A DNA stretch of 64,000 nt. Origin: Mesorhizobium sp. B1-1-8 (GTDB lineage: Bacteria; Pseudomonadota; Alphaproteobacteria; Rhizobiales; Rhizobiaceae). The notes under the pieces are model-generated. The model saw only the letters and a program-made list of their open reading frames with translations, searched no databases and had not been told where the DNA came from. This document shows positions 1-64,000 of the stretch, one piece after another. The translations under genes and the position numbers were made by a program. The stretch spans positions 1,589,501-1,653,500 of the forward strand of contig NZ_CP083956.1 in assembly GCF_006442795.2 (NCBI RefSeq). Reading direction: 5' to 3'. How positions within the stretch are numbered: position 1 is the stretch's first letter; each line of letters opens with the position of its first letter.

Positions 1-835
1 GGACGACCAGACCCGAGATGATGCCGTCATTGAGGAACTTGATCAGCTTCTCATCGCTGTCGAAGCCGATCAGCGCGACCTTGCCGCCGAGATTGTTTTC
101 GGCGACCGCCTGGCCGACGCCCTGCGCCATGATCAGGTTCGAGGCGAAGATGCCCTTGAGGTCCGGATTGGCGGTGATCAGATCGGTGGCGATGTTCAAG
201 CCCGTGGTGGCCTGGCCATCGGCATATTTGTCGGCGACAAGCTCGAGGCCCGGATACTTGGCCTTGATCTGCTCGATGAAGCCTTGCTTGCGCTGCTCGA
301 GCGAGCCGGCGCCGGGAAGCGCCGTGATCAGCGCGACCTTGCCTTCCACCTTGCCGCCATTGGCGGCGCCGATGGCGGCGGCGAGGCCGTCAGCGGCGAC
401 GCGGCCGCCCTGCACGTTGTCGGTGGTCAGGAACGACGTGAAGGCCTTGGAGTCGGCGCCGGAGTCGATGCCGATGACCTTGACCTTGCTGGCGGCCTCG
501 TCGATCGGCTTGCCGAGCGCCTTGAACTCGGTCGGCGAGATGACGACGGCCGCCGGGTTGCTGGCGACGGCGTTTTCGAGGATCGAGATCTGGCCGTTGA
601 CGTCGGTTTCGGCCTGGGCGCCGAGCTCCGGCACGTTGACGCCGAGATCCTTGCCGGCCTTGCGGGCGCCGGCCAGAACGATCTGCCAATAGAAGGATGT
701 GGTGTCCTTGACGATGATCGGAATGGTCACGTCGGCCGCCGAGGCGGGCGCGGAATGCATCGCGCCGGCGAGCATCGAAGCGGCGGCCAAAGCCAAGAAG
801 CCGCGGCGGTTGAGAAGGCTGGTCACGAATTTCAT
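1..835 (-). CDS. Sugar ABC transporter periplasmic substrate-binding protein (ribose type), 3' end cut off
   Basis: Periplasmic binding protein of the RbsB/type-1 sugar class, delivering a sugar to an ABC permease. The start codon follows a purine-rich AGGAACCTA. The N-terminus (MKFVTSLLNRRGFLALAAAS) is a signal peptide with a twin-arginine-like RR pair and an ASAAD cleavage site. The mature part opens with the class pattern IPIIVKDTTSFYW and continues with NGQISILENAVASNPAAVVISP, VIGIDSGAD, and a hinge region IGFDSDEKLIKFL. 278 codons are visible; about 30-50 C-terminal residues lie outside the window. The enzyme gene upstream (UxaA type) runs in the same direction, suggesting uptake of a sugar acid or related carbohydrate; the ligand is not readable from sequence. 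Confidence 0.9.
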   Translation of the reverse strand, partial: MKFVTSLLNRRGFLALAAASMLAGAMHSAPASAADVTIPIIVKDTTSFYWQIVLAGARKAGKDLGVNVPELGAQAETDVNGQISILENAVASNPAAVVISPTEFKALGKPIDEAASKVKVIGIDSGADSKAFTSFLTTDNVQGGRVAADGLAAAIGAANGGKVEGKVALITALPGAGSLEQRKQGFIEQIKAKYPGLELVADKYADGQATTGLNIATDLITANPDLKGIFASNLIMAQGVGQAVAENNLGGKVALIGFDSDEKLIKFLNDGIISGLVV

Positions 836-1154
836 TAGGTTCCTCCCTAAGTCGCCTGGTGAAGGTTGCGGAAGCTCCATCTGGATAGGCGCGGCCCAAA
901 CAGAACTTTATCAATAAAAAACAGATGCCGTTTTTTGATAGAGCATTGCCGTGACCGATGCAAGCGATGTCTGTTGTCCTGCGCGATGCGGGTCAGCGTC
1001 CGTTAGGCTCGTCCCTGGCAGTGCTCGGATGCTCCCGTTCCTCCTTGTCGACACGGAACAATAATTTCATATTTATGTCAACATGGAATATACATTCCAT
1101 CGCATGTGAAGGCCGCCTCCTGGTCGGTGGCGCTTCCGCCGATACGGCCCGCGA
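836..1154. other. 319-bp intergenic region between the UxaA-type gene and the binding-protein gene
   Basis: No credible gene. On the minus strand it holds the palindrome described separately and, just downstream of it, TTGACA (1076-1081 on the plus strand), a reasonable -35 for the binding-protein gene. An A/T-rich stretch lies at 905-945. The small ORFs crossing it on either strand have no ribosome-binding site and no recognisable protein content. Confidence 0.5.
1083..1100. promoter_or_regulatory. Perfect 18-bp palindrome, candidate GntR operator
   Basis: ATGGAAT-ATAC-ATTCCAT: two perfect 7-bp arms. It lies directly upstream of a TTGACA box for the minus-strand binding-protein gene. On the minus strand it contains TGTATAT, a core also found at the start-site region of the uxaA-type/gntR divergent promoter (2711-2726). 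The link to the GntR regulator is inference. Confidence 0.45.
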
Positions 1155-2660
1155 TTAAAGCGTCGCGCCCAGGTGCCAGGGCACGAATTCGTTGTCGCCG
1201 TAGCCAAAGTCCTCGCTCTTGGTCTTGCGGCCGGATGCCGTCTCGATGATCAGCTCGAAGATCTCGCGGCCCATGCCGGCGATGGTCTTCTCGCCAGAGG
1301 CGATCACGCCGCAATTGACGTCCATGTCCTCTTCCATCTGGTGGTACATGGTCGAGTTGGTGGCGACCTTGATCGACGGCGTCGGACGGCAGCCGAAGCA
1401 GGAGCCGCGGCCGGTGGTGAAGACGATCACATTGGCGCCGCCCGCCACCTGGCCGGTGGCAGAGACCGGGTCGTAGCCGGGCGTATCCATGAACACCAGG
1501 CCGTTGCCGGTGACCTTCTCGGCGTAGCCGAAGACCCCGTTGAGCGGCGTCTGGCCGCCCTTGGCGACCGCGCCCAGCGACTTCTCCAGGATGGTGGTCA
1601 GGCCGCCGCGCTTGTTGCCGGGCGAGGGGTTGTTGTCGATCGAGGCGCCATGCTTGGCGACATGCTCCTCCCACCATTTGACATAGCCGTCGAGCTTGGC
1701 GGCGATCTCGGGCGTCGCGGCGCGATAGGCCAGCAGATGCTCGGCGCCATAGATTTCGGTCGTCTCGGAAAGGATGCCGATGCCGCCGACTCCGGCCAGG
1801 ATATCGACGGCAGCGCCCAGCGCCGGATTGGCGGTGATGCCGGACATACCGTCGGAACCGCCGCATTGCAGGCCGACGACGATCTCGCTGACGGGAATAG
1901 GCTCACGCTTCAGCTGGCCGACCTCCTCCGCGATCTCGGCCAACACGCCCATCGCCTTCTCGACCGATTTGCGCGAGCCGCCGGCCTCCTGGATGTTGAA
2001 ATGGCGCTTGCCCGCGGCGGCGCCCTTCTGGCCGTAGAGGGTAAGCTGGTTGACCTCGCAGCCGAGGCCCACCATCAGCACGCCGCCGAAATTCGGGTGG
2101 CGGGCGTAGCCGGCGAGCGTGCGGTGCAGCACCATCATGCCGTCGCCGGTGGCGCTCATGCCGCAGCCCTGGCCGTGAACGATCGGCACGAAACCGTCGA
2201 TGCCGGGATATTTCGGCAAAAGCCTGCGGTTGGCCTCGTCCGCGATGGCGTGGCAGACGGTGGCCGAGCAATTGACGCTGGCGATGATGCCGACGAAGTT
2301 GCGCGTGCCGGCGCGGCCGTCGGCGCGACGGTAGCCCATGAAGGTGCGCTTGCGGTCGGCCTCGGTGGCGTGCTCGGCCTCGCTCGGCGGCACCACCGGC
2401 AGCCGGCCGGATTCAAACACCAGATTATGCGAATGGACGTGTTCGCCCGGCGCGATGTCTTGTGTCGCGCGGCCGATCGCCTGCGCGTATTTCACCACCG
2501 CCTCACCGGCGGCGATCGGCTTGATCGCCACCTTGTGTCCGGGCTCGATCGCGGTCAAGGTCACCGCTCCGCCCGGCAGCGGCGTGCCGGTCTCGATGCG
2601 GCCATTGGCGACCGCGACATTGTCGGCGGGCGAAAGAAGAATGGTGTTTGCGGTGTTCAC
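1155..2660 (-). CDS. UxaA-family hydro-lyase (altronate dehydratase type)
   Basis: Full-length UxaA-type dehydratase. Altronate dehydratase removes water from D-altronate to give 2-keto-3-deoxygluconate. An N-terminal SAF domain (about the first 80 residues, ending at GEHVHSHN) is followed by the catalytic part with conserved cysteine motifs NCSATVCHAIADE, HGQGCGMS, GGSDGMSGITANP and GSCFGCRPTPSIKVATN. The GTG start gives 501 residues, close to the family norm, and is preceded by AGGACAG; an in-frame ATG at 2705 would add 15 residues but lacks a ribosome-binding site and sits almost on the predicted transcription start. Divergent from the GntR gene, which is its likely regulator. Galactarate or a related aldonate are alternative substrates. 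Confidence 0.85.
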   Translation of the reverse strand: MNTANTILLSPADNVAVANGRIETGTPLPGGAVTLTAIEPGHKVAIKPIAAGEAVVKYAQAIGRATQDIAPGEHVHSHNLVFESGRLPVVPPSEAEHATEADRKRTFMGYRRADGRAGTRNFVGIIASVNCSATVCHAIADEANRRLLPKYPGIDGFVPIVHGQGCGMSATGDGMMVLHRTLAGYARHPNFGGVLMVGLGCEVNQLTLYGQKGAAAGKRHFNIQEAGGSRKSVEKAMGVLAEIAEEVGQLKREPIPVSEIVVGLQCGGSDGMSGITANPALGAAVDILAGVGGIGILSETTEIYGAEHLLAYRAATPEIAAKLDGYVKWWEEHVAKHGASIDNNPSPGNKRGGLTTILEKSLGAVAKGGQTPLNGVFGYAEKVTGNGLVFMDTPGYDPVSATGQVAGGANVIVFTTGRGSCFGCRPTPSIKVATNSTMYHQMEEDMDVNCGVIASGEKTIAGMGREIFELIIETASGRKTKSEDFGYGDNEFVPWHLGATL

Positions 2661-2710
2661 GGGCGGCTGTCCTGGGTAATCCTGGGAATGCGGGCGGATT
2701 GACATACGCC

Positions 2711-2757
2711 CGGTTGTATATAATGTCTTTTATCGTGAAAAAACATTTTTGCGTCAA
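2711..2757 (-). promoter_or_regulatory. Predicted promoter and operator of the UxaA-type gene
   Basis: Minus strand TTGACG (plus 2752-2757), 17-bp spacer, GATAAA (plus 2729-2734). At and just after the expected start lies GACATTATATACAACC (2711-2726), sharing TGTATAT (opposite strand) with the palindrome at 1083-1100. Position over the start site fits repression by the divergent GntR protein. Confidence 0.4.
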
Positions 2758-2890
2758 TTGTTTTTTCATCGGGGCGCCGTGCGTCCTTTTCGAACGCGCG
2801 GGCACTCCGGGCCTGACACCGAAGGAAGTTCCATCATATCGCGCTTCAAGCCGGCCGTCGCAAGCGCTGGCAAGGGCAACGGGGCAGGGG

Positions 2891-3793
2891 ATGTCGAAGA
2901 GCAACAATGTCTACAAGGATGCCTTCAACCGCTGCCTGCGGCTGCTCGACGAAACCAAGAGCCTGCCGTCCGAGCCGGAGCTAGGCGCGTCACTCAGCGT
3001 CAGCCGCACCACGGTGCGCAGCATCCTGGCGCGCATGGAGGAGACCGGGCTGATCGCCTGGAACAAGCGCAGCAAGACGGTGCTGAGGGCGCCGAGGCCG
3101 CAGGATTTCTTCCCGGAGGAAGAGACCGACTCGCTGGCCGAGATCATCGAGCGCTCCTTCATGCGCCGGCTACTCGCCGGCGGTGCCGAAGCCGGCATGC
3201 AGATCAACGAGCTGGAGCTGGCGCGCGAGATCGGCGTCGGCACCACCAGCGTGCGCGAGTTCCTGATCCGCTTCTCACGCTTCGGCCTGATCGAGAAGCG
3301 GCGCAACAGCCATTGGGTGCTGAAGGGCTTCACCCGAGCCTTCGCGCTGGAGCTGACCGAGATCCGCGAGATGTTCGAGCTGCGCTCGGCCGCCGCCTTT
3401 GCCGCCTTGCCGCAGGACAGCCCGGTCTGGGCCGATCTCGACAAATTGGAGAATGAGCATCGCCAGCTCGCCGGCGAGATAGCCACGCGCTTCAACGAAT
3501 TCTCGGAGCTCGACGAGCGCTTTCACCGGCTGATCCATCGCGCCTCGCATAACCGCTTCATCGTCGACTTCTACGACGTGATCGCCATGATCTTCCACTA
3601 CCACTATCAGTGGAACAAGGCGCAGGAGCGCGAGCGCAACGAGGTCGCGATCGGCGAGCATCTGGCCTATATCGCGGCGCTGAAATCGCGCGACCTTGGC
3701 AAGGTCGACGCAGCTTGCCGCAGACATCTGAAGTCGGCGCGCCAGACGCTGTTGAGCTCCATTCCGGAAGGACGGCAGGCTCGGCCGGCCTGA
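2891..3793 (+). CDS. GntR-family (FCD) transcriptional regulator with two winged-helix segments
   Basis: 300 residues from the ATG after GGGGCAGGGG; the open frame extends upstream to 2648, but that part reads through the divergent promoter. Residues about 10-60 are a GntR helix-turn-helix (SLPSEPELGASLSVSRTTVR, then MEETGLI). A second GntR-like helix-turn-helix follows at about 95-150 (ELELAREIGVGTTSVREFLI, then GLIEKRRNSHWVLKGF), leading into an all-helical FCD effector domain with ELDERFHRLIHRASHNRF. Most family members have one DNA-binding domain. Divergent from the UxaA-type gene, hence a likely repressor sensing a sugar acid. Confidence 0.88.
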   Translation: MSKSNNVYKDAFNRCLRLLDETKSLPSEPELGASLSVSRTTVRSILARMEETGLIAWNKRSKTVLRAPRPQDFFPEEETDSLAEIIERSFMRRLLAGGAEAGMQINELELAREIGVGTTSVREFLIRFSRFGLIEKRRNSHWVLKGFTRAFALELTEIREMFELRSAAAFAALPQDSPVWADLDKLENEHRQLAGEIATRFNEFSELDERFHRLIHRASHNRFIVDFYDVIAMIFHYHYQWNKAQERERNEVAIGEHLAYIAALKSRDLGKVDAACRRHLKSARQTLLSSIPEGRQARPA

Positions 3794-3895
3794 CACTGCG
3801 TATCGCGCCGCGTTGCCGCAGCATGGTTTTGCCGATTTTCCGGCCGTTGGCCGCGTGCTAGGGTCGGCAAATTGCTGCGAAATGAGGCAGTCTTT

Positions 3896-4270
3896 TTGGA
3901 TATCCGGCTGAGACGATGGAGCCTGCCGGCCGCGATTGTCGCGGCCTTGATGCTGTTGCTTCAGTCGGCGCTCGGCGCCTTCGCCTTTGGCGCCCCTGCG
4001 CAGCTCGACGCCTTCGGCAACGTCATCTGCACCCATGAAGGAGCGGCCAATCTGCCGGGCGGCGATCCGTACCAGCAGCACATGCCGGACTGCTGTTCGC
4101 TTGGCTGCAGCATGGTTTCGCCGGCGCATCTGCCGCCGCCGGACGCCGGCGCGCTGGCCGGAACGCGGGTCTTCGAGCCGGTCGCCTTTCTGGCTCCGGC
4201 TTTCCGGCATCTCGATTTTGCCCGCGACCGCTCCCCGGCCAATCCGCGCGCGCCGCCGGCGGGGATCTGA
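3896..4270 (+). CDS. DUF2946-like exported protein of a copper cluster
   Basis: About 124 residues with a hydrophobic N-terminal segment (AAIVAALMLLLQSALGAFAF) and a His/Cys cluster HMPDCCSLGCSM that could bind metal. No ATG is available; a TTG at 3896 with GAGG eight bases upstream is the best start (another TTG lies at 3872). Members of this loosely defined family usually sit beside copper genes, and here a PCuAC chaperone, YcnI and CopC-CopD follow in the same direction. Function unknown; periplasmic or membrane-anchored copper handling is inference. Confidence 0.65.
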   Translation: MDIRLRRWSLPAAIVAALMLLLQSALGAFAFGAPAQLDAFGNVICTHEGAANLPGGDPYQQHMPDCCSLGCSMVSPAHLPPPDAGALAGTRVFEPVAFLAPAFRHLDFARDRSPANPRAPPAGI

Positions 4271-4364
4271 CGAGACCCGCAGAACCTTTCGCGGGTGCCT
4301 TCATCCAACGATCGGACTGCTCGCGGCCGCAAGACGGCGCGAGTGCACATTTATGGAGTTACCC

Positions 4365-4904
4365 ATGTCCAATTTTGTTCCCGCAGTGCGTGCGCATGCC
4401 CGTGGCGATGCGTTTGCGCGCAGCTTTGAATATCGCCTCGGCCTCGCCGTATTGGCGTTTCTTCTCCTGTTTGCTTGCGTTCCCGGCGCCATCGCGCATG
4501 AATTCAAGGCGGGCGACCTCGAGATCGGGCATCCGTGGTCGCGCGCGACGCCGCCCGGCGCCAAGGTGGCCGGCGGCTATTTCACCGTGACCAACAAGGG
4601 CAGCGCGCCGGACCGGCTGCTGTCGATTTCCTCCGACGTTTCCGACAAGGCCGAGCTGCATGAAATGGGAGTCAAGGACGGCGTCATGACCATGCGGCCG
4701 GTCACCGGCGGGCTCGAAATCCCCGCCGGCGGCAAGGTGGCGCTGAAGCCGGGTGGCTATCACCTGATGTTCGTCGGGCTCAAGCGGCAACCCAAGAAAG
4801 GCGAGATGTTCGCTGCGACGCTGACCTTCGAAAAAGCCGGTGCAGTCAAGGTCGAATTTGCTGTGCAAGGCATGGATAGCCTGCCGCCTCAGGACGATGA
4901 CTGA
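4365..4904 (+). CDS. PCuAC-type copper chaperone (DUF461)
   Basis: 179 residues; GGAGTT lies just before the ATG, while an in-frame ATG four codons upstream overlaps that ribosome-binding site. A cytoplasmic leader and hydrophobic signal segment (GLAVLAFLLLFACVPGAIAH) precede the domain: IGHPWSRATPPGAKVAGGYF, then the copper-ligand pattern H(E)M...M (ELHEMGVKDGVMTMRPV) and GGYHLMFVGLK. PCuAC proteins carry periplasmic Cu(I) to the CuA or CuB site of cytochrome oxidase. Located between the DUF2946-like and YcnI genes, forming a copper-delivery operon. Confidence 0.9.
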   Translation: MSNFVPAVRAHARGDAFARSFEYRLGLAVLAFLLLFACVPGAIAHEFKAGDLEIGHPWSRATPPGAKVAGGYFTVTNKGSAPDRLLSISSDVSDKAELHEMGVKDGVMTMRPVTGGLEIPAGGKVALKPGGYHLMFVGLKRQPKKGEMFAATLTFEKAGAVKVEFAVQGMDSLPPQDDD

Positions 4905-4938
4905 GCGGACCGGCAACCAGGATTCCAAGAGGGACCAG

Positions 4939-5457
4939 ATGAACAAGTTTATTTTGGCGGCGGGTGCGCTTCTCGTCCTGGGACCGACCCAGGCCTTTGC
5001 GCATATCACGCTCGAGACCCAGGAAGCGGCCGTCGGCTCGATCTACAAGGCCGTCTTGCGCGTACCGCATGGCTGCGCCGGCAAGGCGACCACCGCCGTG
5101 CGGGTGCAGATCCCGGAAGGCGTGATTTCGGTCAAGCCGATGCCGAAGCCCGGCTGGACGCTGCAGACCAAGCAGGGCAGATACGACAAGTCCTACCAGC
5201 TCTATGGCGAAACGCTGACCACCGGTATCAAGGAGGTCGACTGGAGCGGCGGCAATCTGCCGGACGAATTCTACGACGAGTTCGTCTTCCGTGCCTCGCT
5301 GGCGGCAGAGCTGCCGGCCGGCCAGATGCTCTATTTCCCGGTGGTGCAGGAATGCGGCGATGCCGCCGAGCGTTGGATTGAAATTCCGGCGGCAGGCCAG
5401 GATGCGGATGCGCTCGAAAATCCTGCGCCCGGCATCAAGCTGCTGCCGAAGAAGTAA
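4939..5457 (+). CDS. YcnI-family (DUF1775) periplasmic copper protein
   Basis: 172 residues starting at ATG after AAGAGGGA. The signal peptide MNKFILAAGALLVLGPTQAFA leaves a mature N-terminal histidine (HITLE), the ligand used by YcnI in a monohistidine copper brace. Conserved features follow: VPHGCAGKATTAVRVQIPEG, KPGWTL, EVDWSGGNLPD and YFPVVQECGDA. YcnI proteins bind copper outside the cytoplasmic membrane, typically encoded with CopC/CopD (YcnJ). The gene lies 34 bases after the PCuAC gene and before the CopC-CopD fusion. Confidence 0.9.
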   Translation: MNKFILAAGALLVLGPTQAFAHITLETQEAAVGSIYKAVLRVPHGCAGKATTAVRVQIPEGVISVKPMPKPGWTLQTKQGRYDKSYQLYGETLTTGIKEVDWSGGNLPDEFYDEFVFRASLAAELPAGQMLYFPVVQECGDAAERWIEIPAAGQDADALENPAPGIKLLPKK

Positions 5458-5505
5458 ATTCCCGGCGGCGCGCTTCATGCGGGCCGCCGCTTTCGTCACG
5501 ATGGT

Positions 5506-7146
5506 ATGAACGCAGCATCTTCCCGATCGATAGTCCGCAGGAGTGGCGCGAGCCTCAAGCTGATTGGCGGCGGCCTGCTCGCCGCTTTCGTGCTGACCGC
5601 GGTCCTGCTTCTGCCGGGCCGCGCCTTGGCGCACGCGGCGCTGGTCGCGACCGATCCGGCCGATGGCGCCGTGCTGGCGCAAAGTCCGGCCCGGTTCTCG
5701 CTGACCTTCAGCGAGCCGGTCTCGCCGCTGGTGCTCACCCTGGTGCGGCCGGACGGCAGCCAGCTTGCGCTGACCTCCTTCCGGCTCAACGAGCAGACCG
5801 TCGAGATCGACAATCCGGAAACGCTCAAAGCCGGCACCCATGTGCTGAGCTGGCGTGTGATCTCGGTCGACGGCCATCCGGTCGGCGGCTCGGCGCTGTT
5901 TTCCATCGGCGCGCCGAGCACGCCGCCTGTGGCGGGCGAAACAGTCGATTGGACGCTGCGCAGCGCAATCTGGATCGGCAAGCTCTTTCTTTATGCCGGC
6001 CTCTTGCTGGGCGTCGGCGGCGCCTTTTCACTCGCCTGGATGGCCGAGGATCAGCACGGTGGTCGACGTTTCGTTATCGCCGCGATCCTGGGCGGGCTGA
6101 TTGCCGCGCTGCTGTCTCTCGGCTTTCAGGGGCTCGACGCGCTTGGTGCACCGCTTGTCCGGTTCGCGGAGCCGGTGATCTGGGCGACGGCGCTCGGCAC
6201 CAGCTTCGGCTGGACGGTGCTGATTGCGCTGATTGCGCTCGGGCTCGGTCTGCTGTCGCTGGTCGTCCCGCGCGCAAATGCGAAGCCGCTCGCCATTGCC
6301 GGGCTCGCAGGCGTCGGCGCGGCACTTGCGGCCAGCGGGCATGCCAGCGCAGCCGAGCCGCAATGGCTGATGCGGCCTTCGGTGTTCCTGCACGGCACGG
6401 CCATCGCCTTCTGGTCCGGCGCATTGGCGCCGCTCGGCCTTGCCCTGCGGCATCAGCCGGCCGAAGCGCGCGCCTTCCTGCGCCGATTTTCGCACGCGAT
6501 CCTGCCTGTCGTGGCCGTGCTTGTCGCGAGCGGGACCGTGCTCGCAATCATTCAGGTGCAGACGCTGCCGGCGCTGGTCCATACGGCCTATGGCCGCCTG
6601 CTGCTGCTGAAACTGGTTCTGCTGCTCTTCCTGTTCACGCTCGCCGCCGTCAATCGCTGGACACTGACCATGCCGGCTGAGGCCGGCGACACCGAAGTGC
6701 AGCGGCGGCTGGTGCGTTCCATCCGTATTGAAGTCCTGATCGTGCTCGCCATCTTCGGCGTCACCGCCGGCTGGCGCTTCACGCCGCCGCCGCGGGCGCT
6801 GGCGATCGCCGCAGCGCAGCCGGTGTCGATCCACATCCACACGCTGAAGGCGATGGCCGATCTCAGCATCATCCCCGGCCATGCCGGCCAGGTCGCCGCC
6901 TCGATGGTCATCATGAGCGGCGATTTCGGCCCGCTCGACGCCAAGCAGGTGACGCTGGTGCTGTCGAAGCCGGATTCCGGCATCGAGCCGATCAAACGGC
7001 CTGCGACCAAGCCCGGCGACGGCACCTGGCGCGTCGACAACCTCGTCATCCCGCTTCCCGGCCGCTGGACGGCGCGGCTCGACATCCTGGTGACGGATTT
7101 CGAGATGGTGAAGATCGAGGCTCCGATCGAGATCAGATCGGACTGA
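5506..7146 (+). CDS. CopC-CopD fusion copper-import protein (YcnJ type)
   Basis: 546 residues. Signal segment to about residue 43, then a CopC domain beginning with the histidine after cleavage (AHAALVATDPADGAVL) and ending with SVDGHPVGGSALFSIG, which carries the second copper-binding histidine. About eight membrane helices follow (residues 140-420), the CopD domain. The last about 115 residues form an extracytoplasmic beta-rich domain (SIHIHTLKAMADLSIIPG ... LDILVTDFEMVKIEAPIEI), as in YcnJ. CopC/CopD proteins move copper across the inner membrane. Last gene of the copper cluster. Confidence 0.9.
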   Translation: MNAASSRSIVRRSGASLKLIGGGLLAAFVLTAVLLLPGRALAHAALVATDPADGAVLAQSPARFSLTFSEPVSPLVLTLVRPDGSQLALTSFRLNEQTVEIDNPETLKAGTHVLSWRVISVDGHPVGGSALFSIGAPSTPPVAGETVDWTLRSAIWIGKLFLYAGLLLGVGGAFSLAWMAEDQHGGRRFVIAAILGGLIAALLSLGFQGLDALGAPLVRFAEPVIWATALGTSFGWTVLIALIALGLGLLSLVVPRANAKPLAIAGLAGVGAALAASGHASAAEPQWLMRPSVFLHGTAIAFWSGALAPLGLALRHQPAEARAFLRRFSHAILPVVAVLVASGTVLAIIQVQTLPALVHTAYGRLLLLKLVLLLFLFTLAAVNRWTLTMPAEAGDTEVQRRLVRSIRIEVLIVLAIFGVTAGWRFTPPPRALAIAAAQPVSIHIHTLKAMADLSIIPGHAGQVAASMVIMSGDFGPLDAKQVTLVLSKPDSGIEPIKRPATKPGDGTWRVDNLVIPLPGRWTARLDILVTDFEMVKIEAPIEIRSD

Positions 7147-7288
7147 CCTGAGATCTCAGGACGCCATGGGTTGCGTCACAATTCTGCAAGGCGGTTGACG
7201 CCGCCGTGAAGGGCCGTCAATCATCACGGGAAGAATGGGCATCGCTACAAAAGCGGCTCTAACAAAGTCCGAAAGCAGGGAAGAAACG

Positions 7289-8713
7289 ATGGAAAAAGCC
7301 GAAATCGGCCTGATCGGCCTTGGGACGATGGGCTCCAACCTGGCGCTCAACATCGCCGAGCATGGGCACCGCATCGCCGTCTTCAACCGCACGGCCGCAC
7401 GCACCGACGCCTTCGTCGAGAGCGCCGGCGCGCTGAAGGACATGGTCGTGCCCTGCCGCAGCCTGGAGGAACTCGCCGCCGCCATCCGGCCGCCGCGACC
7501 GATCATCATCATGGTGCTGGCCGGCAAGCCCGTCGACGAGCAGATCGAAGCGTTGCGAGGCGTGCTGTCGGCCAACGACATCGTCATCGATGCCGGCAAC
7601 GCCAATTTCCGCGACACGATGCGGCGCTTTTCCGAGCTTTCAGACTCCGGCCTGACCTTCATCGGCATGGGCGTCTCGGGCGGCGAGGAAGGCGCGCGCC
7701 ACGGGCCTTCGATCATGGTCGGCGGCACCGAAGACTCCTGGAAGCGGGTCGAAGACGTGCTGACGGCGATTTCCGCCAAGTTCAAGGACGAGCCTTGCGC
7801 CGCCTGGCTCGGCACCGACGGCGCCGGCCATTTCGTCAAAACCATCCACAACGGTATCGAATATGCCGACATGCAGATGATCGCCGAAATCTACGGCATC
7901 CTGCGCGATGGGCTCGGCATGGCGCCGAAGGAGATCGGCGCGGTCTTCGAAGGCTGGAACAAGGGCCGGCTCAATTCGTATCTGATCGAGATCACCGCCA
8001 AGGTGCTGGCCGCCGACGATCCGAAGACCGGCAAGCCGGTGGTAGACATCATCCTCGACCGCGCCGGCCAGAAAGGCACCGGCAAATGGTCGGTGATCGA
8101 GGCGCAGCAACTTGGCATCCCGGCGACGGCGATCGAGGCGGCGGTCGCGGCGCGCGTGCTGTCGTCGATCAAGGACGAGCGGCAGGCGGCCGAAAAGGCC
8201 TATGGCAATATCGGCGTGACGAAGATTGCCGGCGACAAGCCGGCACTGCTGAAGGACCTGGAACTGGCGCTGTTCGCCGGCAAGATCGCCGCTTATGCGC
8301 AAGGGTTTGCGGTGATGAGCGGCGCCTCGAAGGAGTTCAGCTGGAACCTGCCGATGCCGACGATCGCCAAGATCTGGCGCGCCGGCTGCATCATCCGCTC
8401 GCAGATGCTGGACACGATGGCGGAAGCGCTCGGCGCGGGCAACGCGGCTGTCAATCTTTTGATGGCGCCGGCTTTTATCGCCATGATGCAGGAAGCGCAT
8501 CCATCGCTGCGGCGCATCGTGGCGCGGGCCTCCGAGGCCGGCTCGCCGGTGCCGGCGCTGTCTTCGGCGCTCGCCTATTTCGACAGCTACCGCCAGGGGC
8601 GCGGCACCTCGAACCTGATCCAGGCGCAGCGCGATTTCTTCGGCGCGCATGGGTTCGAGCGCATCGGCGAGCAAGGGGCGTTCCATGGACCGTGGGGCAG
8701 CCGGGCGGGCTAG
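7289..8713 (+). CDS. gnd: 6-phosphogluconate dehydrogenase, decarboxylating
   Basis: 474 residues, full length for the long NADP-dependent form, from the ATG after GGGAAGAAACG; the frame continues 18 codons upstream without a better start. The Rossmann motif GLIGLGTMGSNLALNIAEHG is at residues 8-27, followed by VDAGNANF-like IVIDAGNANFRDT, GMGVSGGEEGARHGPSIM, and the catalytic region GAGHFVKTIHNGIEYADMQ. C-terminal all-alpha domain with DRAGQKGTGKWSVIEAQQLG. Oxidises 6-phosphogluconate to ribulose 5-phosphate and CO2 in the oxidative pentose phosphate pathway. It stands alone, between the copper cluster and a repeat. Confidence 0.96.
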   Translation: MEKAEIGLIGLGTMGSNLALNIAEHGHRIAVFNRTAARTDAFVESAGALKDMVVPCRSLEELAAAIRPPRPIIIMVLAGKPVDEQIEALRGVLSANDIVIDAGNANFRDTMRRFSELSDSGLTFIGMGVSGGEEGARHGPSIMVGGTEDSWKRVEDVLTAISAKFKDEPCAAWLGTDGAGHFVKTIHNGIEYADMQMIAEIYGILRDGLGMAPKEIGAVFEGWNKGRLNSYLIEITAKVLAADDPKTGKPVVDIILDRAGQKGTGKWSVIEAQQLGIPATAIEAAVAARVLSSIKDERQAAEKAYGNIGVTKIAGDKPALLKDLELALFAGKIAAYAQGFAVMSGASKEFSWNLPMPTIAKIWRAGCIIRSQMLDTMAEALGAGNAAVNLLMAPAFIAMMQEAHPSLRRIVARASEAGSPVPALSSALAYFDSYRQGRGTSNLIQAQRDFFGAHGFERIGEQGAFHGPWGSRAG

Positions 8714-8750
8714 GCTTGGGTCGCGTCAGGTCGTCGGGCGTCTCTCGCGT

Positions 8751-8907
8751 CGTCATCCTAGGGCGGAGCAAGGAGCGAAGCGACGCGCGCAGACCCTAGG
8801 ATCCATGCCGTTACATTTAAGACATTGCGGCGGTTACAGAATTCTGCACCGTTACACTTCCGGCAGAGGTTACGGCATGGATCCTCGGGTCAAGCCCGAG
8901 GATGACG
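8751..8907. repeat. Interspersed palindromic repeat (composite)
   Basis: Begins CGTCATCCTAGGGCGGAGCA and ends GAGGATGACG; CCTAGGATCCATGCCGTTAC near its left part is matched by GTTACGGCATGGATCCTCGG near the right end, giving a long imperfect hairpin. The left part (GGGCGGAGCAAGGAGCGAAG) recurs inverted at 18328-18388. Part of the 271-bp gene-free stretch after gnd. A dispersed non-coding repeat of the kind common in rhizobia. Confidence 0.75.
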
Positions 8908-8984
8908 AAGCTGAGGGGCCTCGGCCAATCTCCAGCGTCGAGCAGACGATCTTCTAGAGGGCAATCGTTGGCCGGCAACCAGAG

Positions 8985-10028
8985 CTACCCCCGATAGGGC
9001 AACACCTCGCCCGGCGCGCTGAGCGACTGCAGCGAGCCGGGCGCGGCGCCGCCGATCCAGCCGAGCACCGCGCGGGCGAGCTCGGAGCCGGCGAGCCTAA
9101 AATTCTCGTTGACGACCAGCAGTTCTCGCCGGAACAGATGCAGCAGTTCCGACGACTGTTTCGAGACCACGTCGACGTCGCGGCCGAGCTTCAGGCCGGC
9201 ATCCTCGATGCCGGCGACGACGGCGAGCGTGGCGGCGGCGGCGCTACTGACGATGCCGTCCGGACGATTGTCGCGGCGCATCAACTGCGCGGTCCGCGTC
9301 CTGATCTGCTCGATTGTGTGGTCGATCGAAACGGTGTTGAACGGCACCTCCGAGGCGCCGACGTCGCTCAGCGCGTCGGCAAAGCCGTTCACCGTGTGGC
9401 CGTAATAGGTGAGGCCGACCGGCGGCGTGACCAGAGCGAGCCGGCGCCGGCCCATGCCGGCGAGATGGCGCACCGCTTCGCCGGCGAAGGCGTAGTTGTC
9501 GAAGTCATGATAGGGATGCACCAGCCCCATGTCGGTGCGGCCATGCGTGGCGAAGGGAATGCCGCGTTCCAGCATATAACGAGCGCGCGGGTCGTTGGGC
9601 TGGGTGCGTGAAAAGATGACGCCATCGGCCGAGCCGGTCTCGACCAGATAGCGTACGGGATCGAGCGGGTCTTGCGAGCGCGAATAGGGTGTGACGATCA
9701 GGTGATAAGGCGTGTCGGCAATGACTTCGGTGACTCCGTAGATAATATCCGAGACGAAGCTCATCAGCTCATGCTCGGTGTTCAGAACCAGGCTGATGAC
9801 ATTGGTCTTGCCCGTCCTCAGCCTGACGCCGGCGCGGTTCGGCCGGTAGCCGATCTGCTTGGCGACGAGCTGGACGCGCCGCCTGGTCTCGGCGCCGATC
9901 TCGGGCGCATCCTTGAGCGCGCGCGACACCGTGGTGACGCCGAGCCCGGTCATGAAGGCGAGCGTCTTCAGCGTCGGCCGTTCCCTGGCCGACGTCTCGT
10001 CGTCCTTCTCGATTCGTCGTCTATCCAT
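8985..10028 (-). CDS. LacI-family transcriptional regulator
   Basis: 347 residues. The N-terminal helix-turn-helix (PTLKTLAFMTGLGVTTVSRA, about residues 18-40) and hinge helix region (KQIGYRPNRAGVRLRTGKTN) are typical, followed by a periplasmic-binding-protein-like effector domain with NVISLVLNTEHELM, VDGVIFSRTQPNDPR and a C-terminal LPYRG. Divergent from the sugar ABC operon starting at 10411; two identical inverted operator candidates lie in between, so it probably controls both itself and the operon and responds to the imported sugar. Confidence 0.93.
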   Translation of the reverse strand: MDRRRIEKDDETSARERPTLKTLAFMTGLGVTTVSRALKDAPEIGAETRRRVQLVAKQIGYRPNRAGVRLRTGKTNVISLVLNTEHELMSFVSDIIYGVTEVIADTPYHLIVTPYSRSQDPLDPVRYLVETGSADGVIFSRTQPNDPRARYMLERGIPFATHGRTDMGLVHPYHDFDNYAFAGEAVRHLAGMGRRRLALVTPPVGLTYYGHTVNGFADALSDVGASEVPFNTVSIDHTIEQIRTRTAQLMRRDNRPDGIVSSAAAATLAVVAGIEDAGLKLGRDVDVVSKQSSELLHLFRRELLVVNENFRLAGSELARAVLGWIGGAAPGSLQSLSAPGEVLPYRG

Positions 10029-10127
10029 TCGTCCCGCCCGTCAGGCGCATAGCAGCCGCGAGGACGGCCGGCAATCATGCAATATCGACTTTGCACGCTC
10101 TGCCGGCCGCCGCGGGGCTTCAATATA

Positions 10128-10141
10128 CTGAAACGTTACAG
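10128..10141. promoter_or_regulatory. LacI-type operator O1
   Basis: CTGAAACGTTACAG, a near-palindrome with central AACGTT and a central CpG as in LacI-family operators. It lies 100 bases upstream of the lacI start codon and is the exact reverse complement of the site at 10379-10392. Confidence 0.65.
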
Positions 10142-10378
10142 GTTGCCAACGCCAACCCATCGTCAGCGATCGAGAGGCAGTCGGGGGCCGGCTCGCACTG
10201 CCAGGCAAAGCCACTGATTCAAATAGAATCTTCGCCGACTATGAGCCCTGGCGCCGATTTTGCCCACCCGGCGGCGATTAGGATATTCCCGGGACGTGAA
10301 TTTGTTCACGGCTCGAAAAAAGCTCCCTCTGCATTTGTTCGAGGGTTGCGCATGCCGGCCAATTGACGTATCGAAAAT

Positions 10379-10392
10379 CTGTAACGTTTCAG
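10379..10392. promoter_or_regulatory. LacI-type operator O2 overlapping the sugar operon promoter
   Basis: CTGTAACGTTTCAG, the exact reverse complement of O1 at 251 bp centre-to-centre. It lies 18 bases before the ATG of the binding protein and overlaps the -10 expected from TTGACG at 10363-10368, so an occupied site would block transcription. The pair could support DNA looping. Confidence 0.7.
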
Positions 10393-10410
10393 ATTCTGGG
10401 AGGAGCCGAA

Positions 10411-11649
10411 ATGCGATACAAATTCCTGACCGCCGCCTTTGCGGCGACGGTGGCCTTGAACTTCGCCGGGCCGGCGGCCGCGACCGATCTGGAGGTCACC
10501 CATTGGTGGACTTCGGGCGGCGAGGCGGCAGCGGTGGCGGAACTCGCCAAGGCGTTCGACGCGACGGGCAATCACTGGGTCGACGGCGCCATCGCCGGCT
10601 CCGGCGGCACGGCGCGCCCGATCATGATCAGCCGCATCACCGGCGGCGACCCTATGGGCGCCACCCAGTTCAATCACGGCCGCCAGGCGGAGGAGCTGGT
10701 TCAGGCCGGCCTGATGCGCGACCTCACCGACATCGCCACCAAGGGCAAGTGGACGGAAATCGTGCGGCCGAAGAGCCTGCTCGACAGCTGCACCATCGAC
10801 GGCAAGATCTATTGCGTGCCCGTCAACATCCATTCCTGGCAGTGGCTCTGGCTGTCGAACGAGGCTTTCAAGAAGGCCGGCGTGCCGACGCCGAAGGACT
10901 GGAATGAGTTCGTGGCGGCCGCTCCGGCGCTCGAAAAGGCCGGCATCATCCCGCTCGCAGTCGGCGGGCAGCCCTGGCAGGCATCGGGCGCTTTCGACGT
11001 GCTGCTAGCGGCGGTCGGCGGCTCGGACGCCTTCCTCAAGGTCTACAAGAACAAGGACGCCACATTCGCGGCCGGGCCCGAGATCGCCAAGGTATTCAAG
11101 GCCGCCGACGACGCCCGCAAGATGGCCAAGAACACCAACGTGCAGGACTGGAACCAGGCAACCAACCTGGTCATCACCGGCAAGGCCGGCGGCCAGATCA
11201 TGGGCGACTGGGCGCAGGGCGAGTTCCAGGTCGCCGGCAAGACCGCCGGCAAGGACTACACCTGTCTTCCCGGCCTCGGCCTGAACGAGGTCATCGCAAC
11301 CGGCGGCGACGCCTTCTACTTCCCACTGCTCAAGGATGCCGACAAGTCCAAGGCGCAGGAGGTGCTGGCCCAGACGCTGCTCGATCCGAAGACACAGGTC
11401 GCCTTCAACCTCAAGAAGGGCTCGCTGCCGGTGCGCGGCGACGTCGACCTCAACACGGCCAACGACTGCATGAAGAAGGGCCTCGCCATCCTCGCCAAGG
11501 GTGCAGTCATCCCGTGGACGGACCAGCTGCTGTCGCAGGACAGCCAGAAGCAGAAGGAGGATCTGTTCTCCGAATTCTTCGCCAAGCCCGACATGACGCT
11601 CGAAGAGGCGCAGAAGCGCTTCGCCGCCATCATCGCTTCCGCCGACTGA
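10411..11649 (+). CDS. Sugar ABC transporter substrate-binding protein (family 1)
   Basis: 412 residues from the ATG following GGGAGGAG. Signal peptide MRYKFLTAAFAATVALNFAG with cleavage near AAATD. The mature protein begins LEVTHWWTSGGEAAAVAELA, the pattern of carbohydrate-binding CUT1 proteins such as GtsA-like glucose/mannose binders, and continues with QFNHGRQAEELV, VPVNIHSWQWLW and MGDWAQGEF. First gene of the operon under the LacI-type operator. A strong hairpin follows the stop codon and may raise its expression relative to the permease genes. Ligand inferred only as a hexose or derivative. Confidence 0.93.
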   Translation: MRYKFLTAAFAATVALNFAGPAAATDLEVTHWWTSGGEAAAVAELAKAFDATGNHWVDGAIAGSGGTARPIMISRITGGDPMGATQFNHGRQAEELVQAGLMRDLTDIATKGKWTEIVRPKSLLDSCTIDGKIYCVPVNIHSWQWLWLSNEAFKKAGVPTPKDWNEFVAAAPALEKAGIIPLAVGGQPWQASGAFDVLLAAVGGSDAFLKVYKNKDATFAAGPEIAKVFKAADDARKMAKNTNVQDWNQATNLVITGKAGGQIMGDWAQGEFQVAGKTAGKDYTCLPGLGLNEVIATGGDAFYFPLLKDADKSKAQEVLAQTLLDPKTQVAFNLKKGSLPVRGDVDLNTANDCMKKGLAILAKGAVIPWTDQLLSQDSQKQKEDLFSEFFAKPDMTLEEAQKRFAAIIASAD

Positions 11650-11668
11650 CGACAGACGGTCCTCCCGG

Positions 11669-11698
11669 CTCCCGGCCCCGCTCCCGCGGGGCCGGGAG
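11669..11698 (+). other. Strong intercistronic hairpin after the binding-protein gene
   Basis: Perfect 12-bp stem (CTCCCGGCCCCG with CGGGGCCGGGAG) and 6-nt loop, no T run. Such hairpins commonly protect the upstream binding-protein mRNA from 3' decay while allowing read-through. Confidence 0.6.
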
Positions 11699-11734
11699 TG
11701 TGCCGCCCTTACCCGTTTCCGTCCGGCTGCCGAG

Positions 11735-12628
11735 ATGAGCAAGAGCAATCGCCCCAATCAGCTTTTCCGCAACCTCAATGCGAAGATCGCATCGATCCCG
11801 ATGATCCTGACGGCATTGGTGGTGTTCGTCGGTGGAACTGCCTGGACGGTGCTCTATTCCTTCACCAATTCGAAGCTTTTGCCGCGGCTGCACTTCGTCG
11901 GGCTCGACCAGTATTACCGGCTGTGGGCGACACCGCGCTGGTTGGTCTCGATCGAGAACCTTTTGATCTACGGCGTGATCTCGCTGGTGTTCTCGCTGGT
12001 GATCGGCTTTCTCCTCGCCGCGCTGCTCGACCAGAAGATCCGCTTCGAGGATACGTTCCGTACCATTTTCCTCTACCCGTTCGCACTGTCCTTCATCGTC
12101 ACCGGCCTTGTCTGGCAGTGGCTGCTCAATCCCGACTTCGGCATCCAGCACGTCGTGCGGGACCTCGGCTGGACGAGCTTCAGCTTCGATCCGCTCTATA
12201 ATTCCAGCATCGTCATCTACGGCATTTCGATCGCCGCGCTCTGGCAAGGCACGGGGCTGATCATGTGCCTGATGCTGGCCGGACTGCGCGGCATCGACGA
12301 GGACATCTGGAAGGCGGCGCGGGTTGACGGCATACCCACCTGGAAAACCTATCTCTTTATCATCATCCCGATGATGCGGCCGGTCTTCATCACCACGCTG
12401 GTCATCATCGCCGCCGGCATTGTCAAGGTCTACGACCTGGTGGTCGCCCAGACCAGCGGCGGGCCGGGCATCGCTTCCGAAGTGCCGGCAAAATACGTCT
12501 ACGACTATATGTTCTTCGCCCAGAATCTCGGCCAGGGTTTTGCCGCCTCGACCATGATGCTGCTCTCGGTGGTGATCGTCATCGTGCCGTGGGCCTATCT
12601 CGAATTCGGAGGCGGCAAGCGTGGCTGA
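11735..12628 (+). CDS. Sugar ABC transporter permease (MalF type)
   Basis: 297 residues with six predicted membrane helices, starting with a short cytoplasmic N-terminus (MSKSNRPNQLFRNLNAKI). The inner-membrane coupling motif appears as EDIWKAARVDGIPTWKTYLF, the EAA loop that contacts the ATPase. First permease of the CUT1 transporter; its stop codon overlaps the GTG start of the next permease by 8 bases, implying translational coupling. Confidence 0.93.
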   Translation: MSKSNRPNQLFRNLNAKIASIPMILTALVVFVGGTAWTVLYSFTNSKLLPRLHFVGLDQYYRLWATPRWLVSIENLLIYGVISLVFSLVIGFLLAALLDQKIRFEDTFRTIFLYPFALSFIVTGLVWQWLLNPDFGIQHVVRDLGWTSFSFDPLYNSSIVIYGISIAALWQGTGLIMCLMLAGLRGIDEDIWKAARVDGIPTWKTYLFIIIPMMRPVFITTLVIIAAGIVKVYDLVVAQTSGGPGIASEVPAKYVYDYMFFAQNLGQGFAASTMMLLSVVIVIVPWAYLEFGGGKRG

Positions 12629-13556
12629 GATTGCCGTCTCCCCACCCGCCACCGTGGATGCATCGCGGCACGAAGCCACGGGGCCGAGCGGGCCGAAGCC
12701 GCGGCACGTGCTGTCGCGCCGCAACATCTTTCTCTACGGCACGCTCATCGTGATGGCGCTCTATTATCTGCTGCCGCTCTACGTGATGATCGTTACGTCG
12801 CTGAAAGGCATGCCCGAGATCCGTCTCGGCAACATCTTCTCGCCGCCGCTGGAGATCACCTTCGAGCCCTGGGTCAAGGCGTGGTCGCAGGCCTGCACAG
12901 GCCTCAATTGCGACGGGCTCTCGCGCGGCTTCTGGAACTCCGTGCGCATCACCGTACCATCGGTGCTGCTATCGATCGCCATCGCCTCGGTGAACGGCTA
13001 TGCGCTCGCCAATTGGCGCTTCAAGGGCGCCGACACCTTCTTCATCATCCTGATCGTCGGCGCCTTCATCCCCTATCAGGTGATGATCTATCCGATCGTC
13101 ATCATCCTGCGCGAGATCGGCCTCTATGGCAGCCTCACCGGCCTGGTCATCGTGCATTCCATCTTTGGCATGCCGATCCTGACGCTTTTGTTCCGCAACT
13201 ATTTCACCTCGATGCCGGAAGAGTTGTTCCGCGCGGCGCGCGTCGACGGCGCAGGCTTCTGGGGCATCTATCTGCGCATCATGCTGCCGATGTCGCTGCC
13301 GATCTTCGTCGTCGCCATCATCCTGCAGGTGACCGGCATCTGGAACGACTTCCTGTTCGGCGTCGTCTACACGCGTCCCGATACCTATCCCATGACGGTG
13401 CAGCTCAACAACATCGTCAATTCGGTGCAGGGCGTGAAGGAATACAACGTCAACATGGCCGCCACCATCCTGACCGGCCTTGTTCCGCTCATCGTCTACT
13501 TCATTTCGGGCAAGCTTTTCGTGCGCGGCATCGCCGCCGGCGCGGTGAAAGGGTGA
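12621..13556 (+). CDS. Sugar ABC transporter permease (MalG type)
   Basis: 311 residues, GTG start with GGAGGC upstream. After a proline-rich cytoplasmic tail come six membrane helices; the EAA coupling loop reads PEELFRAARVDGAGFWGIYL, and the C-terminus ends in the family-typical KLFVRGIAAGAVKG. A periplasmic loop containing QACTGLNCDGLSRGFWNSV is as in GtsC-like glucose permeases. The stop codon overlaps the ATPase start (TGATG). Confidence 0.93.
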   Translation: MAEIAVSPPATVDASRHEATGPSGPKPRHVLSRRNIFLYGTLIVMALYYLLPLYVMIVTSLKGMPEIRLGNIFSPPLEITFEPWVKAWSQACTGLNCDGLSRGFWNSVRITVPSVLLSIAIASVNGYALANWRFKGADTFFIILIVGAFIPYQVMIYPIVIILREIGLYGSLTGLVIVHSIFGMPILTLLFRNYFTSMPEELFRAARVDGAGFWGIYLRIMLPMSLPIFVVAIILQVTGIWNDFLFGVVYTRPDTYPMTVQLNNIVNSVQGVKEYNVNMAATILTGLVPLIVYFISGKLFVRGIAAGAVKG

Positions 13557-14656
13557 TGATGGCAGCAGTCGCCAATCCCAGCGTCTCGATCCAGGACCTG
13601 TCGCTCAATTTCGGCGTGATGTCGGTGCTGAAGACGCTCAATCTGGACGTCGCCGAGGGCGAGTTCGTCGTGCTGCTCGGGCCGTCCGGCTGCGGCAAGT
13701 CGACCTTGCTCAACTGCATTGCCGGACTGCTCGATATTTCGGAAGGCCGCATCTTCATCAAGGGCAAGAACGTCACCTGGGAGGAGCCGAAGGACCGCGG
13801 CATCGGCATGGTGTTCCAGTCCTACGCGCTCTATCCGCAGATGACAGTGGAGAAGAACCTTTCTTTCGGCCTGCGCGTTGCCGGCGTGGCCAAGGACGAG
13901 ATCGCCAAACGCATCGCGCGCGCCGCCGAGATCCTGCAGATCGAGCCGCTGTTGCAGCGCAAGCCCTCGGCGCTTTCCGGCGGCCAGCGCCAGCGCGTGG
14001 CGATCGGCCGGGCGCTGGTGCGCGACGTCGACGTCTTCCTGTTCGACGAGCCGCTCTCCAATCTCGACGCCAAGCTGCGCGCGGAACTGCGCGTCGAGAT
14101 CAAGCTGCTGCACCGCAAGCTCGAAAACACCATGATCTACGTCACCCACGACCAGATCGAGGCGATGACGCTTGCCGACCGCATCGCGGTAATGAAGGGC
14201 GGCGTCATCCAGCAGCTCGATGCGCCGCAGGTGATCTACAACCGTCCGGTCAACCGTTTCGTCGCCGGCTTTCTCGGCTCGCCGGCAATGAATTTTCTCG
14301 ACGGCCAGCTGGAAAACGCCGATGGCGGCTGGCGCTTCGTCGCCGACGGTCTGAAAATTCCGCTCGACACCTATAATTTCGACCGGCAGCCGCAACCCGG
14401 ACCAGCCGTATTCGGCATCAGGCCCGAGCATGTGAGTCTGAACAGCGGCGCTGGCTGGCCGTTCTCGGCGGCCAGCAAAGTCGAAGTGGTCGAGCCGATG
14501 GGCTCCGACACACTGGTCTGGCTGAAGCTTGCCCAACAGAAATTCAGCGTCCGCGTCACCTCCGAGCGCACGCCCAGGAACGATGAGGCGGTGACCATCG
14601 GCTTCGATCCGATGCGCGCCTCGCTCTTCGACGCCCAGAGCGGCAACCGCCTTTGA
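13556..14656 (+). CDS. Sugar ABC transporter ATP-binding protein (UgpC/MalK type)
   Basis: 366 residues. Walker A GPSGCGKST at about residue 42, Q-loop VFQSYALYPQMTV, signature LSGGQRQRVAIGRAL, Walker B VFLFDEPLSNLDAKLR and switch VTHDQIEAM, followed by a C-terminal OB-fold regulatory domain with FGIRPEHV. Two consecutive ATGs (13556, 13559) are possible starts. Powers the two permeases; CUT1 ATPases sometimes serve several transporters. Confidence 0.94.
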   Translation: MMAAVANPSVSIQDLSLNFGVMSVLKTLNLDVAEGEFVVLLGPSGCGKSTLLNCIAGLLDISEGRIFIKGKNVTWEEPKDRGIGMVFQSYALYPQMTVEKNLSFGLRVAGVAKDEIAKRIARAAEILQIEPLLQRKPSALSGGQRQRVAIGRALVRDVDVFLFDEPLSNLDAKLRAELRVEIKLLHRKLENTMIYVTHDQIEAMTLADRIAVMKGGVIQQLDAPQVIYNRPVNRFVAGFLGSPAMNFLDGQLENADGGWRFVADGLKIPLDTYNFDRQPQPGPAVFGIRPEHVSLNSGAGWPFSAASKVEVVEPMGSDTLVWLKLAQQKFSVRVTSERTPRNDEAVTIGFDPMRASLFDAQSGNRL

Positions 14657-14681
14657 CTTCACAACAGAAACGGACAGACAG

Positions 14682-15428
14682 ATGAACTGGTCATTCCAAC
14701 TTTACAGCGCGCGCAACTTCCTGCCGTGGGAGGGTGTGCTGAAAACGCTCGGCGAACTCGGCTACGGGCAAGTCGAGGGTTTTGGCGGCGTCTATGCCGA
14801 TCCGAAGGCGTTCCGCGCCGAGCTCGACAAGAACGGGCTTGCGATGCCGACCGGGCACTTTTCCATCGAGGCGCTTGAAAAGGATTTCGGCGGCGTGCGC
14901 AAGACGGCCGACGCGCTCGGCATAACACTGCTGATCTGCCCCTACCTCATGCCCGATTCCAGGCCGTCCGATGCCGCCGGCTGGCGCGACTTCGGCGAGC
15001 GGCTTGCGAAGGTCGGCGATACAGCGAAGAATGCCGGCTACGGCTTTGCCTGGCACAACCATGATTTCGAATTCAAGGCGCTCGCCGACGGCTCGCTGCC
15101 GCAGGATCATATCCTGTCCGCCGCACCCGACATCGGCTGGGAGATGGACGTCGCCTGGGTGATCCGCGGCGGCGCCGATCCGCTGCCCTGGATCGAGAAG
15201 CACGGCAAGCGCATTGTCGCCGTCCATGTCAAGGATATCGCCAAGCCGGGCGAGGGGCTGGACGAGGACGGCTGGTCGGATGTCGGCCACGGCACCATCG
15301 ACTGGCCCGGCCTGATCGAGGCGTTCCGCGCCAACAGCGCCGCCAAATATTTCGTCATGGAGCAGGACAATCCCAACGATGTCGGGCGCTTTGCCCGGCG
15401 CTCGATCGCGGCAGCCAAGAGCTGGTAG
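14682..15428 (+). CDS. Sugar phosphate isomerase/epimerase (xylose-isomerase-like TIM barrel)
   Basis: 248 residues of the AP-endonuclease-2-like TIM barrel. Metal-ligand motifs are visible: GQVEGFGG, GYGFAWHNHDFEF (His/Asp/Glu), DIGWEMDVAWVIRGGADP, IVAVHVKDIAKP and FVMEQDNP. The family interconverts keto and aldo sugars or epimerises them using a divalent metal. It lies 25 bases after the transporter ATPase and 11 before a Gfo/Idh dehydrogenase, a pairing seen in inositol and keto-sugar catabolism; the substrate is not determined. Confidence 0.85.
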   Translation: MNWSFQLYSARNFLPWEGVLKTLGELGYGQVEGFGGVYADPKAFRAELDKNGLAMPTGHFSIEALEKDFGGVRKTADALGITLLICPYLMPDSRPSDAAGWRDFGERLAKVGDTAKNAGYGFAWHNHDFEFKALADGSLPQDHILSAAPDIGWEMDVAWVIRGGADPLPWIEKHGKRIVAVHVKDIAKPGEGLDEDGWSDVGHGTIDWPGLIEAFRANSAAKYFVMEQDNPNDVGRFARRSIAAAKSW

Positions 15429-15439
15429 GAGCAATCAAA

Positions 15440-16582
15440 ATGGCAAGCAAACTTGGCATCGGCGTCATCGGCTGCGGCAACATCTCGAAGGCGTATTTTT
15501 CGCTGGCGCCGCTGTTTCGTGGCATCAAGATGCGCGCCTGCGCGGACATCAACATGGACGCCGCGGAGGCAAGGGCGAAGGAGTTCAAGATACGCGCTGA
15601 GACAGTCAACGAAATCCTCAAGGACGACGAGATCGACATCATCGTCAACCTGACCGTTCCTGCGGTGCATTACGAAGTCTCGAAAGTGGCGCTCGAGGCC
15701 GGCAAGCACGTCTATTCGGAAAAGCCCTTCGTGCTCTCGGTCAAGGAAGGGCTCGACCTGAAAAGCCGAGCGCAGAAGAAAGGCCTGCGCATCGGCTCGG
15801 CGCCGGACACCTTTTTCGGCGGCGCGCACCAGCTGGTGCGTGAGCTGATCGACAGCGGCAAGCTCGGCAAGATCACCAGCGGCACCTGCCATGTGATGGG
15901 CCACGGTATGGAGCACTGGCATCCCAATCCCGACTTCTTCTTCCAGCCGGGCGCCGGCCCGGTGCTCGACATCGGGCCATACTACGTCACCAACCTGATC
16001 CAGCTGATCGGACCGGTCAGCCGGGTGGCGGCCTTCGCCACGACCCCGGCCAAAGAGCGGACGATCTCGTCGAAACCGCGCGCGGGCGAAAAAATCCCGG
16101 TCAACACGCCGACCACCATCCATGCGCTGCTGGAGTTCGAGAACGGCGCGGTGATCACGCTCAACACCAGCTGGGACGTCTGGAGCCACGGCCACGCGCC
16201 GATGGAACTCTACGGCGAGGCCGGCACCGTCTTCGTGCCGGATCCGAACTTCTTCGGCGGCGAGGTGAGCTTCACCGATGCCGCCAAACCGGTCAAGAAG
16301 CTGCCCAAATGGCGCCATCCGTTCGGCGTGCCGAACGAGATGCATGGACATGGCATGATGGCCAACTACCGCACCGCCGGCCTTGCCGACATGGCGATCG
16401 CGATCGCGGAGGGACGGCCGCACCGCTGCTCGATGGAGCTGGCGCTGCATGCCGTGGATGTCATGACCGGCATCCTGCGCTCCGGCGAAAGCGGCAAGTT
16501 CGTGCAGATGCAGACGACCTGCGAACGGCCGGCCGCGCTCGGCGTCAAAGAGGCGAAGGCGCTGTTGGCCAAGAAGAAGTAG
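15440..16582 (+). CDS. Gfo/Idh/MocA-family oxidoreductase
   Basis: 380 residues. N-terminal Rossmann fold with GIGVIGCGNISKAYFS, ADINMDAAEARAKEF, NLTVPAVHYEVSKVALEAGK and the catalytic Lys motif YSEKPFVLSVKEG (EKP). C-terminal alpha/beta domain with PVLDIGPYYVTNLIQLIGPV, carrying the usual D...Y/H pair. Enzymes of this family oxidise or reduce a sugar hydroxyl with NAD(P). Operon partner of the isomerase/epimerase; together they suggest a keto-sugar intermediate pathway. Confidence 0.9.
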   Translation: MASKLGIGVIGCGNISKAYFSLAPLFRGIKMRACADINMDAAEARAKEFKIRAETVNEILKDDEIDIIVNLTVPAVHYEVSKVALEAGKHVYSEKPFVLSVKEGLDLKSRAQKKGLRIGSAPDTFFGGAHQLVRELIDSGKLGKITSGTCHVMGHGMEHWHPNPDFFFQPGAGPVLDIGPYYVTNLIQLIGPVSRVAAFATTPAKERTISSKPRAGEKIPVNTPTTIHALLEFENGAVITLNTSWDVWSHGHAPMELYGEAGTVFVPDPNFFGGEVSFTDAAKPVKKLPKWRHPFGVPNEMHGHGMMANYRTAGLADMAIAIAEGRPHRCSMELALHAVDVMTGILRSGESGKFVQMQTTCERPAALGVKEAKALLAKKK

Positions 16583-16607
16583 GTCCAGGAAAGCTTCTAT
16601 TTTGGCA

Positions 16608-16637
16608 AGCCTCTCCCCGTCCGGGCGGGGAGAGGCT
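16608..16637 (+). other. Intercistronic hairpin after the Gfo/Idh gene
   Basis: Perfect 12-bp stem (AGCCTCTCCCCG with CGGGGAGAGGCT) and 6-nt loop, without a T run. It lies between the dehydrogenase and the aldo-keto reductase and resembles the hairpin at 11669-11698 in shape. Confidence 0.55.
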
Positions 16638-16714
16638 AAAGGGTGGGACGCCGGGCCGGTTCATTGCCTATGCGGTGATGGCGCCCGATCCGTTTTGAGA
16701 TTCGAGGATTTCCC

Positions 16715-17761
16715 ATGCCCTATGTCGCCGCCGAAAACCGCTACGAAAGCATGATCTATAACCGCTGTGGGCGGTCCGGCCTGAAGCTGCCGGCTATCTC
16801 GCTCGGGCTGTGGCACAATTTCGGCAACGACACGCCGCACAGGGCCAAGCAGGCGATCGTGTGCAAGGCGTTCGACCTCGGCATCACGCATTTCGACCTC
16901 GCCAACAATTACGGCCCGCCGCCCGGCTCGGCCGAGACCGCCTTCGGCGAGATCCTGCGCAGCGATTTCGCCGGCTACCGCGATGAGCTGATCATCTCGA
17001 CCAAGGCCGGTTACGAGATGTGGGCCGGTCCCTACGGCGAATGGGGCAGTCGCAAATACATGCTCGCCAGCCTCGACCAGAGCCTGAAGCGGATGGGGCT
17101 CGACTATGTCGACATCTTCTATTCGCACCGCTTCGATCCGGAGACGCCGCTGGAAGAGACCATGGGCGCGCTCGATCACGCGGTGCGCTCGGGCAAGGCG
17201 CTCTATGCTGGCATCTCCTCCTACAATTCGCAGCGCACGCGCGAGGCGGCCGATATTCTGAAGCACCTCGGCACGCCGTGTCTGATCCACCAGCCGAGCT
17301 ATTCGATGCTCAACCGCTGGGTCGAGGAGGACGGGCTGCTCGACGCGCTGGAGGGGCTCGGCATCGGCTCGATCGTGTTCTCGCCGCTGGCGCAAGGCAT
17401 GCTGACCGACAAATATCTCGGCGGCATCCCCGAAGGCAGCCGCGCCAGCCAGGGCAAGTCGCTGAGGCCGGCCTTCATCAACGACCAGTCGATCGCCAAC
17501 ATCCAGGCGCTCAACGCCATCGCCGGCCGGCGCGGCCAGACGCTGGCGCAGATGGCGCTGGCCTGGGTGCTGCGCAAAGGCCGGGTGACGACGGCGCTGA
17601 TCGGCGCCAGCCGGCCGGAGCAGGTGGAGGATTGCGTCGGCGCGCTGAAGACGCTCGAGTTCAGCGATGCCGAGCTTGCCGAGATCGACACCTATGCGCG
17701 CGAGGCCGACATCAATCTCTGGGCGACTTCCGCCGAGCGTAAAGGTCCGGCGCGGAAGTAA
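16715..17761 (+). CDS. Aldo/keto reductase, YghZ type (L-glyceraldehyde 3-phosphate reductase-like)
   Basis: 348 residues. The catalytic tetrad region is present: THFDLANNYGPPPGSAE (Asp, Tyr), IISTKAGYEMWAGPYGEWGS (Lys) and VDIFYSHRFDPETPLEET (His). A YghZ-specific feature is the long WAGPYGEWGSRKYM loop. NADP-binding part near IGASRPEQVEDCVGAL. YghZ-like enzymes reduce glyceraldehyde phosphate and methylglyoxal-type aldehydes. Same strand and spacing as the sugar operon, so probably its last gene. Confidence 0.9.
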   Translation: MPYVAAENRYESMIYNRCGRSGLKLPAISLGLWHNFGNDTPHRAKQAIVCKAFDLGITHFDLANNYGPPPGSAETAFGEILRSDFAGYRDELIISTKAGYEMWAGPYGEWGSRKYMLASLDQSLKRMGLDYVDIFYSHRFDPETPLEETMGALDHAVRSGKALYAGISSYNSQRTREAADILKHLGTPCLIHQPSYSMLNRWVEEDGLLDALEGLGIGSIVFSPLAQGMLTDKYLGGIPEGSRASQGKSLRPAFINDQSIANIQALNAIAGRRGQTLAQMALAWVLRKGRVTTALIGASRPEQVEDCVGALKTLEFSDAELAEIDTYAREADINLWATSAERKGPARK

Positions 17762-17914
17762 CGCTTAGCCGACGAACCATCCGCCCTTGCTCACGCCTGA
17801 GTTGTGAACCTACGGAAGCAGTGGCAAAATCGATGGTTCGTCGCTATGTCAGTGGAGTTGAAGCATTCGCATACGGAAATCGCATGCGAATGGGGCCACG
17901 ACCGGACAAAAGCA

Positions 17915-18319
17915 ATGACGGCAAGGAATGCGCTGACGAAGAACCAGCTGTGCGTGCTCGAAAAACTCGAGGCCGCCAGCGGGCCGCTCAGCGCCTATAC
18001 GTTGCTCGACCAGCTGCGCGAGCGCGGCTTTCGCGCGCCGCTGCAGGTCTATCGTGCGCTCGACACGCTGGTGAAGTCCGGCTTCGTGCACAGGCTTGAA
18101 AGCCTCAACTCCTTCGTCGCCTGCGCCGAGCCGCACGACCACAGCCATTCGATGACCGCGTTCGCCATCTGCGACAATTGCGGCCAGGTGACCGAAATGT
18201 CGGATCATGATGTCGATCACCGACTGAACGAATGGGTGCGCTCGACCGGCTTTGCCGCCAAGAAGGCGGTGATCGAGTTTCGCGGAACGTGCGCCAAGTG
18301 CCGGGCTGAAGCAGCGTAG
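17915..18319 (+). CDS. Fur-family metal regulator, Zur-like
   Basis: 134 residues from this ATG; the frame is open upstream to 17804 with in-frame starts at 17846 and 17804, the first adding a His-containing tail (MSVELKHSHTEIACEWGH), so the N-terminus is uncertain. DNA-binding winged helix: SAYTLLDQLRERGFRAPLQVYRALDTL. Metal sites: FVACAEPHDHSHS, FAICDNCGQVTEM and GTCAKCRAEAA, the two CxxC pairs of the structural zinc. The APLQVYRALDTLVKSGFVHR segment is typical of Zur rather than Fur. Likely represses zinc uptake genes, none of which are nearby. Confidence 0.82.
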   Translation: MTARNALTKNQLCVLEKLEAASGPLSAYTLLDQLRERGFRAPLQVYRALDTLVKSGFVHRLESLNSFVACAEPHDHSHSMTAFAICDNCGQVTEMSDHDVDHRLNEWVRSTGFAAKKAVIEFRGTCAKCRAEAA

Positions 18320-18327
18320 GCTTTCGC

Positions 18328-18388
18328 TTCGTCATCCTCGGGTCTTCGCCGCGTCGCTTCGCTCCTTGCTCCGCCCGTGGATGACGAA
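18328..18388. repeat. Interspersed palindromic repeat, second copy
   Basis: Begins TTCGTCATCCTCGGGTCTTC and ends GGATGACGAA, and contains CTTCGCTCCTTGCTCCGCCC, the inverse of the element at 8751. Fills the gap between the convergent Zur-like and polA genes, where it may also act as a transcription barrier. Confidence 0.7.
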
Positions 18389-18402
18389 CGAACGTAAGGC
18401 GC

Positions 18403-21366
18403 TCAGTGCGCCTCGTCCCAATTGTCCGCCGCCCGCGCGTCGACATGCAGCGGCACCGACATCGAGACCGCCGGCATCGGCGCGTGCTCCATCACACGGC
18501 GCACGACCGGTATGGTCGCCTCGACTTCCGCTTCCACCGTCTCGAAGATCAGCTCGTCATGCACTTGTAAGAGCATGCGGGCCGAGAGCTTCGCCTCGTC
18601 CAGCGCCTCTTCCATATGGACCATGGCGCGGCGGATGATGTCGGCGGCAGTGCCTTGCAGCCTGGCGTTGATCGAGGCTCGCTCGTTGAAGGCGCGGATC
18701 GAGGGATTGGAGGACCTTATCTCCGGATAGTGGATGCGGCGACCGAAGATGGTCTCGACGAAGCCGTTCTCGCGCGCATAGGCCTTGGTTTCATCGATAT
18801 AGTCGCGAATGCCGGGGAAGCGCTCGAAATAGCGCTTGATGTAGGCGCTCGCTTCCTCGCGCGGGATCGACAGCTGGTTGGCGAGGCCGAAGGCCGAGAT
18901 GCCGTAGATGATGCCGAAATTGATCGCCTTGGCGCGCCGGCGCACTTCCGAGGGCATGCCCGCCACCGGCACGTTGAACATTTCGGACGCGGTGATGGCA
19001 TGGATGTCGGCGCCGTCGGCGAAGGCCTGCTTGAGCTGCGGGATTTCGGCAACATGGGCAAGCACGCGCAATTCGATCTGGCTGTAGTCGGCCGAAACCA
19101 GTTTGTGGCCTTTTTCGGCGATGAAGGCGGTCCTGATCTTGCGGCCTTCGGCCGTGCGCACCGGGATGTTCTGCAGATTGGGGTCGGAGGACGACAGCCG
19201 CCCCGTCGTCGTCGCGGCCAGCGCGTAGGAGGTGTGGACACGGTTGGTGCCCGGATTGATGAAGCCGGGCAGCGCGTCGGTATAGGTCGATTTCAGCTTG
19301 GTGAGCTGGCGCCAGTCGACGATCTTGCGCGGCAATTCATGGCCTTCGGCGGCAAGGTCTTCCAGGAGCTGCGCCGAGGTCGACCATTGGCCGGTCTTGG
19401 TCTTGGAGCCGCCCGGCAGGCCCATGCGCCCGAACAATATATCGCCCAGCTGCTTGGGCGAGCCGATGTTGATGCGCTCGCCGACAATCCCGTAGATTTC
19501 TTCCTCGACACGGGCGGCGCCTTGCGCCAGCTCGCCCGACAGTCGGGAGAGGATCTGCCGGTCGACCGAGATGCCGCGCTGCTCCATGCGGGCGAGCACC
19601 GGCACCAGCGGCCGTTCCAGCCGCTCATAGACGGAAACCAGGCCCTTGGCGGCGAGCCTGGGCTTCAGCACCTGCCAGAGCTGCAGCGTTATGTCGGCCT
19701 GCCCGGCGGCGTAGGCGGTGGCGCGATCGATATCGACCTGGTCGAAACCGACGGCGCTCCTTCCAGACCCCGCAAGTTCTTTCTTCGAAGCCGGCGCATG
19801 GCCCAACCATTTCTCGGAGAGTCCAGCCAGATCGTGATGACCGACCGTGCCGGCGTCGAGCACGTAAGAGATCAGCATGGTGTCGTCGAACGGGCCGACC
19901 TCGATGCCGTGGCGGCTCATCACGACGATGTCGTATTTCATGTCCTGAACGATTTTGAGGACCGACCTGTCCTCCAGCAGCGGCTTCAGCAGCGCCAGCG
20001 CCTCGCGGACGGGGATCTGGTCCGCCAGCATGCCGCCGCCAAGCAGGTCGCCATTGCCGCTCTTGTGGGCGAGCGGCAGATAGGCGGCGCGGCCCGGCGC
20101 GATCGCCATGGAAAGGCCGATCAGGTCGGCCTGCATCGGGTGGTCGCTCGAAGTGGTCTCGGCGTCGAAGGCAAGAATGCCGGCTTCCTTCGCCTCGGCG
20201 ATCCAACCCTTCAGCGCCGCCACGTCGCGAATGGCGACATAGGCAGACGTGTCGATCTTGCGAGCGGCGGCATGTTCCAGCCGCAGCGCCGACAACAGGG
20301 AAGGGGTGTCGCCCTGCGGCGGCGCGTCCTCGCCCCTGATGGCCGGCTTTGCGGCGCCGTTCGAGCTGGGCGCAGCCTGCCTCTGTGCCGGTGGCGCGCC
20401 GGCGCCGACATCGGGGCCATGCGCGGTATCGGCGCGCTCGATGGTGACGGCGGCGGCCTGGACGCCGCCGATCTCGGTTCCCGTCGCTTCGGCGACACGC
20501 CGGGTCAGCGTCGTGAACTCCATCGTCTTCAAAAAGCCGATCAGCTTCGGCCCGTCCGGCGCATGCAGCACCAAATCGTCCAGCCCTTCCTTCAGCGGCA
20601 CGTCGTTCTTCAGCGTCACCAGCTGGCGCGAGATGCGCGCCTTGTCGGCATTGGCGATGATGGTTTCGCGACGCTTCTCCTGCTTGATCTCGGAGGCGCG
20701 TGCCAGCAGCCCGTCAAGATCGCCGTACTGTTCCAGAAGCTGCGCCGCCGTCTTCGGGCCGATACCGGGCACGCCAGGAACATTGTCGACCGAGTCGCCG
20801 GTCAGCGCCTGCAGGTCGATCATCTTTTCCGGCGGCACGCCCCATTTCTCGATCACTTCGGGAACGCCGATCTGGCGATCCTTCATCGGGTCGTACATCG
20901 CAACGGTCGGGCCCACCAGCTGCATCAGGTCCTTGTCGGAAGAGATGATGGTGGTGTCGGCGCCGACCTCGCAGGCGAGCCGGCAATAGGTGGCGATGAT
21001 GTCGTCGGCTTCGAAACCCTCCGTCTCGATGCAAGGCACGTTGAAGGCCGCCGTCGCCTGACGGATCAGGCCAAATTGCGGGATGAGGTCTTCCGGCGGC
21101 GCCGAGCGGTTGGCCTTGTATTCGGGATAGAGATCGCTGCGGAAGGTCTTTGACGAATAATCGAAGATGACGGCGAAATGCGTCGGCACAATGCCTACAT
21201 CGGTGTTGCGGGCGTCCTGCATCAGCTTCCACACCATGTTGCAGAAGCCCAGAACGGCGCTGGTCGGCAGGCCGTCGGATTTGCGGTTGAGCGGCGGCAG
21301 CGCATGGTAGGCGCGGAAAATGTAGCCGGAGCCGTCGACAAGGAAGAGATGATCGCCTTTTTTCAT
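18403..21366 (-). CDS. polA: DNA polymerase I
   Basis: 987 residues from the ATG giving MKKGDHLFLVDGSGYIFRAY; the open frame runs 79 codons further but that part is low-quality and overlaps the upstream region. 5'-3' exonuclease: residues 1-300 with VDGSGYIFRAYHAL and DSVDNVPGVPGIGPKTA. 3'-5' exonuclease near residue 400: LAFDAETTSSDHPMQADLIG keeps the DxE pair, so proofreading is probably intact. Polymerase motifs: A DYSQIELRVLAHV (about 755), B RRAKAINFGIIYG (about 808), C LLQVHDELIF (about 935). Okazaki-fragment processing and repair. Confidence 0.97.
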   Translation of the reverse strand: MKKGDHLFLVDGSGYIFRAYHALPPLNRKSDGLPTSAVLGFCNMVWKLMQDARNTDVGIVPTHFAVIFDYSSKTFRSDLYPEYKANRSAPPEDLIPQFGLIRQATAAFNVPCIETEGFEADDIIATYCRLACEVGADTTIISSDKDLMQLVGPTVAMYDPMKDRQIGVPEVIEKWGVPPEKMIDLQALTGDSVDNVPGVPGIGPKTAAQLLEQYGDLDGLLARASEIKQEKRRETIIANADKARISRQLVTLKNDVPLKEGLDDLVLHAPDGPKLIGFLKTMEFTTLTRRVAEATGTEIGGVQAAAVTIERADTAHGPDVGAGAPPAQRQAAPSSNGAAKPAIRGEDAPPQGDTPSLLSALRLEHAAARKIDTSAYVAIRDVAALKGWIAEAKEAGILAFDAETTSSDHPMQADLIGLSMAIAPGRAAYLPLAHKSGNGDLLGGGMLADQIPVREALALLKPLLEDRSVLKIVQDMKYDIVVMSRHGIEVGPFDDTMLISYVLDAGTVGHHDLAGLSEKWLGHAPASKKELAGSGRSAVGFDQVDIDRATAYAAGQADITLQLWQVLKPRLAAKGLVSVYERLERPLVPVLARMEQRGISVDRQILSRLSGELAQGAARVEEEIYGIVGERINIGSPKQLGDILFGRMGLPGGSKTKTGQWSTSAQLLEDLAAEGHELPRKIVDWRQLTKLKSTYTDALPGFINPGTNRVHTSYALAATTTGRLSSSDPNLQNIPVRTAEGRKIRTAFIAEKGHKLVSADYSQIELRVLAHVAEIPQLKQAFADGADIHAITASEMFNVPVAGMPSEVRRRAKAINFGIIYGISAFGLANQLSIPREEASAYIKRYFERFPGIRDYIDETKAYARENGFVETIFGRRIHYPEIRSSNPSIRAFNERASINARLQGTAADIIRRAMVHMEEALDEAKLSARMLLQVHDELIFETVEAEVEATIPVVRRVMEHAPMPAVSMSVPLHVDARAADNWDEAH

Positions 21367-21509
21367 GCCGGCAGGGATAGCGCGGCCAAGCTTCGCGGTC
21401 CATGCTAAAGGCTTCAGAAAACACCGGTTCCGGCAACACCCTGACAGACGCTGTCCAGGCCAAATCCTGCCGCTCACGGGCATGTTACAAAAGTGTAATT
21501 CTTGTGCCC

Positions 21510-21538
21510 TTGAATCGCCACGTTCAAGGACCCAAATA
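21510..21538 (+). promoter_or_regulatory. Candidate promoter of the small RNA
   Basis: TTGAAT, 17-bp spacer, CAAATA, placing a start near 21544, just before the first hairpin of the RNA candidate. Only a moderate match to sigma-70 consensus. Confidence 0.35.
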
Positions 21539-21542
21539 AATC

Positions 21543-21693
21543 TCATCGGCAGTTTTTTCGCCGAAGTCCGGTGCAAGGCCCGTCCCCCGCCTATACCGGG
21601 CAACTGCGGCAGCCTATCCCCCCTCTCCGGGCTGCCGCATCATTTCGAGTAAAGACCGCCGTGGTTCCCCCTCCACCACGGCGGTTCTTTTTT
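21543..21693 (+). ncRNA. Candidate trans-acting small RNA (alpha-r7/Smr7C-like)
   Basis: About 150 nt in the polA upstream gap with three hairpins in series: TCGGC/GCCGA (21546-21564), TGCGGCAGCC/GGCTGCCGCA (21605-21639, 15-nt loop) and a terminator ACCGCCGTGG/CCACGGCGGT (21655-21685) followed by TCTTTTTT. The loops of the last two are CU-rich (CCCCCCTCTCC; CCCCCTCC), able to pair with Shine-Dalgarno sequences. From memory, the rhizobial alpha-r7 sRNA has this size, three-hairpin shape and a polA neighbour; the family assignment is therefore inference. Confidence 0.6.
21655..21693 (+). terminator. Rho-independent terminator of the sRNA candidate
   Basis: Perfect 10-bp GC-rich stem, 11-nt loop TTCCCCCTCCA, then TCTTTTTT. 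No plus-strand protein gene ends before it (polA starts divergently at 21366), so it must terminate an RNA made within this gap. Confidence 0.85.
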
Positions 21694-21792
21694 GCCTATT
21701 CGCAATGCCTTGCCATCCTTGGTCCAACGATCGCGGCTTTTCGTTTTTGGTCCAGCCCTTTAGGGTCTGTCCAAAACCCGAAAGGCCAAAAG

Positions 21793-23178
21793 ATGTCCAG
21801 AATTTCTCCCGTCCTCGACCGTCTCGACCAGAATCTCGACCAGAGCCTGGAGCGGCTTTTCGGCCTGCTCGGCATCAGGTCGATCTCCACCGATCCCGCC
21901 TACGCCGCCGACTGCCGCAAGGGTGCCGAATGGCTGGTCGGCGAGCTCAAGCTGATCGGCTTCGACGCAAGCATACGCGACACACCCGGCCATCCGATGG
22001 TGGTGGCGCATCATGACGGGCCGGCGGGCGCGCCGCACGTGCTGTTCTACGGCCATTACGACGTGCAGCCGGTCGATCCGATCGAGCTCTGGGAGAACGA
22101 TCCGTTCGCGCCGTCGATCAAGGAAATCGAACCAGGCCGCAAGGTGATCACCGGGCGCGGCTCGGCTGACGACAAGGGGCAGCTGATGACTTTCGTCGAA
22201 GCCTGCCGGGCCTGGAAGCAGGTGCATGGCAATCTGCCTTGCCAGATCACTATCCTGTTCGAGGGCGAGGAAGAATCCGGCTCGCCGTCGCTGAAGCCGT
22301 TCCTCGAAGCCAATGCCGACGAGCTGAAAGCCGATTTCGCGCTGGTCTGCGACACCGGCATGTGGAACCGCGAGACGCCGTCGATCTGCGTATCGCTGCG
22401 CGGCATGGTCGGCGAGGAAGTCACCGTCAAGGCCGCAAATCGCGACCTGCATTCCGGCCTCTATGGCGGCGCGGCCGCCAACCCGATCCGCATCCTGGCG
22501 AGGATCCTGGCAGACATCCACGACGAGGACGGCCATATCACCATCCCGGGTTTCTATGACGGCGTCGAGGAAACGCCCTCGCAAGTGCTGAAATCCTGGG
22601 AGACGCTCGGCGAAACCGCCGAAACCTTCCTCGGCCCGGTCGGCCTGTCCATTCCCGCGGGCGAAAAGGGCCGTTCGGTGCTCGAGCTGACCTGGGCCCG
22701 GCCAACGGCGGAATTCAACGGCATCATCGGCGGCTATACCGGCAAAGGCTTCAAGACTGTGATCGCCGCGGAAGCCTCGGCCAAGGTGTCCTTCCGCCTC
22801 GTCCATAAGCAGGACCCGAAGAAGATCCGCGCCGCCTTCCAGGCTTTCGTGCGCGAGCGCATTCCGGCCGACTGCTCGGTCGAATTCCATCCGCATGGCG
22901 GCTCGCCAGCGATCCAGCTTTCCTATGACTCGCCGTTCCTGACCAAGGCCAAGGACGCGCTCTCGGATGAATGGGAAAAGCAGGCCGTCACCACCGGCGG
23001 CGGCGGTTCTATTCCCGTGGTCGGCGACTTCCAGACCTATCTCGGCATGGAATCGCTGCTTGTCGGCTTCGGCCTCGACGACGACCGCATCCATTCGCCC
23101 AACGAGAAATACGAGCTGACCTCCTTCCACAAGGGACAGCGCTCCTGGGCACGCATTCTCGACGCGCTGACGCGCTGA
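21793..23178 (+). CDS. M20-family metallopeptidase (dipeptidase type)
   Basis: 461 residues, ATG start; the frame extends into the sRNA region upstream, which is not coding. Zinc-site motifs: VLFYGHYDVQPVDP (His, Asp), GRGSADDKGQLMTFVEACRA (Asp), FEGEEESGSPSL (catalytic and metal Glu), CDTGMWN and, near the C-terminus, RIHSPNEKYELTSF (His). The lid domain between about 205 and 330 includes LHSGLYGGAAANP. Hydrolyses a dipeptide or related amide in the cytoplasm. It stands alone and the substrate is unknown. Confidence 0.92.
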   Translation: MSRISPVLDRLDQNLDQSLERLFGLLGIRSISTDPAYAADCRKGAEWLVGELKLIGFDASIRDTPGHPMVVAHHDGPAGAPHVLFYGHYDVQPVDPIELWENDPFAPSIKEIEPGRKVITGRGSADDKGQLMTFVEACRAWKQVHGNLPCQITILFEGEEESGSPSLKPFLEANADELKADFALVCDTGMWNRETPSICVSLRGMVGEEVTVKAANRDLHSGLYGGAAANPIRILARILADIHDEDGHITIPGFYDGVEETPSQVLKSWETLGETAETFLGPVGLSIPAGEKGRSVLELTWARPTAEFNGIIGGYTGKGFKTVIAAEASAKVSFRLVHKQDPKKIRAAFQAFVRERIPADCSVEFHPHGGSPAIQLSYDSPFLTKAKDALSDEWEKQAVTTGGGGSIPVVGDFQTYLGMESLLVGFGLDDDRIHSPNEKYELTSFHKGQRSWARILDALTR

Positions 23179-23300
23179 AGACAAGTTTCTGTTGATTTTT
23201 CCGCCGATCGCGGCGAGGACGGGTTAACTGCGCAACGCGCCGCAGCCTGCTCGCGCATCCCTCGCGATGTGCGGCGTCGCGGCCGCGACCGGAGAAGAAA

Positions 23301-23921
23301 ATGAGCGATATACGTTTCCACAAGAACGACCTGCCCGACCTCGCCCGCTACAATGTAACGGCAGTCGCTATCGATACGGAAACGCTGGGGCTCAACCCGC
23401 ATCGCGACCGGCTCTGCGTGGTGCAGATATCGCCAGGCGATGGCACCGCCGACGTCGTCCAGATCGCGCCGGGCCAGAGGGAGGCGCCGAATCTCGTCAG
23501 CCTCCTGCGAAACGACAGCGTCACCAAGCTGTTTCACTACGGCCGCTTCGATATCGCCGTGCTCTACCACGCGTTCGGCGTGATGGCGCAGCCGATCTTC
23601 TGCACCAAGATCGCCTCGCGGCTGACGCGCACCTATACCGACCGGCATGGGCTGAAGGATCTCTGCAACGAACTGCTCGGCATCGGCCTGTCGAAGGCGC
23701 AGCAATCGTCCGACTGGGCGGCCGAAACATTATCGCCCGAACAGCTCGAATATGCCGCTTCCGACGTGCTTTACCTGCACCGGCTGCGCGAGGTGCTTGC
23801 CGCGCGGCTGGCGCGCGAAGATCGGACGAACGAGGCAGAGGCCTGCTTCCGCTTCCTGCCGACGCGCGCCAGGCTCGACCTGATGGGCTGGGCCGAGGAA
23901 GACATCTTCGCCCACAGCTGA
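23301..23921 (+). CDS. Short ribonuclease D-type 3'-5' exonuclease
   Basis: 206 residues, ATG start after GGAGAAGAAA. Only the DEDDy exonuclease domain: VAIDTETLGLNPHRDRLCVV (Asp, Glu), LFHYGRFDIAVL (Asp), and YAASDVLYLHRL (Tyr...Asp). The C-terminal HRDC domains of E. coli RNase D are absent, as is usual for the short alphaproteobacterial form. Acts in the cytoplasm on tRNA or other RNA 3' ends. Confidence 0.92.
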   Translation: MSDIRFHKNDLPDLARYNVTAVAIDTETLGLNPHRDRLCVVQISPGDGTADVVQIAPGQREAPNLVSLLRNDSVTKLFHYGRFDIAVLYHAFGVMAQPIFCTKIASRLTRTYTDRHGLKDLCNELLGIGLSKAQQSSDWAAETLSPEQLEYAASDVLYLHRLREVLAARLAREDRTNEAEACFRFLPTRARLDLMGWAEEDIFAHS

Positions 23922-23972
23922 CGGAACCCAGGAAACCGCACGGCGTTCCTGCCGGTCCCATGGAGGAGTGAA

Positions 23973-24173
23973 ATGGCAGAGCGAAAGCCGATAGCGAGCG
24001 CGCCGAAAGACGGCTCCAAGGTCACGGTCATGTGGAAGGACAGCGACGGGGTTGTCAACGAATCCGTCGCGCAGTTCCGGGACAATGGCTGGTGGGTCTA
24101 CGTCGACAGCGACACGCAGAAGAAGGTCGATCCGACCAGCTGGCGGCCGGCCTCTGACGATGACGACCAATAG
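23973..24173 (+). CDS. Small hypothetical protein
   Basis: 66 residues, preceded by GGAGGAGTGAA, a strong ribosome-binding site. Composition is polar and the sequence ends in a run of aspartates. Patterns such as PIASAPKDGSKVTVMWKD and GWWVYVDSD resemble small SH3-like or DUF551-like proteins, but I do not recognise a family. It lies between RNase D and a tiny membrane protein, all in one direction. Confidence 0.7.
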   Translation: MAERKPIASAPKDGSKVTVMWKDSDGVVNESVAQFRDNGWWVYVDSDTQKKVDPTSWRPASDDDDQ

Positions 24174-24216
24174 CTCCACCATCGGTTTCGAAGCTCGGTC
24201 GCAACAAGGGGGCACA

Positions 24217-24363
24217 ATGCGACAGAACATGCTCTATCTCATCATCGGCGCGCTGGCCGTCGTGGTTGTCGCGCTCGGCATCTATGTCTATCGCGAGCAC
24301 ACCAGGCCGAAAGGCGTGGAGCTCAAGATCGACGACAAGGGCATTTCGATCCAGCAGAATTGA
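24217..24363 (+). CDS. Tiny single-pass membrane protein
   Basis: 48 residues with AAGGGGGC before the ATG. Residues 5-24 (MLYLIIGALAVVVVALGIYV) form one membrane helix, followed by a basic stretch YREHTRPKG and a short tail ending DDKGISIQQN. The longer frame upstream has no ribosome-binding site. Function unknown. Confidence 0.7.
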   Translation: MRQNMLYLIIGALAVVVVALGIYVYREHTRPKGVELKIDDKGISIQQN

Positions 24364-24446
24364 GCAAGGTCGACCAGCCGAAGACAGGCCGGGTGCAGGG
24401 GGCTCGACTGAATCTGCAAGACGACATCGCGCCGGGAGGATTTCGG

Positions 24447-24560
24447 CCGGAAATACAAGGGCTGCGCGGTCTGGCCGTCGCCTTTTGTGGTGATCTTCCA
24501 TATCCGGCCGGCAGCTCTTCCCGGCGGCTATGTCGGCGTCGACATCTGGCGCCGTATCTT
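24447..24560 (+). pseudogene. Frameshifted N-terminal fragment of an OafA/YrhL-type acyltransferase
   Basis: One frame reads FRPEIQGLRGLAVAF and the next frame continues VVIFHIRPAALPGGYVGVDI. Together these match the first 40 residues of membrane acyltransferase family 3 proteins, whose consensus begins YRPEIDGLRALAV and continues VxxFHxxxxxxxGGFVGVDVFF. The frames join at GCCTTTTGTGG, consistent with one extra T. Nothing of the remaining about 300 residues follows, so this is a fossil end of a gene. Confidence 0.75.
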
Positions 24561-24657
24561 GCGAAGGCCGCGGGTCTATGAGCCTGCTTATGCTTCACGC
24601 CGCTGAACCGGCCTGACTTGGCTGTTATGTGCCGGAGGTGGTGCGAAGGCTCGAGTG

Positions 24658-24759
24658 TCAGGGTGCCTCGGAAGGTCCCGAGACAACCACAATCTGTGCA
24701 GCGACGGACGCCAAGCACTCCCGTTTGTTCAGCACCGGCTTTTCGTATGTCTTCTTCAT
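24658..24759 (-). CDS. RiPP-precursor-like small peptide A (lasso-type leader)
   Basis: 33 residues, MKKTYEKPVLNKRECLASVA then AQIVVVSGPSEAP. AAGGGGG lies 5 bases before the ATG; a second ATG directly upstream is too close to it. The YEKPVL segment fits the YxxPxL recognition motif of lasso and related RiPP leaders. Very similar to peptide B (identical MKKTYEKP, then KRE, L, SV and a later SG). Contains one cysteine at residue 15. TTGACA lies 51 bases upstream. No cyclase, protease or transporter gene lies nearby, so maturation, if any, would act in trans. Confidence 0.7.
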   Translation of the reverse strand: MKKTYEKPVLNKRECLASVAAQIVVVSGPSEAP

Positions 24760-24809
24760 CATTTCCCCCTTCATCCCTCAAATGACACGATTGCCTTCGG
24801 CCGGCGCGT

Positions 24810-24815
24810 TGTCAA
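24810..24815 (-). promoter_or_regulatory. Conserved -35-like box of peptide gene A
   Basis: Minus strand CTTGACAACGCGC, matching CTTGACAACCGCGC at the same distance (51 versus 49 bases) from the ATG of peptide gene B. The -10 is weak (AATCGT after 17 bases). A second TTGACA lies further upstream in GGTTGACAATAAAAACAAGC. Confidence 0.45.
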
Positions 24816-25153
24816 GCAAGCTGACCGCAAGCATTTGATATTCAATCGCCCCGATTTTTCCTGTTTAACGCGCCTTTAAAGGTAAGCGCTTGTTTTTATT
24901 GTCAACCGTTACCAATCGAGTATGCGCTTCTCGCCTTGTGATTTCTATTGGGCGCGCCCCGAGGCTTTGGACCGGCGTGCGCTTATGCACGTAGCGCACC
25001 ATCACCACTCTGCCGGCCGTGCCGCCGGAAGTGCCGGAAAGATGGAACGTCGTCTTGTCTTAGTCGGCGCGGGTTCGCAGCGCTATGCGATGTATGGCGG
25101 AGAGGGTGATCATCCTCCAATATCCGCTGCTGGCCCCGCCGGCGACAGCCTCG

Positions 25154-25252
25154 TTATTTCGTAGGTTCTATGAAGCCCGAGGCTGCGACTGCAACGACAC
25201 TCGACAGCTTCTCGCGCTTGCTGAGAGTCGGCTTTTCGTAGGTCTTTTTCAT
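25154..25252 (-). CDS. RiPP-precursor-like small peptide B (lasso-type leader)
   Basis: 32 residues, MKKTYEKPTLSKREKLSSVV then AVAASGFIEPTK. AAGGGGGC lies 5 bases before the ATG, as in peptide gene A. The leader carries YEKPTL, matching YxxPxL. The C-terminal part is small and hydrophobic with one acidic residue; no classic lasso core (Gly1 with Asp/Glu at 7-9) is obvious, although GFIEPTK begins with Gly. I recall similar short proteins being annotated in Mesorhizobium as putative RiPP precursors; that is memory, not a search. Confidence 0.72.
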   Translation of the reverse strand: MKKTYEKPTLSKREKLSSVVAVAASGFIEPTK

Positions 25253-25300
25253 TATTGCCCCCTTATACACACTTGCACAGGTGCCTTTCCTCCGCGCGGT

Positions 25301-25306
25301 TGTCAA
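25301..25306 (-). promoter_or_regulatory. Conserved -35-like box of peptide gene B
   Basis: Minus strand CTTGACAACCGCGC, the same sequence context as for peptide gene A. A TGTGTATAAGG stretch lies about 30 bases further on, just before the ribosome-binding site. Confidence 0.45.
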
Positions 25307-25347
25307 GGGAGTATGGGGCGGCCGGGCGCGGGCCACTCTTCCGCCGT

Positions 25348-25371
25348 CAAGAGCGCGATTTCGCGCTCTTG
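25348..25371. repeat. Perfect 24-bp inverted repeat upstream of peptide gene B
   Basis: CAAGAGCGCGA-TT-TCGCGCTCTTG: 11-bp arms around two bases. It lies 42 bases upstream of the TTGACA box of peptide gene B. It could be an operator or a hairpin insulating the peptide gene from upstream transcription; no T run follows on either strand. Confidence 0.7.
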
Positions 25372-25707
25372 CCAATTTCCAAAGCCAATGTTTTCGAAAT
25401 GGCGAAAGCGTTGTAAAATACTTACACGATTTCCGCGTGGAACATCTTTAAACCTGTAGGTGCAATCCCTACGTTTTTGTTGTTATGTCTATCAAGGCAA
25501 CACCGATGTAACATCGCTTACGGCTACGCCTCCCCTTACTGGGGACTCGGGAGGCGCGGTCATTTTCCCATACAATGAGCAGCCCAAACGTTCGACACGC
25601 CCTTAGTGCGTCGAACATGTCGGCGCGCAATCTCCCCGCTTCGTCAGTCAACACCAACCGGGTGACCGTCGGGTGAACGAACCCGCGCGCCCCTTAGGAG
25701 AGAAGAG

Positions 25708-27753
25708 ATGGAAGCCCTACAATATCTCGGTCCGATGAAATGGATGGCGATCGAGGTAACCGTTCTGGTCATCGTGCTGGCAATCCTGTTCTGGTGGAGC
25801 GGCGTGGTCCGCTACATCCCAAACGACAGGCTCGGTATCCTAGAGAAACTATGGAGTTTTCGCGGCTCCGTTAGAAATGGCTTCATTGCGCTCAACCGTG
25901 AGGCCGGCTACCAGCCGGAAGTCGTGCGCGGTGGCCTACATTTCTTCATGCCGTTTCAATATTCGATGCATCGCGCCAATCTTGTCACCATCCCGCAGGG
26001 TCAGATCGGCTATGTCTTTGCCCGTGATGGCAAGCCGCTGCCGCCGACGCAGACACTTGCTTCCAACACCGACGCCGATGATTTCCAGGATGTGCGCGGC
26101 TTTCTCGAAAAAGGCGGACAGAAAGGACCGCAACGCAAGATCTTGCGTGAAGGCACCTATGCCATCAATCTCGCACAATTCATCGTGCTCACCGCCCAGT
26201 CGATCTATGCCGTTAATCTGAGCTCGTCGGAACAGAACCTTTTTATCAATATGTCCAACATGATCTCGGAGCGGGGCGGCTTTGAGCCAGTCGTCATCCA
26301 TAATGCAGAGGACATGATCGGTATCGTCACCATCCATGACGGTCCGGCCCTGCCGGACGGCGAGATCATCGCACCGACTGTGGCCAACGATCCGAACGAC
26401 CCGAATTTTCACAACAATTTTCAGGACCCGGAGAAGTTTCTCAATGCCGGTGGCTACCGTGGCCGGCAGCTGCAGGTGCTGGCCGACGGTAGCTACTTCC
26501 TCAATCGCATTTTCGCGACCGTCGAACTGGTCGAGAAGACGGTCATTGACGTTGGCACGGTGGGTGTCGTGGTCTCCTATAACGGCCGCCACGGCACGGA
26601 TCTATCCGGGCAGGCATACCGTCACGGCGAGCTGGTCGAAATCGGTGCACGCGGTGTCTGGTCAACGCCGCTACTGCCAGGCAAGTATGCGTTCAATACC
26701 TATGCCGGCAAGATCATCACCGTGCCGACCACCAACTTCGTGCTCAAATGGACTAAGGAGCAGTTTGGCGAACACAGGCTGGACGAGAACCTGTCTGAGG
26801 TGTCGTTGATCACCAAGGATGCGTTCGAGCCTGTGCTGCCGCTCTCCGTTGTCGTGCATATCGACTATATGAAGGCGCCGCTCGTGGTGCAGCGCTTCGG
26901 CGACATCAAGCGGCTGGTCGAACAAACGCTCGATCCGATGGTTTCCGCCTACTTCAAGAATATCGCCCAGACAAAGACGCTGATCCAGCTTTTGCAGGAG
27001 CGTAGCGACATCCAGCGCAAATCGGGCGAGGAGATGCGCGAAAAATTCAATTCCTACAGCCTCGAGCTGCAGGAAGTGTTGATTGGTACGCCCCGTGCTG
27101 CGAATGGCCAGAACAGCATAGAGCAGATCCTGATCCAGCTGCGCGAGCGTCAGATTGCAGTCGAAAAGGTCGAGACTTACAAATTGCAGGAGAAGGCGGC
27201 CATTCAGGAACGCACGTTGCGTGAGAAGGAGGCGCTGGCCGAACAGCAAGCCAAGATCACGACGTCGGCACTTACCATCGAGATAAGCGAGAACGAAGGC
27301 AAGGCGCAACTCGCCCGCACCCGCCAGGAGGCGGAAACCATTCAGGTCACCGCCAAGGCAGAGGCCGAGAAGGTGCGCGTCGGCGGCCAGGGCGAGGCCG
27401 ACATGATCAAGGCTGTCGCGCTTGCCGATGCCGAACGCATCAAGGCGACCGGTTTTGCGGAGGCCGAGAAGGTGCGCGCCATCGGTCTGGCGGAGGCTGA
27501 GGCCACCGAAAAGAAGGTCGCGGCCTTCGGCGGCCCGGACTATCAGCTCAACTCGCAGGTTCTCATGCGCTTCGCCGAGGCGATCGAGAATGGCAGGCTA
27601 CCGCTCGTGCCGCAGATCCAGATCGGCGCTACAGGTGGCGAGAAGGGGGCCGCCAATGGGCTTGTCGAGATGATGCTTTCGATGCTCGTCGCCGACCGGA
27701 TCGGGCGGCAAGCCCTACCGGATGCGACCTCGGAAACCGTCGAGGAAGAATGA
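25708..27753 (+). CDS. Flotillin-like SPFH-domain membrane protein
   Basis: 681 residues, ATG after AGGAGAGAAGAG. One membrane helix near residues 12-34 (WMAIEVTVLVIVLAILFWW), then a large SPFH/band-7 region (VVRGGLHFFMPFQYSMHRAN ... VDVGTVGVVVSYNG ... LPLSVVVHIDYMKAP), and a long Ala/Glu-rich coiled coil (about 480-620: AEAEKVRVGGQGEADMIKAV). The C-terminus resembles the flotillin domain. Flotillins scaffold membrane microdomains. The usual NfeD partner is absent. Codon use is more relaxed than in neighbours, with gene fragments on both sides, suggesting acquisition. Confidence 0.88.
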   Translation: MEALQYLGPMKWMAIEVTVLVIVLAILFWWSGVVRYIPNDRLGILEKLWSFRGSVRNGFIALNREAGYQPEVVRGGLHFFMPFQYSMHRANLVTIPQGQIGYVFARDGKPLPPTQTLASNTDADDFQDVRGFLEKGGQKGPQRKILREGTYAINLAQFIVLTAQSIYAVNLSSSEQNLFINMSNMISERGGFEPVVIHNAEDMIGIVTIHDGPALPDGEIIAPTVANDPNDPNFHNNFQDPEKFLNAGGYRGRQLQVLADGSYFLNRIFATVELVEKTVIDVGTVGVVVSYNGRHGTDLSGQAYRHGELVEIGARGVWSTPLLPGKYAFNTYAGKIITVPTTNFVLKWTKEQFGEHRLDENLSEVSLITKDAFEPVLPLSVVVHIDYMKAPLVVQRFGDIKRLVEQTLDPMVSAYFKNIAQTKTLIQLLQERSDIQRKSGEEMREKFNSYSLELQEVLIGTPRAANGQNSIEQILIQLRERQIAVEKVETYKLQEKAAIQERTLREKEALAEQQAKITTSALTIEISENEGKAQLARTRQEAETIQVTAKAEAEKVRVGGQGEADMIKAVALADAERIKATGFAEAEKVRAIGLAEAEATEKKVAAFGGPDYQLNSQVLMRFAEAIENGRLPLVPQIQIGATGGEKGAANGLVEMMLSMLVADRIGRQALPDATSETVEEE

Positions 27754-27852
27754 TTGCGGATGGGCCGGTTGTACCGGCCCATTTTGCGCTCCTGCCGAAC
27801 CGTACTGCGGCGAGGCGCAGGAATCTAATCATGTCGTGCGGCGGTTGGTCGA

Positions 27853-28066
27853 TTCGCAGGGTTCCGCGAAGGAACGCCTTATGACAGCCGGCTCGCCCGT
27901 GAAATCGGGCGCGCGCTCAACGATGTGGGATTCTTCCATCCGGTGGAGTTCCAAATGGGAGATATCGACCGCGTTTTTTACTTCAGCGCGCCAATTCTTC
28001 GCCAAGCCAACTGAGGTGAAGGAAAGGGTCTCTCGGAAACTTAACGCGCCTTTAAACCGCCGCATC
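27853..28066 (+). pseudogene. Frameshifted N-terminal fragment of an isopenicillin-N-synthase-type oxygenase
   Basis: One frame reads FREGTPYDSRLAREIGRALN, then DVGFF and, after a short gap, DIDRVF; the next frame continues FTSARQFFAKPTEVKERVSR. This is the N-terminal pattern of non-haem iron 2-oxoglutarate-dependent oxygenases (ARxIGRAxxxVGFF ... IDRVFxxSxxFFxxPxExKxxV). The frames join within the T run of GTTTTTTACTTC. The iron-binding HxD...H core is absent; the fragment ends about 50 bases before the penicillin-binding protein gene. Most of the 362-bp gap after the flotillin gene is this relic. Confidence 0.7.
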
Positions 28067-28115
28067 TACTCTGCACCCCGAGCGCCATCGGCACCGGGGA
28101 CAGCAAGCACAGCGC

Positions 28116-30383
28116 ATGGCGAACCGCAGAGACAGTCGCATCGAACCGAGCTTCGAGGGGTCGCCCCGCGCGAAATCCTCCGACGGCTTTTCGGTGAGCG
28201 AGGAGGATCGCGTCGTGCCGGGCAGCCGCAAAGCTTCAAAGGGCAAATCCGCCAAGGCAAAATCGCGCAGCCGCGGTCGGAGCGCAAGCCGGCGCGGGCT
28301 AGTCGGGATTTTCGGCCGCCTGCTTTACTGGTGCTTCGTGCTGTGCATCTGGGGCGGCATCGCGGTGGCCGGCATCGTCGTTTATTATGGCGCCAAAATG
28401 CCGGCGGCCACCACATGGTCGATCCCCGACCGCGCCCCCAACATCAAGATCGTCTCGGTCGACGGCGGGCTGATCGCCAATCGCGGCATGTCGGGCGGCG
28501 AGGCCGTCGGCCTCCATGAAATGTCGCCCTATATCCCGCAAGCCGTGGTAGCCATCGAGGACCGCCGCTTCTATTCGCATTTCGGCATCGATCCAATCGG
28601 GCTGTCGCGCGCCATGGTCACCAACCTGCTCGGCGGCCATTTCTCGCAGGGCGGCTCGACGCTGACGCAGCAGCTTGCGAAAAACCTGTTCCTGACGCCG
28701 GACCGCACGCTGGAGCGCAAGGTGCAGGAAGTGCTGCTCGCGCTCTGGCTGGAGCACAAGCACAGCAAGGACCAGATCCTCGAAATGTATCTCAACCGGG
28801 TCTATTTCGGCTCCGGCGCCTATGGCGTAGAAGCGGCCTCGCGACGTTATTTCGGCAAGAGCGCGCGCGATGTCTCGCTCTCCGAGGCAGCCTTGCTGGC
28901 CGGCCTCTTGAAGGCGCCGTCGCGGCTCTCGCCGGCGCGCGACCCGAAAGCGGCGGAAGAGCGGGCGCAACTCGTGCTCGCGGCCATGCGCGAGGAAGGC
29001 AAGATCAGCGACAAGGAATATAAGGTAGCGCTGAGCGCGCCGGCGACGCGCTCGCCGTCCTATTGGACCGGCTCGGAGAACTACGTCGCCGACACGGTCA
29101 TGGAAGAGCTTCCCGATCTGATCGGCGACGTGCGCGGCGACATCATCATCGACACCACCGTCGACCTGACTTTACAGAAGCTCGCCGAGCAGTCGATCCG
29201 GCGGCTGATCGACGAGAGCGGCAAGAAGCTCAACGTCACGCAAGGGGCGCTGGTGTCGATCGACGATTCCGGCGCCGTGCGCGCCATGGTCGGCGGCTAT
29301 GACTATTCGACCAGCCAGTTCGACCGCGCCTCGGAAGCGCGGCGCCAGCCCGGCTCGGCCTTCAAGCCGTTCGTCTACATGGCCGCGCTCGAAGCCGGCC
29401 GCACGCCGGACAGCGTGCGCAACGACGCCCCTATCAAGATCGGCAAGTGGACGCCGGACAATTACGGCGGCAAATATTATGGCAAGGTGACGCTGGCGAC
29501 GGCGCTCGCCAAGTCGCTGAACTCGGTGGCGGCGCAGCTCACCATGGAAGTCGGCCCCGACGCGGTGGTCGAGGCGGCGCACCGCATGGGCATCCAGTCC
29601 GACCTGCAGGCCAACACCTCGATCGCGCTCGGCACCTCGGAAGTGACGCCGCTGGAACTGACGTCGGCTTACGTGCCGTTCGCCAACGGCGGCTACAAGC
29701 CGGATATCCATTTCATCCGCCGCATCACCACGGCCGACGGCAAGGTGCTCTACAACGACAGTAGCGGCAGCGCGCCGCGCGTCCTCAAGGCCGACATCGT
29801 CGGCATGATGAATTCGATGATGACCGGCACGGTCGAGGTCGGCACCGCCAAGAAGGCGGCCTTCAACTGGCCTTCGGCGGGCAAGACCGGCACCAGCCAG
29901 AACTCGCGCGACGCCTGGTTCGTCGGCTACACCGCCAATCTCACCACCGGCGTGTGGTTCGGCAATGACGACGGCAGCCCGATGAAGAAGGTGACCGGCG
30001 GCGCGCTGCCGGCGCAGGCCTGGCATGAATTCATGGTCGCCGCGCATGAAGGCGTGCCGGTCAGGCCGCTGCCCGGCACCTGGAAGTCGACGCCGTCCGA
30101 CACGATCGTGCCGGACGAGATCCCGTCGGCCGATGCCTCGCAGCCGCCACCGGTGCCGCAAGCGCCGGTCGGCCGGTCGGCGCCAGTCGCCGCCCAGGCA
30201 CCGGCGCCGGCAAAGCCGGCACGGACCGCGCAACCGGCCGAAACGGTCGATGCCGGCGGCTTCGACATGCCGGGCGACGGCGGCGCCACCGCCTCGATCA
30301 AGCATCCCGTGCCGCCCGGCGATGTCGGCGGCCGGACCAGGAAGCGGCAGACCTCGATCCTCGACATTCTGGGCGGCGGCTAA
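28116..30383 (+). CDS. Penicillin-binding protein 1A-type bifunctional peptidoglycan synthase
   Basis: 755 residues. A basic, Ser/Lys-rich cytoplasmic tail (1-60) precedes one membrane helix (about 64-90). Glycosyltransferase GT51: EDRRFYSHFGIDPIGLSRA (about 147), GGSTLTQQLAKNL, RKVQEVLLALWLE. Transpeptidase: SxxK in QPGSAFKPF (about 413), SxN in AKSLNSVA and KTGTS (about 590). The C-terminus is a Pro/Ala-rich tail. Polymerises and crosslinks peptidoglycan at the inner membrane. The ribosome-binding site is poor and an oxygenase relic ends just upstream, so the native promoter may have been displaced. Confidence 0.95.
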   Translation: MANRRDSRIEPSFEGSPRAKSSDGFSVSEEDRVVPGSRKASKGKSAKAKSRSRGRSASRRGLVGIFGRLLYWCFVLCIWGGIAVAGIVVYYGAKMPAATTWSIPDRAPNIKIVSVDGGLIANRGMSGGEAVGLHEMSPYIPQAVVAIEDRRFYSHFGIDPIGLSRAMVTNLLGGHFSQGGSTLTQQLAKNLFLTPDRTLERKVQEVLLALWLEHKHSKDQILEMYLNRVYFGSGAYGVEAASRRYFGKSARDVSLSEAALLAGLLKAPSRLSPARDPKAAEERAQLVLAAMREEGKISDKEYKVALSAPATRSPSYWTGSENYVADTVMEELPDLIGDVRGDIIIDTTVDLTLQKLAEQSIRRLIDESGKKLNVTQGALVSIDDSGAVRAMVGGYDYSTSQFDRASEARRQPGSAFKPFVYMAALEAGRTPDSVRNDAPIKIGKWTPDNYGGKYYGKVTLATALAKSLNSVAAQLTMEVGPDAVVEAAHRMGIQSDLQANTSIALGTSEVTPLELTSAYVPFANGGYKPDIHFIRRITTADGKVLYNDSSGSAPRVLKADIVGMMNSMMTGTVEVGTAKKAAFNWPSAGKTGTSQNSRDAWFVGYTANLTTGVWFGNDDGSPMKKVTGGALPAQAWHEFMVAAHEGVPVRPLPGTWKSTPSDTIVPDEIPSADASQPPPVPQAPVGRSAPVAAQAPAPAKPARTAQPAETVDAGGFDMPGDGGATASIKHPVPPGDVGGRTRKRQTSILDILGGG

Positions 30384-30439
30384 CTCGCCTCTCGCCACCA
30401 CGGCCGGCTTCGGCTACATGTCCGGCCGGAGACCATGCC

Positions 30440-31189
30440 ATGGCCGAGACCGACAGCAGAAAAACCATCGTGCTCACCGGCGCCAGCCGCGGCATCGGCC
30501 ATGCGACGGTGAAGCGCTTTTCGCGCGAGGGCTGGCGCGTCATCACCTGCTCGCGCCAGGCCTTCGCCGAGGATTGCCCGTGGCCTGCCGGGCCTGAGGA
30601 CCATATCAAGGTCGATCTCGCCGACCAGGAGGATGTCGGCATCGCCGTCTCCGAAATCCGGCATCGGCTGGAGGCGCATGGCGGGCAACTCAACGCGCTG
30701 GTCAACAATGCCGGCATCTCGCCGAAGTTGAAAGACGGCAGCCGGATGAATTCGATCGATACGCCGATGCATGTCTGGCGCGACGTGTTCCAGGTCAATT
30801 TCTTCGCGCCGATCATGCTGGCCAGGGGCCTGTTCAAGGAACTGGCAGCAGCGAAGGGCTCGATCGTCAACGTCACCTCGATCGCCGGCACCCGGGTGCA
30901 TCCGTTCGCCGGCACCGCCTATGCTACGTCGAAGGCCGCACTCGGCTCGCTGACGCGCGAGATGGCGCATGATTTCGGTCCGCACGGTATCCGCGTCAAC
31001 GCGATCGCGCCGGGCGAGATCGACACCGCGATCCTGTCGCCCGGCACCGACAGAATAGTCGAGGCGATCCCGCTGCGGCGCCTCGGCGCCACCTCGGAGG
31101 TCGCCGACATCATCTTCTTCCTGTGCTCGGGCCAGGCGTCCTACGTGACCGGCTCGGAAATCCACATCAATGGCGGCCAGCACGTCTGA
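30440..31189 (+). CDS. SDR-family oxidoreductase
   Basis: 249 residues of a classical short-chain dehydrogenase/reductase. Cofactor motif TGASRGIGHATVKRF near the N-terminus, NNAGIS, catalytic Ser in VNVTSIAGTR and YxxxK in YATSKAALGSLTREM, then the proline-glycine turn AIAPGEIDTAIL. Substrate unknown. Follows the penicillin-binding protein gene by 56 bases on the same strand. Confidence 0.92.
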   Translation: MAETDSRKTIVLTGASRGIGHATVKRFSREGWRVITCSRQAFAEDCPWPAGPEDHIKVDLADQEDVGIAVSEIRHRLEAHGGQLNALVNNAGISPKLKDGSRMNSIDTPMHVWRDVFQVNFFAPIMLARGLFKELAAAKGSIVNVTSIAGTRVHPFAGTAYATSKAALGSLTREMAHDFGPHGIRVNAIAPGEIDTAILSPGTDRIVEAIPLRRLGATSEVADIIFFLCSGQASYVTGSEIHINGGQHV

Positions 31190-31198
31190 ACTGCTGAC

Positions 31199-32119
31199 TT
31201 ATCCGGCTATGGTGAGGACGGCCTTGCCGCTGAAGCTGCGCTGTCGCAGCGCGTCCAGGGCCTTGGCAATGTCTGTCCACGGCACGGTCAAGGCGACGCG
31301 GGTTTCCAGCCGGCCGGCCGCGACCAAGCCAAGCAGCCAGGCGATGTCCGCGCCGATGGCTGAGCCGGACGTGTAGTAGGCGAACGTCTGAAGCCTCGCT
31401 CCTTCGTGACCCGGAACGAACTGGCGGAATCCGACGGGCGTGAGCTCGCCGCTGCTCGAACCGAACATGACGATGGTGCCGCCAGGCGCGACACGCTCTA
31501 TGGCCCGCGCGAGGCTTTCGCCGCCGACCGACTCGGTGATCAACGAAAACGGCCCCTCGGCCAGCTCGATCGACCCGACGATTTTCGCGGCTCCCAGCCC
31601 ACGGAGATCCTCGTCGTGCCGGGTGGCGGCGACCGCGGTCACGATCCCGCCTTGCTGGCGGGCAATCTGGATCTGGAAGCGGCCAACCGCGCCGCTCGCG
31701 CCGGTAATCAGGACCTGCTGGCCGGTCAGGTCGCCGCCATGGCGCAACGTCCTTAGCGCCGTCGTGCCCGCGACCGGAAGCGTGGCAGCGGAAGCGAAGC
31801 TGACGCCTTCCGGCAGGACGGCGAGACGGTCGGTTGGAACGGCAACGCGTTCGGCCCAGCCCGCCTGGTCGACCAAAGCCGCAACCCGTGTGCCCGCGAC
31901 CGGGCCGGAGCCATCGGCTGCTGCCCGTTCGATCACGCCGACGACGTCCTGGCCGGGTACCCAGCCATCGCGGCGAATGCCGAGCAGGCGCAGTTCGCCA
32001 CGGTTCAACGACGTTGCATGGACTGCCACCAATGCTTCATTCGAACAACAATGTGGCTCGTCGATTTCGGTGAGCTTCAGCCTGCTTTGGCTGTCGGAAG
32101 AGATAGCGAGAGCGAGCAT
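31199..32119 (-). CDS. Zinc-type/quinone reductase-like MDR alcohol dehydrogenase
   Basis: 306 residues from the ATG with AAAGGTGG upstream; an upstream ATG (32155) lacks one. GroES-like N-terminal half (ALVAVHATSLNRGELRLLG, PGQDVVGVIERAA) and Rossmann half (QQVLITGASGAVGRFQIQIA). Structural zinc cysteines are absent, as in quinone oxidoreductases. Catalyses NADPH-dependent reduction of an enone or quinone. Divergent from an AraC regulator, its likely controller, with a 114-bp shared promoter region. Confidence 0.88.
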   Translation of the reverse strand: MLALAISSDSQSRLKLTEIDEPHCCSNEALVAVHATSLNRGELRLLGIRRDGWVPGQDVVGVIERAAADGSGPVAGTRVAALVDQAGWAERVAVPTDRLAVLPEGVSFASAATLPVAGTTALRTLRHGGDLTGQQVLITGASGAVGRFQIQIARQQGGIVTAVAATRHDEDLRGLGAAKIVGSIELAEGPFSLITESVGGESLARAIERVAPGGTIVMFGSSSGELTPVGFRQFVPGHEGARLQTFAYYTSGSAIGADIAWLLGLVAAGRLETRVALTVPWTDIAKALDALRQRSFSGKAVLTIAG

Positions 32120-32233
32120 TAAGCCACCTTTGAAATTTGACGAGACAATTGCCACGAGAGGGCTCGACCCTATCGACTTTCGCGGCTGAAAAATTTAGAT
32201 AAAAAGCCAAATGATCGCTAAAAGCAGTCAACT

Positions 32234-33040
32234 ATGAGGCAACCGCTCCGCTGGCCCTGGCGAGACTTCGATGTCGACGACGTGCTGGCGCCGGCGATCG
32301 CCATTCGCGTCGACGTTACCGAGACCCGGGCTGAGGTGGCCGAGCATTGGCATCGCAAGGGACAACTCGTCTTCGCGCTCGGTGGCGGGGTCACCTGCCG
32401 TGTTCCCGGCGGCCTCTGGATGGTGCCGCCGCATTGCGGCGTGTGGATCCCAAGCGGCATGGAGCACAGCAACATCGCGACGGCCAATGCGCGGATTTTC
32501 TTCGTCTACTTCGAGCCGGGCGCTGCCGAACTGCCGGACCGGTGCTGCACGCTTTCGATCTCGCCTCTGCTGCGCGAGTTGATCATCGAACTGTCGGATT
32601 GTGCACCGGATGACGCACGAGGCGACCTTCTGGCGGGGATTCTGCTCGCCGAGCTGCCGCGTATGCCTGTCCAGCAATTGCATCTGCCGATCTCGGCCGA
32701 GCCGCGCTTGCGGCGCATCGCCGAGGCGTTGGCCGACGATCCCGCCGACCGCAGCACGCTGGCGCAATGGGCCAGTCGCGTTGCGCTCAGCGAGAGCAGT
32801 CTGGCACGCCTCGTCGTCAAGGAGACGGGGCTGACTTTCGGGCGCTGGCGCCAGCAACTGCACCTGATCGTGGCGCTGCGGGAACTGGCTTCAGGCGCCA
32901 GCGTGCAGCAGGTTTCGGGCGATCTCGGCTATGAATCCGTCACGGCTTTCATCACCATGTTCAAGAAGGCGCTGGGCAAGCCCCCGGCAAAATATCTCGG
33001 CGATATCGCGCGAGATGGTGGCTCCGCATTCATCGCGTGA
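32234..33040 (+). CDS. AraC-family transcriptional regulator
   Basis: 268 residues: an N-terminal cupin sensor (EHWHRKGQLVFALGGGVTCR, VPPHCGVWIPSGMEHSN) and a C-terminal double helix-turn-helix (STLAQWASRVALSESSLARL and VQQVSGDLGYESVTAFITMF then KKALGKPPAKYL). Probably senses a small molecule and controls the divergent quinone-reductase-like gene. Confidence 0.92.
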   Translation: MRQPLRWPWRDFDVDDVLAPAIAIRVDVTETRAEVAEHWHRKGQLVFALGGGVTCRVPGGLWMVPPHCGVWIPSGMEHSNIATANARIFFVYFEPGAAELPDRCCTLSISPLLRELIIELSDCAPDDARGDLLAGILLAELPRMPVQQLHLPISAEPRLRRIAEALADDPADRSTLAQWASRVALSESSLARLVVKETGLTFGRWRQQLHLIVALRELASGASVQQVSGDLGYESVTAFITMFKKALGKPPAKYLGDIARDGGSAFIA

Positions 33041-33111
33041 TCGGCTAGTTGCGCGCGGAAGCATCAAACTGGCGGGCGCACCGGCGAGAAATGGCAAATC
33101 TGCTGCCGCGC

Positions 33112-33552
33112 TCAATCCGCCTGGAGCAGGTTCTCGATATCGAAGACGGTATGATTGGTCAGCGTTTTGGGGATTTCCGCCTCGATCTTGTCGCCGACTT
33201 CCTTATGCAGTTTCTGGCGCATCTCGCCGAGCACCTGAGGCGGCGCGATCAGCACCAGCGCATCGAATTCGCCCCGATGCGCGAGCTTGTAAAGCCGCTC
33301 GGCGATGTCATCGGCAAAGCGTTCCTTGCCAAGGCGGTGCCAGTCGGTTTCTTCGACGGCGCTGCGGGGTCCTTCATTGCTTTGTCGGCCCGGCTTGTCG
33401 CTGCCCTGCTCACGGGTAGCCGGATTCTCCTGCTCCATTTCCTGGACCACCTCAAGTTTCGGGAATTTGACGTCACCCTGGTTGCGCAGGAAGAGCGCCT
33501 TTTCGCCATCGGCCACGACGACCCAAAGTCCGTGTTTCAGCTTGATGCTCAT
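33112..33552 (-). CDS. Host attachment family protein
   Basis: 146 residues with a perfect AAGGAGG before the ATG; the longer frame upstream is not supported. The pattern VVVADGEKALFLRNQGDVKF followed by RFADDIAERLYKLAHRGEFD and LVLIAPPQVLGEMRQKLH is that of the rhizobial host-attachment family (Agrobacterium attachment locus; related to archaeal/bacterial release-factor-like baeRF folds). The molecular role is not established. Confidence 0.85.
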   Translation of the reverse strand: MSIKLKHGLWVVVADGEKALFLRNQGDVKFPKLEVVQEMEQENPATREQGSDKPGRQSNEGPRSAVEETDWHRLGKERFADDIAERLYKLAHRGEFDALVLIAPPQVLGEMRQKLHKEVGDKIEAEIPKTLTNHTVFDIENLLQAD

Positions 33553-33966
33553 GGTGTTCCTCCTTGCCGGCTTCGGGCCGCCGATCGGCCATCGGAGCAG
33601 CCGGATCGGCAAAGATGGGATCGACATCCAAACGTGTCGCCAAGCATGATTGTTCCAACCGACCGGCACGGCTCGCCTCTCCCTCAAAAGCCATGTCAAT
33701 GCCGGCCCGGGAGAGCGTGGCTTTAATCTACTAACTTAGTAGAATTTAGAAAAAACTATTTTGCCGCTTCCTCGGCAAGGCGCTAAAAATTACGATGGAT
33801 CAGGGTGGGGTGCCGGTTGCCCCCGCTATGCGCGGCGCAAGCGTAGAATTTTTTTCTCCCGCTTATCATGGTCGCGAAAAAGCGATTGCCTGCTACCGGA
33901 GCCCGCGCGAGTGCTTGCCTTCTGATTTTGGGCGCGCCCGCGTAAAACTGCCAAACTGTTCCAGTA
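33553..33966. other. 414-bp regulatory gap between the attachment gene and cysG
   Basis: No gene is supported. It carries the palindrome at 33728-33742, an A/T-rich stretch after it (AATTTAGAAAAAACTATTTT) and several short ORFs without ribosome-binding sites. Promoters for both divergent genes must lie here. Confidence 0.5.
33728..33742. promoter_or_regulatory. Palindromic operator candidate of the sulfur assimilation operon
   Basis: CTACTAA-C-TTAGTAG, extended by one more matching pair on each side (T...A). It sits in A/T-rich DNA about 225 bp before cysG. The shape is that of a dimer-bound operator, for example of an Rrf2-type sulfur regulator; which protein binds is unknown. Confidence 0.5.
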
Positions 33967-35427
33967 ATGCTCATCGCCATGTCGCCAGCCAACGCCAAGC
34001 TCAACGCCTTTCCCGTGTTCATGCGGGTCGACGGCGAAGCTGTAGCCATCGTCGGCAATGGCGCGGAGGCGCTTGCCAAGGCGCGGCTGCTTGCGCAGTC
34101 GAGCGCGGTGCTGCGCATCGTCGCCGATGCGCCCGATGCGGAGCTGCAGGATTTCATCACAACCGCTGGCGCCGTCCATATCGATGCAGCCCATGATGCC
34201 ATGCATCTAGAGGGCGCTGCCCTGGTGTTTGCCGCCAGCGGCGACGAAACACTCGACCGCCGCGTTGTCGAAGACGCGCGCCGGCTGGGCATTCCGGCCA
34301 ATGCCGTGGATCGGCCGGAGCTCTGCGATTTCTTTACGCCGGCGCTGGTCAACCGGGCGCCGGTGGCGATTGCCATCGGCACCGAGGGCGCCGGGCCGGT
34401 GCTGGCGCAACTGCTGCGCGGCCGCATCGACCGCATGCTGTCGCCGTCGCTGGGCCGGCTGGCAGCACTCGCCGCGTCGTTTCGTGCCGCTGCGGAGCGG
34501 TTGCCGAGGGGCAACCGCCGCCGCCGTTTCTGGAGCGATTTCTTCGCCGGCGCACCGGCAAAGGCCATTGAAGCCGGCGAATTCGCCAGGGCGCACGAGG
34601 CCGCGCACGATCTTCTCGCTTCAGATGCACGGGCCGAAGGCCACATCGCGCTGGTCGGCGCCGGTCCGGGCGCGGAAGACCTTTTGACGCTGCGCGCCCA
34701 CCGCCTGCTCATGGAAGCCGATGTGATCGTCCATGATGCGCTGGTGCCGGAGGCGATCGTGGTCATGGGCCGGCGCGACGCCGAGCGCCTGCCGGTCGGC
34801 AAGCGCAAGGGCTGCCACACCAAGAGCCAGGCCGAGATCAACGCGCTGCTTGTCGAGCTTGGCCGCGCGGGCAAGCGCGTCGTGCGGCTGAAGTCCGGCG
34901 ACCCGCTGGTGTTCGGCCGCGCCGGCGAGGAAATGGCAGCGCTGTGCGAGGCGGGGATCGCCTATGAAGTGGTTCCGGGCGTCACCGCGGCCTTTGCCGC
35001 CGCCGCGGATTTCGAATTGCCGCTGACGCTGCGCGGGGTTTCATCCTCGATGGTGTTCACCACCGGCCACGACCTCAAGGGCAACTCGCTGCCCGACTGG
35101 GCAAAGCTTGCCATCTCCGGCGCCACCGTCGCTGTCTATATGGGCCGCTCGGTGGCGGCCGAAGTGGCCGGCCGCCTGATCGAGGCTGGATTGTCGCCCG
35201 ACACCGCGGTTGCCGTGGTCGAGAATGCCAGCCTCGGCAACCGCCGCCGCTTTCACGGCACGCTGGCCGACCTGCCGTCGCTGGAAGCGCGCGCCGACCT
35301 TACCGGCCCGGTCATGACGATCATCGGCGACGCCGTCGCCGGCGCCAATTTTGAACATTCCGAGCCGCTCGCGGCACATAAGCATGAAGAAGCGGCCAGC
35401 GTGGCGGCCGAAGGAGTCCGGCAATGA
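33967..35427 (+). CDS. cysG: Siroheme synthase (CysG)
   Basis: 486 residues (start ATG 33967, or 33979 giving MSPANAKLNAFPVF). N-terminal dehydrogenase/ferrochelatase domain: VAIVGNGAEALAKARLL, VFAASGDETLDRRVV. C-terminal uroporphyrinogen III methyltransferase from about residue 220: HIALVGAGPGAEDLLTLRA, DALV, KRKGCHTKSQAEIN, VVRLKSGDPLVFGRAGEE, EVVPGVTAAFAA. Makes siroheme, the prosthetic group of sulfite reductase encoded two genes downstream. Its stop overlaps the DUF2849 start (ATGA). Confidence 0.95.
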   Translation: MLIAMSPANAKLNAFPVFMRVDGEAVAIVGNGAEALAKARLLAQSSAVLRIVADAPDAELQDFITTAGAVHIDAAHDAMHLEGAALVFAASGDETLDRRVVEDARRLGIPANAVDRPELCDFFTPALVNRAPVAIAIGTEGAGPVLAQLLRGRIDRMLSPSLGRLAALAASFRAAAERLPRGNRRRRFWSDFFAGAPAKAIEAGEFARAHEAAHDLLASDARAEGHIALVGAGPGAEDLLTLRAHRLLMEADVIVHDALVPEAIVVMGRRDAERLPVGKRKGCHTKSQAEINALLVELGRAGKRVVRLKSGDPLVFGRAGEEMAALCEAGIAYEVVPGVTAAFAAAADFELPLTLRGVSSSMVFTTGHDLKGNSLPDWAKLAISGATVAVYMGRSVAAEVAGRLIEAGLSPDTAVAVVENASLGNRRRFHGTLADLPSLEARADLTGPVMTIIGDAVAGANFEHSEPLAAHKHEEAASVAAEGVRQ

Positions 35428-35729
35428 AGGTTCTGACTGCGAACCGGCTCTCCGACGGCATTGCCGTCTGGTATGCCAACGGCGGCTGGGCGGAGACGGT
35501 CGGCCATGCCGACCTCGCCCATGACAAGGCGGCGGAAGACCGGCTGGAGGCGATCGGCGCCGCAGCCGCCGCCAACAATGAGGTCGTCGACGTCAATGTT
35601 ATCGACGTCACCGTGGTGGACGGCCTGGTCGAGCCGGTGCGGCTGCGCGAAAAGATCCGCGCCGCCGGTCCAACCATCCGCACCGACATCGGCAAGCAGG
35701 CCGGCGCGGAAGCGGTCCGGGCGGCCTAG
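35424..35729 (+). CDS. DUF2849 domain protein of the sulfite reductase operon
   Basis: 101 residues, starting VLTANRLSDGIAVWYANGGW, the family pattern, and containing NEVVDVNVIDVTVVDGLVEP. This small protein occurs in alphaproteobacteria between cysG and cysI, as here (4-bp overlap upstream, 44-bp gap downstream), so a role in siroheme or sulfite reductase assembly is likely; the mechanism is unknown. Confidence 0.88.
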   Translation: MKVLTANRLSDGIAVWYANGGWAETVGHADLAHDKAAEDRLEAIGAAAAANNEVVDVNVIDVTVVDGLVEPVRLREKIRAAGPTIRTDIGKQAGAEAVRAA

Positions 35730-35773
35730 GGTTTTAGGAAAGCAACGGGCGGACGCGCCCTGAAAGACGAAGC

Positions 35774-37444
35774 ATGTACCGTTACGACGAGTTCGACCAC
35801 GATTTCGTTCAGGCCCGCGTCGCCGAGTTCAGCGACCAGGTACAGCGCCGGCTGTCCGGCGAGATCACCGAGGACCAGTTCCGGCCGCTCAGGCTGATGA
35901 ACGGCGTCTATCTGCAATTGCACGCCTATATGCTGCGCATCGCCGTGCCCTACGGCACGCTGAACAGCAGGCAATTGCGCATGCTCGGCCATATCGCGCG
36001 CAAATACGACAAGGGCTACGGCCACTTCACCACGCGCCAGAACATCCAGTTCAACTGGCCGGCGCTGTCGGACATTCCGGCGATCCTGGCCGATCTGGCG
36101 AGCGTCGAGATGCACGCCATCCAGACCAGCGGCAATTGCATCCGCAACGTCACCGCCGATCACTTCGCCGGGGCCGCCGCCGACGAGGTTGCCGATCCGC
36201 GTCCCTACGCTGAAATCTTGCGGCAATGGTCGTCGGTGCATCCGGAATTCTCGTTCCTGCCTAGAAAATTCAAGATCGCGGTCACGGGTGCGGAGCGCGA
36301 TCGCGCCGCCATCCAGACGCATGATATCGGCCTGCATCTTAAGAAGAACGCGGCCGGCGGGCTCGGCTTTGCCGTCTATGTCGGCGGCGGCCAGGGGCGC
36401 ACGCCGATGGTGGCCAAGAAGATCCGCGACTTCCTGCCGGAAGCTGATCTGTTGTCCTACTGCACGGCGATCCTGCGCGTTTACAACCTCTATGGCCGGC
36501 GCGACAACAAGTTCAAGGCGCGTATCAAAATTCTGGTTCATGAGACCGGCGTTGAGGAGATCACGCGCCAGGTAGAAGCCGAATGGCGGGAGTTGAAGGA
36601 CGCCGAACTGAAGCTGCCGGAAGCCGACATCCGCGCCATCGATGCCTATTTCGCGCCGCCGATGCTCACGGCACGGCCGGAAGGCGACGCCGCGGTGAAG
36701 CATGCGCGACTCGATTCCAAAAGTTTTTCCGAATGGCTCGACCAGAATGTGGTCACGCACCGACACCCCGACTATGCGGCGGTGACGATTTCGCTGAAAG
36801 GCATCGGCGAGGTGCCGGGTGACGCCAGCGACAGCCAGATGGAGGCTGTCGCCGACATCGCCGAGAAATACGCCTTCGACGAGCTGCGCGTCAGCCACGA
36901 GCAGAACCTGATCCTGCCGCATGTGGCGCGTGCCGATCTCAAGGCGGTCTATGACGCGTTGGTCGACATTGGCTTGGCGACGGCCAACTCCAATTTGATC
37001 AGCGACATCATCTCCTGCCCGGGCCTCGATTATTGCGCGCTGGCCACGGCCCGTTCGATCCCGGTGGCGCAGGAGATCTCGCGCCGCTTCGCCTCGCTGG
37101 AACGGCAGCGCGAGATCGGCGAGTTGAAGCTGAAGATCTCCGGCTGCATCAATGCCTGCGGCCACCACCATGTCGGCCATATCGGCATTCTCGGCGTCGA
37201 GAAGAAGGGCACCGAGCTCTACCAGGTGACGCTTGGCGGCTCGGCCGACGAGAACACGTCGGTCGGCGAGATCATCGGCCGCGGCTTTTCCTCGGAAGAG
37301 ATCACCGACGCCATCGAGCAGATCGTCGATGCCTATCTCGGCCTTCGGCTCAGTCCCAGTGAACGTTTTATCGACGCCTACCGCCGTGTCGGTCCCGCGC
37401 CGTTCAAGGAGGCGCTCTATGCTGGCGAAACCAAGGCCGCTTGA
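35774..37444 (+). CDS. cysI: Assimilatory nitrite/sulfite reductase haemoprotein
   Basis: 556 residues with two NirA/SiR ferredoxin-like repeats. The siroheme/[4Fe-4S] ligands are present as C-x5-C in SCPGLDYCALA (about 414) and C-x3-C in SGCINACGHHH (about 455). Substrate-binding arginines lie in GYGHFTTRQNIQFNW. Length and neighbours (cysG, cysH) favour sulfite reductase, giving sulfide. No flavoprotein CysJ gene is nearby, so electrons probably come from ferredoxin. CysH starts inside the 3' end. Confidence 0.93.
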   Translation: MYRYDEFDHDFVQARVAEFSDQVQRRLSGEITEDQFRPLRLMNGVYLQLHAYMLRIAVPYGTLNSRQLRMLGHIARKYDKGYGHFTTRQNIQFNWPALSDIPAILADLASVEMHAIQTSGNCIRNVTADHFAGAAADEVADPRPYAEILRQWSSVHPEFSFLPRKFKIAVTGAERDRAAIQTHDIGLHLKKNAAGGLGFAVYVGGGQGRTPMVAKKIRDFLPEADLLSYCTAILRVYNLYGRRDNKFKARIKILVHETGVEEITRQVEAEWRELKDAELKLPEADIRAIDAYFAPPMLTARPEGDAAVKHARLDSKSFSEWLDQNVVTHRHPDYAAVTISLKGIGEVPGDASDSQMEAVADIAEKYAFDELRVSHEQNLILPHVARADLKAVYDALVDIGLATANSNLISDIISCPGLDYCALATARSIPVAQEISRRFASLERQREIGELKLKISGCINACGHHHVGHIGILGVEKKGTELYQVTLGGSADENTSVGEIIGRGFSSEEITDAIEQIVDAYLGLRLSPSERFIDAYRRVGPAPFKEALYAGETKAA

Positions 37445-38183
37445 CCGGATCGGCGGCGTCGAGGCCGGCATCGCCGCCGAAGCGGCGGGGCTCGACGCGC
37501 TTCTCGGTCATCTGAAGCCGATCGAGATCATCGAGCGCTCGGCGCGCGAATTCTTCCGCGGCGAGATTGCCGCCGTGTCGTCGTTCGGCGCGGATTCGGC
37601 CGTCTTGCTGCACATGATTTCCGAGATCGACCGCTCGCTGCCGGTGATCTTTCTCGATACCGGCAAGCATTTCGAGGAAACGCTCGACTATCGCGATGCG
37701 CTGGCCGCGGATTTCGGCCTGACCGACATCCGGGTGATCAAGCCGGCCGAGGCGGCGCTCGAACGCGTCGATCCGACCGGCAGGCTCAACGAGACCGACA
37801 CCGACGCCTGCTGCAACGTGCGCAAGGTCGAGCCGCTGGCGCGCGGCGTCGAGCCGTTCCGCGCCTGGTTGACCGGGCGCAAGCGCTTCCAGGCCTCGAC
37901 GCGGGCGGCGCTGCCGGTGTTCGAGGCGGTCGGCTCGCGCATCCGCGTCAATCCGCTGGCGCATTGGACGACGGCGGATCAGGCCGACTACATGCGCGCG
38001 CATGTGCTGCGCGAAAATCCGCTGGTCGCCTACGGCTATCTCTCGATCGGCTGCTTCCCCTGCACGCAACCGGTGCAGCCTGGCGAGGATGCGCGCAGCG
38101 GCCGTTGGGCGGGGCATGCCAAGACCGAGTGCGGCATCCACCTTTCGGGCTTGGAAAAATCGCTGACCGACGCATCGCTTTAG
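37419..38183 (+). CDS. cysH: Adenylyl-sulfate (APS) reductase type CysH
   Basis: 254 residues, ATG with AAGGAGG overlapping the end of cysI. PP-loop region SSFGADSAVLLHMI. Iron-sulfur cysteines: CC in DTDACCNVRKVEPL (about 130) and CxxC in GCFPCTQPV (about 212), with catalytic ECGIHL near the C-terminus. The CC...CxxC pattern marks the [4Fe-4S] form that uses APS rather than PAPS, as in rhizobia. Produces sulfite for CysI. Confidence 0.94.
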   Translation: MLAKPRPLDRIGGVEAGIAAEAAGLDALLGHLKPIEIIERSAREFFRGEIAAVSSFGADSAVLLHMISEIDRSLPVIFLDTGKHFEETLDYRDALAADFGLTDIRVIKPAEAALERVDPTGRLNETDTDACCNVRKVEPLARGVEPFRAWLTGRKRFQASTRAALPVFEAVGSRIRVNPLAHWTTADQADYMRAHVLRENPLVAYGYLSIGCFPCTQPVQPGEDARSGRWAGHAKTECGIHLSGLEKSLTDASL

Positions 38184-38254
38184 GGTATGTCGATGTTCAG
38201 GTGAAGCCGGCCTGCAAAGGCGGCCTGCTCCTTATTGTGCTTTTAGGATCTTTG

Positions 38255-38788
38255 ATGACTGGATCGACGACACCAGGGACCCGCCTCTGGACCCCGGACG
38301 GCTTTCGCGAGGATGAATGGAGCCATGCCGAAAGCGCCGAAGCGCTTGCCGGCAATGGCCGTTTCATCCTGCCGTTGCAGGTTTTTCTCGGACTTGATGA
38401 GGAGGTCCGCAAGTCGGCCCGGGAGCGCCTCGGCGTATTGCTGCAGCCCGGCGACGAGCTCGACAAGATAACCGGTCTGCTCGACCAGTTGTCGCTGGTG
38501 GCTCTGGCCTTTCCGGCGTTCAACGATGGTCGCTCCTTCTCGAAGGGCGAGTTGTTGCGCAGCCGGCATCGTTTCACCGGCGCGATGCGCGCCACCGGCC
38601 AGGTGCTGGTCGATCAGCTGCCGCATATGCTCAGGCTCGGCTTCGACGAATTCGAGGTTTCGAACCCCGTCTTGTTGAAGCGCCTCGAGGAAGGCCGCAC
38701 CGGCGGCCTGCCGGTTTATTACCAGCCGGCCGTGGAGCCGGAACCCAAGGGACCGAAATACTCCTGGCGGCGCAAGCGGACCAGCTGA
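38255..38788 (+). CDS. DUF934 family protein of the sulfur assimilation operon
   Basis: 177 residues, ATG after TAGGATCTTTG. Patterns FILPLQVFL, LVALAFPAFNDGRSFSKGEL, ATGQVLVDQLPHMLRLGFDE and FEV are those of DUF934, which regularly follows cysH in proteobacteria. Possibly an accessory factor of sulfate reduction; no activity is known to me. Confidence 0.9.
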   Translation: MTGSTTPGTRLWTPDGFREDEWSHAESAEALAGNGRFILPLQVFLGLDEEVRKSARERLGVLLQPGDELDKITGLLDQLSLVALAFPAFNDGRSFSKGELLRSRHRFTGAMRATGQVLVDQLPHMLRLGFDEFEVSNPVLLKRLEEGRTGGLPVYYQPAVEPEPKGPKYSWRRKRTS

Positions 38789-38837
38789 TCTGTCCGGCAG
38801 GCGCTTTCGCTCCTGGCTGGCGCCGGCTGCGACTTTC

Positions 38838-38848
38838 TGGTCAGACCA
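38838..38848. promoter_or_regulatory. Operator candidate TGGTCAGACCA, copy 1
   Basis: TGGTCAGACCA, an odd palindrome of the TGGTnnnACCA type bound by GntR/FCD (FadR-like) repressors. An identical copy lies 74 bp downstream. Both lie in the gap between the DUF934 gene and the DJ-1/PfpI gene. Confidence 0.5.
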
Positions 38849-38911
38849 AGATTGCGATTTTCGCGCCGCAAGCCGGATTGTCGTTGCCGCGACCGATCGC
38901 ATCCATCGATC

Positions 38912-38922
38912 TGGTCAGACCA
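38912..38922. promoter_or_regulatory. Operator candidate TGGTCAGACCA, copy 2
   Basis: Second identical copy, about 100 bp before the DJ-1/PfpI start codon; both copies are preceded by TC and followed by related GCGATTT sequence at similar distance. Confidence 0.5.
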
Positions 38923-39019
38923 CTTTGGCGATTTGCACTTCCCCTTCCGCCGTCTTGCCCTTAGGATAGGGCTATTATTTCATGTCTCGAAATAAACAGC
39001 CAGCAAGGGAGGAACCGGC

Positions 39020-39640
39020 ATGGCAGGCAAGAAGATTTTGATGCTCGTTGGCGAGTTCAGCGAGGAATACGAGATTTTCGTCTTCGAACAGGCCATGCAT
39101 GCGGTCGGCCACACCGTCCATGTCGTTTGTCCCGACAAGAAGGCCGGCGATATCCTGAAGACCTCGCTGCATGATTTCGAAGGCCACCAGACCTATACCG
39201 AAAAGCTCGGCCACGACTACGTCCTCAACAAAACCTTCGCCGAGGTTAACCCGGCCGACTACGATGCCGTCTACGCAGCCGGCGGGCGCGGGCCGGAATA
39301 CATCCGCATCGACAAGCGGGTGCAGGCGCTGGTCCGGCATTTCCATGAAACCGGCAAGCCGATCTTCACCATCTGCCATGGTGTGCAGATCCTGATCGCG
39401 GTCGATGGCGTGGTGCGCGGCAGGGAAGTCGCGGCGTTGCATTATTGCGAGCCGGAAGTGACGCTTGCCGGCGGCATTTATATCGACGTTGCGCCGACTG
39501 GCGCGCATGTCGACGGCAATCTGGTTTCGGCCAAGGGCTGGCCCGGCCTTGCCGCCTTCATGCGCGAATGCCTGAAGGTGCTCGGGACCGAGATCCGCCA
39601 TGGCGAGATCCTGATGCGCGACGAGCGCAAGGCGGCGTAG
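39020..39640 (+). CDS. DJ-1/PfpI-family protein
   Basis: 206 residues with AAGGGAGGAACC before the ATG. KKILMLVGEFSEEYEIFVFE, DYDAVYAAGGRGPEYIRIDK and the nucleophile elbow IFTICHGVQILIAV (catalytic Cys followed by His) define the family. Members act as cysteine-dependent glyoxalases, deglycases or peptidases in stress responses; which one applies is open. Upstream operator pair suggests specific control. Confidence 0.9.
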   Translation: MAGKKILMLVGEFSEEYEIFVFEQAMHAVGHTVHVVCPDKKAGDILKTSLHDFEGHQTYTEKLGHDYVLNKTFAEVNPADYDAVYAAGGRGPEYIRIDKRVQALVRHFHETGKPIFTICHGVQILIAVDGVVRGREVAALHYCEPEVTLAGGIYIDVAPTGAHVDGNLVSAKGWPGLAAFMRECLKVLGTEIRHGEILMRDERKAA

Positions 39641-39681
39641 GACCATTGCCGCATCGGCAAGACGAGTGTCGCTATCTTGGC

Positions 39682-39882
39682 CTATTGGCGACGCTCGCTG
39701 CTTGCGGGGTTCGGCTCGATGTCGTCGAGGCGGTCGAGCAGGTCCCGCAGACGTTTGGGCACCTCTGTTTCCAGGCGAAATGCCGGCAACGTGCGCAACA
39801 AGCGCTTCGTCGCCTCGGCGCCGATTTGCCGCCTGATATCATTGGCGAGCGCGGCGCGCCTTTTGCTGTTGTTGCCCTTCAT
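39682..39882 (-). CDS. Small basic hypothetical protein
   Basis: 66 residues, Arg/Lys-rich (MKGNNSKRRAALANDIRRQI ... RDLLDRLDDIEP). A weak AGGATTTTGGGA precedes the ATG. No family recognised. It opposes the DJ-1 and grpE genes and could be spurious, but codon pattern and length are reasonable. Confidence 0.45.
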   Translation of the reverse strand: MKGNNSKRRAALANDIRRQIGAEATKRLLRTLPAFRLETEVPKRLRDLLDRLDDIEPNPASSERRQ

Positions 39883-40029
39883 TGTCCCAAAATCCTGTGT
39901 CGGCTTCGAAACTCTTGCGGCCCAACAAAGGTTCCAACATCACCTTGGGATAGCAAGCAAAGCCACTCAGTACGGTAAAATTTGAATTAATAAGGAGCGA
40001 TCGGCACAGGGCAACGCAACGCGCTTGCC

Positions 40030-40058
40030 CCTTGATTTTTGGCCCTCAAACCTCGATA
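40030..40058 (+). promoter_or_regulatory. Possible RpoH-type promoter of grpE
   Basis: CTTGAT followed 14 bases later by CCTCGATAT, similar to rhizobial heat-shock promoters (CTTGAA ... CCCCATnT). Correct position upstream of grpE; spacing is imperfect. Confidence 0.35.
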
Positions 40059-40100
40059 TCGGGCGCAAATCCAAACCAACGCGAATAACGGGAAATGGCG

Positions 40101-40736
40101 ATGAGCGACCAGGCAAAAGACGAACGCGCGCCCGAGGAAACCGAAGCCGCCCAGGCTTCCGGCGAGCGAGCGGAAGGCGGCGTCGACGGCGACTATGAAG
40201 CGCTTGTGCGGCTGCTGAAAGAAAACGAGGAGCTGAAGGACCGCGCGCTGCGCGTTGCGGCCGAAATGGAGAATTTGCGGCGGCGCACCGTGCGCGACGT
40301 GCATGACGCGCGCACTTATGCGGTCGCCAATTTCGCCCGCGATATGCTGTCGGTTTCCGACAATCTGCGCCGCGCGCTCGACGCCATTCCGGCCGAGGCC
40401 AAGGCCTCCGGCGATGCCGGCTTCAAGGCGCTGATCGAAGGCGTCGATCTCACCGAACGCGCCATGCTGTCGGCGCTGGAACGCCACGGTGTCAAGAAGC
40501 TTGCGCCGGAAGGCGAGAAGTTCGATCCGAACTACCACCAGGCGATGTTCGAGGTGCCCACCGCCGACGTCCCTGCTGGCACGGTTGTCCAGGTCGTGCA
40601 GCCGGGCTATTCGATCGGAGAGCGGGTGCTGAGGCCGGCCATGGTCGGCGTCGCCAAGGGCGGCACCAAGGCTGCGGCCGGCGAAGCCCCGGTCGAGCCG
40701 GGACCGGTGAACGAGCAGGCCGAGAAGGATGCGTGA
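40101..40736 (+). CDS. grpE: Nucleotide exchange factor GrpE
   Basis: 211 residues from the second ATG, which has the better spacing from GGGAA; an ATG two codons upstream is possible. Long N-terminal coiled coil ([20 protein letters not shown]), then four-helix bundle and C-terminal beta domain with [20 protein letters not shown] and [20 protein letters not shown]. Releases ADP from DnaK. The stop codon abuts an 8-bp repeat array. Confidence 0.96.
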
Positions 40737-40737
40737 A

Positions 40738-40860
40738 TAAGGGAGTAGGGGAATAAGGGAGTAGGGCATAAGTTAGACAAGCCGTACATTCGTGCAGCTT
40801 CGTGCTATTTTTTTTACTCCCCTACTCCCCTACTCCCCTACTCCCCTACTGCCTTACTCC
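40738..40860. repeat. Inverted 8-bp minisatellite pair between grpE and the TRIC gene
   Basis: Left arm of about four AGGGAGTA/AGTAGGGG-type units directly after the grpE stop; right arm has four TACTCCCC units, then TACTGCCT and TACTCCCT, running to four bases before the next ATG. The arms are complementary and could fold into one long hairpin. The downstream gene has no purine-rich ribosome-binding site because this pyrimidine array occupies its place. Confidence 0.85.
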
Positions 40861-40863
40861 CTT

Positions 40864-41499
40864 ATGACAAATCCCATCGAGCTGCTCGACTATGCCGGCG
40901 TCGCGGTCTTTGCGGCGACCGGCGCGCTTGCCGCTTCGCGCAAGCAACTCGACATCATCGGCTTCCTGTTCCTGGCCAGTGTCACCGGTATCGGCGGCGG
41001 CACGCTGCGTGACGTCATCCTCAACCTGCCTGTGTTCTGGGTCGCCAGCAGCGGCTATGTGCTGATCTGCGCCATCGTGGCGGTGCTGGTCTTCTTCAGC
41101 GCGCACCTGGTCGAGTCCCGTTACAAGCTCCTGCTCTGGCTCGATGCCATCGGCCTCGCCGCCTTCTCGGTGATGGGGGCGGCAAAAGGTCTGGCGATTA
41201 CCGGCTCGCCTGTCGTGTCGGTGATCACCGGTGTGCTGACCGCGACGTTCGGCGGCATATTGCGCGACCTGCTTGCGGGCGAGCCTTCGGTGCTGCTCAG
41301 GCCCGAAATCTATGTCACGGCGGCCCTTGCCGGTGCGGCGCTGTTCACGCTCGGCGATCTTGCCGGCCTGCCGGCGCTAGCGTCCAGCCTGCTCGGCTTT
41401 GCGGCTGCGTTCCTGGTGCGCGGCGGTGCGCTTAGGTTCGGCTGGTCTTTTCCAGCCTATAGGAGCCGGCCGGGGCGAAGGCCGGAAGATATTCCCTGA
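40864..41499 (+). CDS. TRIC-family (YicG/UPF0126) membrane channel
   Basis: 211 residues with about seven membrane helices in two repeats: GVAVFAATGALAASRKQLDI/GFLFLASVTGIGGGTLRDVI and the second, AIGLAAFSVMGAAKGLAI/VITGVLTATFGGILRDLL. The paired GGGTLRDV/GGILRDL motifs are family signatures. Homotrimeric potassium/cation channels; bacterial function is uncertain. The array immediately before the start codon leaves no ribosome-binding site; a GTG at 40792 is in frame but would translate the repeat. Confidence 0.9.
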   Translation: MTNPIELLDYAGVAVFAATGALAASRKQLDIIGFLFLASVTGIGGGTLRDVILNLPVFWVASSGYVLICAIVAVLVFFSAHLVESRYKLLLWLDAIGLAAFSVMGAAKGLAITGSPVVSVITGVLTATFGGILRDLLAGEPSVLLRPEIYVTAALAGAALFTLGDLAGLPALASSLLGFAAAFLVRGGALRFGWSFPAYRSRPGRRPEDIP

Positions 41500-41502
41500 G
41501 GG

Positions 41503-41661
41503 AGCGAATAGCGAATAGGAGCGAATAGCGAATAGAGAGTAGCGAATAGGGGTTGAACGGAATAAATCCCGCCACTTTCTTCTATTCGCTATTCGCTATT
41601 CGCTATTCGCTATTCGCTATTCGCTATTCGCTATTCGCTATTCGCTATTCGCTATTCGCTA
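41503..41661. repeat. Inverted 7-bp minisatellite pair between the TRIC gene and olsB
   Basis: Right arm: 11 perfect tandem copies of TATTCGC (41583-41659). Left arm (about 41503-41550) has interrupted GCGAATA units, the complement. About 30 bases separate the arms. The last repeat copy supplies the stop codon of olsB (TAG on the minus strand). It fills the gap between convergent genes. Confidence 0.9.
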
Positions 41662-42546
41662 TGCCGCGAAGCGCTGCCCTTCACCGCCATAATAGTTGAC
41701 GTAGCGGGCGCCGATCTCCTTGACCGGCATGACAACGAAGACGTCGACGGTCGAGAATTCGTGATCGATGACGCAGCCGTCGCCGATGCGGGCGCCGACG
41801 CGCAGATAGCCCTTGACCAACGGCGGCATCGCCGCGATCGCCGCCTTGGCGTTGACTGCCTCGATCGGCATCAGGTCCATCGAGCAGTAGCGGCCGGCAA
41901 CCGCCCGGACATCCCAGGCCTGGTCGGTGCGGCAGTGATGGGCGAGATAGGTGAGCGCCTCGGCATGCGCGGCCGGCACGACGCCGTGGAAAGAGGCGCA
42001 GCCGGTCATGACGCCGATGCCGTAATGGTTGATGTAGGCCCAGATGCCTTGCCAGAGCGCCTCGATGGTGCGCTTGGAGCGATATTCCGGCAGAACACAG
42101 GAGCGGCCCAGCTCGAGGAAGCGCTGACCCGGATGACGGGCGATCAGCTTGGTCAGCTCGAATTCGCCCTCCGAGTAGAAGCCGCCGGCGGTCGCCGCGA
42201 TCTCTTGCCGCAGCAGGCGGTAGGTGCCGACGATGCGGCGATGCTCGGGGCCGGGAAGCGAGGTGTCGAAAACCAGAAGATGGTCGCAGAGCGGGTCGAA
42301 ACGATCGGCGTCGCGCCGGTCCGGCGCCTGGAACAGATCCTTTCTTGCGCCAAGCTCGTCATAGAATACCCGGTAGCGCACTTCCTGGGCGGCGGCGATC
42401 TCGGCCTCGTTGCGGGCAAGCCGCACTTCGAGGTTGCCGATGCGGCCCAGCGGTGCGCCACTTGCGACGGCATCGGCGCTACGCGCGGCGAGCAAAGCGC
42501 CGCCGGCATTCGGCCGAGTGTCACATTCAGGCATGACTGTATGCAC
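41659..42546 (-). CDS. olsB: L-ornithine N-alpha-acyltransferase (OlsB, GNAT fold)
   Basis: 295 residues from GTG with GGAG eight bases upstream (ATG 42534 is possible). Patterns LEVRLARNEAEIAAAQEVRY, RVFYDELGA, DRFDPLCDHLLVFD, RIVGTYRLLRQE, FELGRSCVLPEYRSKRTIEA and LWQGIWAYI match OlsB, which transfers a 3-hydroxyacyl chain from ACP to ornithine, giving lyso-ornithine lipid. OlsA is not nearby; in rhizobia the two genes are often separated. Its stop codon lies in the repeat array. Confidence 0.9.
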   Translation of the reverse strand: MHTVMPECDTRPNAGGALLAARSADAVASGAPLGRIGNLEVRLARNEAEIAAAQEVRYRVFYDELGARKDLFQAPDRRDADRFDPLCDHLLVFDTSLPGPEHRRIVGTYRLLRQEIAATAGGFYSEGEFELTKLIARHPGQRFLELGRSCVLPEYRSKRTIEALWQGIWAYINHYGIGVMTGCASFHGVVPAAHAEALTYLAHHCRTDQAWDVRAVAGRYCSMDLMPIEAVNAKAAIAAMPPLVKGYLRVGARIGDGCVIDHEFSTVDVFVVMPVKEIGARYVNYYGGEGQRFAA

Positions 42547-42729
42547 GAGTGATTCTCCTTCGAGCCATCCCTCTTGGCACGGGGATACGGTGTAGGTGCA
42601 ACAGGATTGTGACACTACCGTGATACGGCGTGGCGGGCAATACTTCGCCGGCTGGCGAATACCCTCAACCGGCTAGCTTACGCTCGCATAACCCAGACAT
42701 TCCAAGGCGTTCGGGCCTTGAAAATTTCA

Positions 42730-45012
42730 TCAGGCGGCGACCTGTCCTTCGACGGCATGGACGAGCGCATCAGGGTCGAGCGGCTTGGTCACGAAGCCGC
42801 TGGCGCCGTGGGCCAGAACGGTGTGGCGGGTCTTTTCCTGGCTGTCGGCCGAAAGCACCATGATCGGCACCGGCGGCACGGCGAGCGCCTCCTCGTGGCG
42901 GCGGATGGCGGCGATCGCATCCAGCCCGTCCATCACCGGCATATGCAGGTCCATCAGCACCACGTCGAAGCGGTGCTTGAGCCCGGCATCGGTGACGGCC
43001 TCGACGGCTGCCTTGCCGTTGCCGACGATCTTGACGCGATGTCCCGCCTTGAGAAGCGTGGCGCGGGCGAGCATGGCGTTGATGTCATTGTCCTCGGCGA
43101 TCAGCACCGACAGGCCCTGATCGCGGCGGCGGACGGACGAGGCGCCGCGCGGTTCCGGCCGCGGCTGGGAGGCGGGCGCCGGCACGTGGCTGGTCAACAG
43201 CACGCGCAGCAGCGTTTCGCCGCGCACCGGCCGGGCGAGGAATGTCGCGTAGCCATTGGCGCGGAATTCGCCGAGCATGCCGCGGTCGGTCGGAGCGATC
43301 AGGGTGATGGCCTCGCAATCGACAAGGCCGCTCTCGCGCAGGCGCTTCAGCAAGCGGCCGTCGCTGTTTTCAAGCGCGGCATCGATCAGCAGCACGTTGC
43401 AGCCGGCGGCATACGAAGCGGCCTGGCCAGGCGTCGCGGCGATATCGACGGCGCCGCCGTGGGCGCGGATGGCACGGGCAATGGCATCGGCCTCGACCGC
43501 GTTCTTCGACACGATCACCGCGCGCCGGTCGGAGAGGACATTGTGGCGATGTGGCGGCGGCTCGGTTGCCGCTGTGGCGGGGATGTCGAAGACGAATTCG
43601 GATCCTTCGCCGAGCCGGCTCGAAACCGAGATCGTGCCGCCCATGGCGATCACCAGCCGCTTGGAGATGGCAAGGCCGAGACCGGCGCCGCCATGCACCC
43701 TTGTCGAGGTGCCGTCGGATTGCTCGAACTCCTCGAAAATTCGCTCCATGTCCTCTTCGCGCAGCCCGGGACCGGTGTCGGTGACGGTAAAGCAGATGCG
43801 GTCGGCTGTTTCGGTGCGGACCCGCGCCACGGTGAGCAGCACGCCGCCGGCATCGGTGAATTTTACGGCGTTGCCGATGAGATTGAGCAGCACCTGGCGG
43901 ACCCGGCCCGGATCGGCGGTAATCATCTGCGGCACATCGGGCTCGACATGGCAGCCGAGGCCGATGTTCTTGGCGAAGGCCTTCGCCGCCAGCAGCTCGA
44001 TGATGTTGTCGGCGATCTCGCGCAGCGATGTCGGCTGCGGCTCGGGGTCAAAGCGGCCGGCCTCGATCTTGGAATAGTCGAGCAGATCCTCGATCAGCGC
44101 CAGAAGCGCGCTGGCCGAGGTGGAGACGGCGCCGACATAGGTGCGCTGCTCCGGCGACAGGTCGGTGTCGGCAAGCAGCTTGGCCATGCCCATGATGCCG
44201 TTCATCGGCGTGCGGATCTCGTGGCTGACCGTGGCGAGGAAGCGCGACTTGGCCTGGCTTGCGTATTCGGCCCGCTCGCGGGCGGTGATCAGCGAGGATT
44301 CGGCGCGTTTGCGGGCGGTGATGTCGCGGGCGATCGCCCGGTGCGAGACCGAGCCCGTATCCTTGTCGCGCACCGACAGCTCGATCCAGGAGAACCAGCG
44401 CGGCCCCGCCGGCGTGCGGATAGCGACGTCGGTTGAGCTAAGGCACTCATGGTCGGAGAAGGCGGCGTCGGGCACGATGCCGACATCGATGCCGAGTTCG
44501 GACAAGGTCTTGCCGGCAAGATCGCGCTGGTCGGTATCGACGAGCGAGGCAAACACCTTGTTGGCGTAAACGATGTTGCCGTCGCGGTCGCGATGCACGA
44601 CGAGATCGCCAAGCGCATCGATCAGTCCGCGAAACCGCTCCTCGCTCTCCTGCATCTCCCACATGCGGTCGGCGAGCGTCTCGATCTCGGCGCGGCTGCG
44701 GGCGGCGGTCTCGTCGAGCAAGGCTGCGGTGCGGCGCTCGGCACGGCGGCTGCGCAGATGCATGGCGAGGCCGGCCAGCCCGGTCGCCAGCAGGCCGCCG
44801 GTGACGATGACCGGCGCACCGGTGAGATGCGACAGGCCCGCCAGCACGGCGATGGCGACAATCGTCAGGAAAGGCAGGCCCTCGCGGTTGGCCGCGGGCA
44901 ATTCCGGGGCCAGCGGCGGCGCGACAAGCAACTGCCGCCTCGGCACACCGGGGCCCAACCCGTCGACGCCTTCGGTGCTGCTGTCCTGCCTGATGCCGGA
45001 ATCCCCGATCAT
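42730..45012 (-). CDS. Hybrid sensor histidine kinase with two receiver-like domains
   Basis: 760 residues. Two membrane helices (about 45-88), coiled coil, PAS (about 125-235: [20 protein letters not shown]), HisKA with [15 protein letters not shown] (His about 262), HATPase with N, G1 and G2 boxes ([35 protein letters not shown]). The first receiver-like domain (about 505-615) keeps one Asp (LLIDAAL) but lacks the N-terminal acidic pair. The second (about 635-755) is complete: [29 protein letters not shown]. No partner regulator gene is adjacent. Confidence 0.93.
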
Positions 45013-45144
45013 GAGGAAACTTTGCCAGACAGAGATTATGGAAAATTTCGGCGGATCGTTCGAATTTTAGCGATCAAGCGGATTTCGGCCGTTTGGCTGA
45101 TTTAACGCAATTCCAGACGGAAAACCGCTACACTTTCCTGAATT

Positions 45145-45253
45145 GCACTACAGCGCCGCGCGTCCGTTCGAACGCGCAAAGGACGCTGTAGCACTTTTTG
45201 ATTTTGCGCATGATCCTTTCCGAAAATCGGTTCCGATTTTCGGGGTCATGCGC
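45145..45253. repeat. Mosaic palindromic repeat upstream of the histidine kinase
   Basis: Two palindromes in series: CTACAGCG...CGCTGTAG (45148-45191, with an inner GCGCGT...ACGCGC) and GCGCATGATCC...GGTCATGCGC (45206-45253) with a CCGAAAATCGG/CCGATTTTCGG interior. The second type recurs at 59820-59868. A dispersed rhizobial element; could also end transcription between the two minus-strand genes. Confidence 0.8.
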
Positions 45254-45256
45254 TGG

Positions 45257-46246
45257 TCACATATCCACCACCACGCGGCCCCGAACCTTGCCCTCGACGA
45301 TGTCGCGCGCGGCGCCGATGATGTCCTTGAAGCCGATCGTGTTCGACAGCGCCGACAGTTTCCTGAGGTCGAGATCGGTGCCGATGCGGCGCCAGGCCTC
45401 CAGACGAACCGGCTTCGGCGCCATGACGGAATCGATGCCAAGCAGCGAGACGCCGCGCAGGATGAAGGGCGCAACGCTGGCCGGCAGGTCCATGCCGCCG
45501 GCCAGGCCGCAAGCGGCGATCGCGCCGCCATAGGAGGTCATCGACAGCACATTGGCGAGCGTATGGCTGCCGACGGCGTCGACGCCGCCCGCCCAGCGTT
45601 CCTTGGCGAGCGGCTTTGCCGGCTGGTTGAGTTCGTCGCGCGAGATCACCTCAGCCGCGCCGAGGTCGATCAGATAGGGGCTTTCGGCATTGCGGCCGGT
45701 GGACGCAATGACATGGTAGCCGAGGCTGGATAGGATCGACACCGCCACCGAGCCGACGCCGCCGGCGGCCCCGGTCACCACCACGGGGCCGCGATCCGGC
45801 AGGATGCCGTGCCGCTCCAGCGCCATGACGCAGAGCATGGCGGTATAGCCGGCCGTGCCGACGGCCATCGCGTCATGCGCGCTCATGCCTTCGGGCAGCG
45901 GCACCAGCCAGTCGCCCTTGACGCGGGCGCGGCCGGCATAGGCGCCGAAATGCGTCTCGCCGACGCCCCAGCCATTGAGGACGACCTTGTCTCCCTTGCG
46001 CCAGTCGGCATGGGAGGAGGAGATGACGGTGCCGGCGAAATCGACGCCAGGCACCAGCGGCCAGCGGCGGACGACCGGCGCCTTGCCGGTGATGGCGAGC
46101 CCGTCCTTGTAGTTCACCGTCGTTGCCTCGACGGCAACGGTGACGTCGCCTTCCATCAGCTCGGCCTCGGTGAGGTCGACGATCTCGACGGACTGCTTTT
46201 TGTCGGCATCGCGCGAAACGAGGATGGCTTTGAAGGTATCGGACAT
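45257..46246 (-). CDS. MDR-family oxidoreductase, AcuI/YhdH type (acrylyl-CoA reductase-like)
   Basis: 329 residues. Starts FKAILVSRDADKKQSVEIVD; VTVAVEATTVNYKDGLAITG, PGVDFAGTVISSSH and the Rossmann motif VVVTGAAGGVGSVAVSIL are diagnostic of the YhdH/AcuI group, NADPH-dependent reductases of acrylyl-CoA or related enones. C-terminal PFILRGVSLLGIDSVM and GKVRGRVVVDM match. No neighbour points to a pathway. Confidence 0.92.
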   Translation of the reverse strand: MSDTFKAILVSRDADKKQSVEIVDLTEAELMEGDVTVAVEATTVNYKDGLAITGKAPVVRRWPLVPGVDFAGTVISSSHADWRKGDKVVLNGWGVGETHFGAYAGRARVKGDWLVPLPEGMSAHDAMAVGTAGYTAMLCVMALERHGILPDRGPVVVTGAAGGVGSVAVSILSSLGYHVIASTGRNAESPYLIDLGAAEVISRDELNQPAKPLAKERWAGGVDAVGSHTLANVLSMTSYGGAIAACGLAGGMDLPASVAPFILRGVSLLGIDSVMAPKPVRLEAWRRIGTDLDLRKLSALSNTIGFKDIIGAARDIVEGKVRGRVVVDM

Positions 46247-46315
46247 TTTTTCTCCTCGGGTCTGGCAATTGATGAACTGTGCGGCGCCAGCCGCGCGAGG
46301 TCAATTGCCTGGATG

Positions 46316-46789
46316 CTACCGCCTGGCTTCTCGGCGCCAGCCGATCAGTTCGTCAAAGACGACCAACACGGCGCCGATCGAGATGAAGGCGTCGGCGAGG
46401 TTGAACACCGCGAAGGACCAGACGGGCGTGTGAAACAGGACGTAGTCGATGACGTGGCCGTAGACGGCGCGGTCGATCAGATTGCCGAGCGCGCCGCCGA
46501 TGATCAGGGCAAAGCCGGTCCGGGTAACGACATGGCCGGGCGGCGTGCGCATGGCGAGAAAAGAGACGAAGGCGACGACCAGCACGGCGACGACCACCAG
46601 GCCGGTGTCGCCGAAGGAGGCGAACATCGAGAAGGCGATGCCGGTGTTGTAGGTGCGAAACAGCGCCAGGAACGGCAGCAGATCGAGCCGTTCCTGAAAG
46701 GCGAGACCGGCCTCGACCTGCTGTTTGATCCACTGGTCGAGCGCGATGGCGATGAGGACCACCATGATGTAGGGGGACCAGGATTTCAC
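46316..46789 (-). CDS. lspA: Lipoprotein signal peptidase (signal peptidase II)
   Basis: 157 residues from GTG with GAGGA upstream; the open frame continues upstream into the next gene. Four membrane helices and the aspartic protease motifs: RTYNTGIAFSM, GGALGNLIDRAVYGHVIDYV and FAVFNLADAFISIG (the catalytic Asp pair in LIDR/NLAD). Cleaves prolipoprotein signal peptides in the inner membrane. Lies 13 bases after the RNA methyltransferase gene, suggesting one transcript. Confidence 0.94.
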   Translation of the reverse strand: MKSWSPYIMVVLIAIALDQWIKQQVEAGLAFQERLDLLPFLALFRTYNTGIAFSMFASFGDTGLVVVAVLVVAFVSFLAMRTPPGHVVTRTGFALIIGGALGNLIDRAVYGHVIDYVLFHTPVWSFAVFNLADAFISIGAVLVVFDELIGWRREARR

Positions 46790-46802
46790 GATTGCGCAGT
46801 CC

Positions 46803-47660
46803 TCACAGGGTGTCGGTGGCGGGGTCGAGCTTGAGGGCGCCGCGCCGGATCTCGAACAGCATGACGCCGGTGGCGACGGCCAGGTTGAGCGAATCGGCAC
46901 GGCCGGCCTGCGGAATCCTCAGCAGTCTGTCGCAGCTTTCGGCGAGACTGTCGGGCAAGCCCTGCTGCTCGTTGCCCATCAAAAGGAGCACTGGACCCCT
47001 GGAGAAGTCGACCGATCGGTAGTCGACCGCGCCCTTCAGATGGGTGCCGGCGACGAGGCCCGGAAAGTCCCGCCGCCAGGCGAGAAAAGCCGCCTCCGTC
47101 GCTTTGGCGACAGGCACGGCGAAGATCGAGCCCATCGTGGCGCGCACGGTTTCGAGCGAGAAGGGATCGGTGGTGTCGCCGACCAGGATGACGCCCTTGG
47201 CGCCGACGGCATCGACAGTGCGGATGACGGTGCCGAGATTGCCGGGGTCGCGCACGCGGTCGAGCGCCACCCAGACATCGCAGTCGCTGGCGCGGATGTC
47301 CCTCAGCGGCAGCGTTTGCTGGGCAAAGACGCCGACCACCATTTGCGGGTTGTCGCGGCGGGTGATCGCCGCCAGCACCTTTTCCGAGACTTCGAGCACC
47401 ATGCCGCCGGCGGCCACCGTGCGCGCGGCGACCTTTTCGACCGCCGCATTGCCGCGTCCGGCCTTGGCGAAGACCAGCGTCCTGATCGACCAGCCGAGGT
47501 CGAGTGCGTCGATGACCAGCTTGAGGCCTTCGGCCATGAAGGCATTCTGCTGGTCGCGGAATTTCTTCAGCGCCAGCGCCTTGATGTCCTTGACCAGCGG
47601 GTTGGCGAGGCTGGTGACTTCCTTCACCTGCCCCGGCGCGCCTTGATGCCGCTCGTTCAT
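46803..47660 (-). CDS. TrmH-family (SpoU) RNA methyltransferase
   Basis: 285 residues. N-terminal substrate-binding domain (LANPLVKDIKALALKKFRDQ) and a C-terminal SPOUT knot with DRVRDPGNLGTVIRTVDAVG, LLMGNEQQGLP and DSLNLAVATGVMLFE, the three family motifs. Methylates a ribose 2'-OH in rRNA or tRNA. Its ATG overlaps the stop codon of the upstream methyltransferase gene (ATGA). Confidence 0.93.
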   Translation of the reverse strand: MNERHQGAPGQVKEVTSLANPLVKDIKALALKKFRDQQNAFMAEGLKLVIDALDLGWSIRTLVFAKAGRGNAAVEKVAARTVAAGGMVLEVSEKVLAAITRRDNPQMVVGVFAQQTLPLRDIRASDCDVWVALDRVRDPGNLGTVIRTVDAVGAKGVILVGDTTDPFSLETVRATMGSIFAVPVAKATEAAFLAWRRDFPGLVAGTHLKGAVDYRSVDFSRGPVLLLMGNEQQGLPDSLAESCDRLLRIPQAGRADSLNLAVATGVMLFEIRRGALKLDPATDTL

Positions 47661-48778
47661 TTGGCCACCCAGCGCGAGAACAGCGAGGTCGACAGCGCGC
47701 GGCCGGCGGATTTCTCGCGGATGATCAGTTCGCCGGATTCGACCGTGCCGCCCATGCCGGCGAAAGTATCGCGCATCAAGGCATGGATGGCGAAGAAGGA
47801 GGCGCGGATCGAGTAAGCGGTGAGAACCACGGCGAGCGGCTGTGGCGTCAGGATCGAGCGGCAAAGATCGGTCAGCCCCGGCAGGTCCTCGAACAATTGC
47901 CAGACCTCGCCCCTGGGGCCGCGGCCATAGGCCGGCGGATCGAAGAGCACGATGTCGTAGCGGCTGCCGCGCCGTTCCTCGCGCTCGGCGAATTTCACCG
48001 CGTCCTCGACGATCCAGCGGATCGGCTTGTTGGCGAGCCCGGCCATCTCCTGGTTCTCGCGCGCCCAGCCGATCGCTTTCTTCGATGCGTCGACATGGGT
48101 GACCTCCGCGCCCGCGCGCGCCGCCACCAGCGAGGCAACGCCGGTATAGCCGAACAGGTTCAGCACCTTGACCGGGCGCTTCGCCGCCGCGATCAGCCCG
48201 GCCATATGGTCCCAGTGCGAGGCCTGCTCGGGAAAGACGCCGACATGGCGAAACGAGGTGAAGCGACCGAAATAATCGAGGCCGTCATGCTTCATCGGCC
48301 AGGTCTCGCCGAGCGGCGTTTTCGGAAATCGCCAGCGGCCGATACCTTCCTCGTCGGTATCGCCGGTGAAGATGGCGTCGGCGCGCTCCCATTCTCTTGC
48401 CGGCAGCGCCCTTTGCCAGATCGCCTGGCCTTCGGGACGCACGATGCGGTAGGGGCCGTATTGTTCGAGCTTCTCGCCCGCGCCGCTGTCCAGCAGCGCA
48501 TAGTCGGCGTTCGGGGCGACTTCGAGGATCAGCGGCAGCCGTTCCGCCGGCAGGACGCCTTCGCGGCGAGCAAGGACGCGCGGCGCCGGTTTTTGCTCGG
48601 ATCGATCTATGGATTTGCCGTCGCGATGTTCACCGGATCGCGCCTGAGGTCTGGCCGCCGGATCGCGCTGGCGCGCCGGCTCCGTCCCGGCCGGAGGATG
48701 CGGGCGGCTGTCGCGGCGTTTGTCGCGAAAGGATTTCAAGGGATGAGCGTCTCCGGCGGTTCGGCTCGCTTCTGCCAC
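47657..48778 (-). CDS. Class I SAM methyltransferase, RlmI-like (rRNA cytosine-C5 type)
   Basis: 373 residues with a GTG start; the first about 70 residues are basic and low-complexity, so the true start may be further in. SAM motif VKVLNLFGYTGVASLVAARA, THVDASKKAIGWARENQEMA, and catalytic VLFDPPAYGRGPRGE. Resembles 23S rRNA methyltransferases of the RlmI/RlmK group but lacks an obvious PUA domain. Translationally coupled with the TrmH-type gene. Confidence 0.88.
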   Translation of the reverse strand: MAEASRTAGDAHPLKSFRDKRRDSRPHPPAGTEPARQRDPAARPQARSGEHRDGKSIDRSEQKPAPRVLARREGVLPAERLPLILEVAPNADYALLDSGAGEKLEQYGPYRIVRPEGQAIWQRALPAREWERADAIFTGDTDEEGIGRWRFPKTPLGETWPMKHDGLDYFGRFTSFRHVGVFPEQASHWDHMAGLIAAAKRPVKVLNLFGYTGVASLVAARAGAEVTHVDASKKAIGWARENQEMAGLANKPIRWIVEDAVKFAEREERRGSRYDIVLFDPPAYGRGPRGEVWQLFEDLPGLTDLCRSILTPQPLAVVLTAYSIRASFFAIHALMRDTFAGMGGTVESGELIIREKSAGRALSTSLFSRWVAK

Positions 48779-48827
48779 AGCTTAACCCGTCGGCGCAACA
48801 AACCGCGTGCCACGACACATGGATACC

Positions 48828-49313
48828 TCAGTCGTGCCGGACCGAGAGCAAGCCGAGACAAAGCGAAATGAAGCCGAGCGCCTTGGCCGCCGTGACCGCC
48901 ATGTGGCCGGTTTCCCAACGCTGCCGGATCGCCTCGAAATTTTCCGGGATCGGTCCGGGCACCCAGGTGGCAAGAACGTCGTTGGCCGGCTTGACGAGCC
49001 CGAACCAGAGCGCCAATGCCAGCGCATAAAGCAAGGTGGCGGCGAGCACGAACCAGAAGGCAGCGCGGTCGCCGCGCAGCATCCAGGCCAGCAGCGCCGG
49101 ACAGACGATGGCCGCGATGTCGAGCGGCGCGCCGATCACCGCAAAGAGTAGGAACTGGCCATTGAAGACAGTGGTCTCACGCCACAGCGCCGGCGACCAT
49201 TTCGTCAGCCTCGGCACCGATTCCAGCACATGGGCAAAGGATGGCCCGAGACTGAGCGCCGCGATCGTTGCGGCAAGCACCGACCAGAACAACAGGAATC
49301 CGCGCATCTCCAT
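48828..49313 (-). CDS. DUF1772-like (anthrone oxygenase family) membrane protein
   Basis: 161 residues, four membrane helices. The family pattern appears: PSFAHVLESVPRLTKWSP early and LWFGLVKPANDVLATWVPGP then RQRWETGHM late (PxN...RWxxxH). Function in bacteria unknown. Divergent from a WYL/HTH regulator with a 98-bp gap, which probably controls it. Confidence 0.75.
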   Translation of the reverse strand: MEMRGFLLFWSVLAATIAALSLGPSFAHVLESVPRLTKWSPALWRETTVFNGQFLLFAVIGAPLDIAAIVCPALLAWMLRGDRAAFWFVLAATLLYALALALWFGLVKPANDVLATWVPGPIPENFEAIRQRWETGHMAVTAAKALGFISLCLGLLSVRHD

Positions 49314-49411
49314 TGTTGGGACAACGATGCGGGGTTGCAGGCGTTCCCTTCGCCACCTCGCGGGGACGTGCGTTGCAGACCTATCGTTCGATTGCCTCTA
49401 ATAGCAAATCG

Positions 49412-50122
49412 ATGTCCCGCTCCGAACGCCTGCTCGATCTGATCCAGATCCTGCGCCGCCATCGCCGGCCGGTAAGCGGCCGCACGCTTGCCGGCGAAAT
49501 GGGCGTCTCGATCCGCACGCTCTACCGTGACATTGCCACGCTGCAGGGCCAGGGCGCGCCGATCGACGGCGAGGCGGGGCTGGGTTACGTGCTGAAGCCT
49601 GGCTTCATGCTGCCGCCGCTGATGTTCACCGACGAGGAGATCGAGGCCGTCGTGCTTGGCTCGCGCTGGGTGGCGAAACAGCCGGACACGAGGCTGGCCG
49701 CGGCCGCTGCCGACGCGCTGGCCAAGATCGCGGCGGTGCTGCCGGACGATCTGCGTGAGGATCTCGACGCCACGACGTTGCTCGTCGGGCCGCGTTCGGA
49801 CAACGCCGAGGCCATCGATCTCGGCGTCGTGCGCCAGGCGATCCGCGACGAGCGCAAGCTCGGCTTTGTCTACCGCGATGCCGGAGGCGCGGCGTCGGAG
49901 CGCCTGGTCTGGCCCTTCGCGCTCGGCTTCTTCGACAAGGTGCGGGTGATGGTGGCGTGGTGCGAGATGCGCCAGGATTTCCGCCATTTTCGCGCCGATC
50001 GCATGTCCGGGCTGGCGGCCACCGACATTCGCTATCCGCGCCGCCGCCAGGCAATGCTGAAGGAATGGCGGGCAACGCTCGACGCGCCGGACCAAAACGC
50101 TGCGAAAGGTAAGTCCGGCTGA
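49412..50122 (+). CDS. YafY/WYL-type transcriptional regulator
   Basis: 236 residues. N-terminal winged helix SERLLDLIQILRRHRRPVSG and VSIRTLYRDIATLQGQGAPI, then LGYVLKPGFMLPPLMFTDEE and a C-terminal WYL domain with RKLGFVYRDAGGAASERLVW. WYL domains bind small ligands or nucleic acid. Divergent from the DUF1772-like gene. Confidence 0.9.
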   Translation: MSRSERLLDLIQILRRHRRPVSGRTLAGEMGVSIRTLYRDIATLQGQGAPIDGEAGLGYVLKPGFMLPPLMFTDEEIEAVVLGSRWVAKQPDTRLAAAAADALAKIAAVLPDDLREDLDATTLLVGPRSDNAEAIDLGVVRQAIRDERKLGFVYRDAGGAASERLVWPFALGFFDKVRVMVAWCEMRQDFRHFRADRMSGLAATDIRYPRRRQAMLKEWRATLDAPDQNAAKGKSG

Positions 50123-50192
50123 GTGCTGCTGCCAGAATCTGACAGTGACATGATCTAGCTTTGCTGAGGTTCAAACACCTTGGAGATCAGAC

Positions 50193-50561
50193 ATGACCAC
50201 GCCGAATTTCGTCATCCTCTATGTCGACAACCCTGAGAAAAGTGGCGCTTTCTATGCCTCGCTGCTCGGGCGCGAGCCGGTCGAGTCCTCGCCGACTTTT
50301 CAGATGTTCGTGTTCGACAACGGCTTCAAACTCGGCCTCTGGTCGCGCCACACGGTCGAGCCGGCGGCCGCTGCCGCGGGCGGTGGCGCGGAACTCGTCT
50401 TTGCACGAGACAGCGCGGCCGCGGTCGATGCCGCTCATGCCGACTGGGTGGGGCGCGGGCTGAAAATCCTGCAGGCGCCGGTCGATCTCGATTTCGGCCG
50501 CACTTTCGTCGCGCTCGATCCCGACAATCATCGCCTGCGGGTTTATTGGCCTTTTGAGTAG
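50193..50561 (+). CDS. VOC-family (glyoxalase-like) protein
   Basis: 122 residues, one vicinal-oxygen-chelate module pair: FVILYVDNPEKSGAFYASLL, FQMFVFDNGFKLGLWSRHTV, GAELVFARDSA and RTFVALDPDNHRLRVYWPFE. Resembles drug-binding or phenazine-resistance-type VOC proteins; metal ligands are incomplete, so binding rather than catalysis is possible. Ends just before a repeat array. Confidence 0.88.
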   Translation: MTTPNFVILYVDNPEKSGAFYASLLGREPVESSPTFQMFVFDNGFKLGLWSRHTVEPAAAAAGGGAELVFARDSAAAVDAAHADWVGRGLKILQAPVDLDFGRTFVALDPDNHRLRVYWPFE

Positions 50562-50562
50562 G

Positions 50563-50654
50563 GCGGTAGGGCAGTAGGGCAGTAGGGCAGTAGGGCAGTA
50601 GGTGGACCCTATTCCCTACTGCCTTACTGCCCTACTCCCTTACTCCCCTACCTT
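50563..50654. repeat. Inverted 8-bp minisatellite pair between the VOC and cyclodeaminase-like genes
   Basis: Left arm GGGCGGTA then four GGGCAGTA units; right arm TACTGCCT, TACTGCCC, TACTCCCT, TACTCCCC, TACC. Same unit family as the array at 40738. The right arm supplies the last three codons and stop (VGE-stop) of the ornithine-cyclodeaminase-like gene on the minus strand. Confidence 0.88.
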
Positions 50655-51611
50655 GAGCGCCTTGTAGACGGCGATGCCGGCGGCGAGGTCCTCGAGCGCG
50701 GCACCGACGGACTTGAACAGCGTGATCTCGCCTTCGCTCTGCCGGCCTTGTTTCTCGCCGCGCGCGAGTTCATGCAGGTCGGCGACGATCGCATCCGGCT
50801 TCAGCACGCCGGAGGCCAGCGGCTGGACGATATCTCCGGCTTCCTTGGTGGCGCCGGCGCGCGTGTCGACATAGACGCGGGCGCGCCGGATCGCGTCGTC
50901 GTCGCTTTCGCGCATTGCCGGCGTGAAGCTGCCGACCAGGTCGACATGGGCGCCCGGCTTCAGCAGTGCGCCCCTTATCAGCGGCGTGGTCGAGATGGTC
51001 GCCGAGGAGACGATGTCGGCTTCGCCAAGCTCGCTTTCGAGATCGGTGGCGGCGCTGGCGGCAAGGCCTTCAGCGCGCAAGCCGGCCGCGACCTTTTCGG
51101 CGTTGGCCGGCGTGCGGTTCCAGATGCGGATGGATGTGATCGGCCGCACGGCGGCATGCGCCCTGGCGAGAAAGGGCGACAGCGCGCCGGCGCCGACCAC
51201 CAGCAACCGCGAGGCGTCCTTGCGGGCGAGGTAGGAGGCGGCAAGCGCCGAGGCGCAAGCGGTGCGCCACTGTGTCAGCCTCTGGCCGTCGATCAGCGCC
51301 TCGGGCTCGCCGGTGACCCCGTCGAGCAACAGGTAAAGCCCCATCACGGCAGGCTTGCCGATGGCGTTGTTGTCCGGTGACACGGTGACGATCTTGACGC
51401 CGATGTGGCCGCCCGCCGAGGCGCCGGCGGCGTTGAAATCCGTCCAGGCCGGCATCAGGAGCAGCGTCGAGGCGGCGCCGTCCGGGCGCTCGACGGCGTG
51501 ATGATGGCGAACCGGCTGCACGGCGCGGTCGCGGAAAGCGGTGCGCAGCGTCTCGACGAGGCCTGGAAAAGTCAGCGCCTTGTCGACCTCGGCGGCCGAA
51601 ATGGTCAGCAT
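50640..51611 (-). CDS. Ornithine cyclodeaminase/mu-crystallin family protein
   Basis: 323 residues. GGHIGVKIVTVSPDNN, GEPEALIDGQRLTQWRTACA and the NAD motif LLVVGAGALSPFLARAHAAV, followed by RIWNRTPANAEKVA and HVDLVGSFTPAMRESDD. The family includes ornithine cyclodeaminase, ketimine reductases and amino-acid dehydrogenases, so the substrate is uncertain. The last residues are encoded by the repeat array. Confidence 0.88.
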   Translation of the reverse strand: MLTISAAEVDKALTFPGLVETLRTAFRDRAVQPVRHHHAVERPDGAASTLLLMPAWTDFNAAGASAGGHIGVKIVTVSPDNNAIGKPAVMGLYLLLDGVTGEPEALIDGQRLTQWRTACASALAASYLARKDASRLLVVGAGALSPFLARAHAAVRPITSIRIWNRTPANAEKVAAGLRAEGLAASAATDLESELGEADIVSSATISTTPLIRGALLKPGAHVDLVGSFTPAMRESDDDAIRRARVYVDTRAGATKEAGDIVQPLASGVLKPDAIVADLHELARGEKQGRQSEGEITLFKSVGAALEDLAAGIAVYKALKVGE

Positions 51612-51639
51612 GGAAGGCTCCGTGTCGCCGTTGCGCCGG

Positions 51640-51972
51640 TCAGTTGGTCGGCTTCGGCAGCGCCGGTCCGTTCGGCGCCGCGGGCGCGCGGCTCACCGCC
51701 TGGCGCAGGTTTTCGGCCTCGAGGCCGCGCTGGCGCGCCAGCTTGCGGTAGCGGCCCTGCTTCACCCAGGTGGCCAGGCTGCCGACGATCATGCCGATTG
51801 CGAGCGCCAGGAACAGGAAGATGAAAAGCGGCAGCGTCAGCGTCAGCGCCGGATTGCCCGGATGGAACGGGTCGAGCGTGAAGGCGACCGGCCCGCGATT
51901 GGCGACGGCAAGCGCGACCAGGATGATGGCCAGCGGCACGAAGACCACGACGAGCACGAAGCGATTGAACAT
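51640..51972 (-). CDS. LapA-domain (DUF1049) membrane protein
   Basis: 110 residues with two membrane helices (residues 4-23 VLVVVFVPLAIILVALAVAN and about 47-67 LPLFIFLFLALAIGMIVGSL), separated by VAFTLDPFHPGNPALTL, and a basic coiled tail WVKQGRYRKLARQRGLEAEN. LapA-like proteins influence lipopolysaccharide assembly in enterics. Directly downstream of ihfB in the usual alphaproteobacterial order. Confidence 0.85.
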   Translation of the reverse strand: MFNRFVLVVVFVPLAIILVALAVANRGPVAFTLDPFHPGNPALTLTLPLFIFLFLALAIGMIVGSLATWVKQGRYRKLARQRGLEAENLRQAVSRAPAAPNGPALPKPTN

Positions 51973-52038
51973 ATGGACTTCCTATGGAAAGGCTGGCGCT
52001 GCCGCGGAGGCGTCGGTGGCTGCCCGCGGCGCGGCAGC

Positions 52039-52323
52039 CTATTTGCCGCCGTTCAGCCTTTCACGCAATTCCTTGCCGGTCTTGAAGAACGGCACCCATT
52101 TCTCCTCGACCTCGACGGATTCGCCGGTGCGCGGGTTGCGGCCGGTGCGGGCAGGGCGGTTCTTCACCGAAAAGGCGCCGAAACCACGCAGCTCCACCCG
52201 GTTTCCCTCGGCAAGCGCGTCGGTGATCTCGTCAAAGATCGCGCCGACGATGTTTTCGACGTCGCGCAGGAAAAGGTGCGGGTTGCGTGCAGCAATGATC
52301 TGCACAAGTTCGGATTTGATCAT
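52039..52323 (-). CDS. ihfB: Integration host factor subunit beta
   Basis: 94 residues, full length. [20 protein letters not shown], then the DNA-intercalating arm [20 protein letters not shown] with its conserved GFG and RNP-like (GRNPRTGE) loop. Forms the IHF heterodimer that bends DNA, needed by sigma-54 promoters (rpoN lies 3.6 kb away). Followed by a LapA-like gene and preceded by sppA. Confidence 0.96.
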
Positions 52324-52400
52324 GAGAAGGTTCCCCGTAAACCACTGCGGTCATTTATCAGAATGATTTTATTGCTTTTTTCATTCGCCTCGACGGCACG

Positions 52401-53366
52401 TCAAGGGTGCCAGACCGAAACGAGACCGTCAAGAAACAAGCGGTCGGCGCCGAGCTCGTGGATGACATCGCCGCCGGCATCCGGCAGGCCGAGCGCGCTG
52501 GCGACGGCTTTTGTCATGCTCCTGGAAAACAGGAAGCCGCGTCCCTCCTTGTCTTTCCATTCGATGACCTTGAGCTTGGCATCGACGCCCTTGCTGGCCA
52601 GCCAGTCGATCGCCTCGGTCTCGCCGCCGACGGCGTCGACCAGGTGGTTGCCGAGCGCCTGGCGGCCGGTGAAGATCGAGCCATCGGCCAGGGCCAGCGC
52701 CTGCTCGCGGGTCATCTTGCGCCGCTCGGCGACGATGCCGACGAACCAGTCATAGCTGTCGAGGATGAGCTTGCGCACCATGGCGCGCTCGTCGTCATTG
52801 GTCGGCTTGAACGGCGAGGGCGAGGCCTTGAGCGGCGAGGATTTCACCTCCTCCAGCTTGATGCCGAGCTTGTCCATCAGGCTGCTGACGTCCGGGTACT
52901 GGATCAGCACGCCGATCGAGCCGACGATCGAGGTCTTGCGGGCAACGATATGGTCGGCCGCGCTGGCGATCATGTAGCCGGCGGATGCCGCCAGCGTGCC
53001 GACTTCGGCCACAACCGGCTTGTCGCCGGCGAGCTTGCGCACTTCCTCATAGATCGATTCGCCGCCGACCGTGGTGCCGCCGGGCGAATCGATCGACAGG
53101 ATGACGCCCTTCACCGCTGCGGATTTGCGGATGGTCTCCAGCCTTTTGATCAGCTCCTCGTCCTCGGTGATGGTGCCTTCGATCTTGACCTTGGCGATGT
53201 GATTTGATGCCTGGCCGGCGAAATCGCCGCCGTAGATCCAGGCCGAAAAGGCGATCAGTGCCGCCGCCACAATCACGAATGCGGCCACGCGCCAGAATGT
53301 CAGTTTGCGGCGCAAGCGGCGGCGGTCGATCAGGTCGTCGGCTCTCATTGCCATCATCAGCCTCAC
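52401..53366 (-). CDS. sppA: Signal peptide peptidase SppA (S49, short form)
   Basis: 321 residues; an ATG five codons in is an alternative start. One membrane helix (about 26-46), then the S49 core: GVILSIDSPGGTTVGGESIY, catalytic serine in VGTLAASAGYMIA, VGSIGVLIQYPD and catalytic lysine in SSPLKASPSPFKP. Single-domain form of about 36 kDa typical of alphaproteobacteria. Cleaves residual signal peptides in the inner membrane. Confidence 0.94.
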   Translation of the reverse strand: MRLMMAMRADDLIDRRRLRRKLTFWRVAAFVIVAAALIAFSAWIYGGDFAGQASNHIAKVKIEGTITEDEELIKRLETIRKSAAVKGVILSIDSPGGTTVGGESIYEEVRKLAGDKPVVAEVGTLAASAGYMIASAADHIVARKTSIVGSIGVLIQYPDVSSLMDKLGIKLEEVKSSPLKASPSPFKPTNDDERAMVRKLILDSYDWFVGIVAERRKMTREQALALADGSIFTGRQALGNHLVDAVGGETEAIDWLASKGVDAKLKVIEWKDKEGRGFLFSRSMTKAVASALGLPDAGGDVIHELGADRLFLDGLVSVWHP

Positions 53367-53648
53367 AAGTCGGTGGGAAGAGACGCTTTTAAAGCAAGCG
53401 TCCGCGCGCGGCTACCGTTTCCTGACGTGTCCGATACCCCAGGCCTGGCCGGTAACGACACCTCACGAAAAATTAACGCAGCCTGTCCGTATCTGCTATG
53501 AAGAGCGACAGTCCTGCCGAATTCGTCTTGGTGGTGCGGTCGTAGCCGTCACATTTTTGCAGTTTTCCTCCGCTTGTGCTTGCTTGCGGGGGCCGGCATA
53601 CCACCTATAGGCGGTGTTTGGCGGGCAAGGGTTCATTAGAAAACAGTC

Positions 53649-54362
53649 ATGTTGGCACGATCTGACGAAACGAACGATGCCGAGACGGTGTCGGTTGCCG
53701 CGATGCAGGACGGCACGCGGGGCGACGCTTTCGATCGCGCGCAACGACACTCGCGGCGCGTCCGCGTGCTGAAATTCGCCGTGCCGCTGCTGGCCGCCGC
53801 GATTGCAGTGGCCTTTCCGGTCTATTCCTATCTGGCCGCGCCGGTGTCGGTCTCGATACAAACCGACGGCAGCGCCTTTTCGGACGGCAAGCTGGTGATG
53901 GCCAATCCCAAGCTCAACGGCTTCACCAAGCAGAAATTGCCTTATTCGCTGACGGCGACCAGGGCGACGCAAGATGTCGGCAAGCAGGCCATCATCGACC
54001 TCGAAGGCATCAAAGCCAAATTGCCCGTCGCCACCGACAATGTCGTGGCGGTCAACGCCTCGCATGGCATCTACAACCGCGACGCCAACACGATGGACCT
54101 CACCAGCGACGTCACGGTGACGACCACCGACGGCGTGGAAGCCAAGTTCAAATCGATCTTCCTAGACATGGGCAAAGGCTCTATGAAGACGAGCAACCCG
54201 GTCGACGTCAGCCGTAACGGGTCGCGCATCACAGCGGACTCGATGTCGGTCGAGGGGAACGGCAACGTCGTGGTTTTCGAAAACCGGGTGCGCGTCAACA
54301 TCGATCCGGCCGGCCTGAAGGCGGCAGGGATAAAGAGCGGAGAGCAGAATGCGTCGCAGTAG
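53649..54362 (+). CDS. lptC: LPS export protein LptC
   Basis: 237 residues. A cytoplasmic tail, one membrane helix (about 39-60, VLKFAVPLLAAAIAVAFPVY) and a periplasmic beta-jellyroll of the LptC/OstA type (SHGIYNRDANTMDLTSDVTV). Receives LPS from LptFGB and passes it to LptA. Overlaps lptA by 14 bases. Confidence 0.92.
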   Translation: MLARSDETNDAETVSVAAMQDGTRGDAFDRAQRHSRRVRVLKFAVPLLAAAIAVAFPVYSYLAAPVSVSIQTDGSAFSDGKLVMANPKLNGFTKQKLPYSLTATRATQDVGKQAIIDLEGIKAKLPVATDNVVAVNASHGIYNRDANTMDLTSDVTVTTTDGVEAKFKSIFLDMGKGSMKTSNPVDVSRNGSRITADSMSVEGNGNVVVFENRVRVNIDPAGLKAAGIKSGEQNASQ

Positions 54363-54945
54363 TTCAGCAAGGCTTGCAGCGGCGGCCTCCATTTTGCTGG
54401 TGCTGGGGGCAGCGGCGGCACTTGCCCAGTCTGGCGCGTCCAGCCAGATTCCCGGGCTGAAATTGTCGGGCGACCAACCGATCCAGATCGAAAGCGACAA
54501 GCTCGAGGTCCGCCAGGCCGACAGTGTTGCCGTGTTCAGCGGCAATGTGACGGTCAACCAGGGGCCGACGCTGCTCAAGGCCGGCAAGATGACGGTCTAC
54601 TATGTCAAGGATGCCAATGCTCCCAAGGGGGCCGCGGCCGGTGCGTCGGCGATGACCGGTGCCGCCAATATCGACCATCTGGTGGTCGAGAACAAAGTCT
54701 ACATCAAATCGAACGACCAGATCGCCACCGGCGACAAAGGCACCTTCGACATGAAGACCCAGGTGCTCGTTCTTTCCGGTAACGAAGTCGTGCTCTCGCA
54801 GGGCGACAACGTGCTGAAGGGCTGCATGCTCACGGTGCAGATGAAGAGCGGTCTCGGCAATGTCGAGGGCTGCGGCAAGCGCGTCATCATGTCGATCACG
54901 CCCCAGAAGCAGGGCGCGCAGCAGCAGGGAGCGCAGCAGCAGTAA
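54349..54945 (+). CDS. lptA: LPS transport periplasmic protein LptA (OstA-like)
   Basis: 198 residues. Signal peptide to about residue 27 ([15 protein letters not shown]), then OstA repeats: [60 protein letters not shown] segment. The C-terminus is Gln-rich ([12 protein letters not shown]). Bridges the periplasm between LptC and LptD. The stop codon overlaps the lptB start by one base. Confidence 0.92.
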
Positions 54946-55763
54946 TGGCCGGCGTCTCCTCGCTGCTGGCCCGTCTTCCCGGACGGGCCGCCAGCAAACA
55001 GGCTGCGCCGGTTACGGTTGGCGCCGACAAAGCGAAGTTCAAGGGCACCCTGATCGCCAAGGGCCTGACCAAGAGCTACAAGGGCCGCAAAGTGGTGAGC
55101 GGCGTGACGATCGGCGTGCGCGCCGGCGAGGCCGTCGGCTTGCTCGGCCCGAACGGCGCCGGCAAGACCACGTGCTTCTACATGGTCACCGGCCTTGTTC
55201 CGGTGGACGAAGGCATAATCGAGATCGACGGCTTCGACGTGACCTCGATGCCGATGTATCGCCGCGCTCGTCTCGGCATCGGCTATCTGCCCCAGGAAGC
55301 GTCGATCTTCCGCGGCCTCAATGTCGAGCAGAACATCCGCGCCGTGCTGGAAGTGGTGGAGAAGAGCCGCAAGGAGCGCGAGCGCACGCTCGACGAATTG
55401 CTCGAGGAGTTCCACATCAGCCATCTGCGCAAGGCGCCGTCGCTGTCGCTCTCGGGCGGCGAAAGGCGGCGCCTCGAGATCGCGCGCGCCTTGGCGACGC
55501 GACCGGCCTACATGCTGCTCGACGAGCCCTTCGCCGGCATCGATCCGATCGCCGTCGCCGACATCCAGCAGCTTGTGCGCCATCTGACGGCGCGCGGCAT
55601 CGGCGTGTTGATCACCGATCACAATGTGCGCGAGACGCTCGGCCTGATCGACCGCGCCTATATCATTCATGCCGGCCAGGTGCTGACGCATGGCCGGGCC
55701 GACGAGGTTGTCGCCAACGCCGATGTCCGGCGTCTTTATCTCGGCGAAGGTTTCACGCTTTGA
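54945..55763 (+). CDS. lptB: LPS export ABC ATPase LptB
   Basis: 272 residues, with a 30-residue N-terminal extension before the domain. Walker [10 protein letters not shown] (about 67), Q-loop [13 protein letters not shown], signature [17 protein letters not shown], Walker [17 protein letters not shown], switch [10 protein letters not shown]. The QEASIFR motif is specific to LptB. Energises LPS extraction with LptF/LptG, which are not in the window. Confidence 0.96.
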
Positions 55764-55865
55764 GCGGCATTCACGTTTCTGCGTGACGTCCGGGCCGATT
55801 TTCCGGGAATTTTTCCCGATTTCCCTTGCATAACGCTCCAGTAAGCCGGATTTGCTAGCGTTGCC

Positions 55866-55895
55866 TTGACAAGCAAAAGCCGGGCCAGTTTCTAT
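55866..55895 (+). promoter_or_regulatory. Predicted sigma-70 promoter of rpoN
   Basis: TTGACA, 17-18 bp, TTTCTAT, starting transcription near 55902 at a CCGGA...TCCGG hairpin in the leader. Confidence 0.5.
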
Positions 55896-55957
55896 GCCCG
55901 ACCGGAGATTGTTTTCCGGCACAGTCCGATGCGTAGACGAGGCGTTTGAACAAACCC

Positions 55958-57484
55958 ATGGCTCTGGCGGCCAAACTGCAGCTCAGACAGTCCCAGTCGC
56001 TGGTGATGACGCCGCAGCTGATGCAGTCGATCCGGCTGCTGCAGCTCACCCATATCGAGCTCGAACGCTTCATCGACGAGGAGATCGAACGCAACCCGCT
56101 GCTGGAGCGTGCCGAGCCGCAGGACGACGCGGCCGGCGACCCGTCGCAAAACAGCGAGGCCGCGCCAGAGCCAGCCGCCGGTGACGACTGGTTCGAGGCC
56201 GAGACGGAATGGAGCGCCAAGGCGATCTCGGACAAGCTCGATTCGTCGCTGGAAAACCTGTTTCCCGACGATCCCGGCACCAGCGAAAGGCTGGGGCCCG
56301 ACCTTACGGCGCAATGGAAGTCGGCCTCAGGCGGCAGCGCCGCCTCCTCGTCGGAGGGCTTCGACGTCGGCGAGATGGCGGCAAGCGCGGTCACGCTGCG
56401 TGAGCATGTCGGCGAGCAGATCGCGCTTGCCTTCCCCGACCCTGCCGAACGGCTGATTGCCGGCGAGCTCGCCGACGGGCTCGACGAGGCCGGTTATCTG
56501 CGCGCCGACCTGAAAGAGGTGGCAGTGCGGCTCGGTGCGGACGCGGCGGCGGTGGCGCACGTGCTCGGCGTCTGCCAGACTTTCGAGCCGGCCGGGCTGT
56601 TCGCCCGCGACCTTGCCGAATGCCTGTCGCTGCAGCTTGCAACCCGCGACCGGCTCGACCCGGCGATGAAGGCGCTGGTCGCCAACCTCGAGCTGCTGGC
56701 CAGACGCGACTTCCACGCACTGAAACGCATCTGCGGCGTCGACGAGGAGGACCTTCTCGACATGCTGGCCGAGATCCGGGCGCTCGACCCACGACCCGGA
56801 ACGGCGTTCTCGGGTGGGGCGAGCGACGCGATCGTCGCCGATGTCGAGGTGCGGGCGGCCAATGACGGCAGCTGGGCAGTGGAGCTCAACGCCGACACGC
56901 TGCCGCGGGTGCTGGTCGATCATGTCTATTTCGCCCGCGTCTCCGGACATGCCAAGGGTCAGGTGGAAAAGGATTTTCTGGCCGAATGCCTGCAAAACGC
57001 CAACTGGCTGACGCGCAGTCTCGACCAGCGGGCAAAGACAATCCTCAAAGTGGCCTCGGAAATCGTGCGCCAGCAGGACGCCTTCCTCGTCCATGGCGTG
57101 CGCCATCTGAAGCCGCTCAACCTGCGCACGGTGGCCGATGCGATCGGCATGCACGAATCGACGGTAAGCCGCGTCACCGCCAATAAATACATGCTGACGC
57201 CGCGCGGCGTGTTCGAGCTGCGCTATTTCTTTACCGCCTCGATCGCCTCCGCGGCCGGCGGCGACGCGCATTCGTCCGAAGCCGTGCGCGACCGCATCAA
57301 GCAATTGATCGACGAGGAAAAGCCCGTCGACGTGCTCTCCGACGACGCTATCGTCGACATGCTGAGGGAAAGCGGCGTCGACATAGCCCGCCGCACCGTC
57401 GCCAAATACCGCGAGGGCATGAATATTCCTTCCTCGGTGCAGCGGCGGCGCGAAAAGCGCGCGCTGGCCAACGTTGGACGCTGA
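55958..57484 (+). CDS. rpoN: RNA polymerase sigma-54 factor
   Basis: 508 residues from the ATG giving MALAAKLQLRQSQSLVMTPQ, the standard rhizobial start; a TTG four codons upstream is possible. Region I is Gln/Leu-rich; an acidic region II follows (about 55-120). Core-binding domain, then the helix-turn-helix (NLRTVADAIGMHESTVSRVT) and the RpoN box ARRTVAKYRE near residue 480. Directs transcription of nitrogen and other genes with activator ATPases. Confidence 0.97.
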   Translation: MALAAKLQLRQSQSLVMTPQLMQSIRLLQLTHIELERFIDEEIERNPLLERAEPQDDAAGDPSQNSEAAPEPAAGDDWFEAETEWSAKAISDKLDSSLENLFPDDPGTSERLGPDLTAQWKSASGGSAASSSEGFDVGEMAASAVTLREHVGEQIALAFPDPAERLIAGELADGLDEAGYLRADLKEVAVRLGADAAAVAHVLGVCQTFEPAGLFARDLAECLSLQLATRDRLDPAMKALVANLELLARRDFHALKRICGVDEEDLLDMLAEIRALDPRPGTAFSGGASDAIVADVEVRAANDGSWAVELNADTLPRVLVDHVYFARVSGHAKGQVEKDFLAECLQNANWLTRSLDQRAKTILKVASEIVRQQDAFLVHGVRHLKPLNLRTVADAIGMHESTVSRVTANKYMLTPRGVFELRYFFTASIASAAGGDAHSSEAVRDRIKQLIDEEKPVDVLSDDAIVDMLRESGVDIARRTVAKYREGMNIPSSVQRRREKRALANVGR

Positions 57485-57762
57485 CAAGGGGCCGCTCGGC
57501 CGGATTTCCCCAAGGGTCCACGCTTCATTGACAAGCCGCAATGAAGTGGCTAGAAGCCCGCCCGCATGAGCCGGGCCACGATGCCCGCTCGCGAATGGGT
57601 CCGTCGAAACCAAGGCCTTGGGCGGCCAAGAAGGCGACTTGTGATCAACCGGAAAGTTCGGGTCTAAAATCGGCGCGCGTTCCGCCGCAAAGCTTGTGCG
57701 CGCGCACCACGGGTATAAACTCGGGACAGTTTGAAGCCTGAGCAAGGAAGGTCAGTTTTCAG

Positions 57763-58350
57763 ATGAATCTGCGCATTTCGGGAAAACACATGGACATCGG
57801 CGATGCGTTGCGTACGCGCATCAACGACCGTGTCGGCGAGGCGATCGAGAAATATTTCGATCGGGGTTTTTCAGGACATGTCACTGTCATCAAATCGGGG
57901 TCGCGGTTTTCGGCCGACTGCATGGTCCGGCTCGATTCCGGCGCCTCACTGCAGGCGACCGGCGATTCCCAGGATCCCACGCTTGCCTTCGAGGCGGCGG
58001 CCGACCGCCTCGAAACGCGGCTGCGGCGCTACAAGCGCCGGCTGAAGTCGCGCAACGCCGGAAACGGCAATGGCGAGGAGGCTACCGACATCGCCTATAC
58101 GGTGATGGCGCCGCTCGCCGACGATGAAGAAGATATTCCGGAGGATTTCGCCCCGGTCATCGTCGCCGAATCAACCATGACGCTCCGTACCATGTCGGTG
58201 GCGTCGGCTGTCATCGAGCTCGACACCAAGGACAGCCCGGTCTTTGTCTTCCGCAATGCCGGAAACGGCCACCTCAACATCGTCTACCGCCGGCCGGATG
58301 GAAACATCGGCTGGATCGATCCGTCGACGACCAAAGTCGCGCAGGGCTAA
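57763..58350 (+). CDS. hpf: Ribosome hibernation promoting factor, long form
   Basis: 195 residues. N-terminal ribosome-binding domain (MNLRISGKHMDIGDALRTRI, RFSADCMVRLDSGASLQATG) and C-terminal dimerisation domain (SVASAVIELDTKDSPVFVFR, NIVYRRPDGNIGWIDPS). The long form dimerises 70S ribosomes into 100S particles in stationary phase. Conserved position between rpoN and ptsN. The 278-bp gap before it holds no gene. Confidence 0.95.
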   Translation: MNLRISGKHMDIGDALRTRINDRVGEAIEKYFDRGFSGHVTVIKSGSRFSADCMVRLDSGASLQATGDSQDPTLAFEAAADRLETRLRRYKRRLKSRNAGNGNGEEATDIAYTVMAPLADDEEDIPEDFAPVIVAESTMTLRTMSVASAVIELDTKDSPVFVFRNAGNGHLNIVYRRPDGNIGWIDPSTTKVAQG

Positions 58351-58411
58351 AAAGCCAGCCGCGCGAGGGGACGACGACTGGCGCGGCAGGCGAACAAGGG
58401 ATTTTTCAAGC

Positions 58412-58876
58412 ATGGATCTCAGCGATCTCATCAGCGTCCCGGCGATCATGCCGGCGTTGAAGGCGAATTCCAAAAAGCAGCTTCTGCAATTGCTGTCGGA
58501 GAGGGCGGCGGCGATTTCGGGCATTCCGGAGCGGGAGGTGTTCGACACCATCCTGCAGCGCGAGCGGCTGGGCTCGACCGGTGTCGGCAACGGCATCGCC
58601 ATTCCGCACGGCAAGCTCGCGGGCGTCAAGCGGATTGCCGGCGTGTTCGCCAGGCTGGAGACGCCGGTGGATTTCGAGGCGCTCGACGACCAGCCGGTCG
58701 ACCTGGTGTTCCTGCTGCTTGCGCCCGAAGGCGCCGGCGCAGATCACCTCAAGGCGCTGTCGCGCATCGCGCGCGTGCTGCGCGACGCCGACACGGTGGC
58801 CAAGATCAGGGGAACGCGCGACGCCGTGGCAATCCACGCGCTTTTGTCGGACACGCAGGCCTCGCACGCGGCCTGA
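58412..58876 (+). CDS. ptsN: Nitrogen-PTS enzyme IIA
   Basis: 154 residues from the ATG after AACAAGGG. The phosphorylated histidine is in NGIAIPHGKLAGV (about residue 66); ERLGSTGVG and DLVFLLLAPEGAGADHLKAL are typical of EIIA-Ntr. Part of the regulatory phosphorelay PtsP-PtsO-PtsN that senses nitrogen status and controls potassium and other functions. Conserved rpoN-hpf-ptsN order. Confidence 0.95.
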   Translation: MDLSDLISVPAIMPALKANSKKQLLQLLSERAAAISGIPEREVFDTILQRERLGSTGVGNGIAIPHGKLAGVKRIAGVFARLETPVDFEALDDQPVDLVFLLLAPEGAGADHLKALSRIARVLRDADTVAKIRGTRDAVAIHALLSDTQASHAA

Positions 58877-58917
58877 AGCCTTCGAGATCAAAATCCTGGT
58901 TTTTGGATTAAAGCTGT

Positions 58918-58942
58918 AAGGGGCCGCCGAAAGCGGCCCTTT
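58918..58942. terminator. Bidirectional terminator-like hairpin between ptsN and the DUF1150 gene
   Basis: AAGGGGCCGC / GCGGCCCTTT around a 5-nt loop CGAAA; the T run is within the stem, with an A run on the other side, so it may serve both convergent genes. Confidence 0.6.
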
Positions 58943-58963
58943 CCAATTCAGGCCATGACCAGG

Positions 58964-59221
58964 TCAGTGAATGGCGACCGTGGTCAGATCGTTCTCCCGC
59001 GCACCCGCCAGCGCCCGGTCACGGGCGTCGGAAAGCAGGATCGGCTGGCCGTTGGCGGCAAACAGCGCCCACAGCTCCAGTCCGGGAGCGATCTCGTCGA
59101 GGCCGGGGAAGCGGCCGCGCAGATCGTCGCTCGATACTTTCCTCAAATAGGCGACCGAACCTTCGCCGAGATGGGCGAATTCGCCACTGGTCATGGTGAT
59201 AGTTTCATCAGTCCTGGTCAT
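58964..59221 (-). CDS. DUF1150 family protein
   Basis: 85 residues with a perfect AAGGAGG before the ATG. Pattern MTSGEFAHLGEGSVAYLRKV and LELWALFAANGQPILLSDAR is that of DUF1150, a small alphaproteobacterial family typically encoded next to small heat-shock genes, as here. Function unknown; the gene probably shares the heat-shock transcript. Confidence 0.85.
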   Translation of the reverse strand: MTRTDETITMTSGEFAHLGEGSVAYLRKVSSDDLRGRFPGLDEIAPGLELWALFAANGQPILLSDARDRALAGARENDLTTVAIH

Positions 59222-59284
59222 TTCAAGCCTCCTTGCCGCGAGAACGCCGCACAGGGCCGCCTCGCATAGAGCCATCGGCAAAGA

Positions 59285-59710
59285 TCAGTCTTTCACCGAT
59301 ATGTTTATTTTCCGTACCAGCCGCTCGGCCTCGGGCCGATCGAGATCGATCGACAACAGGCCATTCTTCAGCTCCGCCGCGATCACCCGCATGCCGTCGG
59401 CCAGCACGAAGCAGCGCTGGAACTGGCGTGCGGCGATGCCGCGATGGAGGAATTCGCGCTCGGTGTCGTCGGTCTGACGGCCGCGCACGATCAGCTGGTT
59501 TTCCTCCGTGGTGACATCGAGATCGCTTTCGGCGAAGCCCGCGACGGCCAGCGTGATGCGCAGCCTCTCGGCCTTGCCGTCACCAGCGTTCAGGCGCTCG
59601 ATGTTATACGGTGGATAGCCGTCACCCGACTTCGCCAGACGCTCAAGGGTCTTTTCCATGGCGTCGAAACCCAACAGAAGCGGGCTGGAGAAAGGCGTCA
59701 TTCGGCTCAT
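59285..59710 (-). CDS. Small heat-shock protein (Hsp20/alpha-crystallin)
   Basis: 141 residues, ATG after GAGAGGAC. N-terminal MSRMTPFSSPLLLGFDAMEK, then YPPYNIERLN marking the start of the alpha-crystallin domain, AGFAESDLDVTTEENQLIVR and ERVFLHRGIAARQF-like segment EFLHRGIAARQFQRCFVLAD, LKNGLLSIDL. Class A rhizobial sHsp. A holdase preventing protein aggregation. Preceded by an RpoH-type promoter and a leader resembling a ROSE thermometer. Confidence 0.95.
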   Translation of the reverse strand: MSRMTPFSSPLLLGFDAMEKTLERLAKSGDGYPPYNIERLNAGDGKAERLRITLAVAGFAESDLDVTTEENQLIVRGRQTDDTEREFLHRGIAARQFQRCFVLADGMRVIAAELKNGLLSIDLDRPEAERLVRKINISVKD

Positions 59711-59719
59711 GTTACACTG

Positions 59720-59770
59720 TCCTCTCAAGAGCGACATAAACTGGAAAAACCCGGATGGCATTTTTCCCGA
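59720..59770 (-). promoter_or_regulatory. ROSE-like RNA thermometer in the Hsp20 leader
   Basis: On the minus strand the ribosome-binding site pairs with an upstream UCGCU: UCGCUC-UUGA-GAGGA (59720-59734) forms a short hairpin with one bulged G, the hallmark of ROSE elements (UYGCU against AGGA). A second stem GGAAAAA/TTTTTCC (59743-59767) lies 5' of it. The leader would be about 60 nt. Confidence 0.65.
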
Positions 59771-59778
59771 TGGTCTTG

Positions 59779-59807
59779 ATATGGTCCGCCGCGCGGTCAA
59801 GTTCAAG
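59779..59807 (-). promoter_or_regulatory. RpoH-type heat-shock promoter of the Hsp20 gene
   Basis: Minus strand CTTGAA, 17-bp spacer, CCATAT. Matches the alphaproteobacterial RpoH pattern (CTTGAA ... CCxxATxT), starting transcription about 60 bases before the ATG. Confidence 0.55.
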
Positions 59808-59819
59808 CCGTCTTCGTTG

Positions 59820-59868
59820 GAGCATGATCCTGTCCGAAAACCGGGTCCCACTTTTCGGGATCATGCTC
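59820..59868. repeat. Palindromic repeat GAGCATGATCC...GGATCATGCTC
   Basis: 49 bp; outer arms are perfect 11-mers and the interior CCGAAAACCGGG/CCCACTTTTCGG is partly complementary. Same family as 45206-45253. Lies between the divergent hsp20 promoter and the nucleoside hydrolase gene. Confidence 0.85.
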
Positions 59869-59908
59869 TAAAACCCGCCCAAAAAGACTCCCCCAAAAAG
59901 GAATTGAA

Positions 59909-60850
59909 ATGCCCCAATCACGCAGGATCATCATCGACACGGACCCTGGCCAGGACGATGCCGTCGCCATATTGCTGGCGCTCGGCAGCTCCGAGCTGGA
60001 GGTCGTCGGCATCGCAGCCGTTGCCGGCAATGTGCCGCTGAACCTTACCGAGAAGAATGCCCGCAAGATCTGCGAGCTGGCCGGCCGGCCCGATATCAAG
60101 GTCTATGCCGGCGCGATCCGGCCGCTGGCGCGCGAACTGGTCACGGCCGAAGAAGTGCATGGCAAGACCGGCCTCAACGGGCCGCAGCTGCCGGAACCGA
60201 CCATGCCGCTGCAGGAACAATACGGCGTCGATTTCATCGTCGAGACGCTGATGAAGGAGCCGAGCGGCACGATCACGCTGTGCGCGCTCGGACCGCTCAC
60301 CAACATCGCGCTGGCGCTGATCCGCGAGCCCAGAATCGCGCCGCGCATCAAGGAAATCGTGCTGATGGGCGGCGGCTTCTTCGAGGGCGGCAATGTCACG
60401 CCGACCGCCGAGTTCAACATCTATGTCGACCCGCAGGCCGCCGACGTGGTGTTCAAGTCGGGCATTCCGATCGTCATGATGCCGCTCGACGTCACCCACA
60501 AGGCGCTGACCAGCGCCAAGCGCACGAAAGCCTTTCGCGATCTGGGCAGCAAAGTCGGCACCGCAACCGCCGAAATGCTGGAATTCTTCGAGCGTTACGA
60601 CGAGGAGAAATACGGCACCGACGGCGGGCCGCTGCACGATCCGTGCGTGATCGCTTATCTGTTGAAGCCGGAGCTGTTCAAGGGCCGGCGCTGCAATGTC
60701 AGCATCGAGACCAGTTCGGAGCTGACCATGGGCATGACCGTGATCGATTGGTGGGGGGTCACCAAGCGCGAGAAGAACGCCATGGTGATGCGCGACGTCG
60801 ACCATGACGCCTTCTTCGCGCTGCTGGTGGAGCGGCTAGGGCGGCTTTAG
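59909..60850 (+). CDS. Inosine/uridine-preferring nucleoside hydrolase
   Basis: 313 residues. Calcium-binding DTDPGQDDAVA near the N-terminus, GNVPLNLTEKNARKICELAG, ALGPLTNIALAL, VLMGGGFFEGGNVTPTAEFN and the C-terminal PLHDPCVIAYLLKPELF with the catalytic His-Asp. Splits nucleosides to base and ribose. Stands alone, followed by a repeat and an insertion sequence. Confidence 0.94.
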   Translation: MPQSRRIIIDTDPGQDDAVAILLALGSSELEVVGIAAVAGNVPLNLTEKNARKICELAGRPDIKVYAGAIRPLARELVTAEEVHGKTGLNGPQLPEPTMPLQEQYGVDFIVETLMKEPSGTITLCALGPLTNIALALIREPRIAPRIKEIVLMGGGFFEGGNVTPTAEFNIYVDPQAADVVFKSGIPIVMMPLDVTHKALTSAKRTKAFRDLGSKVGTATAEMLEFFERYDEEKYGTDGGPLHDPCVIAYLLKPELFKGRRCNVSIETSSELTMGMTVIDWWGVTKREKNAMVMRDVDHDAFFALLVERLGRL

Positions 60851-60855
60851 CCTCC

Positions 60856-61005
60856 TTTCCTTTCCCCCTTGTGGGCCTTGTGGGGGAAGGTGGATCGGCG
60901 CGCAGCGCCGAGACGGGTGAGGGGTGTTGGAAGAAACTCAACACCTCGCTCCGTCCAGCACCCCTCATCCGACCGAGCTTCGCTCGGCCACCTTCTCCCA
61001 TAACG
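60856..61005. repeat. Long imperfect hairpin repeat, left part, interrupted by the insertion sequence
   Basis: GGGTGAGGGGTGTTGG (60915-60930) is complementary to CCAGCACCCCTCATCC (60956-60970 region), within a dispersed non-coding repeat. Its right end continues after the insertion sequence: CCTTCTCCC before and GGGAGAAGG after are perfect arms around ATAAC. Confidence 0.7.
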
Positions 61006-62302
61006 CAGGGCTGTCCGGGGAAAGTGTTTGGTGAATCGAAATGCCGCAGGCGCATGCCCCGTAAGACGGGGATTTTCCGTCTACCTTCTGGTTGTCGAGA
61101 CTCAGAAAGGGGACGGGGCATGCGCTTTACGCCTAGCATTCTTGGCAAGCTGGTTGAACCGATCAATCGCCGCCGCTTCCAGACGATTGTGGATAGCCAT
61201 GGCGGGGACGCCTACGACAAGTCGTTCAGAAGTTGGGACCATCTCATGGTGCTGATCTATGCCCAGCTCAGCGGTAGTGCGAGCCTTCGCAGCCTGGAAG
61301 CCGGCTGGAACGCCAACGGCCAGCATCATTACCATCTGGGCAGTGACGTGTTGCGGCGCTCGACCTTGTCGGATGCCGGCCGCAGGCGCCCCGTCGCCGT
61401 CTTTGCCGAGATCTTCGGCCTGCTCGCCAACCAACTCGACCGGCAGACACGCCGTGAGGGCACCGCTATGCTGCGGCTGATCGATTCCACACCGATCCCG
61501 CTCGGCAAGTTGTGCGGCTGGGCCAAGTCGAACGGTCGCATCCGCGGCATGAAGATGCACGTCGTCTATGATCCCAACGCCGATTGCCCGCGCATCCTCG
61601 ACATCACCGATGCCAACGTCAACGATGCCCAGGTCGGCCGCACGATCGCCATCGAGAAGGGCGCGACCTATGTGTTCGACAAGGGTTATTGCCATTACGG
61701 CTGGTGGACGCAGATCGCCGCAGCCCAAGCTTTCTTCGTCACCCGACCCAAATCCAACATGGGGCTCGAGGTGCTCTCCGAACGTCCCGTCAAGGTCGCG
61801 CGGGGCGACGGCTTCACCGTTCTCGACGACGCTGAGGTGAGCCTTGCCGGCAAAACCCACTGCAAGCTGCCGATCAAATTGCGCCGCCTGATCGTCAAGC
61901 GCCAGGACGGCGACACCATCACGCTGCTGACCAACGATCTCAAGCGCCCGGCCGTTGAGATTGCCGCGCTCTATAAGGGCCGCTGGCAGATCGAACTCTT
62001 GTTCCGTTGGATCAAACAGCATCTCAAGATACGCAGGTTCCTCGGCAACAACGACAACGCCATCCGCCTGCAGCTCTTCGCCGCCATGATCGCCTATGCG
62101 CTGCTGCGCATCGCCGCCCGGACCTACCGCATCGCCATGCCCATCCTGCGCTTCACCGATCTGGTTAGCCAATGCCTGCTCGAGCGCCGAAGAATCGAGG
62201 CCATCAACAAGCCGCCTCCGATCAATTCGAGCCGCCGAAGGGATCGAACATCCCCAAACCAGTTGGGCTTCGATTATGAATAACTTTCCCCGGACAGCCC
62301 TG
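61006..62302 (+). mobile_element. Complete IS4-type insertion sequence, 1297 bp
   Basis: Bounded by perfect 20-bp inverted repeats beginning CAGGGCTGTCCGGGGAAAGT and flanked by a perfect 9-bp target duplication CCCATAACG (60997-61005 and 62303-62311). Encodes one intact DDE transposase. The transposase stop codon reaches the right inverted repeat. Intact ends and duplication imply a recent insertion. Confidence 0.95.
61120..62283 (+). CDS. IS4-family transposase with DUF4372 N-terminus
   Basis: 387 residues, ATG after AAAGGGGACGGGG. N-terminal DUF4372-like DNA-binding part (MRFTPSILGKLVEPINRRRF, SFRSWDHLMVLIYAQLSGSA), then the DDE catalytic core: LIDSTPIPLG (first Asp), VFDKGYCHYGWW (second Asp) and YKGRWQIELLFRWIKQHLKI (Glu in the YREK-like motif). 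No frameshift. The open frame runs 83 codons upstream of this start, outside the element. Confidence 0.93.
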   Translation: MRFTPSILGKLVEPINRRRFQTIVDSHGGDAYDKSFRSWDHLMVLIYAQLSGSASLRSLEAGWNANGQHHYHLGSDVLRRSTLSDAGRRRPVAVFAEIFGLLANQLDRQTRREGTAMLRLIDSTPIPLGKLCGWAKSNGRIRGMKMHVVYDPNADCPRILDITDANVNDAQVGRTIAIEKGATYVFDKGYCHYGWWTQIAAAQAFFVTRPKSNMGLEVLSERPVKVARGDGFTVLDDAEVSLAGKTHCKLPIKLRRLIVKRQDGDTITLLTNDLKRPAVEIAALYKGRWQIELLFRWIKQHLKIRRFLGNNDNAIRLQLFAAMIAYALLRIAARTYRIAMPILRFTDLVSQCLLERRRIEAINKPPPINSSRRRDRTSPNQLGFDYE

Positions 62303-62328
62303 CCCATAACGGGAGAAGGACAGGATGC

Positions 62329-62943
62329 TTACTTCGCCTTGGAGAGCGCCAGCCACAGCCCGCCGCCGATCAGGAAGCTGCCGCTGATCCTCGACATCAG
62401 CTTGACGCGGCTGGCCGACAGCAGGCGCCCGGCGCGACCGGCGGCGAGCGCATAGGTCGAATCCGACATCGCGGCAAAGATCATGGCGGTCAGGCCCATG
62501 ACGACGATCTGCAGCGTGTAGTTACCGGCAGGAGCGATGAACTGCGGGAAGAAGGCGCCGAAGAAGACCAGCGTCTTCGGATTGCTGATCGCCACCAGAA
62601 AACCCTGCAGGAAAAAGCCGCCGCGCGGTTTCCTTGCCGTTCCGTCGGCGTTCAGCACGCCCTTGGCGCGAAACATCTGCACGCCCATCCACATCAGGTA
62701 GGCGGCGCCGATCAGCCTGACCCATTCGAACCAGTGGCCCATGCCGGCGATCAGCGTGTTGAGGCCAATACCGACGATGGCGATCATGATGGCGAGGCCT
62801 GCCTGGGTGCCGGCGACATTGGCAAGCCCTGCGCGCGCGCCGTGGCGCATGCTGTTGGCGATGATCAGCGTGACCGTCGGCCCTGGCACCAGGATGATGA
62901 CGATGCAGGCGAGAACATAGGTGGCGTAAAGTTCCAGCGACAT
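62329..62943 (-). CDS. LysE-family amino-acid exporter
   Basis: 204 residues with six membrane helices. Family motifs: IILVPGPTVTLIIANSMRHG at the N-terminus, LANVAGTQAGLAI, GAAYLMWMGVQMFRAKG and FLQGFLVAISNPKTLVFFGA. RhtB/LysE proteins export amino acids or homoserine lactones by proton exchange; the substrate is unknown. Stop codon lies 17 bases after the target duplication of the insertion sequence. Confidence 0.93.
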   Translation of the reverse strand: MSLELYATYVLACIVIILVPGPTVTLIIANSMRHGARAGLANVAGTQAGLAIMIAIVGIGLNTLIAGMGHWFEWVRLIGAAYLMWMGVQMFRAKGVLNADGTARKPRGGFFLQGFLVAISNPKTLVFFGAFFPQFIAPAGNYTLQIVVMGLTAMIFAAMSDSTYALAAGRAGRLLSASRVKLMSRISGSFLIGGGLWLALSKAK

Positions 62944-63041
62944 GGGATTTCCTCAACAGGGCGCAGGGATGCGGCTGAGGAAATCAATGCACAGCGCCGT
63001 TGCCGGCGCAAGCCGTCCGGACGTGGCAAGGGCTCTCCAGT

Positions 63042-64000
63042 TCAGCTCGCCCCGGCCCGCCATGGCAGCGTCGCTTCATAGGCAGCGCCGGCTCTCAGCA
63101 CGGCGAGGTCGCCGCGCGGCCGCCCGATCAGCTGCATGCCCATCGGCCTGCCTCTTTCGTCGAAGCCGGCCGGCACGTTGAGCGCCGGACAGCCGCCCAA
63201 AGTGGCGAAGGCGGAGACCTGCATCCAGCGGTGATAGCTGTCCATGGTGCGGCCGGCGACCTCGCGCGGCCAGTGGGTGGCGACCTCGAAGGGAAAGACC
63301 TGGGCGGTCGGCAGGGCGATGAGGTCGAAGCGCTCGAACAGAGACAGCAGCGTCCGATGCCAGGAGGTGCGCCTGACGGTGGCGGCGTGGACCTGCGGCG
63401 CGGTGAGGCGCATCGCCTGCTCTACTTCCCATATAGCTTCCGGTTTCAGCAGCTTCCGCTTCGCCGGATCGTCATAGTGCGCTTTCAGCGCGCAGCCACT
63501 GCTTGCCTGGCGCAGCGTAACGAAGGCCTGCCACAAGGCCTCGAAATCGCCATCCGGCACCAGCGCTTCGCTTCCGTAGGATGCGTCGGCGAAGCGGGCG
63601 AGGGCGGCCTCGCAGAGATCGAGGATGCCGGGCTCCATCGGCAACTGGCCTTCGAGATTGCCGAGCCAGGCAATGCGACCGCCGGACGCCTTCGTCTCCA
63701 GGCCTTCGAGAAACGAACCCTGCCTGTCATGCGACAGCGGTGCCCGAGGATGATAGCCGGCCTGCTCCTCGAGGAGGAGCGCAACATCGCGCACGCTGCG
63801 GCCCATCGGCCCTTCGACGCCCATCTGCGCCTGGAAGACCTCGATGTCGGGCCCGGCCGGCACCAGCCCTTGCGACGGTCGGAAACCATAAACGTTGTTA
63901 TAGGCGGCCGGATTGCGCAGCGAGCCGCCGAAATCGCTGCCGTCGGCGACAGGCACCATGTCGAGCGCCAGCGCCACCGCGGCGCCGCCACTCGAGCCGC
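63042..64000 (-). CDS. Amidase (amidase signature family), 5' end cut off
   Basis: About 319 residues visible; the N-terminal third is outside the window. At the right edge the frame reads GSSGGAAVALALDMVPVADG, the start of the amidase signature; the catalytic serine nucleophile follows in SDFGGSLRNPAAYNNVYGFR (GSDxGGS pattern), while the Lys of the Ser-cisSer-Lys triad is upstream. Later RTSWHRTLLSLFERFDLIAL and LNVPAGFDERGRPMGMQLIG match the family. Hydrolyses an amide; substrate unknown. Confidence 0.92.
   Translation of the reverse strand, partial: GSSGGAAVALALDMVPVADGSDFGGSLRNPAAYNNVYGFRPSQGLVPAGPDIEVFQAQMGVEGPMGRSVRDVALLLEEQAGYHPRAPLSHDRQGSFLEGLETKASGGRIAWLGNLEGQLPMEPGILDLCEAALARFADASYGSEALVPDGDFEALWQAFVTLRQASSGCALKAHYDDPAKRKLLKPEAIWEVEQAMRLTAPQVHAATVRRTSWHRTLLSLFERFDLIALPTAQVFPFEVATHWPREVAGRTMDSYHRWMQVSAFATLGGCPALNVPAGFDERGRPMGMQLIGRPRGDLAVLRAGAAYEATLPWRAGAS

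Follow-up and report, generated by a model that had tools for sequence, protein, structure and literature searches.

Here we describe a family of short leader peptides, dispersed over the genomes of Mesorhizobium and its relatives, for which a genetic link to a lasso-like enzyme set without a cyclase is well supported. Genome comparison revealed that the members have a conserved leader, that Ser or Thr is universal in the cores of the set examined, and that the peptides co-occur with, and in a minority of loci lie adjacent to, the genes of a PqqD-type B1 protein, a B2 leader peptidase, an HprK/PEPCK-type kinase and a nucleotidyltransferase, with no canonical lasso cyclase at those loci. The dispersed peptides and the cyclase-free enzyme set probably represent a new RiPP variant and possibly a new class.

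The family was noticed from a pair of genes in the window, by which we mean the whole stretch of 64,000 nucleotides that was analysed. The initial annotation had described two minus-strand peptide genes with a common leader, an AAGGGGG ribosome-binding site 5 bases before the ATG and a shared upstream motif, and both genes are indeed present, as listed below in window positions.

25154..25252, minus strand: precursor gene 1, 32 aa, MKKTYEKPTLSKREKLSSVVAVAASGFIEPTK; leader MKKTYEKPTLSKREKLSSVVA, core VAASGFIEPTK, Ser at core +4
25258..25264, minus strand: ribosome-binding site AAGGGGG of gene 1
25294..25307, minus strand: CTTGACAACCGCGC, putative -35-type promoter element of gene 1
24913..25343: segment of 431 bases bearing gene 1, for which blastn gave no match at the syntenic site of genome G011
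24658..24759, minus strand: precursor gene 2, 33 aa, MKKTYEKPVLNKRECLASVAAQIVVVSGPSEAP; leader MKKTYEKPVLNKRECLASVAA, core QIVVVSGPSEAP, Ser at core +6
24765..24771, minus strand: ribosome-binding site AAGGGGG of gene 2
24804..24816, minus strand: CTTGACAACGCGC, putative -35-type promoter element of gene 2
24365..24827: segment of 463 bases bearing gene 2, with no blastn counterpart at the syntenic site of G011

The two peptides are identical at 15 of their first 20 residues. Of leader codons 1-20, 8 are the same in both genes, 7 differ synonymously and 5 non-synonymously, a pattern that indicates conservation of the protein over the DNA. The ribosome-binding site was seen 5 bases before the ATG at both genes. 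The upstream motif CTTGACAAC(C)GCGC was also present, but not at the claimed distances of 51 and 49 bases: it begins 55 and 57 bases ahead of the start codon, and 41 and 44 bases separate its end from the ATG. Of 60 distinct family members, 33 have the hexamer CTTGAC in the 80 bases preceding the gene, and in 32 cases it is 55-69 bases from the start; the expectation from mononucleotide shuffles is 0.9 of 60.

The neighbours of the pair are genes for an M20 peptidase, a 3'-5' exonuclease, two small genes without a Pfam match, an SPFH-domain protein and a penicillin-binding protein, and no relative of B1, B2, the kinase, the nucleotidyltransferase or the cyclase was found in the window by tblastn (best E 0.04). 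The earlier statement that no cyclase, protease, RRE or transporter gene lies within about 25 kb is wrong in its literal sense for proteases and transporters, since a MalK-type ABC ATPase is encoded at 12881-14656 and the M20 peptidase at 21571-23178, although neither is of RiPP type. Conservation in related strains, on which the initial annotation had made its proposal depend, was found for the family as a whole but not for the window site: among 13 other genomes with the SPFH neighbour, none has a peptide within 1500 bases upstream of the SPFH gene. At the syntenic site of G011, the small genes on the flanks and 85 bases from the middle are present, but neither peptide segment has a match, which suggests two separate gains here or losses there. 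No synteny was detected between the window peptides and 10 family loci of other genomes. The exact pair in the window is lineage-specific.

A genome-wide search for similar short open reading frames, which had been suggested together with the original description, indicated that the pair belongs to a dispersed family. With one peptide as the query, eight copies were found at E<0.01 in the 6.2 Mb genome that contains the window (a ninth match, with E 1, was excluded from the count): the window pair, a second adjacent pair at 4418 kb of contig C1, and single copies at 1299, 3342, 4347 and 4372 kb. The 1299 kb copy (G000:C1:1299160-1299243; L003, L030) looks decayed, the expected ATG being out of frame with the leader. 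Peptides were detected in 44 of 61 genomes of the genus at E<=0.05, with 2 to 13 copies each and some in tandem arrays, by a search with a single peptide as the query, so that more distant members may have escaped detection in the 17 negative genomes. At the family level, 18 of 297 genomes carry peptides at E<=1e-4, a cut-off chosen after the table was seen; nine genomes with matches at E 1e-4 to 1e-2 and no B2 over its cut-off (G075, G111, G113, G145, G207, G212, G228, G287 and G328) were left out as chance. None of the sampled peptides passes a cut-off in NCBIfam or Pfam, the best scores being 16.8 against 19 for lasso_leader_L3, 20.5 against 33 for lasso_cyano and 16.9 against 22.6 for DUF5972.

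A leader score applied to all loci collected yielded 116 distinct peptides at thresholds of 20-30, with a maximum of 10.4 on four shuffled loci. Being derived from 11 Mesorhizobium leaders that are themselves among the 116, the score is biased towards leaders like these and overlooks members whose N-terminus differs. The lasso-type leader motif YxxPxL that had been recognised in the window pair proved to be general, with Y5 and P8 together in 113 of the 116 peptides and mostly Leu at position 10 (entropy 0.92 bits). Ala21 is likewise found in 113 of 116, preceded at position 20 (-2) by Thr in 61 and by Val, Ile, Ala or Leu in 54. When Tyr5 is taken as -17, as in the phosphorylated lasso precursor of PMC10368454, Ala21 becomes -1 and the core starts at residue 22. 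Mean entropy is 1.19 bits over the leader columns and 2.7 to 3.7 bits in core columns +1 to +8, for peptides that were collected by a score favouring conserved leaders. The contrast agrees with the earlier view of a conserved leader and a diversified core, except that the core is not free to vary: Ser or Thr is present at core +2..+7 in all 116 distinct peptides (Ser alone in 106), whereas permutation of the core residues gave a mean of 87.4 and a maximum of 101 over 1000 runs. At core +3..+5 the count is 105 of 116, against a permutation mean of 58.8 and a maximum of 77; the peptide sequences are related, so that both sets of permutation values overstate independence. The cores are 5-21 residues long, mostly 7-12. 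A looser scan of selected loci gave 59 matches, of which one (L146) is probably due to chance; Ser or Thr lies at +2..+7 in 58 of the 59, and the exception, L140, has Ser at +9. An Asp or Glu at +7..+9, needed for a lasso ring of 7-9 residues, occurs in only 12 of the 116 peptides, gene 1 included; the Glu of the window pair is at core +8 in gene 1 and core +10 in gene 2.

The search of the same genome for lasso B1, B2 and cyclase genes that the initial annotation had recommended, carried out with the B2 (Transglut_core3) and cyclase (Asn_synthase) families, uncovered two B2 genes. The loci concerned, on contig C1 of this genome (G000), are as follows.

C1:228447-228734, minus strand: PqqD-type B1 (PqqD 39.5 bits, cut-off 23.4)
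C1:228013-228447, minus strand: B2 leader peptidase, second type (lasso_biosyn_B2 64.9, cut-off 33)
C1 about 227024-228037, minus strand: HprK/PEPCK-type kinase
C1:225992-227017, plus strand: nucleotidyltransferase, convergent
C1 254675 to about 260500: canonical lasso cluster with a 50-residue precursor (MEQNAEKYEYETPSLTVHGSIETITQGGAGTTALDASFPAHTPVGELTFS), B1, B2, cyclase, kinase and ABC transporter

The first four genes form a locus 1.39 Mb from the window peptides, with no family peptide in the 12 kb around it, and the closest cyclase match is that of the canonical cluster, at the 256 kb position on C1. The canonical cluster, about 26 kb away, matches it in its kinds of B1, B2, kinase and nucleotidyltransferase, the last being upstream on the opposite strand, but differs from the cyclase-free locus in having a cyclase, an ABC transporter and one precursor with TxG and an Asp at core 9. 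It is complete within L026:5011-12524 (C1 about 253.0-260.5 kb), and polysaccharide-export-type genes lie nearby.

The best solved relative of B1 by sequence is the lasso RRE TfuB1 (E 8e-5). In B2, Cys73 and His110 are kept in 13 of 13 aligned sequences and Asp116 in 12 of 13; B2 had no sequence match among solved structures, and its model gave no significant fold match in the PDB. HprK and PEPCK are related, and the model of the kinase (mean pLDDT 91.7) matches PEP carboxykinases, the best 50 listed having E values of 3e-9 to 1.5e-7. Against the NCBIfam HprK-related models the kinase is far under the cut-off (29.1 against 200 bits for TIGR04352, HprK-related kinase A, which we take to be the HPr-rel-A system). 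HPr-rel-A consists of an HprK-related kinase and a PqqD-type protein and is thus similar to the present locus in this pairing, but not in the score of the kinase. The kinase residues His137, Lys160, Asp177 and Asp178 are kept in 13 of 13 sequences and agree in their order with the His-Lys-Asp-Asp motif published for lasso-peptide kinases (PMC9266682). D130 and D132 of the nucleotidyltransferase are kept in at least 95% of 36 sequences. No transporter related to that of the canonical cluster is consistently present at the locus.

The distribution of the second-type B2 coincided with that of the peptides. Used as a query within the genus, it was found as one copy, 74-100% identical, in exactly the 44 peptide-bearing genomes and in none of the 17 peptide-negative ones at E<=1e-5; the B2 types had first been assigned by eye, the search gave the same 44, and a general search for the B2 family agreed with this distribution. 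Twelve of the 17 negative genomes are without any B2, and in the other five (G016, G020, G034, G045 and G059) all B2 loci are of the canonical or another type and include a cyclase relative. The canonical cluster alone does not predict the presence of the dispersed peptides. Conversely, G039 has the second-type B2 alone and does have peptides. In the family-level survey, all 18 peptide-bearing genomes have a B2 over the family cut-off, as do seven others, five of which have cyclase-bearing loci; G282 and G301 have second-type loci without detected peptides. Further exceptions are G271, with peptides and only B2 recognised at the locus, G098, without a recognised B1, and G324, without the nucleotidyltransferase. 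Fisher's test gave p values of 2e-15 for the genus, 6e-27 for the family and 8e-21 for the family minus the genus, which are optimistic owing to shared ancestry, although the association recurs in several genera. A further type of lasso-like locus, with a more distant cyclase and another gene order, was seen in the peptide-free genomes G016 and G020 (L121, L122).

All 22 second-type loci fetched from other Mesorhizobium genomes contain B1, B2, the kinase and the nucleotidyltransferase. Relatives of this locus in named organisms come almost entirely from Mesorhizobium, with identities of 74% or higher. Among 15 second-type loci from outside it, 12 have all four enzymes and none has a cyclase, the incomplete ones being L185 (no recognised B1), L194 (no nucleotidyltransferase) and L191 (only B2). 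In a named set of 80 loci, B1, B2 and the kinase are present at all 80 and the nucleotidyltransferase at 79, and no lasso cyclase was found within the flanks examined, up to 9 kb per side. Tandem peptide arrays lie directly beside the enzymes in other Rhizobiaceae, with nine copies at L188, five each at L190 and L192 and two at L195, and in Devosia, with 4-5 copies each at L281 and L283. A leader-score peptide lies within 23 of the 80 named loci. Of 23 Mesorhizobium loci, including the one described above, seven have a neighbouring peptide, a rate biased by the choice of some loci for an already known nearby peptide, and the looser scan revealed further peptides near the enzymes of G085, G190 and G321 (L132, L137 and L141). 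The strict co-occurrence and the arrays at enzyme loci support the original suggestion that the window genes are orphan precursors with a lasso-type leader that would be modified in trans.

Taken together, these results make the following account of the pathway, including the order of its steps, likely in our judgement. The leader of 21 residues (Y5xxP8xL10, with Ala21 preceded by Thr or a small hydrophobic residue) would be bound by the distant PqqD-type B1, which would present the peptide to the HprK/PEPCK-type kinase for phosphorylation of Ser or Thr at core positions 2-7; the neighbouring nucleotidyltransferase may then decorate the phosphate, and the B2 Cys protease would cut after Ala21 to release a linear peptide of roughly 5-21 residues, without a lasso ring. 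Phosphorylation and decoration are suggested by homology and by the Ser/Thr of the cores. Decoration is proposed because the nucleotidyltransferase homologue of pseudomycoidin puts a hexose on phosphoserine (PMC9266682). A lasso ring is unlikely for the dispersed peptides because there is no cyclase at the locus, the cores are short and suitably placed Asp or Glu residues are few.

The closest known systems are phosphorylated lasso peptides. In the one characterised in PMC10368454, YxxPxL spans -17 to -12 of the precursor, the kinase modifies Ser3 (in core numbering as we understand it), and B1 speeds phosphorylation and aids B2. The YxxPxL register of Bsf from Bradymonas is shared with the dispersed peptides (PMC10368454), and Bsf, paeninodin and pseudomycoidin resemble the present system in their discrete B1, B2 protease, His-Lys-Asp-Asp kinase and Ser as the kinase target, the nucleotidyltransferase being common to Bsf, pseudomycoidin and the cyclase-free locus (PMC10368454, PMC9266682). 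The present system differs from these in the lack of a cyclase at the locus, in its short cores with few suitably placed Asp or Glu residues, and in having many precursors, mostly distant from the enzymes. The logic of dispersed precursors has a parallel in the prochlorosins, lanthipeptides for which many dispersed precursors are served by one distant LanM-type enzyme; the chemistry is unrelated. The part of the literature that we searched contained no description of a cyclase-free system of this kind or of a Mesorhizobium RiPP like it.

Several other explanations need to be weighed against this account. The peptides could be true lasso precursors for which the canonical cluster at C1 about 254.7-260.5 kb provides the cyclase in trans; this cluster is complete, and the leaders share YxxPxL. 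However, the five genus genomes that have a B2 other than the second type have no peptides, G039 has peptides with the second-type B2 only, and the best cyclase match in 16 genomes with only second-type loci is at most 134 bits (with none at E<=1e-10 in three of them) compared with 553-1477 bits in four canonical controls; Asp or Glu is, moreover, suitably placed in few cores. Cyclisation in trans is thus highly improbable, and we rejected it on co-occurrence and core composition. A milder departure from our account is that the peptides are substrates of B1 and B2 and that the modification is something other than Ser/Thr phosphorylation, the kinase having its role elsewhere or the product being merely a cleaved linear peptide. 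The kinase step is predicted from homology and co-occurrence, and the kinase reaches only 29 of the 200 bits that the NCBIfam model demands, which leaves some room for this explanation; the Ser/Thr present in every one of the 116 cores and the kinase gene at 80 of 80 named and 37 of 38 other loci argue against it, and we regard it as unlikely.

It is also conceivable that the peptides are regulatory small proteins, or unprocessed peptides that merely resemble RiPP leaders: about half of the genes examined have a promoter-like element of their own, the members are scattered, and the window pair is lineage-specific. The near-perfect co-occurrence and repeated adjacency with predicted leader-binding and leader-cutting enzymes across genera argue against this explanation, and we give it very little weight. 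Least credible of all is that the genes are relics of an earlier family of lasso precursors and have decayed and lost their function, as the out-of-frame start in one of the eight copies might suggest, given that the reading frames are conserved, that leader entropy is highest at the third codon position (1.43, compared with 0.78 and 0.71 at positions 1 and 2), and that the promoter element recurs and Ser/Thr is universal in the cores examined.

We return to phosphorylation of linear peptides as the preferred account. We lean slightly towards a new RiPP class in rhizobia and relatives, in which a lasso-derived set of B1, B2, kinase and nucleotidyltransferase without a cyclase would serve a dispersed pool of precursors, up to about a dozen in number and turning over rapidly, and yield short linear peptides phosphorylated, and perhaps glycosyl- or nucleotidyl-phosphorylated, on Ser/Thr. 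If this is true, a lasso enzyme set would have dropped lasso formation, and its kinase would be the main modifier of many precursors in trans. Such a system would be missed by genome mining built on a precursor next to a cyclase. A survey of RRE domains collected almost 8,000 proteins by the discrete lasso RRE model, about 4,000 of which co-occur with a leader peptidase and a cyclase (PMC7470986), and in a more recent survey the lasso cyclase is among the enzymes by which neighbourhoods are sorted (PMC12710340). The present set provides more than 100 predicted phosphopeptides (116) in Mesorhizobium and relatives that are directly testable.

Some minor observations may be added. In G324 (L308:5830-7818), an asparagine-synthase-like gene whose product starts MCG is preceded by a family peptide that ends 18 bases before it; this is the only such pairing encountered and may represent a real partner or chance. 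A contig of a metagenome-assembled genome labelled Phycisphaera mikurensis (L279) carries the cyclase-free four-enzyme locus and a peptide, and is perhaps mis-binned. Family-like peptide matches with E values of 2e-3 to 0.4 are also present on the Mesorhizobium plasmids NZ_CP080532, NZ_CP080533, NZ_CP045499 and NC_014918, where they correspond to an annotated hypothetical protein in one plasmid and to no listed gene in three.
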